Made by a program: the position numbers and the translations under genes. Shown piece after piece: positions 1 through 36,838 of a stretch of 36,838 bases of DNA. The DNA is taken from NCBI GenBank assembly GCA_016874655.1, contig VGTO01000006.1, forward strand, positions 1 to 36,838, given 5' to 3'. The notes under the pieces are model-generated. The model was not told the DNA's origin, searched no databases, and saw only the letters and a list, made by a program, of their open reading frames with translations. Within the stretch, counting starts at the first letter, position 1. Each line of letters begins with the position of its first letter. The DNA is from Bacillota bacterium (GTDB taxonomy: Bacteria; Bacillota; Dethiobacteria; DTU022).

Positions 1-128
1 AGGGTGTGGGTAAGGATGTGACGATGATTGTCGGTAACGGATACACTAAAGACCATGCCGCAATCTCGCTAAATATCATGCGTGAGAGCCCGGTGTTGCG
101 CAAAATCTTTGAAGAACTTTACACTTAG
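1..128 (+). CDS. kdd: L-erythro-3,5-diaminohexanoate dehydrogenase, C-terminal end only (partial)
   Basis: The window opens inside a gene; the frame beginning at base 3 is open to a TAG at 126-128 and gives about 41 residues, including GNGYTKDHAA and a final RKIFEELYT. I infer Kdd, the NAD(P)-dependent oxidative deaminase of 3,5-diaminohexanoate in lysine fermentation. The basis is the GNGYT...HA tail as I remember it in that family, and above all the position directly before kal and kce, its usual cluster partners. The catalytic and nucleotide-binding regions lie outside the window, so the call rests mostly on context. The stop is 69 bases before the preferred kal start, which fits one transcript. 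Confidence 0.6.
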   Translation, partial: GVGKDVTMIVGNGYTKDHAAISLNIMRESPVLRKIFEELYT

Positions 129-197
129 AAAATTTGAGAATGCTTGGCCTGGCAAAGATAAGGAATGCCAGCCGCCGGCAGAAAAGGGGTCTGCAAA

Positions 198-605
198 GTG
201 GCTTATGCTGAAAAAGTTAAACTCCGGATCCGAATCAGTGAGCAGGAGGTTCATTATGCCGGTGGCTTGGTTGATGGCGCCTTTGTCCTGAAACTTTACG
301 GCGATGTGGCAACGGAGTTGTTGATTCGCAATGACGGCGACGAAGGGCTTTTTGTCGCTTACGACTCTGTTGAATTTAAAGCTCCGGTCCACGCCGGAGA
401 CTACCTTGAGGTAAGTGGTTGGATCGACAAGGCCGGTAATACCTCGCGCCATATGCAGTTTGAAGCTTATAAAGTAATCACCAGCGCCGGGATCGAAGGC
501 TGCCCTTCAGCCTGTACTGTTTTAAGCGAGCCACTCCTGGTCAACAGAGCCAGCGGCACCTGTGTTGTGCCCAAGGAGCTGCAGCGCGGCCTACAGGGCA
601 GCTAA
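198..605 (+). CDS. kal: 3-aminobutyryl-CoA ammonia-lyase
   Basis: Kal removes ammonia from L-3-aminobutyryl-CoA to give crotonyl-CoA in the lysine fermentation pathway. It is a small hot-dog-fold protein. The product shows the run [18 protein letters not shown], then [17 protein letters not shown] typical of hot-dog thioesterase/dehydratase-like proteins, and a final [11 protein letters not shown] prefer the GTG at 198 (135 residues): it has AAAAGGGG 8 bases upstream and starts [10 protein letters not shown]. The in-frame ATG at 165 has no usable ribosome site. The gene sits 26 bases before kce and shares its strand, so the two are almost certainly co-transcribed. Confidence 0.88.
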
Positions 606-631
606 CAGGATTCGACAAGGAGAGAAAAATA

Positions 632-1444
632 ATGGATAAACTGATAATCACAGTGGCGATGATTGGGGCTGAGGTGACGCGTGAACACAATCCCAACCTG
701 CCGGTAACCCCGGGCGAGATTGCCGATGCGGCTTACGTCTGCTACAAAGCAGGAGCCTCTATGGTTCACCTTCATGTTCGTGAAGATGATCAGACCCCGA
801 CCCAGTCCGGCGATCGGTTCAGGGAAACAATCGAAAAGATTAAGGCCAAATGTAATATCATTATTCAGGTTTCAACCGGAGGGGCGGTGGGGATGACCGC
901 GGAAGAAAGGCTGCAGCCGGTTTATCTGAAGCCTGAAATGGCAACCCTTTCTACCGGTTCGGTTAACTTTGGCGACGATGTTTTCTTAAACCCGCCGTCT
1001 TACCTGGAAGAATTCGCCAGGGTAATGAAAGAAAACGGGGTCAGGCCTGAAATTGAAGTTTTTGATGTGGGCATGATTAACAATGCCCTGCAACTGGTTA
1101 AAAATGGCCTCTTGGAGGAGCCTCTGCATTATGACTTTGTGATGGGTGTGCCTGGCGGAATTCCGGGCACGTTGAAAAATTTGCTGCATTTAGCGGAAAG
1201 TATTCCGGCCGGTAGTACCTGGACAGTGGCCGGCATGGGTCGTTTCGAGCTTCCGCTCGGCACAGCCGCGATCATCATGGGCGGTCATGTGCGGGTCGGT
1301 TTTGAGGATAATATCTATTATGATAAAGGGGTCCTGGCCCAGAGCAATGCCCAGTTGGTAGAGAGGATTGTGCGGGTTGCCGAAATTCATAGCCGGCCGG
1401 TTGCTAACCCCGATGAAGCCCGTAAAATATTACGTTTGACCTAA
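632..1444 (+). CDS. kce: 3-keto-5-aminohexanoate cleavage enzyme (BKACE family)
   Basis: Kce condenses 3-keto-5-aminohexanoate with acetyl-CoA to give 3-aminobutyryl-CoA and acetoacetate, the step feeding Kal. It is a zinc-dependent TIM-barrel enzyme of the BKACE (DUF849) family. The 270-residue product has normal length. The family landmarks are present: E14 in GAEVTRE, zinc ligands H46 and H48 in HLHVRE, and near the C-terminus R221 and E225-D226 in VRVGFEDN. AAGGAG lies a good distance from the ATG. BKACE members use varied beta-keto acids, but the kal neighbour makes the lysine pathway substrate by far the most likely. No terminator is obvious in the 30 bases before the convergent gene. 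Confidence 0.92.
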   Translation: MDKLIITVAMIGAEVTREHNPNLPVTPGEIADAAYVCYKAGASMVHLHVREDDQTPTQSGDRFRETIEKIKAKCNIIIQVSTGGAVGMTAEERLQPVYLKPEMATLSTGSVNFGDDVFLNPPSYLEEFARVMKENGVRPEIEVFDVGMINNALQLVKNGLLEEPLHYDFVMGVPGGIPGTLKNLLHLAESIPAGSTWTVAGMGRFELPLGTAAIIMGGHVRVGFEDNIYYDKGVLAQSNAQLVERIVRVAEIHSRPVANPDEARKILRLT

Positions 1445-1474
1445 AAGTTTTTGCTAGAGGATAGCATCTGCAGT

Positions 1475-2407
1475 TTACTGGTAAAAGCGATACCCCTGGT
1501 GGGTGCCGCGTCTTTTTAACTCTCCGGTGACCGCGGCAGCGATCTGCCCGGGGCTTTCAGGCCACTGCGGGGCGATGAGCAGATCAGCGCTGGTGACCTG
1601 GCTGGCCAGACGGTGAACAACCGTGGAGGGATTTAGCAGTTCCAGGCAGTCGCACAGGTGTGGCAGATAGTCTGCCAGGCAGTCAAAAATCAATACATCC
1701 CCTGTTTTATATTCTCCAGCCAGCGGTGTGCCGTGGATGATCTGCAGGTGATGAAATTTGATTCCTTCAATCCCGTTTCTGTTAATCAAATCTATAGTTT
1801 CTGCATACATATCCGGTGTTTCACCGGGTAACCCCAGGATAATATGAGCACAGACCCGGATGCCCCTTTCACGGGTCAGCATAACAGCTTTTACAAAATC
1901 AGCAGCACTATGGCCGCGGTTGATTCTTTTTAAGGTTTTGTCAGCAGCAGACTGCAGGCCGAATTCCACCCAGAGATGGCAGCGGGCGACATAACTCTCA
2001 AGCAGATCAAGGATTTTGGGTGACAGGCAATCTGGCCTTGTGGCAATGCTGAGGCCGATCACTTCAGGAGCAGCCAGGGCCTGATCGTAAAGTTCGTTTA
2101 ATTTATTTAGTGGAGCATAGGTGTTGGTGTATGACTGGAAATAAGCCAGGTAGAGAGCGGGTTTCTTTTTTTTGCCCTTCTGTAGCTGTTCGCTTAAGGT
2201 TGGTGGCTGATCTTCCCTGCTGTGTGGAGAAAATGAAGGGTTATAACAGTAGCTACACCCTCCTGTGCCTATGGTGCCATCACGGTTGGGGCAGGAAAAC
2301 CCGGCGTCAAGTGGGATCTTGTAGACTGGTTGACCGAACTGCTCCTTAAAATAGGTACCTAACCGGTAGTACCATCCCGGTTCTCCCCGTTTAAGAGCGC
2401 TGCTCAT
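1475..2407 (-). CDS. TIGR01212-type radical SAM protein (YhcC-like)
   Basis: This is a radical SAM protein of the YhcC family, whose reaction is not established as far as I know. The preferred 310-residue product has the cluster motif C39-x11-C51-x2-C54 (CPNRDGTIGTGGCSYC), the family's expanded form of CxxxCxxC. ATRPDCLS and ILGLPGET follow in the barrel. An in-frame ATG at 2464 exists, but it would overlap mnmG by 74 bases. The ATG at 2407 is preferred because AGGGGGCGG lies just upstream. It still overlaps the mnmG stop by 17 bases, so translation is probably coupled. It is the last gene of the nadE-mnmG unit; a role in RNA modification is only a guess from mnmG. Confidence 0.85.
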   Translation of the reverse strand: MSSALKRGEPGWYYRLGTYFKEQFGQPVYKIPLDAGFSCPNRDGTIGTGGCSYCYNPSFSPHSREDQPPTLSEQLQKGKKKKPALYLAYFQSYTNTYAPLNKLNELYDQALAAPEVIGLSIATRPDCLSPKILDLLESYVARCHLWVEFGLQSAADKTLKRINRGHSAADFVKAVMLTRERGIRVCAHIILGLPGETPDMYAETIDLINRNGIEGIKFHHLQIIHGTPLAGEYKTGDVLIFDCLADYLPHLCDCLELLNPSTVVHRLASQVTSADLLIAPQWPESPGQIAAAVTGELKRRGTHQGYRFYQ

Positions 2408-4337
2408 CATCCGCCCCCTCATCTTTCCGTTCCGATCCTGCGCCCAGTGCTTCCGGGCGCTCAAGGTAGAGGATTAAGACTGTGATATCTGCCGGGGTTA
2501 CCCCTTCCATGCGTGAGGCCTGGCCCAGGGTTGCCGGTCGGATCTGCTCCAACTTTTGGCGTGCTTCGCGCGACAGATTACTTGCTTTTTGGTAATCAAA
2601 ATCTGCGGGGATCAATTTCTCGTGTAAGCGGGCTGTTTTTTCCACTAGCTGCTCCTGCTTGGCGATGTAGCCCGCATATTTAATCTGGTTCTCCAGTTCT
2701 TCTAAAGTTCCGCGGGGCAGTGAAGGCAGGACGCTGCCTTCCCACTCGCGGTAAGCCCGGTAATTAACCTCCGGCCTGCGCAGCAGTTCAAGAGCGCTGG
2801 TTGGTTGCTGCAGTGCTGCCGAGGAGCGGGCAGCCAAAAACTGCTCAACCGCGCTGCCCGGGTTGTGCCTGGTCTCCGCCAGTCGTTTAAGTTCATTTTC
2901 AATGTAAGCCTTCTTCTTCCTGTAGACCGCGTAGTGTTCATCGTCAATAAGACCAATTTGCCTGCCCTTTTCTGTCAGGCGCAGATCGGCATTATCCTGG
3001 CGCAGCAGCAGACGGTATTCGCCGCGGGAGGTGAAAATACGGTATGGCTCCTGTACGCCCCGGGTTACCAGGTCATCAATCATCACCCCGCTATAAGCTT
3101 CATTGCGTTTGAGAACCAGCGGTTCATTTTTGTTAATTTGTGCGGCCGCATTTATCCCGGCAACCAGTCCCTGAACGGCCGCTTCTTCGTAGCCTGTGGT
3201 TCCGTTGATCTGCCCGGCAAAGAACAAGCCCTTTATTATTTTCGTCTCCAGGGTGATTTTCAGCTGCACCGGCGGGGCGTAATCGTACTCAATAGCGTAG
3301 GCGGGGCGCATAATCTCAACTTTTTCCAGGCCCTTGATCGTGCGCAGGAAAGCCTCCTGAACTGCCGGTGGCAAGCCGGTGGAGATACCCTGCAGGTAAA
3401 GTTCGTCACTGTCGGCGCTTTCCGGTTCGATAAAGATCGGGTGCCTGTCGCGGCCGGCAAAGCGCACGATTTTATCTTCGATTGAGGGGCAGTAGCGGGG
3501 GCCGCGCCCCTTGATTAGTCCGCTGTAGATTGGGGCGACAGCAAAGTTGTCGCGAATCACGGCGTGTGTTTCGCTATTGGTGTAAGTCATCCAGCAGGGA
3601 ATCTGTACCCGCGGCGAATCGCTTCCGGTTATTGAGAAACCGGGAGCCTCTGGTTCTCCGGGAACTTCGGTTAACCCCGAGAAATCGATGCTGCGGCGGT
3701 ATACCCGTGGGGGAGTGCCTGTTTTAAAGCGATCAAACTTGAGTCCCAATTTTTGCATACTTTTAACCAGGTTAAAAGAAGGGGTCAGACTTCCCGGAGC
3801 GGCAGTGAAATGAAGATCGCCTAAAAAGATTTCCGAGCCTAAATAGACTCCACTGCAGAGGATTGCCGTACGGCATTCGTAAACAGCACCGCTGCGGCCA
3901 ACTACACCAGCTACCACTTCGCTTTCTGTATAGATCTCTTCGGCCATATCCTCGCGGATGGTTAAAAGAGGTTCCTTTTCGAGGCTAAGACGCATGGAGC
4001 GCTGGTAGCCCCACTTATCGATCTGGGCCCGTAGGGCCTGGACAGCAGGCCCTTTGCCCGTATTCAGCAGGCGTACCTGTAGCAGGTTCTGATCGGCGAC
4101 TTTAGCCATTTCTCCACCCAGGGCGTCAATTTCCCTTACTAGGTGACCCTTCCCCGGTCCGCCCAGAGACGGGTTGCAAGCCATATAAGCGATCATGTCC
4201 AGGTTCAGGGTCAGCAGCAGTGTGCTGCAGCCGAGGCGGGCTGACGCCAGGGCTGCTTCGCAGCCGGCATGCCCGGCGCCGATCACTACCACATCGTAGC
4301 GGCCGACAATCTGCTTTTTCAAATTTTCTCGATCCAT
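2391..4337 (-). CDS. mnmG: tRNA uridine-5-carboxymethylaminomethyl modification enzyme MnmG (GidA)
   Basis: MnmG, with MnmE, installs the (carboxymethyl)aminomethyl group on the wobble uridine of certain tRNAs, using FAD, NADH and a folate donor. The 648-residue product begins MDRENLKK and carries the FAD dinucleotide motif GAGHAGCEAA at about residue 20. Other family blocks are CNPSLGGPGKGHLV, FKTGTPPRV and GLFFAGQINGTTGYEEAA. The open frame extends upstream into nadE, but homology starts at the ATG at 4337, behind GAAGG. The gene follows nadE by only 16 bases and overlaps the next gene. No mnmE or rsmG is nearby, unlike many Bacillota where mnmG sits near the origin. Confidence 0.97.
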   Translation of the reverse strand: MDRENLKKQIVGRYDVVVIGAGHAGCEAALASARLGCSTLLLTLNLDMIAYMACNPSLGGPGKGHLVREIDALGGEMAKVADQNLLQVRLLNTGKGPAVQALRAQIDKWGYQRSMRLSLEKEPLLTIREDMAEEIYTESEVVAGVVGRSGAVYECRTAILCSGVYLGSEIFLGDLHFTAAPGSLTPSFNLVKSMQKLGLKFDRFKTGTPPRVYRRSIDFSGLTEVPGEPEAPGFSITGSDSPRVQIPCWMTYTNSETHAVIRDNFAVAPIYSGLIKGRGPRYCPSIEDKIVRFAGRDRHPIFIEPESADSDELYLQGISTGLPPAVQEAFLRTIKGLEKVEIMRPAYAIEYDYAPPVQLKITLETKIIKGLFFAGQINGTTGYEEAAVQGLVAGINAAAQINKNEPLVLKRNEAYSGVMIDDLVTRGVQEPYRIFTSRGEYRLLLRQDNADLRLTEKGRQIGLIDDEHYAVYRKKKAYIENELKRLAETRHNPGSAVEQFLAARSSAALQQPTSALELLRRPEVNYRAYREWEGSVLPSLPRGTLEELENQIKYAGYIAKQEQLVEKTARLHEKLIPADFDYQKASNLSREARQKLEQIRPATLGQASRMEGVTPADITVLILYLERPEALGAGSERKDEGADDEQRS

Positions 4338-4353
4338 CACATTTATACCTTCG

Positions 4354-5997
4354 TTAGTATTCGTAACTGCGGGCAATTGGCATGCGCCGTCCGGAGCCGA
4401 AAGCGCGCGTGGTAATGCGCAGCCCCGGCGCCGCCTGGCGCCTTTTAAATTCCGCTTTGTCAACCATCCGTGCTATTTTTTTCACTACCTCTTTCTCGTA
4501 ACCCCTGTTGCAGATCTCGCTGATCGAGAGGTTTTCCTCGATATATAGCTGAAGAATCGGATCAAGTAGCGGGTAGGGTGGCAGAGAATCCACATCTTTC
4601 TGGTCGGGACGCAGCTCGGCCGATGGTGCTTTGTCAATCGTGTTCCGCGGGATGACCTCTTTTCCTTTAACCCGGTTAATGTGATTGGATAGCTCGTAAA
4701 CCATCATTTTCGGTAGATCGGCGATCACCGCCAGGCCGCCGGCCATATCGCCGTAGAGCGTGCAGTAGCCAACCGCCAGTTCCGATTTGTTGCCCGTGGC
4801 CAGGGCCAGGTAACCTTCCCGGTTGGAGATATGCATCACCAGGTTGCCGCGGATCCTGGCCTGCAAATTTTCTTCAGCCAGATCCAGCCGGGGCTGACCG
4901 TCTTCGTTCAGCAGCTGCAAAAATGCAGTAAAAGGTTCATTTATCTTAATGAGCCGCTTTTCCATCCCCAGGTTGTCGGCCAGCTCTAAAGCATCTTTAA
5001 TACTGTGATCGGAGGAGTATGGTGATGGCATGATTAAACCCAGCACATTTTCGGCCCCCAGGGCTTCAACTGCGAGGGTGGCAACCAGCGCTGAGTCAAT
5101 CCCGCCGCTTAAGCCGAGGACAACTTTACTGAAGCCGGTCTTGGTAATGTAATCGCGCAAACCAAGAGTCAGGGCCCGAAGGACCGTAGCGCTATCTTCT
5201 GTAGCAGGGGGGGTGATTAAACCTGCGCTTTTATAGAGTTCTTCGCTTTCGATATAAAAAAGATCTTCGCCGAAAGACCTTGCTCGGTAGAGCAACTCGC
5301 CCTGGTTATTATAAACCAGGCTGGAGCCGTCAAAGATCAGCTCGTCGTTTCCGCCAACCTGGTTGACGTAGATGACCCCAGTGTTGTATTTGCGCGCCAG
5401 GAAAGTCAGCAGTTCCTCGCGAAGTTTCTGCTTGCCCAGGTGATAAGGCGAGGCGGAAATATTAATCAACAGTTGGGCTCCGCCTGCGAAAAGATCTTTT
5501 AGCGGGTCAATATGGTAGAGTTGCTTTTCGTTATAATCGCTGTCGTTCCAGATATCTTCGCAAACAGTGATTGCAGTCGGCAGGTCGCCGATCATTTCGA
5601 CAGCTCGAACCGGGGCAGGTCTGAAATAGCGCTCTTCGTCAAAAACATCGTAATTTGGCAGTAAAGATTTCCGGTGTAAAGATTTAATCTTACCATCTTT
5701 CAGGTAAAGGGCAGCGTTATAAAGAACTCCTAGCTCACGGTGAGAAGTGCCGATGATCACGGCCGGGCCGCCCAGGGTAAGCGGTAAAATTTGAGTTTCG
5801 AGCAGCTCCCTCTCCCGTTCTACAAAACTGTTGTAGAGCAGCAGATCTTTAGGGGGGTAACCGCTTAAAGTAAGTTCGCTAAAGATCACTAAGGCAGAAC
5901 CGTGATCGGCGGCCCGTAAAATATGATCTTTAATTTTTGCCGTGTTGTTGCTCAGGGCTCCTACTGTCTGGTTGAGCTGGGCCATGGCAATCCGCAT
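4354..5997 (-). CDS. nadE: Glutamine-dependent NAD+ synthetase
   Basis: NadE amidates nicotinic acid adenine dinucleotide to NAD+ with ATP, here using ammonia from glutamine. The N-terminal half is a nitrilase-type glutaminase with the triad E41 (FSELTLSGYPP), K110 (LHRKSLLPNYDVF) and C146 (TVCEDIW). The C-terminal synthetase has the ATP loop SGGIDSA at about residues 297-303 and ATGNKSE further on. The length of 547 residues is normal for this two-domain type. The start ATG has AAGGGGTG just upstream. It is the first gene of a minus-strand unit with mnmG and the radical SAM gene, and a strong hairpin lies in its leader. Confidence 0.97.
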   Translation of the reverse strand: MRIAMAQLNQTVGALSNNTAKIKDHILRAADHGSALVIFSELTLSGYPPKDLLLYNSFVERERELLETQILPLTLGGPAVIIGTSHRELGVLYNAALYLKDGKIKSLHRKSLLPNYDVFDEERYFRPAPVRAVEMIGDLPTAITVCEDIWNDSDYNEKQLYHIDPLKDLFAGGAQLLINISASPYHLGKQKLREELLTFLARKYNTGVIYVNQVGGNDELIFDGSSLVYNNQGELLYRARSFGEDLFYIESEELYKSAGLITPPATEDSATVLRALTLGLRDYITKTGFSKVVLGLSGGIDSALVATLAVEALGAENVLGLIMPSPYSSDHSIKDALELADNLGMEKRLIKINEPFTAFLQLLNEDGQPRLDLAEENLQARIRGNLVMHISNREGYLALATGNKSELAVGYCTLYGDMAGGLAVIADLPKMMVYELSNHINRVKGKEVIPRNTIDKAPSAELRPDQKDVDSLPPYPLLDPILQLYIEENLSISEICNRGYEKEVVKKIARMVDKAEFKRRQAAPGLRITTRAFGSGRRMPIARSYEY

Positions 5998-6022
5998 TTC
6001 AGCACCCCTTAATAATTAAAAT

Positions 6023-6052
6023 GCTCACGGGAAAGCGACTTTCCCAGTGAGC
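6023..6052 (-). terminator. Strong hairpin in the nadE leader, possible attenuator or terminator
   Basis: GCTCAC/GTGAGC and GGGAAAG/CTTTCCC form a 13-bp stem with one bulged base and a 3-base loop. Read on the minus strand it is followed by ATTTTAATTATT and then the nadE ribosome site, so it lies wholly in the presumed nadE leader. It could end a short transcript or act as an attenuator. The rest of the gap to 6235 holds no gene I can support. Confidence 0.45.
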
Positions 6053-6235
6053 GTTTCTCCCGTTATTTTAAAGCTTTCTTCTGGCTGAATTATAATCAAG
6101 GGTTGCCGCAAAGTCAATAGTAATGGCTAATCTGCGATCCGGGCTTAGCCTGCCGATTCTTGCTAATGCCGTCAGAGGCCTTTATAATAAAAGGCAGAAG
6201 GATTATTAATAATACTCATAAGCGGAGGTGCGAAC

Positions 6236-6445
6236 ATGCTTGAGGTTTATGTTAAAGACGGCTGTCCATACTGCGAAAAACAGCTGGAAATCTTTAAAAA
6301 GAAGGGCCTTGAATATAAACTGCACAATGTCAGTGTTGACAAAGAGGCTCTGATTAGAGCCCGCGAGGAGTTTAAAGCTGACCGAGTACCGGTAGTCGTG
6401 GAAGATGGTGTTGTTAAGAATATCGGTTTTGGCGGCGGCGGCTGA
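6236..6445 (+). CDS. Small glutaredoxin-like protein, possible selenoprotein (Uxx-star type)
   Basis: This 69-residue protein has a thioredoxin/glutaredoxin fold, with C10-P-Y-C13 as redox motif and the cis-proline context RVPVVV (P52). It ends in a glycine-rich tail, NIGFGGGG. AGCGGAGGTG lies before the ATG. It is shorter than classical glutaredoxins. The TGA at 6443 may not be the true end: two codons (Lys, Ile) follow and then a second TGA, with a SECIS-like hairpin behind. I recall a family named Uxx-star glutaredoxin-like (seleno)proteins, and a Sec-Lys-Ile-stop end would fit that name. If the TGA is recoded the product is 72 residues. The redox partner is unknown. The glutaredoxin fold is secure; selenocysteine is an inference. 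Confidence 0.88.
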   Translation: MLEVYVKDGCPYCEKQLEIFKKKGLEYKLHNVSVDKEALIRAREEFKADRVPVVVEDGVVKNIGFGGGG

Positions 6446-6454
6446 AAAATCTGA
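6443..6454 (+). other. Candidate selenocysteine codon with two-codon extension
   Basis: TGA (6443-6445), AAA, ATC, TGA (6452-6454) follow a GGGG tail in frame. Recoding would give a C-terminal Sec-Lys-Ile next to a flexible glycine arm, similar in layout to the C-terminal redox tails of selenium-containing thioredoxin reductases. A plain tandem stop is the alternative. Confidence 0.5.
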
Positions 6455-6458
6455 TCAC

Positions 6459-6475
6459 GGTTGCCGTTGGCAACT
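6459..6475 (+). promoter_or_regulatory. SECIS-like hairpin after the TGA
   Basis: GTTGCC (6460-6465) pairs perfectly with GGCAAC (6469-6474) around a GTT loop; G6459 and T6475 can add a wobble pair. The loop begins 20 bases after the TGA at 6443 and its first base is G. This fits the bacterial SECIS rules as I remember them: a short upper stem, a small loop with an early G, and 16-37 bases from UGA to loop. Only three T follow it, so it is a poor terminator, though it does lie between two convergent genes. Confidence 0.5.
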
Positions 6476-7393
6476 TTAACGCGGGTCGAGGTGAACCACT
6501 GCATCACAGTGAAAATAACTGCTGATCCGGTATTCAACCTGGTGAGCGATGATATGAGCTTCTTCAAGACTGAGACGGCCGTTGACACCGATATGGACGG
6601 TTACCACTTTCCAGGAACCGTAATCGTGGATTTCCAGATCGTGGGTGTCGATCACCCCTTCAATGGCCATAGCACATTCGGTTACTTCCTGATAGAGCTC
6701 GTCTTCCGGGGCTTTACCCAATAGGCTGCTGCAAGACTGGATGGCTATTTTGCCTCCGGCATAGATGATGAACAGCGCAACGCCAAAACCAAGATAAGCG
6801 TCAAGACTTCTGTAGCCCCAGAAACCGCCTAACAGAGCAACCAAGACTAAAACGGATGATAGAGAGTCACTGCGATGGTGCCAGGCATCTCCCGCCAGGG
6901 CATCGGATTTGATCATTTTGCCCAGCTGGTCTGAAAAGTAAAACATAAATTCTTTTGCCAGTATTGAAGCGGTGACTACAATAATTGCTGCAATGCTTGG
7001 TTGGGCAAAAACACCTTCAGTTAGTCTGTTGTAAGAGCTGTAAATGAAGGCGATCCCGGCGCCAATAAGCATCAGGGCAATCAGCAAAGCGGCCAGATAT
7101 TCAATGCGTCCGTGGCCGTAGGGATGCTCGTGGTCGGGCTTGCGTTTTGCGAGTGCAAAACCGGCCAGCACCACCAGTGATGAAAGAATATCTGATGCAC
7201 TATGCACCGCATCAGCGACTAAAGCGATGCTGTTTGTAAGTAGTCCGAAGAAGGCCTTCAGCAGAGCTATAATTAGATTGCCCACAATACTGAGCCAGCT
7301 TTCGATCAAGCCAACCCGGTAACGCTCTTCGGGTTTGCGCAAATCCTTACCCGCAGTTAGTTTTGTTGCCAGTTTGTCAGCCAGTAATCTCAC
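6476..7393 (-). CDS. Cation diffusion facilitator family transporter
   Basis: A CDF protein exports divalent metal (zinc, iron, manganese or cobalt) from the cytoplasm by proton exchange. The 305-residue product has about six membrane segments. The metal-site motifs are ADAVHSASD (D61, H64, D68) and DAWHHRSDS in the fifth segment, with HEHPYGHGR between helices. The C-terminal cytoplasmic domain ends VHIGVNG...VVHLDPR, the usual metallochaperone-like fold. Translation starts at GTG behind GGGCGGG. The HxxxD forms of both sites suggest a Zn/Fe-type member, but the metal cannot be fixed from sequence. The gene faces the glutaredoxin-like gene, stop to stop. Confidence 0.93.
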   Translation of the reverse strand: MRLLADKLATKLTAGKDLRKPEERYRVGLIESWLSIVGNLIIALLKAFFGLLTNSIALVADAVHSASDILSSLVVLAGFALAKRKPDHEHPYGHGRIEYLAALLIALMLIGAGIAFIYSSYNRLTEGVFAQPSIAAIIVVTASILAKEFMFYFSDQLGKMIKSDALAGDAWHHRSDSLSSVLVLVALLGGFWGYRSLDAYLGFGVALFIIYAGGKIAIQSCSSLLGKAPEDELYQEVTECAMAIEGVIDTHDLEIHDYGSWKVVTVHIGVNGRLSLEEAHIIAHQVEYRISSYFHCDAVVHLDPR

Positions 7394-7422
7394 TGCTACC
7401 CGCCCTTTGACGATTTTACTCG

Positions 7423-7428
7423 ATTATA
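7423..7428 (-). promoter_or_regulatory. Candidate -10 element for the CDF gene
   Basis: TATAAT on the minus strand lies 30 bases before the GTG start of the CDF gene. No convincing -35 is present 16-18 bases upstream, so this is a single-element call. Confidence 0.4.
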
Positions 7429-7611
7429 ACATAGGGAAAAGGGGATTTTTTGCTGATATCGTAAACCATGCCTGAAAAAAACAGCAAAAACTGCAGCATT
7501 GGCTCCCTTCTTCATTGTGGGAAGGGATTAGCAGCCTGGTTGTAGAAAAGAGCCAGAGTTAGGAACTGATTACAGCAAAGCTGATCTGGAACAAAGGAGT
7601 TGTGATCATCA

Positions 7612-8475
7612 ATGCAGGTTAAGAAAGCGGTCATTCCGGCTGCCGGTATGGGAACCAGGTTCCTACCGGCCACTAAAGTCCAACCGAAAGAGATGCTGCC
7701 GATTGTTGATGTGCCGACGATCCAGTATGTCGTTGAAGAGGCCGTCAGGGCAGGGATCACTGAGATTCTAATCATTACCGGGCGCAGCAAACGGGCGATT
7801 GAAGACCATTTTGACAAAAGTGTGGAGCTGGAAGCTCTGCTTGAACAAAAAGGAAAGAACAAAGAGCTGGCAGAAATGCAGAGGATTAGTAACCTGGCCG
7901 ATATCTTTTATGTCCGTCAGAAAGAAGCCCTTGGCCTCGGACATGCAGTAGCCTGCGCCCGCAATTTTGTGGGCAGGGAGCCTTTTGCTGTGTTGCTCGG
8001 AGATGATATTGTCCACGCCGAGATCCCGGTTATTGGACAGCTAATTGACATCTACAACAAAAAAAGCGCTACAGTGCTCGGTTGCCAGCGAGTCGGGTTC
8101 GATAACATTCAAAAATACGGGGCAGTTGATGCTGAAGATTTCAGTGAACCGGTGGTGCAGGTGCGCAGCCTGACTGAAAAGCCGAATCCGGCAGAAGCGA
8201 AGTCCGATCTGGCAGTTCTGGGCCGCTATGTAATTGATCCTGAGATATTTGATATCTTAAATGTTACACCACCGGGTGCCGGCGGTGAAATACAGCTGAC
8301 CGATGCCTTGAACTTGCTGGCCAGGCAGCAGTCCGTATGGGCTTACAGTTTTGAAGGGCGGCGCTATGATGTTGGAGACCGTCTTGGTTATATTGAAGCA
8401 ACTATCGAGTATGCTCTGCGCAGAGAAGACTTGGCTCCGCAGCTGAAAACATTCCTAAAAAGCCTAACCTTCTAA
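7612..8475 (+). CDS. galU: UTP--glucose-1-phosphate uridylyltransferase
   Basis: GalU makes UDP-glucose from UTP and glucose-1-phosphate for cell-surface polysaccharide and glycolipid synthesis. The 287-residue product has the nucleotide-binding start KAVIPAAGMGTRFLPATK, followed by the substrate motif PKEMLPIVDVPTIQYVVEEA. Later come GLGHAV, FAVLLGDD and GGEIQLTDAL, all at family positions and normal length. AAAGGAG lies 12 bases before the ATG. The 218-base gap upstream also serves the divergent CDF gene and holds a 7-bp hairpin (7504-7510 with 7521-7527) of unknown role. An amidase gene follows 31 bases downstream. Confidence 0.97.
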   Translation: MQVKKAVIPAAGMGTRFLPATKVQPKEMLPIVDVPTIQYVVEEAVRAGITEILIITGRSKRAIEDHFDKSVELEALLEQKGKNKELAEMQRISNLADIFYVRQKEALGLGHAVACARNFVGREPFAVLLGDDIVHAEIPVIGQLIDIYNKKSATVLGCQRVGFDNIQKYGAVDAEDFSEPVVQVRSLTEKPNPAEAKSDLAVLGRYVIDPEIFDILNVTPPGAGGEIQLTDALNLLARQQSVWAYSFEGRRYDVGDRLGYIEATIEYALRREDLAPQLKTFLKSLTF

Positions 8476-8506
8476 AGGCGAAATGGATCCGAAGGAGGAA
8501 TCATCA

Positions 8507-9820
8507 ATGTATCTTCGTCCTGCCCCCCTGGCCCCCCTAATTCGTGATTTAAAAACGGGTAATCAGTGCTTAATCGAGTACGTAACTGATTTGGTGGATA
8601 TTGTTGAAGAATCAGATCAAATAATAAAAGCATTTATACCTGAGGAAGATCGTCGTGGTAGATTACTGGCGGAAGTGGAACTTCTTTTAGTTACTTATCC
8701 TGAACCAGCCAGAAGGCCACCTCTTTTTGGGGTCCCGGTGGGAGTGAAAGATATCTACCATGTAGAGGGGTTTCCAACCTGTGCCGGTTCCCGGCTCGAT
8801 CCGGAATTGCTGGCGGGTCCTGAGGCGGAAGCTGTGCGGTTATTGCGCCAGGCAGGCGCACTGGTCTTCGGCAAGACTGTAACTACTGAATTCGCCTACT
8901 TTGATCCCGGGCCGACCCGCAATCCCCACAATTTAGAGCATACACCCGGTGGCTCAAGCAGCGGTTCAGCAGCGGCAGTTGCCGCTGGATTCTGTCCGCT
9001 CGCCCTCGGCACCCAGACGATTGGTTCAATCAATAGGCCTGCCGCTTTTTGCGGTGTAATCGGCTTTAAACCCAGTTATGGAAGAATTCCGTCAGCGGGT
9101 CTTCTATATTTTTCACGTTCAGCTGACCATGTCGGCTGTTTCACGCAGGATATCCCGGGCATGATTCTTGCTGCCGCTGTTCTTTGTTACAACTGGCAGG
9201 AGATCAATGTCAATTATCAGCCGGTACTTGGTGTTCCCAGAGGTAAGTATCTCGAGCAAACCGAACCGGAGGCCCTAAAGTATTTCTTTCAGCAATTGGA
9301 GCAATTACGTGACAGCGGTTACGAGGTGAAGGAAGTTTTAGTCCTGGATGATATTGAATCGATCGCAGCCTGGCACCGCAAGCTGATCGCCTCTGAAATG
9401 GCTCTGGAACACCACAAACTTTATGCCAACTGTGCTGAACAATACCGGCCAAAAACTGTCGAAATTATTAAAGAGGGCCTGGCGGTCACGAAAGAAGAGC
9501 TGACTGAAGCTCGCCGTCTGCAAAAAGTTTTAAGGGAGAGACTGGAGACAAAAATGCGCGAAGCGAAAATAGATCTCTGGGTAACCCCGGCAGCACCTGG
9601 TCCGGCGCCGGAAGGGATTGCTGCCACCGGTAACCCGGCCATGAACCTGCCCTGGACGAACAGTGGTCTTCCGACGGTCTCGGTGCCTTCCGGCAGGGCC
9701 GCAAACGGTATGCCCCTGGCTTTACAGCTGGTGGCCCCGTTCATGGGCGATGAGTTGCTGCTTCACTGGGCAGCTGGGATCGCTGAGGTGTTTGCGGCCT
9801 ACCAGGCCTATAATCAATAA
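8507..9820 (+). CDS. Amidase signature family hydrolase
   Basis: Members use a Ser-cisSer-Lys triad to hydrolyse amides; the substrate of this one is unknown. The 437-residue product carries the lysine motif GVPVGVKDIYHVEG and the serine-rich block GGSSSGSAAAVAAG. The usual GTDTGGSIR block is changed here to GTQTIGSINRPAAFCG. The C-terminal part has NLPWTNSGLPTVSVPSG. The ATG at 8507 is preferred because AAGGAGG lies 8 bases upstream; an in-frame ATG at 8483 lies before that site. GatA is unlikely since gatB and gatC are not adjacent and the block differs. It probably shares the galU transcript. Confidence 0.88.
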   Translation: MYLRPAPLAPLIRDLKTGNQCLIEYVTDLVDIVEESDQIIKAFIPEEDRRGRLLAEVELLLVTYPEPARRPPLFGVPVGVKDIYHVEGFPTCAGSRLDPELLAGPEAEAVRLLRQAGALVFGKTVTTEFAYFDPGPTRNPHNLEHTPGGSSSGSAAAVAAGFCPLALGTQTIGSINRPAAFCGVIGFKPSYGRIPSAGLLYFSRSADHVGCFTQDIPGMILAAAVLCYNWQEINVNYQPVLGVPRGKYLEQTEPEALKYFFQQLEQLRDSGYEVKEVLVLDDIESIAAWHRKLIASEMALEHHKLYANCAEQYRPKTVEIIKEGLAVTKEELTEARRLQKVLRERLETKMREAKIDLWVTPAAPGPAPEGIAATGNPAMNLPWTNSGLPTVSVPSGRAANGMPLALQLVAPFMGDELLLHWAAGIAEVFAAYQAYNQ

Positions 9821-9860
9821 TGCTTACATTTTGGAAAACTTAAGGGCTGCCATAATCTGA

Positions 9861-10361
9861 TCATTTACGGACTGCTTTTACTGTTTGATCTTTTTCAGTG
9901 GCGGCAGCGGTTTGGTGCCTTAAAAAGTGATCAAAGAGCCCGGCCGCAATTCTGGTGATCATAATTGCCAGAACTGTCCGGGTGATGATCAACACTGCCG
10001 GGTTGGCTCCAAAAACGGCAAAAATGAAGGTGTCTTCGACGATAGAGTGCGAAATACTTAAATAAATGCCGATTAGCAGTAGATCTCTCTTTTTCAATAT
10101 CCCTTCGCGGGCGTAATCGATGATCAATGCTGAACCGAGGACGATACCAAAGAATATGCCGGCCAGCAGGGGAAAGGCAGCTTCTTCCGGCAGGGTTAGG
10201 AAACTTAAAAACCCCTTCATTTTGCCGGTAAACTTTTCAATCACCTGATAATGTTTGGCCAGCTCAATGACCATCAAAACCGGGATTAGAATCAGGGCAA
10301 TTTTTCCAATACTGAGGAGCGTTTGCAGGGTGGTGTTAAAGATCAGGTTTATGATATCCAT
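9861..10361 (-). CDS. Gate-domain (nucleoside recognition) membrane protein, second of a pair
   Basis: A hydrophobic protein of 166 residues with about four to five membrane segments and a Gate (nucleoside recognition, PF07670-like) fold. Recognisable parts are LPEEAAFPLLAGIFFGIVLG and YLSISHSIVEDTFIF, which mirror motifs in its upstream neighbour. GGGAGG lies 9 bases before the ATG at 10361, so I start there and not at the TTG (10370) or ATG (10367) nearer the ribosome site. Paired half-size gate proteins recall SpmA/SpmB or a split transporter, and the two probably form a heteromer. The transported substrate is unknown. Five bases separate it from the gene before. Confidence 0.75.
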   Translation of the reverse strand: MDIINLIFNTTLQTLLSIGKIALILIPVLMVIELAKHYQVIEKFTGKMKGFLSFLTLPEEAAFPLLAGIFFGIVLGSALIIDYAREGILKKRDLLLIGIYLSISHSIVEDTFIFAVFGANPAVLIITRTVLAIMITRIAAGLFDHFLRHQTAAATEKDQTVKAVRK

Positions 10362-10366
10362 TGCCA

Positions 10367-10807
10367 TCAACCTCCCTGAACCAGTGTGTAGATCAGGTTG
10401 AGCAATACTCCGGCAACAACTGCCGTCGTTAGCCGCAGTGCAATCGATACCGGTATCCTCAGGCCGGTGTAACGGCAGATCATAGTTTCCACCGGCAGTT
10501 CATGGCAAATGCCGATTATCACAGCAAGGATTGTCATTTGCTGGGCAGTAAGCGAGATTGCTGTAACTGCTCCCATGGCAGCATAGATATTGACCAGAAA
10601 ACCGAGCAGCAAAGATATCGCTGCTTCTCCCGGCAGGCCGAACAAACTCATGGCCGGGGTAAAAAAGATTGCAATCTGATCGACGATCCCGTAGAAGTCC
10701 AGCAGGGCGACCAGGCAGGATACCGGAACGATGATTTTTATTAGCAGCCAGAGTAGGCCGATGCTTTTCCGGAAGCCCTTGATTAAAGGTTCTGTAAAGG
10801 CAGGCAT
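10367..10807 (-). CDS. Gate-domain (nucleoside recognition) membrane protein, first of a pair
   Basis: A 146-residue membrane protein with about four segments and a Gate domain: GLPGEAAISLLLGFLVNIYAA carries the family's G-x-P-x-E-A pattern, followed by ICHELPVETMI. The start ATG has AAAAGGAG upstream. It precedes the second gate gene with a 5-base gap, so the pair is one operon. Only 43 bases separate it from the divergent FetA-like gene, so the two promoters must overlap or lie in the coding regions. The FetAB neighbour may hint at metal transport, but nothing in the protein shows this. Confidence 0.75.
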   Translation of the reverse strand: MPAFTEPLIKGFRKSIGLLWLLIKIIVPVSCLVALLDFYGIVDQIAIFFTPAMSLFGLPGEAAISLLLGFLVNIYAAMGAVTAISLTAQQMTILAVIIGICHELPVETMICRYTGLRIPVSIALRLTTAVVAGVLLNLIYTLVQGG

Positions 10808-10850
10808 TTTAATAACTCCTTTTTGATCAGGTTCTAAATGAGGTGCACAA

Positions 10851-11525
10851 ATGCAAGAGGTTTTCAGTCTGCAAAATGTTACTTATGGCTCTATCCTGCA
10901 GGTCCCGGAGCTGGTTATCCCGGGGGGGTCAATTTGCACCATTACCGGTAAAAGCGGCAGTGGTAAAACCACCCTCCTTAAGCTACTGAACAACCTGATC
11001 AGCTGCGATGAGGGCAATCTTTTCTATCGCGGTACCAACATTGAAAGCCTCGATCCGGTTGCTCTGCGCCGTCGGGTGATAATGGTGCCCCAGGCTCCAT
11101 ATATTTTCCCCGGCAGTATGGAAGACAATTTCCGGCTGGCATTTCATTTTAACCGTAAAGAACCCCCCGGGCAAGACCGGATTATGAAGCTGCTCGCTAT
11201 TTTTGATCTGCCCCGGGATCCGCTACAGGACACTCACAACCTCTCTGGTGGTGAAAAACAGCGCCTGGCCCTGATCAGGGCTTTACTGCTTGAACCGGAG
11301 ACACTGCTGCTGGACGAGCCAACGGCTGCTCTAGATGATGAAAATACTGAGATAGTTCTAAGATATTTAGCCGATTGGGTTAGCAGGGACGATCGGGCCC
11401 TGGTCATGGTTTCGCATGGCGGAGAGCAGGTCAGAGCCAGAAGCGGCACGGTCCTGCTCTTAAACAAGGGGCAGGTTGAAAATCTACATAAAATTGTTGC
11501 AAAGGAGGCTGATCAACTTGCCTGA
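10851..11525 (+). CDS. fetA: FetA-like ABC transporter ATP-binding protein
   Basis: This 224-residue ATPase has Walker A GKSGSGKTT at about residues 33-41, the signature LSGGEKQRLALIRALL, Walker B LLLDEPTAALD and the switch histidine in VMVSHGG. Alone it would be a generic ABC subunit. The call of FetA (YbbL) comes from the overlapping downstream gene, which is a clear UPF0014/FetB permease. In Escherichia coli FetAB is reported to export iron and protect against peroxide stress. GAGGTG precedes the ATG. The start region is shared with the divergent gate-protein operon. Confidence 0.85.
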   Translation: MQEVFSLQNVTYGSILQVPELVIPGGSICTITGKSGSGKTTLLKLLNNLISCDEGNLFYRGTNIESLDPVALRRRVIMVPQAPYIFPGSMEDNFRLAFHFNRKEPPGQDRIMKLLAIFDLPRDPLQDTHNLSGGEKQRLALIRALLLEPETLLLDEPTAALDDENTEIVLRYLADWVSRDDRALVMVSHGGEQVRARSGTVLLLNKGQVENLHKIVAKEADQLA

Positions 11526-12303
11526 ACAGCTTTCAATCGAGACCTGGCGGTTGGCCGCCTCTTACTTTTTCCTGGTTTTACTGCTCCTGATGTCATACCT
11601 GCTACGTTTGGGTCGTGGCCCGGATTTTGTCGTGGCTACGGTCAGGATGACCATTCAGTTGGTGCTGGCTGGCTACCTGCTTGACCTGGTTTTCGGTCAA
11701 AACAACCCCCTTGTGACCCTGCTGATCCTGTTTTGCATGCAGATCTTTGCGATCTATACGATTATCAGCCGGTTAAAAGAGAAAATATCTGTACAGCTAA
11801 AAAGAATGGTGGTTGTTGCGATCTTCCTTGGCACCTCAGCGCCGCTCGCCTATTTTATGCTGGTGGTTATTGCTGCCGATCCCTGGTATGAACCACGTTA
11901 CTTTATACCGATCGCCGGGATGACCGTAGGTAATTCGATGACCGGTATTTCATTGGGAGTGGAACGATTGATTCAGGGTTTTAAAGTCGGGCGGACCAGG
12001 ATCGAAGAAGCACTGATGCTCGGTGCAACCCCGCAGATGGCTGTCAGCGTTTTATTAGGTGAAACTTTCAGCGCGGCAATCATCCCAACGATCAACTCGA
12101 TGCTTGGGATGGGTCTTGTTTTCATCCCGGGGATGATGACCGGGCAGATCCTGGCCGGATCCTCGGCTGTTGAGGCGATCAAGTATCAAATCGTGATCAT
12201 GATGGGGATTACCGGCAGTGTATCACTGGCCGTCTACCTGGTGATCCAACTTGGTTACCGCACCTTTTTTAATGACCGGGCCCAGCTAGTTAATCTGCAA
12301 TAG
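11518..12303 (+). CDS. fetB: FetB-like (UPF0014) ABC permease
   Basis: FetB is the membrane half of a putative iron exporter. The 261-residue product has about seven hydrophobic segments and the UPF0014 blocks TVRMTIQLVLAGYLL, PIAGMTVGNSMTGISLG and EALMLGATP, followed by PGMMTGQILAGSS. Translation most likely begins at TTG 11518, since AAAGGAGG lies 9 bases upstream. That overlaps the ATPase stop by 8 bases and implies coupled translation. An ATG at 11476 would give a longer start deep inside the ATPase gene and has no ribosome site. The 85 bases after the stop hold no clear terminator before the convergent protease gene. Confidence 0.88.
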   Translation: MPEQLSIETWRLAASYFFLVLLLLMSYLLRLGRGPDFVVATVRMTIQLVLAGYLLDLVFGQNNPLVTLLILFCMQIFAIYTIISRLKEKISVQLKRMVVVAIFLGTSAPLAYFMLVVIAADPWYEPRYFIPIAGMTVGNSMTGISLGVERLIQGFKVGRTRIEEALMLGATPQMAVSVLLGETFSAAIIPTINSMLGMGLVFIPGMMTGQILAGSSAVEAIKYQIVIMMGITGSVSLAVYLVIQLGYRTFFNDRAQLVNLQ

Positions 12304-12388
12304 TAACCGATTCCTATTTTGAAGTTGAATTTACAGCCTTAATTAAAGGATGATGTCATTGATGATCCAGAAACCGAAAAGATCAACC

Positions 12389-13507
12389 CTACTCTTCCCT
12401 CAACACCATGTGCATTTGCATAAAACGCATCATATCGGTTCGGCTGAGCAGGCCGACTAATTCACCGTTTTGCATTACCAGGGCCCGCCCGGCGTTCTGG
12501 GCGGCCATTTTCATCATCACTTCTGCGGCATCGCTCCCGGGCTTGAGGACCAGCACTTCTTTTAAAGGGGTAAGCACCCGGGAGACCCTGGTCTCGGGCC
12601 ATTTTTCGCGGGGGGCCTGCTTCATATTCTGCAGTGACACCAGCCCGTGCGTGGTTGACCCGTAAACTACCGGAAAAGCTCCGTATTTATAATGGAGAAA
12701 GCACTCAGCCAACTCTTCTAATGTATCATCAGGTGAAACTGTTGCCAGGTTGGTGCTCATCAGCTCTTCCACTTTCATCCCTGAAAAAGTCTCTTTAAAG
12801 ACCAGCTGCGAGTAGCTGGATTGCCCGGCCTGGTTGATCATCCAGCCAAGAAAGATCAGCCAGAGGCCCCACAAATCTCCCTGGACAAAGATCATCACAA
12901 AACCCAGACCCATGGCCAGAAAGGATAAAACTGTGCCCAGGCCGACGGCGATCCTGGTAGCTTTGAGCATGTTTTTGCCGAACAGCCAGACGATCGAGCG
13001 AAAAATTCTACCCCCGTCAAGGGGAAAGGCCGGGATTAGGTTGAAGACGGCCATGATCAGATTCAAGCGAGCGACAAAAAAGATCGACTCGCTGATAATC
13101 AGGCCGGGAGCGAGGGCCAGGTAATAGGCAGTGCCAAAGATTAAAGCAATCATTAGGCTGGTCAGAGGGCCGGCAGCAGTAACTTTAAGCTCCGTTACCG
13201 GGTTGGTTGGCTCGGCTTCCATTTGGGCCACCCCGCCAAAGATGAAGAGGGTGATTTTTCTGATTGGAATCCCTTCTCTGATTGCTACCAGAGAATGGCC
13301 GAATTCGTGTAGCAATACGGAGGCAAAGAGAACCAGCGTCGTTATAACACCAGCTGTCCAGTATACGGTTGAAGTCTGGTTGGCCGCTACAGTAGGGAAG
13401 TAGCCCTGGGCGAGAGTTAAGCTGAAGAGGAAAAAGATCAGCAGCCAGCTAAAATGTATTTCTACAGGAATACCCCTGATTACCGCCAGGCGAAAAGAGT
13501 TGTTCAT
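12389..13507 (-). CDS. Site-2 protease family (M50) membrane metalloprotease with CBS pair
   Basis: A zinc protease that cleaves within membranes, resembling SpoIVFB. The 372-residue product has the zinc motif HEFGH (H67, E68, H71) and the second motif NLIPAFPLDGGR with the zinc ligand D164, spread over about six membrane segments. Two CBS modules follow, roughly residues 250-310 and 315-372 (MSTNLATVSPDDTLEE and GLLSRTDMMRF). CBS modules usually bind adenine nucleotides, so activity may respond to energy state. AAAGGGGG lies before the ATG. The substrate is not evident: no sigma factor gene is adjacent. SpoIVFB is a possible relative, but SpoIVFA is missing here. Confidence 0.9.
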   Translation of the reverse strand: MNNSFRLAVIRGIPVEIHFSWLLIFFLFSLTLAQGYFPTVAANQTSTVYWTAGVITTLVLFASVLLHEFGHSLVAIREGIPIRKITLFIFGGVAQMEAEPTNPVTELKVTAAGPLTSLMIALIFGTAYYLALAPGLIISESIFFVARLNLIMAVFNLIPAFPLDGGRIFRSIVWLFGKNMLKATRIAVGLGTVLSFLAMGLGFVMIFVQGDLWGLWLIFLGWMINQAGQSSYSQLVFKETFSGMKVEELMSTNLATVSPDDTLEELAECFLHYKYGAFPVVYGSTTHGLVSLQNMKQAPREKWPETRVSRVLTPLKEVLVLKPGSDAAEVMMKMAAQNAGRALVMQNGELVGLLSRTDMMRFMQMHMVLREE

Positions 13508-13540
13508 CGTTAGAGGCCCCCTTTGGGATCACTTTTTTAG

Positions 13541-13546
13541 TATAAT
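13541..13546 (+). promoter_or_regulatory. Candidate -10 element upstream of the membrane protein gene
   Basis: TATAAT lies 20 bases before the GTG at 13567, implying a leader of roughly 14 bases. No -35 at proper spacing is visible, since TTGGGA sits only 12 bases upstream. Confidence 0.35.
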
Positions 13547-13566
13547 AACTTTATTAGCTTTGACAG

Positions 13567-14043
13567 GTGATATTCCTGCCTGCAATAAATAGAAGAAGGT
13601 GGTGGTTTAACCTGCCAGGCATAAAACCGAGAACTGTTGCAATATTTATCGCTGTGGATCTGGCTACCTGGCTGATTGTGCTATTGGTGCTTAGCTACTT
13701 CGGGATGAGCCACCTGCTGATTCTGCTGCTCGGGTTTATTATTTTAGTTGCAGCGATCTACGATTTACAGAGCGGTCAGCTCTCCGCCCTTTTTTCTGAT
13801 TTCCTCGGTTTAGAAAGCTCCACCGATTTAGGTCGGTTCAGGTTGCTGCCGGTGATCCTGGCCGCCCTCCTGCTCTTTCTGAGTCTTCCGGTGGTGTTTG
13901 AACACGGGTTGGTCAACGAAGCACAGCGCTGGGCTATGCAGCAGGGGGGTCAGTTGATCAGGGTTGCCCTGCCGGCGTCTGTCGGTGCTCTGGCCGTGAT
14001 CTCCATAGCGGTAGGCACTATTCTCTCAGGCCTTAAAAAGTAA
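13567..14043 (+). CDS. Membrane protein of unknown function
   Basis: I do not recognise this protein. The frame gives up to 158 residues with a basic N-terminus (NRRRWW), two adjacent membrane segments at about 25-65, a polar stretch around 70-90, a third segment near 92-112 and a fourth near 132-155. It ends LSGLKK. The GTG at 13567 is the only early start codon of standard type, and no good ribosome site precedes it. GAAGGTGG lies at 13595, so initiation slightly downstream at a CTG cannot be ruled out. Codon use and length support a real gene. It diverges from the M50 protease gene, 59 bases away. Confidence 0.65.
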   Translation: MIFLPAINRRRWWFNLPGIKPRTVAIFIAVDLATWLIVLLVLSYFGMSHLLILLLGFIILVAAIYDLQSGQLSALFSDFLGLESSTDLGRFRLLPVILAALLLFLSLPVVFEHGLVNEAQRWAMQQGGQLIRVALPASVGALAVISIAVGTILSGLKK

Positions 14044-14139
14044 AGCTACCTGCTCAACCAATGCTGCTTGTGAGTAGTCCCCATTAATCAAGTGTTATTG
14101 CTAATAGTGGTTGATGACTGTGCTGTCAAGTCTAAATCC

Positions 14140-15264
14140 TCAGTTCTTTTTACCCAGGGCCGCAAGCACTTCCCGGCGAACGGTCTCTTCCGGGTCTCTT
14201 TCCGCCGATTTACCAAGTGCTAATGCAGCCTTCCTACCACCAAGTTGCCCCAGCGCCCAGGCGGCGTGAAGCCTGATCAACGGGCGTGCATCATTTTCCA
14301 GGATCCGGGCCAAGTCCTTTACCGCGTCCCGGTCTTTACTGTTGCCTAAAGCGATTACTGCATTTCGCTGCAGGGTTGTTTTACCCCTCCAACCTGCTGC
14401 AGTCAGCCTGATCTTGGTATCAAATTCCTTTCGCGTCATCTTAAGCAGGGTGAGCAGGTATGGTTCAGCAGCAAAAAGAACAGTACTGAACTCAGTAAGC
14501 GGCGAAGCCGCCACTTCCTGGTTAAGCGGACAAGCTTCCTGGCAGCTATCGCAGCCGTAAAGCCTGCTGCCCAGGCTGACCCGCAAATCAGCGGGGAAGA
14601 CTCCGGAGGCCTGGCTCAGGTAAGAGAGGCAGCGGTGGGGATCGATGATATAGGGTGCAATCAGCGCTCCCGTGGGGCATGCTTCGCGGCACCCGCCGCA
14701 TTGCAGGCAAGTTTTTTCGTTCGGCAGATCCGGCTCGATGGCGATATCGAGCAAGATTGTCCCTAAAGCGACATAAGAACCATAAAGAGGATTGATCAGG
14801 GTGCAGTTTTCGCCAATCAACCCAAGGCCACTGCGGCGGGCCAACTCTCTTTCGAGCAGCGGGCTGCGATCGGTCAGGATTTTATGCCGGAGGGATTTAT
14901 TTACCGTTTCTTCGATTTTTTTAACCAGTTGAACTGCTTTTTCTTCAACTACCCGGTGATAATCCTGGCTCCGGGCACAGCGGGAGACCAGGCCCTGCTG
15001 ACCTTCATCATCAGATTGCGCAGATAGTGCAGGCCTGTCATAGGGAATTGCCAGGGTTATAATCGTGCGGCAACCGTCCAGTAAGTTATCCGGAGTGATT
15101 CTAAGGGAGGGGTTTTTCTCTTCAAAAGGTGTCAAGCGCTCTTCCCGGATTCTTCTTTCCAGGATTTCGAGCATCGACTCGAGTGGCTCTGCATTAGCAA
15201 CACCCACCTGATCGATCTGTAGTAAGAGGCCGCTTTCTTTGATTGTCTGTTGATCGATCAGCAT
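14140..15264 (-). CDS. queG: Epoxyqueuosine reductase
   Basis: QueG reduces epoxyqueuosine to queuosine in tRNA with a cobalamin cofactor and two 4Fe-4S clusters. The 374-residue product has the catalytic aspartate in ILTDRSPLLERE (D132), RSGLGLIGENC, and two ferredoxin motifs, CLQCGGCREACPTG and CDSCQEACP. After residue 300 it has HEAT-like repeats (DARPLIRLHAAWALGQLGG and a second copy), also common in this family. The gene follows oppF by 37 bases on the same strand and may be read with the opp operon. No other queuosine genes are nearby. The ribosome site AGAGG is 12 bases from the ATG and is weak. Confidence 0.93.
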   Translation of the reverse strand: MLIDQQTIKESGLLLQIDQVGVANAEPLESMLEILERRIREERLTPFEEKNPSLRITPDNLLDGCRTIITLAIPYDRPALSAQSDDEGQQGLVSRCARSQDYHRVVEEKAVQLVKKIEETVNKSLRHKILTDRSPLLERELARRSGLGLIGENCTLINPLYGSYVALGTILLDIAIEPDLPNEKTCLQCGGCREACPTGALIAPYIIDPHRCLSYLSQASGVFPADLRVSLGSRLYGCDSCQEACPLNQEVAASPLTEFSTVLFAAEPYLLTLLKMTRKEFDTKIRLTAAGWRGKTTLQRNAVIALGNSKDRDAVKDLARILENDARPLIRLHAAWALGQLGGRKAALALGKSAERDPEETVRREVLAALGKKN

Positions 15265-15301
15265 CAGCCGCTTTAACCTCTGTCAGCAAACAGTTTGTTG
15301 T

Positions 15302-16297
15302 TTAGCCCGGGTTGTGACAGGCCACCCACTGATTCGGGCCTGTTTCGGTTTCTCCCGGTTCTACTTCCCGGCAGATCGGCAAAACCCTGCTGCAGCGAGT
15401 GTGAAAGTAACAACCACTGGGAGGGTTGATCGGGCTGGGAACGTCGCCTTCGAGAATGATTCTTTTACGTTTACGTTCCACTGTCGGATCGGCAATTGGT
15501 ACGGCAGAGATCAACGCCTTTGTATAAGGGTGCTGCGGGTGGGAATAGAGATTTTCACTCGAAATCAGCTCAACAAATTTGCCTAAGTACATAACAGCCA
15601 CGCGGTTGGAAATATAGCGGATCATCGACAAGTCATGAGCAATCACCAGGTAAGTCAGCCCCAGCTCTTCCTGCAGCTCTTCAAGCATGTTGACAATCTG
15701 AGCCTGAATTGATACATCAACTGCCGATATTGGTTCATCGCAGACGATCAGCTCCGGTTTAACGGCAAGCGCCCTGGCGATCCCGATCCGCTGCCTTTGG
15801 CCACCGCTAAATTCGTGGGGATAACGGTTTACATGTTCTGGGTTTAACCCCACAAGTCCCAAAAGCTGTTGAACCCGGTCGGTTCTCTCTTTGTAGTTCT
15901 CTGCCAGCTTGTGGATGTCGATCGGTTCTCCCACAATGTCGCCTACGGTCATGCGCGGGTTCAGTGAAGAATAAGGATCCTGGAAAATCATCTGCATCTG
16001 GCGACGGTATAGAGCCTGATCAATTTTACCTGTTTTAAAAAGATCTTCATCTTTGTAAAATACATGGCCGCTTGTTGGCTTATATAGTCCGACTAAAGTT
16101 CTGCCGACCGTGGTTTTTCCACACCCGCTTTCACCTACCAGCCCTAAGGTTTCACCGGGATTAATAAAAAAAGAGATTCCGTCAACAGCTTTGACAATCA
16201 GCTGTTTGCTGATCAATCCGGAGGTTTTGGTAAAATGTTTTTTTAAATCACGTGCTTCAACAATCGGCTTAACTTTTACTTCCAGGGCGAGATTCAT
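15302..16297 (-). CDS. oppF: Oligopeptide/dipeptide ABC transporter ATP-binding protein (OppF/DppF type)
   Basis: One of the two ATPases that power peptide uptake. The 331-residue product has Walker A GESGCGKTT, the signature FSGGQRQRIGIARAL, Walker B ELIVCDEPISAVD and the switch histidine in VIAHDLSM. Near the C-terminus is the oligopeptide-transporter extension PPSGCYFHTRCSRVLPIC, whose cysteines bind an Fe-S cluster in some relatives. It overlaps oppD by 4 bases (ATGA) and is the last transporter gene of the operon. Whether the system takes oligopeptides, dipeptides or nickel cannot be told from the ATPases. Confidence 0.92.
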   Translation of the reverse strand: MNLALEVKVKPIVEARDLKKHFTKTSGLISKQLIVKAVDGISFFINPGETLGLVGESGCGKTTVGRTLVGLYKPTSGHVFYKDEDLFKTGKIDQALYRRQMQMIFQDPYSSLNPRMTVGDIVGEPIDIHKLAENYKERTDRVQQLLGLVGLNPEHVNRYPHEFSGGQRQRIGIARALAVKPELIVCDEPISAVDVSIQAQIVNMLEELQEELGLTYLVIAHDLSMIRYISNRVAVMYLGKFVELISSENLYSHPQHPYTKALISAVPIADPTVERKRKRIILEGDVPSPINPPSGCYFHTRCSRVLPICREVEPGETETGPNQWVACHNPG

Positions 16298-17304
16298 CGA
16301 ATCTTTGCCTCCTCCGAAATGCGCTTAATTTTTGGAGCCTGCGGATGTTCAAGCCAGCAGCGGACCAGGTTGGGGCCAAATGCTTCAGGCATTTCACGGG
16401 CGCAGATTTCCATTGCATAGTCGCACCGGGGCATGAAAGGGCAGCATGCAAATTGCTGCAGCAGGTCGGGGGGCTGTCCCCAGATTGGTTGCAGTTTCTG
16501 TTTTTTGTGCATGTCAACCCGTGGTAGTGAACGCAACAGGCCCCAGGTGTAAGGATGGCAGGGGCTTCTTAAAACCTGATCAACCGTACCGGTTTCAACA
16601 ATTTGTCCGGCATACATTACTATCACCCGATCGGCCAAACCGGCAACTACCCCTAAGTCATGAGTAATTAGAATCAGAGACATTTGCAATTTATTTTTAA
16701 TGTTTTTCAGCAATTCTAAAATTTGGGCTTGGATGGTCACATCGAGAGCGGTTGTCGGTTCATCAGCGATTAACAGCTCTGGGTTGCAGGCTAAAGCCAT
16801 AGCAATCATTACTCTTTGCCTTAACCCACCGCTTAACTCATGCGGGTATTGCTTCAGGCGAGCTTCGGGGGCCGGAATCCCGACCAGACTTAATAGTTCT
16901 ACAGCACGGCGATCAGCTTCCTTTTTGCTCATTGTCTGATGCTGACGCAAGCACTCGAAAATTTGGGTACGCACATTAAGCACAGGATTAAGCGAAGTCA
17001 TCGGATCCTGAAAAATCATACTGATCATATTGCCCCGAACTGATCTCATTTTGCGTTCTGTTTGTTTCAGTATATCGATGCCACCAAAAATAATTGAACC
17101 GGCTGTGGTTTTTCCCGGTGGTTCGGGAACAAGACGCATAATAGACTGTGCAGTTACACTTTTGCCACAGCCTGATTCACCGACAATGGCCAGTACTTCT
17201 CCGGTTTCCAACCCAAAGTTTACCCCGCGCACCGCTTCAACGATGCCGGCGTAGGTTTTAAACTGAACGTGCAGGTTTTCAACAGATAGCAGTTTGGTCC
17301 CCAA
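16294..17304 (-). CDS. oppD: Oligopeptide/dipeptide ABC transporter ATP-binding protein (OppD/DppD type)
   Basis: The partner ATPase to OppF. The 336-residue product carries Walker A GESGCGKSVTAQSIM, the OppD-typical block MISMIFQDPMTSLNP, signature LSGGLRQRVMIAMAL, Walker B LLIADEPTTALDVTIQAQIL and the cysteine-rich tail CPFMPRCDYAMEIC. Translation starts at a TTG (17302-17304) with GGAGG 8 bases upstream. The gene is 12 bases behind oppC and overlaps oppF by four. The arrangement B-C-D-F is the standard order for peptide importers. Confidence 0.92.
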   Translation of the reverse strand: MGTKLLSVENLHVQFKTYAGIVEAVRGVNFGLETGEVLAIVGESGCGKSVTAQSIMRLVPEPPGKTTAGSIIFGGIDILKQTERKMRSVRGNMISMIFQDPMTSLNPVLNVRTQIFECLRQHQTMSKKEADRRAVELLSLVGIPAPEARLKQYPHELSGGLRQRVMIAMALACNPELLIADEPTTALDVTIQAQILELLKNIKNKLQMSLILITHDLGVVAGLADRVIVMYAGQIVETGTVDQVLRSPCHPYTWGLLRSLPRVDMHKKQKLQPIWGQPPDLLQQFACCPFMPRCDYAMEICAREMPEAFGPNLVRCWLEHPQAPKIKRISEEAKIR

Positions 17305-17316
17305 GTGCAGTACCTC

Positions 17317-18255
17317 CTATTTTCGCATGCGCGGGTCAAGAGCATCACGCAACCCGTCTCCTAAAAAGTTAAAGGCCAACAGTGTCAGACAGATGGCCAG
17401 GGCTGGATATAGTAGCAGGTGAGGATAAGATCTGAGCGAAGTTAGGGCGTCAGACGATAACATTCCCCAACTGGCCCGCGGTGCTGAAACCCCCAGTCCG
17501 ATAAAGCTTAAGAAAGCTTCAGTAAAAATAGCCTCCGGAATAGCCAGGGTTGCCGTTACAATAATTGGGCCCATGGCATTTGGGATTAGATGCCGGAAAA
17601 GGATTGTGCTTTTCGGGGCACCGATCGTCTGGGCAGCAAGAGCAAATTCCTGTTCCTTGAGGCTTAAGATCTGCCCCCGTACAATTCTAGCCATTGGCAG
17701 CCAGAACACCAGGCCGAGGGCTAAAAAGATACTGTATAGCCCTGCTCCACCTCCGGTGGCGGGAAACAGTTCCCTGAAAAGAACCATTAGCATGATTACC
17801 CAGAGAAGAAAAGGTATGCTATAAAGAATATCTACGATCCTCATCATAATATTGTCAACCCGGCCGCCAATGTAACCGGCGATTCCGCCATAGATTACTC
17901 CCATAAAGAAAGTAGTAATAGCCGCGACAAAGCCGACAGCTAAAGATATACGCGCGCCGTGCATCACCCGAACCAGTTGGTCACGCCCCAGGGAATCGGT
18001 GCCGAAAGGATGAAGCCTGCTCGGTCCCTCGTTTCTGCGGTCGAAATCCTGATCAGAATAGGAGTAGGAGGAAAAATAAGGGCCGAATATAGCTACCAAC
18101 AGCAGCAGAATGATGAAAACCAGGCTGACCATAGCTACCGGGTTCTTTTTAAGTCGGTACCAGGCGTCTTGCCAGTAAGTAATACTCGGTCTGACTATCT
18201 CTTGTTGACTAGGTTTTTTCTTTAGTGGTGAAAATAGTCCAATTGAAATCTGCAT
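17317..18255 (-). CDS. oppC: Peptide ABC transporter permease (OppC/DppC type)
   Basis: A 312-residue inner-membrane permease with six predicted segments. After an N-terminal cytoplasmic arm it has DAWYRLKKNPVAMVSLVFI, the OppC_N pattern before the first helix. The HPFGTDSLGRDQLVRVMHGA block is diagnostic of OppC/DppC, and the coupling loop EAAA-like motif is EFALAAQTIGAP. It ends GDGLRDALDPRMRK, a classical C-terminus. AAGGAGGAG, overlapping the end of oppB, lies before the ATG, so the two are translationally linked. It pairs with OppB to form the channel. Confidence 0.93.
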   Translation of the reverse strand: MQISIGLFSPLKKKPSQQEIVRPSITYWQDAWYRLKKNPVAMVSLVFIILLLLVAIFGPYFSSYSYSDQDFDRRNEGPSRLHPFGTDSLGRDQLVRVMHGARISLAVGFVAAITTFFMGVIYGGIAGYIGGRVDNIMMRIVDILYSIPFLLWVIMLMVLFRELFPATGGGAGLYSIFLALGLVFWLPMARIVRGQILSLKEQEFALAAQTIGAPKSTILFRHLIPNAMGPIIVTATLAIPEAIFTEAFLSFIGLGVSAPRASWGMLSSDALTSLRSYPHLLLYPALAICLTLLAFNFLGDGLRDALDPRMRK

Positions 18256-18258
18256 TCT

Positions 18259-19188
18259 CTACTCCTCCTTGCCGATCAACTTGATCCGTGGATCAACCAG
18301 GGTGTAAGCCAGATCGACCAGCATATTCAAAACGATCAATATAATACTGTAAAAAATTGTCAGACCGAGAATTACTGTATAATCACGGTTGTAGATGCTG
18401 GTTACAAAGTGTTTACCTAATCCGGGAATCGCAAAGATGTTCTCCACGATGAAGCTCCCTGTTAAAACGTAGGCCAGCAGCGGCCCGGCATAAGTAATGA
18501 CAGGGATGATGGCGTTTTTTACGGCGTGAATCCAGATAATTTGCCAGCGCGGCAGTCCTTTGGCCAGGGCAGTCCGCATGTAATCCTGGTTTAAAACATC
18601 AAGCATACTTGAACGGGTCAAACGGGCGATAAATGCTGTGGGCAGACCGGCGAGGGCGATAGCCGGCATAATCATATGTTTTGGTGTGCCCCACATGGCT
18701 GCCGGTAAGAGTCCCCACCGAAAGGACAGAAAGTACATCAGCAGCGTTCCAAGAATAAAGCTGGGTACCGATATGCCGATTGTGCTGAAAAACATCGTCA
18801 GGTAATCAGGCAGGCGACCTTGATAAATTGAGGCTATGATTCCCGCGCCTATGCCAACAACAATAGCAATGGTGAAAGTAAGCAATCCTAACTGGAACGA
18901 TACAGGAAATCTTTCAGCAATAATCCCGTTTACGGTTTGTCCGCGGTACTTGAAAGAGGGACCTAAATCGCCTCTGACAACATTTCCTAAGTAATCAACA
19001 TACTGTAGGTAGAGCGGTTGATCAAGTTTATAGCGGGCTTCGATATTGGCTTTGATTGTGGCCGGAATTGCTTTTTCTCTCTGAAAAGGTCCGCCTGGGA
19101 TAGCGTGCATAAAGATGAAAGTAATGGTTATAACAATCCAAATGGCCAGGATTGTATGAAACATGCGCTTTGTCAGGTAGGCGAGCAT
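18259..19188 (-). CDS. oppB: Peptide ABC transporter permease (OppB/DppB type)
   Basis: A 309-residue permease with six membrane segments. It opens MLAYLTKRMFHTILAIWIV, followed by FIFMHAIPGGPF, both standard for OppB/DppB, and has the coupling motif DYMRTALAKGLP and the end DLAYTLVDPRIKL. An ATG at 19206 is also in frame, but the ribosome site GGAGGTG lies inside that extension, 9 bases before the ATG at 19188, which I therefore choose. A 14-bp hairpin separates it from oppA, suggesting that the permease and ATPase genes are expressed less than the binding protein. Confidence 0.93.
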   Translation of the reverse strand: MLAYLTKRMFHTILAIWIVITITFIFMHAIPGGPFQREKAIPATIKANIEARYKLDQPLYLQYVDYLGNVVRGDLGPSFKYRGQTVNGIIAERFPVSFQLGLLTFTIAIVVGIGAGIIASIYQGRLPDYLTMFFSTIGISVPSFILGTLLMYFLSFRWGLLPAAMWGTPKHMIMPAIALAGLPTAFIARLTRSSMLDVLNQDYMRTALAKGLPRWQIIWIHAVKNAIIPVITYAGPLLAYVLTGSFIVENIFAIPGLGKHFVTSIYNRDYTVILGLTIFYSIILIVLNMLVDLAYTLVDPRIKLIGKEE

Positions 19189-19216
19189 TTTGGCGGGCAC
19201 CTCCATCCCTAAATAA

Positions 19217-19255
19217 GAGGTATACCGGAGATTGCGAAAGCCTCCGGTATACCTC
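19217..19255 (-). terminator. Intercistronic hairpin between oppA and oppB
   Basis: GAGGTATACCGGAG (19217-19230) is a perfect inverted repeat with CTCCGGTATACCTC (19242-19255), with an 11-base loop. It begins 25 bases after the oppA stop on the minus strand. The tail TTATTT is only weakly T-rich, so it would stop some transcripts and stabilise the oppA message rather than block the operon fully. Confidence 0.7.
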
Positions 19256-19280
19256 AGCAGTTCAATGATTCAGTTTAGCT

Positions 19281-20909
19281 TTACTTTTCAATATATGCAG
19301 TTTTAAAGTCGATGCCGCTAACTGCAGCCTTCATATACCCTTTTACATAATCCTTGATCATCATTGGTAATGTGTAGTAATAAATCGGGCAGATCGGCAT
19401 CTCTTCCATGAAAATATCTTCAAGCTGGTGCATCATTTCCATACGCTGAACCTCATCATCAACCATCCTGACTTCGGTTAACAATCTGTCATAATCTGCA
19501 TTGCTAAAGCGTGAGTTATTGTTGCCTCCATCGGTAACCCACATATCGAGGAAGGTGAATGGGTCAAGGTAATCGCCGATCCAACCGGCGCGAGCAATCA
19601 TGAAATCACCTTCGTCGCGGGTATTCAGGTAGACACCCCATTCCTGGTTGGTCAGGGTCACATTCTCGATACCGAGATTTTGTTTCCACATTTCCTGGAT
19701 TGCTTCGGCAATCAACTTGTGCATTTCAGAGGTATTATAGAGGATCTCCACCGTGGGGAATCCTTCCCCTCCCGGATAACCTGCTTCAGCCAGCAGTTGC
19801 TGCGCCATTTCAGGATCATAGGCGAAGTAATCCCCGCCATTGGCCCGGAAGTCCATGCCGTCAACCTCAGGAATCCCACTGGGAACAAAGGCATAGGCCG
19901 GCAACTGGCCTCCCTGGGTTATGTTAGTAACGATCGCTTCCCGGTCGATGGCCAGTGTCAGGGCCTTACGGACATTGATGTCATCGAGGGGTGGTTTTTC
20001 AACCTGGAAAATATAATAGTAGGTGCCGAATTCGGGGAAGATATACAACTCACCGGTTTCCTGCAATCTTGGAATTTCCGGACCGGGAACGGTATGAGTA
20101 ACATCAATCTCCCCAGTTTCGAACATGGTCAGTTCGGTGCTTTCATTTTCGATCATGGTAAAGAAAAGGCGATCCAGAATAACTGCATCGGCGTCATAGT
20201 AGTTTTCATTTGGTACAAATTCCATTTTTCCCTGTGCCCAGCTTACCATCTTGAACGGACCGTTGCCGATAATCGTGTCGGCGCTTAGGTGCCATCCTTC
20301 AGCATCGGCTTCGATTGCCGGCTGGTAGAGCGGGTAGTATGTTTTAAACGCACAGAGGGAAAGAAAGAATGGAGTAGGAGCTTCCAAAGTGACCTGGAGT
20401 GTTTTATCATCCAGTGCTTCGACCATTACGTCATCAGCTGTACCTTCACCGCTGTTATATGCTTCAGCGCCACCAATGTAATAAAGCATATAAGCGTAGT
20501 CAGCGGCCAGTTCAGGATCAAGAGAACGCTTCCAGGAAAGCTCGAAGTCTTCAGCTGTTAATGGTTCGCCGTTTGACCAGACTAAACCGTCACGCAATTG
20601 GAAGGTATAGACCAGGTCATCTTCACTGATTTCAACCGATTCGGCCAGGGCTAGATCCGGCAGGCTGTTTTCGTTCAGTCTTGTTAAACCTTCGTAAATT
20701 TGCAGCATGATTGTCGCTTCCGGTAAACCAGTGGATAGGTGTGGATCCATCGTTTCCGGCTCGGTACCAACGTTATAGGTCAGAACCATCTCTTCGCCGG
20801 GTGTGGTGTCATCTGTCTCACCGGTCTCACTGTCAGTGCCGCAACCACTGAAGAGAAGAGCGGCGGAGAAGAAAACCAGCAATAAAACAGTCAATTTTTT
20901 CAACTTCAT
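19281..20909 (-). CDS. oppA: Peptide ABC transporter substrate-binding lipoprotein
   Basis: An extracellular solute-binding protein of family 5, which captures peptides for the OppBCDF channel. The 542-residue product has a lipoprotein signal with lipobox LFSGC (C23), an acidic linker (TDSETGETDDT), and then the family start GTEPETMDPHLSTG. DGLVWSNGEPLTAEDFELSWKR and DDINVRKALTLAIDREA are typical family 5 blocks. Length is normal for OppA rather than for the shorter nickel-binding proteins. AAGGGGG lies very close to the ATG; a TTG two codons later would have ideal spacing. It is the first gene of the opp operon. Confidence 0.93.
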   Translation of the reverse strand: MKLKKLTVLLLVFFSAALLFSGCGTDSETGETDDTTPGEEMVLTYNVGTEPETMDPHLSTGLPEATIMLQIYEGLTRLNENSLPDLALAESVEISEDDLVYTFQLRDGLVWSNGEPLTAEDFELSWKRSLDPELAADYAYMLYYIGGAEAYNSGEGTADDVMVEALDDKTLQVTLEAPTPFFLSLCAFKTYYPLYQPAIEADAEGWHLSADTIIGNGPFKMVSWAQGKMEFVPNENYYDADAVILDRLFFTMIENESTELTMFETGEIDVTHTVPGPEIPRLQETGELYIFPEFGTYYYIFQVEKPPLDDINVRKALTLAIDREAIVTNITQGGQLPAYAFVPSGIPEVDGMDFRANGGDYFAYDPEMAQQLLAEAGYPGGEGFPTVEILYNTSEMHKLIAEAIQEMWKQNLGIENVTLTNQEWGVYLNTRDEGDFMIARAGWIGDYLDPFTFLDMWVTDGGNNNSRFSNADYDRLLTEVRMVDDEVQRMEMMHQLEDIFMEEMPICPIYYYTLPMMIKDYVKGYMKAAVSGIDFKTAYIEK

Positions 20910-21218
20910 TACCCCCTTGTTTTTTATGAAACCTTTGCAACAGTTGCAGCTACCCTTCCGGGCATCACCTCCGTTAAAATGCTTTCACAAAAGGCCAAGA
21001 GGCTTTGAATTCAAAACTCTGCTTTCAATTTAAATCATGCCTTAATACTAATAACTTACTTCCCTTTTGTAAAGAGGATTTATTACTTTACAGGGACCTT
21101 AATAAATATTTAATATTTAGAGTCCTGATCGGAAAAGACATAGGCAGGATTAATGTTAAGTCAACCAGAATTAATAGGGCTAATAATATGTTGCCTGGTG
21201 AGGGGTGAATGGCTTATT
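20910..21218. other. Divergent intergenic region, oppA / DUF2007 gene
   Basis: These 309 bases are AT-rich and hold no gene I can support. They must carry the promoters for oppA (-) and the small + strand gene, but I see no pair of elements good enough to name. Two inverted repeats are present: TGCAA/TTGCA at 20936-20948 near oppA, and a bulged hairpin at 21062-21095 (CCCT and GTAAAG against CTTTAC and AGGG). Confidence 0.6.
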
Positions 21219-21446
21219 ATGCAGGAAGAATGGGTGATGCTGGTTGAAGCAGAGAGTGACCTGGAAGCCGCAATTATCAGTGGGCTGATGGCGGAGCACG
21301 GTATCCCGGTTCGCAGGGAAGACAGCAGCCCCTATACAGGTGCGATGCGGGTTATCGGTGGCCTGGCGTACGAAGTTACTCTAATGGTGCCCAGGCTGCT
21401 TTACGGACAGGCAAGAGCGTTGTTAGACGAGATAGAAAAAGATTAG
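21219..21446 (+). CDS. Small DUF2007-like protein
   Basis: A soluble protein of about 75 residues: WVMLVEAESDLEAAIISGLM, then EHGIPVRREDSS and a C-terminal LLYGQARALLDEIEK. The pattern of a short alpha-beta fold reading the residue run after V-x-E-A-x-S-x-x-E-A resembles DUF2007, annotated as putative signal-transducing proteins; no reaction is known. I start at ATG 21219 (MQEEWVML). AGGGG lies 13 bases upstream, which is loose. The longer frame from 21153 adds residues not typical of the family. It lies 49 bases before the PAP2 gene. Confidence 0.65.
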   Translation: MQEEWVMLVEAESDLEAAIISGLMAEHGIPVRREDSSPYTGAMRVIGGLAYEVTLMVPRLLYGQARALLDEIEKD

Positions 21447-21495
21447 TTGGATGATCGAGTTTCAAAAAAACTTATCTGGAGAGGAGTTTTTAACG

Positions 21496-22485
21496 ATGGA
21501 GTTACCGGCCTTACAAAGACCGTTTTTCTCCGAAGATCCAAAACGTGAGCAGCTATGGATCGAAATCTTGTTGGCAATGGCCGCGGTTGCCGGCCTGATT
21601 TTAATTATGGCTTGGCCGCAGACCAGGAGTCTGGAGCTGATTGCCGCCCTGCAGCAGTGGCGCAGCGTGCCAGTTGAACTATTTTTCAGGGTGTTTACCT
21701 TCATCGGAGACGATCAGTTCTTTATGATCTTTTTTGGTATTATAATCTGGTGCGTCAGTAAAAGCTTAGGCTTCTGGGGTGCCTTCATGCTTTTATCCGC
21801 GGCTACTTACAGCAATCTAATCAAGGACCTAACTCTGCTGGAGCGTCCAGCGATTGAAGGGGTTACTCATCCTCCGGGAAGTTACGCTTTTCCCAGCGGT
21901 CATACACTAACCGCAGTTACAGTCTGGCCATACCTGGCGGCACGTCTGAAGAAGAGAGGATACTGGATCTGGGCTGTAGCAGCAGTGGTATTAATCGGTT
22001 TTTCACGTATGGTCCTTGGTTATCATTTTTTAGGTGATATCCTTGGCGGCCTGGCTTTTGGTATCCCTTTTTTACTACTTTTTCTGTGGCTGAGTGCCCT
22101 GCTTTATGAAAAAGGGTTGCTCGAGAAATTATCGATGCCATCTTTACTGGCAGCATCGATCATCATCCCCGTCGTGCTGCTCTTTGTACTGCCGGGAGCT
22201 GATCCGCCGAAAGTGCTTGGCTACCTGGCGGGTGCTTCTTTCGGTTATGTTTTGGAGAAAGAAAAAATCAAGACTTTAGTCAAGGCGCCGCTGTTCAAGC
22301 AAATCATTAAGGTGATCATTGGGCTGGCTGTCCTCTTCGGCATAATCGTCGGCCTTGGCGGGTTATTGCCCTCAGCAATTAAGCCACTTGGGTTTATCCG
22401 CTATGCCCTGGGGGGTATTTGGGTGACCTTGCTCGCCCCACTTCTTTTTTCAGTCATCGGCCTGGCCGGCAGGGAAAATAATTAG
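21496..22485 (+). CDS. PAP2 family membrane phosphatase
   Basis: An integral membrane phosphatase of the PAP2 superfamily, acting on lipid phosphates such as undecaprenyl pyrophosphate or phosphatidic acid. The 329-residue product has the three motifs in order: KDLTLLERP, PSGHT and SRMVLGYHFLGD (catalytic histidine H followed by D). About eight hydrophobic segments extend beyond the catalytic core, longer than minimal PAP2 proteins. The ATG at 21496 is preferred because GAGGAG lies 9 bases upstream; the in-frame ATG at 21451 has no ribosome site. The exact substrate is unknown. Confidence 0.88.
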   Translation: MELPALQRPFFSEDPKREQLWIEILLAMAAVAGLILIMAWPQTRSLELIAALQQWRSVPVELFFRVFTFIGDDQFFMIFFGIIIWCVSKSLGFWGAFMLLSAATYSNLIKDLTLLERPAIEGVTHPPGSYAFPSGHTLTAVTVWPYLAARLKKRGYWIWAVAAVVLIGFSRMVLGYHFLGDILGGLAFGIPFLLLFLWLSALLYEKGLLEKLSMPSLLAASIIIPVVLLFVLPGADPPKVLGYLAGASFGYVLEKEKIKTLVKAPLFKQIIKVIIGLAVLFGIIVGLGGLLPSAIKPLGFIRYALGGIWVTLLAPLLFSVIGLAGRENN

Positions 22486-22534
22486 TGTCGAAGATGAAGT
22501 AAAAATTAAGGTCGTAATTTATGGTGCTTTGCGC

Positions 22535-22540
22535 TATAAT
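22535..22540 (+). promoter_or_regulatory. Candidate -10 element for the tat genes
   Basis: TATAAT lies 60 bases before the first tatA start. No standard -35 is found at 16-18 bases, so the call rests on this hexamer and its location in the only gap before the cluster. Confidence 0.35.
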
Positions 22541-22600
22541 AAGTAGCGGTGAGCTTAAGTTAATTTTTTATGTTACAGGCTTCACCCGGGGGTGAAACAT

Positions 22601-22792
22601 TTGATTGGCGGAAAAATCGGCCTGTGGGAGATCCTATTGATATTGGCTGTTGCCCTGATTGTTTTCGGGCCGGCTAAACTGCCGGAACTCGGACGATCAA
22701 TCGGTAACGGCTTAAGAGAATTTCGCAAAGCAACCAGTGAGTTGAAAGACACAATCTCACTTGATGACAGCGACAGCGACAAAAAAAGTTAG
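22601..22792 (+). CDS. tatA: Sec-independent protein translocase subunit TatA/E (first copy)
   Basis: TatA forms the protein-conducting part of the twin-arginine translocon, which moves folded proteins across the membrane. The 63-residue product has the hallmark order: short N-terminus, GKIGLWEILLILAVALIVFG as membrane helix, hinge FGPAKLPELGRSIG, amphipathic helix and an acidic-basic tail (DDSDSDKKS). I choose TTG 22601, with GGGGGTG 6 bases upstream, since it gives the normal N-terminus; a GTG at 22592 is the alternative. A second tatA and tatC follow. Confidence 0.9.
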   Translation: MIGGKIGLWEILLILAVALIVFGPAKLPELGRSIGNGLREFRKATSELKDTISLDDSDSDKKS

Positions 22793-22924
22793 AGGAAAAA
22801 GCCGGCATCATTGTCATTAAATGACTATATGTTGGTGTTGACCGTTAACCTAAAAACAAGAATATGTTAAAATGAACTTGAAGGACAAAGAAAACTACTG
22901 ATTCACGATTGAGGAGGACTATTA

Positions 22925-23113
22925 ATGTTCGGTAAAATCGGACCATGGGAGATTGTAGCGATTCTAGCAGTTATCCTCTTGATTTTTGGCTCATCCAAAC
23001 TGCCCGAGTTAGCGAAAGCTATTGGCAAAAGCGTAGTTGAACTGAAAGAAGGGCTGAAAGGCGCTTCTGGTTCTGATGAGTCAGCCGGCCAAAATTCCAA
23101 GCCTAAAAAGTGA
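22925..23113 (+). CDS. tatA: Sec-independent protein translocase subunit TatA/E (second copy)
   Basis: A second TatA of 62 residues: MFGKIGPWEIVAILAVILL as membrane helix, FGSSKLPELAKAIGKSV as hinge and amphipathic helix, and a hydrophilic tail. GAGGAGG precedes the ATG. It differs from the first copy in its hinge (SSK for PAK) and helix. In two-gene TatAC systems of Bacillota, one TatA can act as both A and B. Here two copies may divide those roles, but neither has the longer TatB helix. A 132-base gap containing TTGACC (22838) separates it from the first copy, so it may have its own promoter. Confidence 0.93.
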   Translation: MFGKIGPWEIVAILAVILLIFGSSKLPELAKAIGKSVVELKEGLKGASGSDESAGQNSKPKK

Positions 23114-23172
23114 TAAAGAGCACCTGCCGTACAGCTTAACGGGGCAGGAAGGCTTCGAAGGTAGCGTTTGGA

Positions 23173-23928
23173 ATGCCGGGAGGTTTACAGAAAAAGGTGA
23201 GTAAAAACAAAGACGGCACAATGCCCGTTCTTGAACATCTTGCAGAATTGCGCCTGCGCCTGTTTATTTCAGCAGGCGCTTTGCTTGTTGCCGCTATTAT
23301 TTGCTTTTCTAACATAAACTTAATTCGTGGTATTCTAACCGGGCCGCTTGATGATCTGCAGTTGATCTTCCTATCGCCGCCTGAGGCTTTTATGTCAAAC
23401 TTAAGACTAGCCCTGATTAGCGGCCTGGTTCTTTCCTCGCCGGTAATTATATATGAAATACTGGCTTTCATTTTTCCCGGACTGGCCAGGCCGGAGAAAA
23501 TCTTTTTATTACTCGTTCTGGCTGGAACGGTAGTTCTGTTTAGTAGTGGAGTATTGTTTGCTTACTATGTTGTTTTCCCGATGGCCTTAAATTTTTTCCT
23601 ACAGTTTGCTGCGAATCAACTGGAACCACGTTTTACAGTCAGTGAGTATATATCTTTTGTTTTTTCTTTTCATTTAGGGTTTGGCCTGGTGTTTCAGCTG
23701 CCTCTTTTAACCTGGGCTCTTGGTAAACTTGGGCTTTTAACCTCAGGTTTTTTGAAACGAAACCGCAAAATAGCCCTGCTGGTGATGCTCATTCTGTCTG
23801 CTATTATTACTCCACCAGATATAATATCCCAGGTGGCGATGACTATACCGCTTATTTTACTCTATGAAATCGGGATTATCATGGTGCTGATCAGTGAAAG
23901 AAAACGCCTTGAAATGATGGCGCCATAA
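23173..23928 (+). CDS. tatC: Sec-independent protein translocase protein TatC
   Basis: TatC recognises twin-arginine signal peptides and anchors TatA. The 251-residue product has six membrane segments and the family blocks MPVLEHLAELRLRLF, FLSPPEAFMSNLRLALISG, IFPGLARPEK and a late DIISQVAMTIPLILLYE. Start choice is uncertain: ATG 23173 has GAAGG 11 bases upstream, and an in-frame GTG at 23197 has GGGAGG 13 bases upstream; the conserved part begins near residue 16 in either case. Downstream mobA suggests that molybdoenzymes are among its cargo. Confidence 0.95.
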   Translation: MPGGLQKKVSKNKDGTMPVLEHLAELRLRLFISAGALLVAAIICFSNINLIRGILTGPLDDLQLIFLSPPEAFMSNLRLALISGLVLSSPVIIYEILAFIFPGLARPEKIFLLLVLAGTVVLFSSGVLFAYYVVFPMALNFFLQFAANQLEPRFTVSEYISFVFSFHLGFGLVFQLPLLTWALGKLGLLTSGFLKRNRKIALLVMLILSAIITPPDIISQVAMTIPLILLYEIGIIMVLISERKRLEMMAP

Positions 23929-23950
23929 TCAGTAATGAGGGAGTACTCGC

Positions 23951-24622
23951 TTGAAAAAAGGCGAATCAGTAAACAATGCCGAAAAAGGCGCTATAATATT
24001 AGCCGGGGGAGACAGTAAACGTTTAGGTCAGCCCAAAGCCCTCCTTGATTTTAATGGCCAGAGCCTGATTGAAAAGATGGTTGATCTGCTTAAAAGATCT
24101 TTTCACCAGATCACCCTGGTTACTGATCGCCCTGAACTATACAAAGGACTCCCGATTAAAATAACCGGCGATTTGATCGTCGATCAGGTAAAGAGTCCCT
24201 TGCGCGGTATACATGCCGGACTCAACGCCTCCGCTTTGCCCTATCAGTTCGTGGTCGCTTGCGATATGCCCTATCTCAACCTTGAGCTGATTGATTATAT
24301 GGAGGGTTTTGCTTCCGGACAAGATGCTGTCATTCCGCGGATCGGCAGGTATTACCAACCTCTGCATGCCATATATCACCGCAGCTGCATTGCGGTTATC
24401 GAAAAGCAGATACAACTGGAAAACTATAAAATAACAGATTTTTATGCGAAGATAAAAGTACACTTCATCGATGAAACAGAGATCAAGAGATTTGATCCAG
24501 AGCAGCGCTCTTTTATCAACATCAATACCTGGGACGACTATCGTCAGGCGTTACGACAGCTTGGCGGAGCAGCATCACTATCAGTTAATGGGGGAGGCAG
24601 TAAAATTGATAAAAATGCCTGA
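23951..24622 (+). CDS. mobA: Molybdenum cofactor guanylyltransferase
   Basis: MobA attaches GMP to molybdopterin to make the bis-MGD cofactor of many Tat-exported enzymes. The 223-residue product starts with the nucleotidyltransferase loop IILAGGDSKRLGQPKALLDF, then DQVKSPLRGIHAGL and the metal-binding FVVACDMPYLN. The C-terminal half ends in the family pattern SFININTWDDYRQAL. Translation starts at TTG 23951 with GGGAG 7 bases upstream. The gene follows tatC by 22 bases and overlaps the next gene by 17. No molybdoenzyme gene is in the window. A general nucleotidyltransferase role is less likely, given the tail. Confidence 0.88.
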   Translation: MKKGESVNNAEKGAIILAGGDSKRLGQPKALLDFNGQSLIEKMVDLLKRSFHQITLVTDRPELYKGLPIKITGDLIVDQVKSPLRGIHAGLNASALPYQFVVACDMPYLNLELIDYMEGFASGQDAVIPRIGRYYQPLHAIYHRSCIAVIEKQIQLENYKITDFYAKIKVHFIDETEIKRFDPEQRSFININTWDDYRQALRQLGGAASLSVNGGGSKIDKNA

Positions 24623-25772
24623 TTATATCGGACCAATGGCTTTTGGCGTAAAGATGGGTGTTATCTTGCCCGGGATGGATATTGTGGAAAAAGTATTAGA
24701 TTCGCTGGTTAAGTGCAGCGAAGACGGCTTGCTGTCCGACGGCGACATTGTTTGTGTTACAGAATCTGTGGTGGCCCGGGCACAGAACAACTATGTTAAC
24801 CTTGATCGTATTGCCCAGGAAATAAGCGAAAAACTGAAATTAAAGGAAGACAGTAAAATTGCGGTGATCTTTCCGATTGCCAGTCGCAACCGCTTTTCCA
24901 TGATCATGAAAGGGATAGCCCGGGCAGTGCCGAAAGGTGAGGTTGTGGTACAGCTCTCATTTCCGACTGATGAAGTAGGCAATGTTGTCATCACTCCCCA
25001 TTTTGCGGCTAACCTTTGCAAAGATCCAATTACTGAAGATGATCTGAAAGGCCACACCTTTAAACATCCCCTTACCGGTGTTGACTACATTAACCTTTAC
25101 CGGGAGGTTATTGCCTCAGAAGGGGCTGTGCCGACCATTATACTCTCCAATAACCCTTTACAGTCAATTGAATACGGGCCTGATGGCATTATTGCTGCCG
25201 ATATTCACCGGCGGCAAAAAACCTTAGAGCAGATCACCGGGTGGTATGATAACTGTATTACCTTAGATCAGATCTGCAATGAGGGCGAAGCCCGCTCGGA
25301 GTGGGGACTGCTGGGCAGCAATATGTCAGCCGGCGAGCGTCTTAAACTTGCACCCCGCGACGGGCAAAAAGTGGTCGTACAGCTGCAGTCAGAGGTAAAA
25401 AGCAGGCTTGGCATTGCTGTAGAAGTAATGATCTATGGTGATGGAGCATACCTTGATCCATCGAGCGGCATTTATGAACTGGCGGATCCCCGTGCTGCGT
25501 TTGCGGCAACAGGCGGTCTTGATTGTTTCCGGGAAGGTCTGAAATATAAGTTTCTTGCCGATCAATGCTTTCATGATGAGCAAAAGAACGCTGCCGAAAT
25601 AGAAGAAATTATGGCTGAACGGACCAGGCGGGATCTTCCGCAAGATGCACTAGCTAAGGAAGGAACTACGCCACGCAAAATGGAAGATGTTTTGGCCAGC
25701 TTAGCTGACCTGGTCAGTGGTTCGGCCGATGCCGGTACTCCGGTTGTTATCATCAGGGGATTCCTTCGTTAA
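24606..25772 (+). CDS. CofE-like coenzyme F420-0:L-glutamate ligase family protein
   Basis: The family enzyme adds glutamate to F420-0. This 388-residue protein is longer than archaeal CofE, which has about 250 residues. Signs of the family are GVILPGMDIVEKVL at the N-terminus, DGDIVCVTESVVARAQNNYV, the region PIASRNRFSMIMKGIARAV and a late GDGAYLDPSSGIYELADP. TTG 24606 is the preferred start, with GGGGGAGG 8 bases upstream; the ATG at 24615 has poor spacing. It overlaps mobA by 17 bases, so it is translationally coupled. No other F420 genes (cofC, cofD, cofG, cofH) are in the window, so the substrate may not be F420. Confidence 0.75.
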   Translation: MIKMPDYIGPMAFGVKMGVILPGMDIVEKVLDSLVKCSEDGLLSDGDIVCVTESVVARAQNNYVNLDRIAQEISEKLKLKEDSKIAVIFPIASRNRFSMIMKGIARAVPKGEVVVQLSFPTDEVGNVVITPHFAANLCKDPITEDDLKGHTFKHPLTGVDYINLYREVIASEGAVPTIILSNNPLQSIEYGPDGIIAADIHRRQKTLEQITGWYDNCITLDQICNEGEARSEWGLLGSNMSAGERLKLAPRDGQKVVVQLQSEVKSRLGIAVEVMIYGDGAYLDPSSGIYELADPRAAFAATGGLDCFREGLKYKFLADQCFHDEQKNAAEIEEIMAERTRRDLPQDALAKEGTTPRKMEDVLASLADLVSGSADAGTPVVIIRGFLR

Positions 25773-25789
25773 AGGCAGGGCTTAAGTTT

Positions 25790-27325
25790 TTACATGCGCT
25801 TGCTTCCACCCTTTTGACCGGTGTGCTTTGACAAGTAAATGCTGATTAGTCCGGCAGCCAGAAATAGGGCCCAAAAGGCGGGAAAGTAATCGCCCCATAA
25901 TCTATAAAGAGTTTTCCGGTTAGTGAGCGGTAGCGAAACAACCACCGTATCTTCCACCTGTTTGTCGGTTCGGAATAGCTCTCTGCCCAGGAAGTCAAAG
26001 GAAATGGTAATACCGCTGTTGGCGACCTGGGTTATGCCGATGCCCATTTCTGCCGCCCGGATTGCCCCGGCCTGGGCATGCTGCTCCAGTCCGATACTGC
26101 CGCCAAACCAGTTATCGTTCGTTAGAACAAATAGGTGCTCCGCCCCGCGTTTGGCAAAAAGCCGAGTGTGATCGCCAAAATAAGATTCAAAGCAGATTAC
26201 CCCGGCCAGTCTGACTGAATCAACTTTAAATATAGTTAATTCATTTCCGGGGCTGTAACTGCCCAGCAGTATATTAAGGCGTAAAATTCGGTTTAGGTAC
26301 TGTTCTGCAGGGAAAAACTCGACAAAGGGTACCAATCGCTGTTTGTGATAAAGAGGTACCTGTCGCTCTCCCGGCTGGTAAAAAAGAATAGAATTGAACA
26401 GCTGATCCGGATAGCGGGTTCGTGCACCGTAGAGCAGCGGTAGCGGAAAGCTATCCTCCGTGTCGGTCAGCAGGTGGTAGTGCTCAATCTGCTGCCTGAA
26501 ATCAAGGTCTACAACAGTCTCTGGCCACACTACCAGGTTGATTTCCTGGTTAAGGGCCAGCGCCTGTCGGGTCTGATTTAAGTAGCGCCTGCCGATCAGC
26601 TCTTTTTCACCGGCCATGATCTCTTCAGGCATGCTGTTGCCCTGGATCAGCACAGTATTAAGAATCTGATCGCCCTTTTCTACGCCAAAGAGACCTGGTA
26701 CAAAAAGACCGGCGTTCATCAAGAGCAGAAAAAAAACCAGGCCTGCCAGGACGAGCTCATTTTTTAGCTCTCTTCGCCAAAGCATCGTCAGTGCAGTCTG
26801 GAAATAGACCATTACAAAGGGCAGTCCCCAGTAGCCATAAAGCGCGGCGATGCCAAGTAGCGCGGGGTAATTCCATTGGCTGTACCCGAGGTAGCCAACA
26901 TTGTAAGCCATAAAGCCCAATGAGCGCAAAAATTCCGCCATCAACCACAGTGCCGGCACCGCCGGCATGGTAAACCAGGCTTTTCCCTGTTGGCTTATAA
27001 TACTGGCAGTTAAAGTAAAAAGACCGTAAAACAGGCTTAAGTAAATAATTAGGGCAATCATGGCTGTCAGCCCCAAGACGAATCCGAGGTGGGGGAAGAG
27101 AACTTTACTAAGGTAGAGATTAAGGTAGAGATTGAAAGGCAAAGCAAAAAGGAAACCGGCTATGAAAGCCTTTGCCGGTGGCAATACAAAAGCGCAGGCG
27201 ATTAGCGGAATCAGAGCCACCCAAGCCACAAAACCGAGATCGAAGGGCGGGTAGGCCAGAATCAAAATCAAGCCTGATAATAAAGCACCACAGTAATAGC
27301 GTTTTTCGTTTCCCTGGTTATACAT
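25790..27325 (-). CDS. lnt: Apolipoprotein N-acyltransferase
   Basis: Lnt adds the third acyl chain to the N-terminal cysteine of lipoproteins. The 511-residue product has about six to seven N-terminal membrane segments and then a nitrilase-type domain with the triad E269 (VVWPETVVD), K328 (PLYHKQRLVPFVEFFP) and C379 (GVICFESYFGD). The length matches the Escherichia coli enzyme. GGGAG precedes the ATG at 27325, and a longer frame upstream of it is not supported. The enzyme is classical in diderm bacteria but also occurs in some Clostridia. The binding protein OppA and the DUF4349 protein in this window are likely substrates. Confidence 0.92.
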   Translation of the reverse strand: MYNQGNEKRYYCGALLSGLILILAYPPFDLGFVAWVALIPLIACAFVLPPAKAFIAGFLFALPFNLYLNLYLSKVLFPHLGFVLGLTAMIALIIYLSLFYGLFTLTASIISQQGKAWFTMPAVPALWLMAEFLRSLGFMAYNVGYLGYSQWNYPALLGIAALYGYWGLPFVMVYFQTALTMLWRRELKNELVLAGLVFFLLLMNAGLFVPGLFGVEKGDQILNTVLIQGNSMPEEIMAGEKELIGRRYLNQTRQALALNQEINLVVWPETVVDLDFRQQIEHYHLLTDTEDSFPLPLLYGARTRYPDQLFNSILFYQPGERQVPLYHKQRLVPFVEFFPAEQYLNRILRLNILLGSYSPGNELTIFKVDSVRLAGVICFESYFGDHTRLFAKRGAEHLFVLTNDNWFGGSIGLEQHAQAGAIRAAEMGIGITQVANSGITISFDFLGRELFRTDKQVEDTVVVSLPLTNRKTLYRLWGDYFPAFWALFLAAGLISIYLSKHTGQKGGSKRM

Positions 27326-27526
27326 CAGAAACTCCCTGGGTCGATTATGTCGATTATCTATACTGGCTATTGGTATATATATCAAAACAGCTCACAAGGT
27401 AAAGATTGCCGAAAGACCAAACAGTCTTGACCAGTGGGGCAGGCAGTGATATAAATAATTAAACCATTTAACAGTTTACGTTTAGAAATATCTGAACGGG
27501 AGCGGTAACCAATCAGCGAAAACAGT

Positions 27527-27979
27527 TTGATTGAATATATCAAAGAGCTGGATCATATTTTCAGCCGCTTAATTTACAGGGTTAGAGTCCTTCATAACCG
27601 TTACACGGTGGACGAGATAACTGATACCCAGTTTATTGTATTGCGAGCGCTGCGTAAAGGGCCTTGTAATACTTCTTTCCTTGCCCATATGCTGGGTGTT
27701 ACCTTAAGCGCTGTGACGGCGCTGATCAACCGTCTGCACCGGATGGGTCTTGTTACCCGTCAGCGGCACGAAAAAGATCGCCGTCAGGTTTTAATTACTA
27801 TTACGCCCAAAGGGATTAAACTCCTGGGCGAGGTGGAAGAAAAAAGAAACCTATTGCTGGCTCTCTATCTGGCTAAAGTCTCAGAAGAAGAGAGAACACA
27901 GTTGCTCGAGCTGCTGCGAAAAGCCGTCAACCTTTTTGAGCAGGAAGAGATCCCGGATGAAGATAGCCTGAACCTGTAA
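27527..27979 (+). CDS. MarR family transcriptional regulator
   Basis: A 150-residue winged-helix dimer of the MarR family. It has the N-terminal dimer helix, LRALRKGPCNTSFLAHMLGV as the start of the DNA-binding domain, and LSAVTALINRLHRMGLVTRQRHEKDRRQ as recognition helix and wing, with KDRRQVLITIT highly typical. Translation appears to start at TTG 27527; an in-frame TAA lies 36 bases upstream, and the GGGAG site is 28 bases away, so initiation is weak or unusual. It lies 201 bases from the divergent lnt gene. The target is unknown, and lnt or its own gene are the obvious local candidates. Confidence 0.88.
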   Translation: MIEYIKELDHIFSRLIYRVRVLHNRYTVDEITDTQFIVLRALRKGPCNTSFLAHMLGVTLSAVTALINRLHRMGLVTRQRHEKDRRQVLITITPKGIKLLGEVEEKRNLLLALYLAKVSEEERTQLLELLRKAVNLFEQEEIPDEDSLNL

Positions 27980-27980
27980 A

Positions 27981-28024
27981 AAGATGCAAGGCACTGATCA
28001 GTAGATCAGTTCCTCGCATCTTTT
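27981..28024. terminator. Bidirectional terminator between marR and the DUF4349 gene
   Basis: AAGATGC (27981-27987) pairs with GCATCTT (28016-28022), and ACTGATC with GATCAGT inside it, around an AGTA loop. T-runs follow on the plus strand (TTTT) and A-runs precede it, so it can serve both convergent genes. Confidence 0.85.
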
Positions 28025-28041
28025 CTATCTAGTTTTCTCGA

Positions 28042-28983
28042 TTACTGTTTTTTCTCTTCCACGGCAGCTTTCTTTTTACGGGTTGCTTTTCTGGTTATGA
28101 TCAAGATCAGGTAGCCGATAACCCCAAGTAGGATAATTACCGGAAGCAGTGCTACCAGTGCGACGGCAACTGATGAAATAGCCCTGAAGACAAAGTTAAC
28201 ACCACCGATGAAAGACTGAAGCAGTCTTTCTCCGAATTTGTCAAAAGCGCCTGGTGAAATGTTTTGGGTGGGATCTATCTCTTCTTTTATGCTGACTTCT
28301 ATGGTGGAATAATTAACCTGGTCAGATAAATACCTGAACTGGGCGGTCATTGATTCAATTTCGCCCCGGACCCGGTAGAGCTCTCTTTCAACCTCCAATA
28401 CTTCCTCAACATTGTTGGCCATCTCCAGGATTTCAACCAGTCTGGCTTCCTGGGCTTTCTGGTTGTTTAGCCGAGATTCGAGGTCTACGTACTGCATGGT
28501 AACATCGTCCTGACCGGTTTGAATGTTAGCCGCTTTACCCAAAGGTTCAAGCTGGGTCATCATGGAATCAAAACGCTCCTGCGGCACACGGATCGTCAGG
28601 TTAGCTCCGTAAATGTTTTCCCTGATTTCATAAACATAAGAATAGCTGATCAGGCCTTCGGCAGCAGAAACCAGCTCCTGGATGCTTTTTATTGTTTCCC
28701 TGGTATTTTGAACCGTTAAATCAATTGATCCATTGCGGATAACATAGCGTAGCGCGCTTTCTCCGACAACCCCGTCAACCCTTTTAACCTCGGTATGGCC
28801 ATATTCAGCTGTTCCTTCGTCCATTCCGGCAGAGGGCGCTGATTCGTAGCTATCCTCGGCATAATCATATGAAACTTCACTCGAATCCATTTCTGAGGTA
28901 GACCCGCAAGAGCTAAGCAGTAATCCAGAGAGGCAGATGATCAATAGCAGCGTTATTCCTAAAACCGTTTTTCTTGTTGACAT
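28042..28983 (-). CDS. DUF4349 domain lipoprotein
   Basis: A surface lipoprotein of unknown function. The 313-residue product has a signal peptide with lipobox LLSSC (C26), then a disordered acidic region rich in Ser, Glu and Tyr. DUF4349 itself follows, with RYVIRNGSIDLTVQN, the ADxxGLISYSYVYE-like segment and a coiled coil including LESRLNNQKAQEARLVEILE. One membrane segment near residue 270-300 and a basic tail RKATRKKKA close the protein. An in-frame start at 29013 exists, but AAGGAGG lies just before the ATG at 28983. Both ends are thus membrane-anchored, with the coiled coil outside. Confidence 0.88.
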   Translation of the reverse strand: MSTRKTVLGITLLLIICLSGLLLSSCGSTSEMDSSEVSYDYAEDSYESAPSAGMDEGTAEYGHTEVKRVDGVVGESALRYVIRNGSIDLTVQNTRETIKSIQELVSAAEGLISYSYVYEIRENIYGANLTIRVPQERFDSMMTQLEPLGKAANIQTGQDDVTMQYVDLESRLNNQKAQEARLVEILEMANNVEEVLEVERELYRVRGEIESMTAQFRYLSDQVNYSTIEVSIKEEIDPTQNISPGAFDKFGERLLQSFIGGVNFVFRAISSVAVALVALLPVIILLGVIGYLILIITRKATRKKKAAVEEKKQ

Positions 28984-29089
28984 TTTATAACCCTCCTTTT
29001 GATCTACTGACAAGCCAATTACTGCTCTGGTTCCTGATGTGAGAAAAAAATACCTCTAAGTCTGCCAGGGCAATAATCAGGGGTTTAGA

Positions 29090-29493
29090 TCAGACCACCC
29101 GATGGCCGAGACCGATGGCGATATCGTTGCGGTGCAGTAGCCCGATGCCAAAAAAGATAGCAACGGCGATATGAGTGCCACCCCGGGCTATGCCAACTTT
29201 ACCACCCACATTCAAACCAAGGGCTTTTGGCATGATCTGCACTAAGCCTCGCGGGTAGCCCCGGCCACAGCGCCGTCTGAATGGCTTGAGTCATCGATTA
29301 ATTTTTCCCGCTTGGAGGCAACTACGGCCCTTTCCACCACTTTTTGCAGAGAGCTTAAAAATTCTCCTCCGTAGTCGACAGCAAGCGATTGGATGCCCAG
29401 ATCCAGGTGTATTGTTTTTAGCTCCATCTCTGCTTCGCGTGTAGGGGTCATGGCAATGCTAATCGCCGCTTGGGCTACATCTCTACTTTCCAT
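29090..29493 (-). pseudogene. HutP-family protein gene, interrupted by a single-base frameshift
   Basis: The frame from ATG 29493 gives about 83 residues: IAMTPTREAEMELK, then DYGGEFLSSLQKVVERAV and GAVAGATREA, which are diagnostic HutP-family blocks, and then hits TAG at 29242-29244. The next frame continues the family: QIMPKALGLNVGG, VGIARGGTHIAVAIFFGIG and HRNDIAIGLGHRVV to a TGA at 29090-29092. The shift falls at about 29244-29248, where GCTTTA would be expected but GCTTA is present, so one T is missing. Restored, the protein is about 134 residues, a normal length. HutP is an RNA-binding antiterminator of histidine genes in Bacillus. No hut genes are nearby. A sequencing error is possible. 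Confidence 0.82.
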
Positions 29494-29638
29494 TTCAGGT
29501 CAACTCCCGTTTAACGGTATTGTCCTAATTATCATCCATGGTAGTCTAAAGAGCAAGTATTATTTGATTTATTCGGAGATTTTAGACTTCAGCTAACAGG
29601 GTCAGAAAGAGCATCATGACAATCAGCAAAGCTAGATG

Positions 29639-29647
29639 TGCTATAAT
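29639..29647 (+). promoter_or_regulatory. Extended -10 promoter (TGCTATAAT)
   Basis: TG-C-TATAAT, an exact extended -10, lies 17 bases before the ATG at 29664. The best -35 (ATGACA) is 20 bases away, which is too far. The predicted start falls near the ribosome site, giving a very short leader. The 12 bases TGCTATAATTAG recur exactly at 32845. Confidence 0.55.
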
Positions 29648-29663
29648 TAGCGCGGAGGTTTTT

Positions 29664-30227
29664 ATGATGAAAGAAAACTTTTGCAGCACCTGTGGCCAGG
29701 AACTCAGACCCAACGATCTTTCGGTACGTTGCAGATTATGCATGCGTAACTATCATGCTCGCTGTTGGGAAAAAACCGGTGGGTGCACTACCTGGGGTTG
29801 TGGAGGCAAACCTGAATTAAGCAACAACGCTAATGCTCCTGAATATAAGCGCTGTCCATACTGCGGCGAAGAGATCATCAGCTTCGCCGTTAAATGCCGC
29901 TACTGCCGTTCTCTTATTGATCCCGAAGCAGTTGCTCTTGAAGAGGCCCGGTACCGGGATCAGATTACCAATGAAGGCACCTGTTTTCGCAAAGATCCGA
30001 TATTAACTAGTTTAATCAACCTCATTTTTCCGGGTGCAGGTTACATGTACATCGGCCAATTCAGTAAAGGGCTGCTCTGGTTCTTAATTGCAGTCGCAGC
30101 CTGGTTTTTTACTCGTGGTCTCGGTTTGATCGCCGTATACCTCTGGGTGATGTACGATTCCGCCAGGCAGGCGGTAATTGTTAACCACACTAGCTGTCCT
30201 GATCACAAAACAGTAGTAAAGAAGTGA
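29664..30227 (+). CDS. Zinc-ribbon membrane protein with RING-like and TM2-like domains
   Basis: I know no function for this protein. The 187-residue product has an N-terminal RING-finger-like zinc domain with paired cysteines (CSTCGQEL, CRLCMRNYHARC, CTTWGCGG). A classic zinc ribbon follows (KRCPYCGEEI and CRYCRSLID), and after residue 120 two hydrophobic segments of TM2 type with the turn FPGAGYMYIGQFSKG. Such combinations suggest a membrane-tethered sensor or adapter. I start at ATG 29664, or the adjacent ATG 29667, because GGAGG lies 5-8 bases upstream; an in-frame ATG at 29616 precedes the promoter. A strong terminator lies 160 bases after the stop. Confidence 0.82.
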   Translation: MMKENFCSTCGQELRPNDLSVRCRLCMRNYHARCWEKTGGCTTWGCGGKPELSNNANAPEYKRCPYCGEEIISFAVKCRYCRSLIDPEAVALEEARYRDQITNEGTCFRKDPILTSLINLIFPGAGYMYIGQFSKGLLWFLIAVAAWFFTRGLGLIAVYLWVMYDSARQAVIVNHTSCPDHKTVVKK

Positions 30228-30386
30228 TCCGCATTTTTATTTATCTACTTTTCCCCCTTCAGCTAATTAGGACTAACGATAATCAAATAAATTTGTATAT
30301 TAAAAATTATAAAATTTATGCAGGAAATTTGATTTTGAGCTTGAATAAATAGGGGAAGCAACTTGAAGACCTAACCTCCTACCACT

Positions 30387-30417
30387 GTTACAGGGTTATT
30401 ACCCTGTAACTTTTTTT
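30387..30417 (+). terminator. Rho-independent terminator
   Basis: GTTACAGGGT (30387-30396) and ACCCTGTAAC (30401-30410) pair perfectly over 10 bp with a TATT loop and a run of seven T. It ends the transcript of the zinc-ribbon membrane protein gene and isolates csp. Confidence 0.92.
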
Positions 30418-30466
30418 GAAAAAAGGATCTGACGGGGTTAAAAAGGGCATCGACACATTTTTTTAC

Positions 30467-30495
30467 TTGCATTATTAATTATTCTATGTTATAGT
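30467..30495 (+). promoter_or_regulatory. Sigma-A-type promoter of csp
   Basis: TTGCAT (30467-30472), a 17-base spacer, then TATAGT (30490-30495). Transcription would begin near 30502 and give a leader of about 118 bases. Confidence 0.8.
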
Positions 30496-30501
30496 CGTAA
30501 C

Positions 30502-30620
30502 CGGTATTGAAAAGTAGGTTAAGAACTGAAAAGAACTAAGCCCTCCGGTGAGGAACACAGGCAAGGTGATTCAGGTAGATCCGCTTTTCAAGCAAATCAA
30601 ATTTTAAAGGAGATTTATGC
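30502..30620 (+). promoter_or_regulatory. Structured 5' leader of csp
   Basis: The leader is closed by a perfect 8-bp helix, TTGAAAAG (30507-30514) with CTTTTCAA (30584-30591), enclosing a small CCTC/GAGG hairpin with a CGGT loop (30542-30553). The AAAGGAG ribosome site lies outside, 15 bases further on. Long structured leaders are usual in cold-shock genes, where they set temperature-dependent mRNA stability and translation. I recognise no known riboswitch class in it. Confidence 0.6.
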
Positions 30621-30818
30621 ATGCAGGGTAAGGTAAAATGGTTTAATCCGGACAAGGGCTATGGTTTCATCGAAAGCGAAGAAGGCGTTGACGTATTCGT
30701 TCACTTTTCTGCTATTCAGAGCGAAGGGTTCAAAACCCTCGAAGAAGGACAGAGTGTAGAGTTCGAAACAGTCGAAGGCGATCGCGGCAAACAAGCAGCG
30801 AACGTAGTTCCTATCTAA
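30621..30818 (+). CDS. Cold shock protein (CspA family)
   Basis: A 65-residue single-stranded nucleic acid chaperone of the cold-shock domain family. The product begins [19 protein letters not shown] with RNP1 (KGYGFIE) and RNP2 (VFVHFS), the two aromatic nucleic-acid-binding motifs, and ends ANVVPI. Length and sequence are standard. AAAGGAG lies 9 bases before the ATG. It has its own promoter, leader and terminator, so it is monocistronic. The protein melts RNA structure at low temperature or general growth; the specific stress is not shown by the sequence. No gene number suffix (A, B, D) can be given. Confidence 0.96.
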
Positions 30819-30840
30819 GTCGAAAATAGTCGAAAATTGG

Positions 30841-30876
30841 AAAAGGGGTTATCACTTATGATACCCCCTTTTTTTG
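30841..30876 (+). terminator. Rho-independent terminator of csp
   Basis: AAAAGGGG with TATC pairs with GATA and CCCC followed by seven or more T (30841-30876). The symmetric A-run on its left side lets it also serve perR on the minus strand. Confidence 0.88.
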
Positions 30877-30897
30877 TGCCTAAAAATGTTCAACTGC

Positions 30898-31293
30898 TTA
30901 GTGACCTTTGCAGGAAGAACAAACTCCATAAAAATCCAGACGATGCTTATCAACCAGAAAGTCGGTTTTTTCGTTAACTATTGAGTTGAGCTCAGTAAAA
31001 ATCTCGTGCGGCAAATCGTCTATCCTGCCGCAATCTTCACAGATAAAGTGGTAATGTGTTTCAACATTACCATCAAATCGGTCAAAACTGCTTCCGGCCT
31101 CAAGCCTCTGGACCTTCTTCTGATCAATCAAAATATTGATATTCCGGTAAACTGTACCCATGCTCAGGTTGTTAAAATCCTTTTTAAGTTCGTCGTAGAT
31201 CCAGTTGGCAGTGGGGTGAGTATCAGTGGTACAAAGCAAACTATAGATTCGCTCCCGTTGTCTGCTACGCTTGTACTTATGCTTATTAACCAT
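30898..31293 (-). CDS. perR: Fur family regulator, PerR type
   Basis: A metal-dependent peroxide sensor and repressor. The 131-residue product has the winged-helix segment HPTANWIYDELKK and MGTVYRNINILID, and the two structural zinc pairs CEDC and CSSC. The regulatory metal ligands of PerR are matched: H26, D74 (in RFDGN), H80, H82 (HYH) and D93, the aspartate in CGRIDDL equivalent to D104 of Bacillus subtilis PerR. Fur usually has glutamate there. RLDFYGVC is also the PerR ending. The gene has a PerR-like box in its promoter. The nearby superoxide reductase is a likely target. Confidence 0.85.
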   Translation of the reverse strand: MVNKHKYKRSRQRERIYSLLCTTDTHPTANWIYDELKKDFNNLSMGTVYRNINILIDQKKVQRLEAGSSFDRFDGNVETHYHFICEDCGRIDDLPHEIFTELNSIVNEKTDFLVDKHRLDFYGVCSSCKGH

Positions 31294-31330
31294 GTTGGCA
31301 TCCCAAATTTCTTTCTATATTTATTACATG

Positions 31331-31365
31331 CTAATAATGATAACTGTTTCCACTATTAAGGTCAA
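31331..31365 (-). promoter_or_regulatory. perR promoter with PerR/Fur-type box on the -10
   Basis: On the minus strand TTGACC (31360-31365), a 17-base spacer and TATCAT (31337-31342) form a good promoter. The segment TTATCATTATTAG (31332-31344) overlies the -10 and matches the PerR/Fur inverted-repeat pattern (TTAT-NAT-NATTA), consistent with autoregulation. Confidence 0.65.
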
Positions 31366-31431
31366 GTTCGGTTCCGTACAACAACAGGTGCTCGTGCAGC
31401 AACCGGTTCGCAACTAAGGTGATCCGTAAAA

Positions 31432-32175
31432 TTATAACAAGGCAATGAAGAGCAATCCCAGGATGGTGCCGGCAAAAATACCGAATATGGATAAGTGGGC
31501 GCCGGCGCTTTCATAAGCGTCGGGAATCAACTCATCACAAACGATATAAAGCATCGCCCCTGCCGCAAACCCTAGTGAGAGGCCCAGCACAAAAACCGAA
31601 ATGCTGCCAATAAGTGCACCAACCAGTGCTCCTAAACCCATGGGCACTCCAGCCAATAGGGTGATGGCCAGAACCTTGGGGAAGCTAAAGCCTCCCTGCT
31701 TAAGCGGTGCAGCGACAGCCATCCCTTCGGGGATATTGTGTACGCCAATTAAAATAGCCAGCGAAAAGCCAAGCTCCTGAGAGCCGACGAAACCGGTGCC
31801 GATAGCTAAACCTTCCGGCAGGTTATGCAACCCAATGCCAAGGGCGAGCAGGGTCCCCTTTTTCAGGTAGCCGCTGAAGATAGTTTCTTCTTCTGTTACT
31901 GTATGCCGGTGCGGCAGATAATGGTCCAGCAGGTAGAAGACCACCATTCCGAAAGCTAATCCTCCAATCGCCGCCCAGTGACCGCTAGAAGCAATTGATT
32001 CATCAATTAATTCAACAAAGATAATAGCGAGCATAACCCCTGCTGCAAAAGCAAGGATGGTTCCGGTAAAACGCGGTGTCGGTTTTTTAACGAATATCGA
32101 CAGCAAACCGCCTGCTCCGGTGCCGATTACTCCTGCCAGCAACCCCAGCATGGTTACTTCAAACCAGTTCAACAT
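31432..32175 (-). CDS. ZIP family divalent metal transporter (ZupT/GufA-like)
   Basis: A ZIP transporter that brings zinc or iron into the cytoplasm. The 247-residue product has eight predicted membrane segments and the two central metal motifs HNLPEG and HNIPEGMA, each in a membrane helix as in ZupT. A histidine-rich loop (YLPHRHT) sits between segments. AGGA lies 7 bases before the ATG at 32175; a GTG at 32181 is in frame but is closer to the ribosome site. No terminator is clear after its stop toward perR. The pair of ZIP importer and CDF exporter shows active metal balance, but the metals are not fixed. Confidence 0.92.
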   Translation of the reverse strand: MLNWFEVTMLGLLAGVIGTGAGGLLSIFVKKPTPRFTGTILAFAAGVMLAIIFVELIDESIASSGHWAAIGGLAFGMVVFYLLDHYLPHRHTVTEEETIFSGYLKKGTLLALGIGLHNLPEGLAIGTGFVGSQELGFSLAILIGVHNIPEGMAVAAPLKQGGFSFPKVLAITLLAGVPMGLGALVGALIGSISVFVLGLSLGFAAGAMLYIVCDELIPDAYESAGAHLSIFGIFAGTILGLLFIALL

Positions 32176-32191
32176 AATCACATCCTAACAA

Positions 32192-32234
32192 AGCTCCCCC
32201 TCCCCCTTGAGGGGGGAGGGTCAAGGTGGGGGTG
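32192..32234. repeat. GC-rich palindromic intergenic repeat
   Basis: CCCTCCCCC (32198-32206) pairs with GGGGGAGGG (32212-32220) around a 5-base loop, followed by a G-rich run. The element resembles GC-rich palindromes of similar wording that I remember as dispersed in bacterial genomes. Only one copy is in the window. Confidence 0.5.
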
Positions 32235-32270
32235 TAAAAGGTTTTGACCTTCTCCCACTTCCAACTTATC

Positions 32271-32296
32271 ACCTCTCACTTAAGAGGTTCTAAGTG
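32271..32296. promoter_or_regulatory. Two overlapping alternative hairpins
   Basis: ACCTCT/AGAGGT and CACTTA/TAAGTG interleave in the order A-B-A'-B' with two bases between A' and B'. Only one 6-bp stem can form easily at a time, since the gaps are too short for a comfortable pseudoknot. It lies 33 bases beyond the superoxide reductase stop. Confidence 0.45.
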
Positions 32297-32328
32297 AAAA
32301 ACCGTATTAGCCTTTCCAGCAAAAGAGC

Positions 32329-32724
32329 TTAAGCTAATGAAACCTTTTCGCTGTTATCCCAGAGCCCGTGGATGTTGCAGTAACTTAAAGCAACCAGTTC
32401 ACCCGGTTTCTCAAGAGTTATGGTTGCCGTCACTTTCGGCTCACACTTAGCGCTGCCGGTATTGGGCCCTTCTGCTGATTCCCCATGAGCTTCAAAGTTA
32501 AATGTACCAAGATGAACGATAAATTTTTCACCTTCGGGCTTGAAATAGAACTGAATATAGCGAATGTGGTGCTCAGTGGTATGGGGGTGGGCAATTTCTG
32601 CTCCCACACTGAGCTGAACCTGGAAGGGCTCCCCTTTCTTAACGGGACCCTTTACTTCAATTACCGGCACATGTTTTTCTGCTTTCCAGTCGGCTGACTG
32701 AATATGACCGCCGATAGCACTCAT
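32329..32724 (-). CDS. Superoxide reductase, one-iron (neelaredoxin) type
   Basis: The enzyme reduces superoxide to hydrogen peroxide without making oxygen, a defence of anaerobes. The 131-residue product lacks the N-terminal desulforedoxin domain, so it is the one-iron class. Site residues match Pyrococcus furiosus in order and spacing: E16-K17-H18 (EKHVP), H46 and H52 (HPHTTEHH), and C116-x2-H119 (SYCNIHGLW). GGGAGG precedes the ATG. It probably needs a rubredoxin donor, which is not in the window. The peroxide formed would be sensed by PerR one kilobase away. Confidence 0.95.
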   Translation of the reverse strand: MSAIGGHIQSADWKAEKHVPVIEVKGPVKKGEPFQVQLSVGAEIAHPHTTEHHIRYIQFYFKPEGEKFIVHLGTFNFEAHGESAEGPNTGSAKCEPKVTATITLEKPGELVALSYCNIHGLWDNSEKVSLA

Positions 32725-32756
32725 TTAAAAAACCTCCCTTTGAACTATAAAATGCT

Positions 32757-32785
32757 ATTCTTAAATTATTCTGCATGAAAGTCAA
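32757..32785 (-). promoter_or_regulatory. Candidate promoter of the superoxide reductase gene
   Basis: On the minus strand TTGACT (32780-32785), 17 bases, then AAGAAT (32757-32762), 33 bases before the ATG. A segment AATAATTTAAGAATA around the -10 only loosely resembles a PerR box. Confidence 0.45.
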
Positions 32786-32844
32786 ACTTCCTTTTTTATA
32801 TCCGAAGATTATTCAGGTAACTAATAACTGCTCCTGTCAGGTAA

Positions 32845-32853
32845 TGCTATAAT
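32845..32853 (+). promoter_or_regulatory. Extended -10 promoter (TGCTATAAT)
   Basis: An exact extended -10 with TATAAT at 32848-32853 lies 24 bases before the ATG at 32878. It continues into TTAG as at 29639, so a 12-base word is shared between the two zinc-ribbon gene promoters. Confidence 0.55.
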
Positions 32854-32877
32854 TAGAGAGCAGAAAGGAGAATGATG

Positions 32878-33255
32878 ATGGAGATCGAGTGTGTAAGATG
32901 TAAAGTAAGCGTAAAACCGGAAGATAGCTATAACTTCCATGGTCAGGATCTTTGTGAAGATTGTTATATGGGTGCGATGCAGGCGCCGAAAACCTGTGAT
33001 GTTGCTGCAACTCATCTGGCTAAAAAGCACCGTCAGGCAACCGGCCAGACCGGCACGGAGGGCTTGCTTGAAATACAGAAAGAGATCTACGAGCTAATCA
33101 AGCGTAAAGGCCGGGCAAGTCGTGCCGAGGTAATGGCAGAACTCGATCTGCCGGAATGGGAGTTAAACAAACAGGTTGCAGTGCTCAGGCACTGTGAGTT
33201 GGTCAGGGGACGCAAAGATGAGGACGGCGTATTTCTGGTCCTGTTCGACCGTTAA
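32878..33255 (+). CDS. Zinc-ribbon and winged-helix protein of unknown function
   Basis: The 125-residue product has an N-terminal zinc site, ECVRC ... LCEDC, with CxxC pairs 22 residues apart and a LIM-like spacing, followed by an acidic-to-basic linker. From about residue 60 to the end it has a winged-helix domain (LLEIQKEIYELIKRKGRASR and LPEWELNKQVAVLRHCELVRG). This layout would fit a redox- or metal-responsive DNA-binding protein. I know no characterised member. ATG 32878 is the third of three adjacent ATG codons and has AGGAG at the best distance, 7 bases. It faces away from superoxide reductase and may regulate it. Confidence 0.78.
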   Translation: MEIECVRCKVSVKPEDSYNFHGQDLCEDCYMGAMQAPKTCDVAATHLAKKHRQATGQTGTEGLLEIQKEIYELIKRKGRASRAEVMAELDLPEWELNKQVAVLRHCELVRGRKDEDGVFLVLFDR

Positions 33256-33294
33256 AAAGCCTTTTTTATGGTTCCCGGTTCAGGTTTAGTAGGG

Positions 33295-34515
33295 TTAAAA
33301 AGCAGATAATTTTTTTGTGATCAATCCTAAAGGCATGATTGAAAAAATTATGATGAGGCCGACCGTTAAAAAGGCACTGCTTAAACCCGGACCCTGGGCG
33401 GCCAGGCCAAAGAAAAGGGCACCGAAGGCAAAGAAAATATCGATGGTGTTCTCCTGGATGCTAACGGTTGTTGCTCTTAAACCAGGTTTGGCCAGGTCAA
33501 GCAACCAGGCAGCAAAAACGAGAGAGCTGCCCTGAGTGCTTATCCCGAGGATGATCGCACAGATGATCACCAGTGCCGGGTGAAGATCGATAAAAGCAAA
33601 GAGGATTGTCCCAAGACCCAGGAAAAACATCAGCGGCCAGGCAATTCGTGAGCGATCAACCCGGTCGGATAAAGCACCGGCCGAAAGGGCTCCGATAATG
33701 CCCGCTACCCCAAAAATCATAAAAAAATGAGCGGCTGTTGCGCCGGCTGCCGGCTCTTTGATGTGCAGGGCGGTAAATGAAATAATTGCGCTGTAGATTG
33801 TTGACAAGAGGGCAATGCCAACAATAATTGGATAGAGAACTTTAACCTGAAGTGCTTCAGCATAGTTTTTCAGACTGCCAATCATGGCGGTTACCGTAAT
33901 AGTCCTCTCCCCCGGTTTGACCGATGCCAGCAGCAGCAGCGATAGAGCTCCCACAATGGCGCTGACCGCAAACCAGCTGTTATAACCGTAGTTGTCAATT
34001 AAGAATATTGCCGTCGCCGGCCCGACCAGCAATCCTAAATTAAAGAAGATTCTCAGGCTGCCGAGGTAGGTGCCCAGGCGTTTAGCCGGTGCCAGTTCGG
34101 CAACCATGGTTGAAATACCCGGCAAAAAAACGGCCAGCCCGAGAGCCTGGTAGATGCGGGCAAAGAGTAATAACCAGTATGTTGAACCGAGCATTACGAT
34201 CAAAGGGGTAGTGGCAAAAGTAAAAGCACCAAAAAGCATTAGGGGCTTGGCTCCCTTTTGATCCATGACCGGTCCTAAGACCAGCCTGAATATAACAGCG
34301 GATAGGCCAAATACTGTGTTCTGGAGGCCTGACTGAAAAGGGGTGCTGCCGATCGATAGGCTGTATGCCGGAAAAGTGGCGATAACCGCAAAAAGGTTGG
34401 CCATAAAGAAGAAGACAGATCCGTAGAAATAAGCCCAGTTTTTCCAGCTGTTCCGCTCTGTCGCTCTGATTTCTGCTGTCAGGGATACTGCCTCCTCGGG
34501 ATCACTAAATTTCAT
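33295..34515 (-). CDS. MFS transporter
   Basis: A 406-residue major facilitator with about twelve membrane segments. The loop between segments 2 and 3 has the motif GPVMDQKGAKPL, and the second half has the matching GALSDRVDRSRI. Such proteins export drugs or sugars or take up nutrients, and nothing visible sets the substrate. The N-terminal arm is short and charged (AEIRATERNSWKNW). The start ATG lies 4 bases behind the DUF3786 gene stop, without a strong ribosome site, so coupled translation is likely. No terminator is clear in the 39 bases before the convergent gene. Confidence 0.88.
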   Translation of the reverse strand: MKFSDPEEAVSLTAEIRATERNSWKNWAYFYGSVFFFMANLFAVIATFPAYSLSIGSTPFQSGLQNTVFGLSAVIFRLVLGPVMDQKGAKPLMLFGAFTFATTPLIVMLGSTYWLLLFARIYQALGLAVFLPGISTMVAELAPAKRLGTYLGSLRIFFNLGLLVGPATAIFLIDNYGYNSWFAVSAIVGALSLLLLASVKPGERTITVTAMIGSLKNYAEALQVKVLYPIIVGIALLSTIYSAIISFTALHIKEPAAGATAAHFFMIFGVAGIIGALSAGALSDRVDRSRIAWPLMFFLGLGTILFAFIDLHPALVIICAIILGISTQGSSLVFAAWLLDLAKPGLRATTVSIQENTIDIFFAFGALFFGLAAQGPGLSSAFLTVGLIIIFSIMPLGLITKKLSAF

Positions 34516-34519
34516 CAGG

Positions 34520-35191
34520 TTAGGCTGGTTTGAGGCGGTCGGCTAGCTGTTTCCCAACCGTGGCGGCTACATCTGCCGCTACATAATGATCGGCTGCAGC
34601 GTCGAAGAGCATTGTCGCCCAGGCCTTTATTGTCCCCTTCGGCAAACGGTAACAGAGGCAAAGCGGCAGACGGGGCAAAACCCGCCATTCGAAGGCTAAA
34701 TCTCCCAATCCTTTAAGTTCCCAGCCACCTGCTTCATGGCACCTTGCGGCCAGCCCCCTGATGTCATCCTGCCAGGCTGCTGCCAGTTCATCACCACAGT
34801 AACCCTGGAAGGCTTGCTGGTAGAAGAGACCGCCGATTTCACTTAAATTAACCCATCGTCCGGCCAGAGGGTGGCCGTCAGCCCTCTCTAGGTAATGCAG
34901 CCATAGCGCTTCAGTTTGCAGAGAGGCAGGTTGTCCGCTTGCGTCAACTATGCTTAAAGTGGGCCAGCTGATCAGGTATTCTTTTGTCAGCAGCACACCA
35001 CTCAAGGAGATAGCTCCCGCCTCTTCGTTGATTCCTAAAGCAGCATAGTCGGCCACCTGGTGAGGGGTGCGCGTTTTAAGCTTATTCCTCAGCTGTTTGC
35101 AGAGTTCCTCAAGAGCGAACCGTCTGCTTTTTTCATTCTGCTCGCTATCAAGGTTAGTCTTTTTGCTGTACCTAAATTCATCTGTGCTCAT
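34520..35191 (-). CDS. DUF3786 domain protein
   Basis: A soluble 223-residue protein of unknown function that I assign to DUF3786 by its layout. It has a charged N-terminal arm, ALGINEEAGAISLSGVLLTKEYLISWP, the block LHYLERADGHPLAGRWVNLSEI and the C-terminal PRLPLCLCYRLPKG followed by ATMLFDAAADHYV. Relatives often lie near corrinoid or anaerobic C1 genes, which I do not see here. The start ATG is 34 bases before AT-rich promoter-like DNA. It forms a pair with the MFS gene, with only 4 bases between the two. A common role is possible but not shown. Confidence 0.7.
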   Translation of the reverse strand: MSTDEFRYSKKTNLDSEQNEKSRRFALEELCKQLRNKLKTRTPHQVADYAALGINEEAGAISLSGVLLTKEYLISWPTLSIVDASGQPASLQTEALWLHYLERADGHPLAGRWVNLSEIGGLFYQQAFQGYCGDELAAAWQDDIRGLAARCHEAGGWELKGLGDLAFEWRVLPRLPLCLCYRLPKGTIKAWATMLFDAAADHYVAADVAATVGKQLADRLKPA

Positions 35192-35425
35192 TCGATCACC
35201 TGTTTATTTTACTGACTTCGGTCATTATAACGGCTTAATCCGGATAGCGTCAATAAAGGACTTTAGCTTTTGCCCTGCAATTGGTCGGATTAATCGGGCC
35301 ACAGGCAGGAAATTATGAAAGTAGGAAGAATTTAAAAGAACTTATTAATACCAACCAATTAACAAAATACACTATTACTTGATGATTCAATATTATGCAG
35401 GGTCATAGACGATAGGAGTTGTTAA

Positions 35426-36184
35426 ATGATGCAAATTGGGATAGCCGGCTATGGCAAGATGGGCAAAATGATCAGGCAAAAAGCCCTGGAGAAAGGGCAC
35501 CAGGTAGCCGCGGTCATTGATCCTTCCAGTGATGCAGAAGAGATCACCTCCCGCGAGATTAGTTCTGCAATACTGCCACTTGATGTTATAATTGACTTTA
35601 CCGATCCACAGACGCTTGTTGATAACGTAACACTATATGGAGAACTTCAGCTGCCGGTAGTAATCGGCACGACCGGATGGTATGACCGACTGAGCGAGGT
35701 GGCTACGATCGTTAACCGGGCGGGTACCGGTTTGATCTGGTCCGGTAATTTCTCCTTAGGCGTAAACATCTTTTTTCAGTTGGTTAAAGCGGCTGCCGGT
35801 CTGATGGAGCGCTTTGAGCAGTACGATGTGCTGGTTAGCGAAGTGCACCACAGCCAGAAAAAAGATAGCCCCTCGGGAACGGCCGAGATGATCGGCGCCA
35901 TCTTACTTGATGCGCTAAGCCGTAAAATGAGGATTATTACCGGCAACCCGGAAAAACCGCTCTGCGCAGAAGATCTGCACATTTCTTCCTCCCGCGTTGG
36001 CGAGGTGCCTGGGATTCACCGCGTGGTTTTTGACAGTGAGATTGATACGATTTCCATTGAACATTCTGCCCGCGACCGGTCCGGTTTTGCCGAGGGTGCG
36101 CTGCTGGCAGCCGAGTGGATTGTTAATAAAAAAGGCCTGTATAACATCGACGATCTGATGCAGGCCGTGATTGGGGGAAGTTAG
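35426..36184 (+). CDS. dapB: 4-hydroxy-tetrahydrodipicolinate reductase
   Basis: DapB reduces 4-hydroxy-tetrahydrodipicolinate with NAD(P)H in diaminopimelate and lysine synthesis. The 252-residue product begins with the nucleotide motif GIAGYGKMGKMI, has DVIIDFTDP and GTTGW, and the catalytic block SEVHHSQKKDSPSGTA (two histidines and K). Length is normal. AGGAG lies 7 bases before the first ATG (35426); the next codon is also ATG. The 234-base gap upstream is AT-rich and shows no lysine riboswitch that I can recognise. dapA follows at once. Confidence 0.96.
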   Translation: MMQIGIAGYGKMGKMIRQKALEKGHQVAAVIDPSSDAEEITSREISSAILPLDVIIDFTDPQTLVDNVTLYGELQLPVVIGTTGWYDRLSEVATIVNRAGTGLIWSGNFSLGVNIFFQLVKAAAGLMERFEQYDVLVSEVHHSQKKDSPSGTAEMIGAILLDALSRKMRIITGNPEKPLCAEDLHISSSRVGEVPGIHRVVFDSEIDTISIEHSARDRSGFAEGALLAAEWIVNKKGLYNIDDLMQAVIGGS

Positions 36185-36185
36185 G

Positions 36186-36838
36186 TTGAGTACCATTAAT
36201 GATATTTTCAGAGGAGTACATACAGCACTGATAACGCCCTTTACTTCGACCGGTGCTGTTGACATCGGGGCCTTTAAACGGCTGGTAGAGTTTCAGATTG
36301 AATCCGGTATCGATGGGCTGGTGCCCTGCGGCACAACAGGTGAAAGTTCAACTCTCTCACATGATGAGCACGACCGGGTAATCGCCCTTACCGTTGAGTA
36401 TGCCGCCGGGAGGGTGCCAGTGATTGCCGGAACAGGCAGCAACGCCACCATCGAAGCAATTCAGCTGTCACAGCACGCCGAGCAATCCGGGGTAGATGCC
36501 GTATTGGTGGTTAATCCTTACTATGTCAAACCGACCCAGAAAGGCCTTTACCTGCACTTTAAGGCGGTTGCCGAATCGGTATCAATCCCCTGTATCGTTT
36601 ACAACATTCAGGGGCGAACCGGGGTAAACGTAGAGAATGAAACGCTCCTGCGCCTGATGAACGAGAACCCCAATATTGTCGGGGTAAAGGAAGCCTCTGG
36701 CAGCCTGGAGCAGATGAAGAACCTGCTCGGGTTGCGCCGGGAGCAGTTCGTGGTACTCTGCGGCGATGACAATATGACGGTTGATCTAATCGAGGCAGGG
36801 GGCAATGGGGTCGTTTCGGTGGCAGCAAACCTGATCCC
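36186..36838 (+). CDS. dapA: 4-hydroxy-tetrahydrodipicolinate synthase, partial (runs off the end)
   Basis: DapA condenses pyruvate with aspartate semialdehyde, the first committed step of diaminopimelate synthesis. The frame from TTG 36186 is open to the window edge, giving about 217 of some 290 residues. Visible landmarks are VHTALITPF, LVPCGTTGESSTL (T50-T51), the tyrosine in IVYNIQGRTGVN (Y139, with R144) and the Schiff-base lysine K168 in NIVGVKEASG. GGGGG and AGG just upstream, within the end of dapB, make the TTG start credible, and only one base separates the two genes. Strong homology and adjacency to dapB exclude other aldolase relatives. Confidence 0.95.
   Translation, partial: MSTINDIFRGVHTALITPFTSTGAVDIGAFKRLVEFQIESGIDGLVPCGTTGESSTLSHDEHDRVIALTVEYAAGRVPVIAGTGSNATIEAIQLSQHAEQSGVDAVLVVNPYYVKPTQKGLYLHFKAVAESVSIPCIVYNIQGRTGVNVENETLLRLMNENPNIVGVKEASGSLEQMKNLLGLRREQFVVLCGDDNMTVDLIEAGGNGVVSVAANLI

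Follow-up and report, generated by a model that had tools for sequence, protein, structure and literature searches.

A UGA codon two residues before the end of a small glutaredoxin-like gene is very probably read as selenocysteine in a sediment bacterium

The window analyzed here, a stretch of 36,838 nucleotides from the genome of a sediment bacterium, carries the gene of a small predicted redox protein with an apparent stop codon inside its coding frame, which raises the question of whether this codon ends the protein or is read as selenocysteine (Sec). As the initial annotation had described and as the sequence itself bore out, an ORF on the plus strand (6236-6445) starts with ATG, contains a CPYC motif and encodes 69 residues up to the first TGA, with GFGGGG at its C-terminus. 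The codons following GGGG are TGA (6443-6445), AAA, ATC and TGA (6452-6454). Based on the comparisons described below, we predict with a probability of about 0.95 that this is a selenoprotein gene, in which UGA 6443-6445 is read as Sec two residues before the true end. The features of the locus are as follows.

6224-6229, plus strand: Shine-Dalgarno sequence GGAGGT, 6 nt before the ATG (read directly)
6236-6451, plus strand: predicted Uxx-star glutaredoxin-like selenoprotein of 72 aa, MLEVYVKDGCPYC...IGFGGGG-Sec-Lys-Ile (profile, homologues and model)
6263-6274, plus strand: CPYC motif, residues 10-13, with Cys10 and Cys13 (homologue alignment)
6443-6445, plus strand: UGA predicted to be read as selenocysteine, residue 70 (homologue tails and Sec machinery)
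6452-6454, plus strand: predicted true stop codon, also UGA in the window gene (sequence and homologues)
6459-6475, plus strand: putative SECIS hairpin GGUUGCC-GUU-GGCAACU, wholly downstream of the stop codon, with GC-CGUUG-GC as core register (folding, covariation and the bSECIS model of PMC13188914)

The stem arms GUUGCC (6460-6465) and GGCAAC (6469-6474) enclose the loop GUU (6466-6468); the stem begins 14 bases and the loop 20 bases after the TGA, and three T follow the hairpin. These values had been noted before with a 6-bp stem, which a G-U pair in addition to the six Watson-Crick pairs extends to 7 bp. The bSECIS model describes a loop of 3-9 nt, a stem of 4-16 bp, a G in the first two loop positions, a distance of 16-37 nt from UGA and a minimum free energy of at most -7.5 kcal/mol (PMC13188914). 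With its 3 nt GUU loop, 7 bp, G in the first position, 20 nt and -8.7 kcal/mol, the window hairpin agrees with this model, and the earlier description of it as SECIS-like in stem, loop, early G and distance holds. The folding energy of -8.7 kcal/mol, calculated for 6443-6480, corresponds to a z of -2.3, which is only mildly unusual for a single sequence. When all 1329 TGAs on both strands of the window were scanned with a hairpin cut-off of our own scoring, 9 were preceded by at least 30 open codons and had a strong hairpin in range; this TGA ranked sixth, and the eight others had hairpins of comparable strength. A scan of the window against Rfam at gathering thresholds gave no matches. In a 71-nt fold begun upstream of the UGA, an alternative stem was preferred in which a GGC repeat pairs with the 5' arm of the hairpin; we disregarded it, since conservation is found for the 3' hairpin. 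As the signal from the single sequence is modest, the case is decided by the relatives and the genome.

In 60 related genomes, all 38 order-level homologues whose tail could be read (the window gene and 37 others) have UGA at the same codon, followed by two codons and a stop. The same arrangement was found in 18 of 18 further members from 398 phylum genomes, giving 56/56 in total, and 19 named MAG contigs, mostly of Syntrophomonadaceae and several of them from genomes already in the related-genome search, share the tail layout. Among the order-level homologues, the residue after Sec varies (Gly, Lys, Pro, Arg, Asn or Ala), and the second residue is Ile, Val or Leu in 38/38, using eight different codons. 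The xx-stop ending, whose conservation the initial annotation had proposed to check, is thus general in the clade, and no intact clade member ending at the glycine tail was found, all 56 readable members carrying UGA there. A decayed Uxx-star copy was also noticed in one related genome (L063, G024:C76:12947-13123), its reading frame broken by two TAG codons and a frameshift ahead of a GAG-UGA-GL tail.

The segment following the stop codon is conserved as a structure. Across the homologues, 93.3% of cells are paired and all six pairs show double-sided changes. The covariation score was 0.650 compared with 0.210 for shuffled alignments, with 0 of 500 shuffles reaching the score and slid registers giving at most 0.195, in a gapless alignment anchored on the loop, where registration by the CG loop motif and pairing introduces a mild bias and from which three ambiguous sequences were excluded. 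The consensus is GCCGC-CGUGA-GCGG, corresponding to GGUUGC-CGUUG-GCAACU in the window; the loop begins at a distance of 19-26 nt, counted from the U of the UGA, and its G is invariant. Phylum-level members mostly have GGA, GGU, GGUC, GUA or CGUGA-type loops at 20-25 nt, which fit the bSECIS model (PMC13188914). Because a stop codon sits between the UGA and the hairpin, the covariation is not explicable by coding. While bacterial SECIS elements are typically inside coding regions (PMC13188914), the stem-loop of the window gene falls into the 3' untranslated region, which follows simply from the U-x-x-stop layout. As such, these 56 homologues with a SECIS outside the coding region allow the structure to be read from covariation free of codon constraints.

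The assembly to which the window belongs (2.13 Mb, 96.5% complete) encodes selA (595 bits), selB (381 bits) and selD (370 bits), adjoining on one contig (G000:C27:350-4673; L009, L017 and L068), and a tRNA-Sec with anticodon UCA that was called by both Infernal and ARAGORN; the machinery that the initial annotation had named for a genome check is therefore present. In selD, too, codon 11 of the matched region is an in-frame UGA, and a GGGCC-GGA-GGCCC hairpin lies a short way downstream, so the organism probably makes at least one further selenoprotein (Sec-SelD). All 18 phylum-level carriers have selA, compared with a base rate of 257 of 398 genomes (4e-4, ignoring phylogeny). Among the close relatives, selA exceeds its cut-off in 54 of 60 genomes, and being nearly universal it provides no contrast there between carriers and non-carriers. 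In profile matches, selA and a convincing selB were not found in four gene-carrying genomes (G009, G014, G016 and G034), likely owing to incompleteness of the MAGs. The first of these, G009, is 97% complete and carries the UGA gene (L037), with no selA match and only a weak elongation-factor match for selB, and represents either an assembly gap or a recent loss of the Sec trait.

On the comparative evidence, recoding of the TGA as Sec, as initially suggested, stands well above chance, supported by the 56 tails and the covarying hairpin. SelB with Sec-tRNA(Sec) would bind the hairpin at 6459-6475, and the ribosome would insert Sec at UGA 6443-6445, add Lys and Ile, and then terminate at the second UGA. 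If the first UGA were instead an ordinary stop, the product would be a glutaredoxin-like protein of 69 residues and the hairpin a weak terminator, which would suit a domain complete enough for the fold to residue 67 and the three T directly after the hairpin. This is highly improbable considering that the codon is never UAA or UAG in any of the 56 members and is followed by two conserved codons and a stop, that the loop G and the spacing, needless for a terminator, are conserved, and that the same genome encodes the Sec machinery.

The true stop is itself UGA in the window gene and in 11 of the 37 other order-level homologues, and UAA or UAG in the remaining 26. The loop lies 20 nt after the first UGA and 11 nt after the second, so that only the first is within the accepted range of 16-37 nt. 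As the second UGA is out of SECIS range and the other 26 homologues have UAA or UAG at that codon, we infer that it terminates and that, although 9 nt nearer to the hairpin, it would stay unrecoded. Recoding of both UGAs at some rate, with a minor product extended to TAG 6722-6724, could draw on the open frame after the second UGA and the same downstream hairpin, but it is scarcely credible given the short distance, the UAA or UAG in 26 of 38 homologues, and an extension that shows no conservation and overlaps a CDF gene on the opposite strand. Twelve of the order-level genes thus have two UGAs at a spacing of 9 nt, the first predicted to be recoded and the second apparently not, and offer natural tests of how the distance to the SECIS determines the UGA that is recoded.

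To place the protein among known families, we relied on NCBIfam and a 2026 review (PMC13188914). The best match of the 72-aa protein is NCBIfam NF041212, Uxx_star (Uxx-star family glutaredoxin-like (seleno)protein), with 61.1 bits and an E of 1e-16, in an alignment that includes the Sec tail and reaches the final column of the profile; the match to Pfam PF00462 has 40.9 bits. It narrowly misses the curated NF041212 cut-off of 66 bits, which clade relatives exceed with up to 98 bits, and 20/20 sequences of set A2 match this family. The predicted protein has in common with Uxx_star its length, the glutaredoxin domain with the conserved N-terminal Cys, and Sec third from the C-terminus; the family layout of Sec (or Cys), two residues and a stop appears in the gene as UGA AAA ATC UGA. 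Uxx_star has the equivalogs NF041114 and NF041211; the predicted protein falls into none of the equivalog families 1, 2 or 3, being far under all of their cut-offs, and its place is in a GFGGGG-U-[KG]-I branch found in a single bacterial family. Judged from tree and layout, the predicted protein is a member of the Uxx-star clade below the formal cut-off. The initial annotation was right in recalling Uxx-star, which is a described family, so what is new here is a sub-threshold member. Its remark that such a gene is missed by standard gene calling is correct as far as the window protein falls under the curated cut-off, but not for the family, which NCBI models do cover. The comparative evidence confirms a predicted small selenoprotein gene under the curated annotation threshold.

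Selenoprotein families usually draw support from homologues in which Cys aligns with the UGA. When Cys in place of Sec, which the initial annotation had proposed to check in relatives, was searched for within the Uxx-star clade, it was not found. In a tree of 106 sequences, whose inner branching is unsure owing to the short alignment, a single branch with support 100/99 separates all 56 Sec-tailed proteins from helix-ending NrdH/Grx-type proteins and from the only two Cys-tailed relatives, L107 (G380; GQGC-VAGEA) and L118 (G067; GRTC-LA), which are far from the Sec clade on a long branch. The genomes of these two do encode selA and selB. Bacterial glutaredoxin folds with Sec are also known from the UxxC selenocysteine glutaredoxins (PMC13188914), where the N-terminal active-site motif contains Sec, whereas in the window protein Sec would be in the C-terminal tail. 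In several families of the phylum, there are glutaredoxin-like proteins whose N-terminal active site contains the UGA (TPTUPxC; L117, L126, L132, L135, L137, L140, L144, L146-L148, L150 and L151), all of them outside the Uxx-star clade.

The AlphaFold model of the window protein has a pLDDT of 95.3. NrdH-redoxin and BC3987 proteins end in a helix. In the model, the residual GGUKI occupies the place of the last helix in the NrdH/glutaredoxin fold. Structure comparison placed the protein in the glutaredoxin/NrdH fold, in an alignment that stops at residue 67, with Z of 11-12.5 and rmsd of 1.4-1.7 Å (PDB 4fiw and 3zij; Z 12.5 against 3zij). The window protein is therefore like NrdH-redoxin and the thioredoxin-like BC3987 in the fold over residues 1-67 and in the position of CxxC, and unlike these proteins, which have no Sec, in carrying a GGGG-U-K-I tail instead of the final helix. 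By analogy only, the tail resembles that of an unrelated protein, animal thioredoxin reductase, with no homology claimed. In that enzyme, Sec is close to the end of a short tail that contains glycine (GCUG-stop).

Cys10 is invariant in the 38 homologues, while Cys13 is replaced by Ser or Ala in three (CPYS twice and CPYA once) that keep Sec. Considering this pattern together with the confident NrdH/Grx-like model, Cys10 and Sec70 may be a working thiol/selenol redox pair forming a selenenyl-sulfide, a tentative reading that we rate a little short of an even chance; Cys13 would be dispensable in such a scheme. In known glutaredoxins, residues after the fourth strand help to hold GSH. Residue 67, at which the GSH-holding loop and helix of glutaredoxins begin, is also the point of departure of the tail from the fold, and the tail could place the selenol on Cys10. 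A Sec tail acting as a built-in glutathione substitute, making the protein a self-contained monothiol-type Cys10-Sec70 reductase of anaerobes, is doubtful, but if true, it would account for the loss of Cys13 in CPYS and CPYA, while no intact clade member was seen that had lost Sec or had Cys in its place.

The main functional rival to the redox pair is metal binding, in which Sec would be a ligand of a metal or organometal and not a partner of Cys10. Binding of metals or of unknown substrates has been suggested for the Sec residues of UXX-star proteins (PMC13188914), and a CDF-type cation efflux gene is next downstream in the window and in most close relatives. We regard this function as unlikely, as the CDF and NAD synthase neighbors are plain synteny within one bacterial family, the CDF gene is on the opposite strand and was not seen beside most of the examined members that are more distantly related, and the fold and Cys10 are typical of thiol redox proteins. 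The flanking nadE and CDF efflux genes were accordingly set aside as a functional clue, given their family-level synteny in most close relatives. For the biochemistry of Uxx-star proteins, the lack of Cys forms among those seen in the clade and the apparently dispensable second Cys point to concrete mutants.

Two other genes of the window deserve mention. At 2391-4463 on the minus strand, the MnmG match begins at residue 56 of the listed ORF, which at its 5' end runs into the end of the NAD synthase gene (4354-5997), so that the real start of MnmG is probably near 4298. At 632-1444 on the plus strand, a 3-keto-5-aminohexanoate cleavage enzyme of the lysine fermentation family NF052387 is encoded, with a match above the cut-off.
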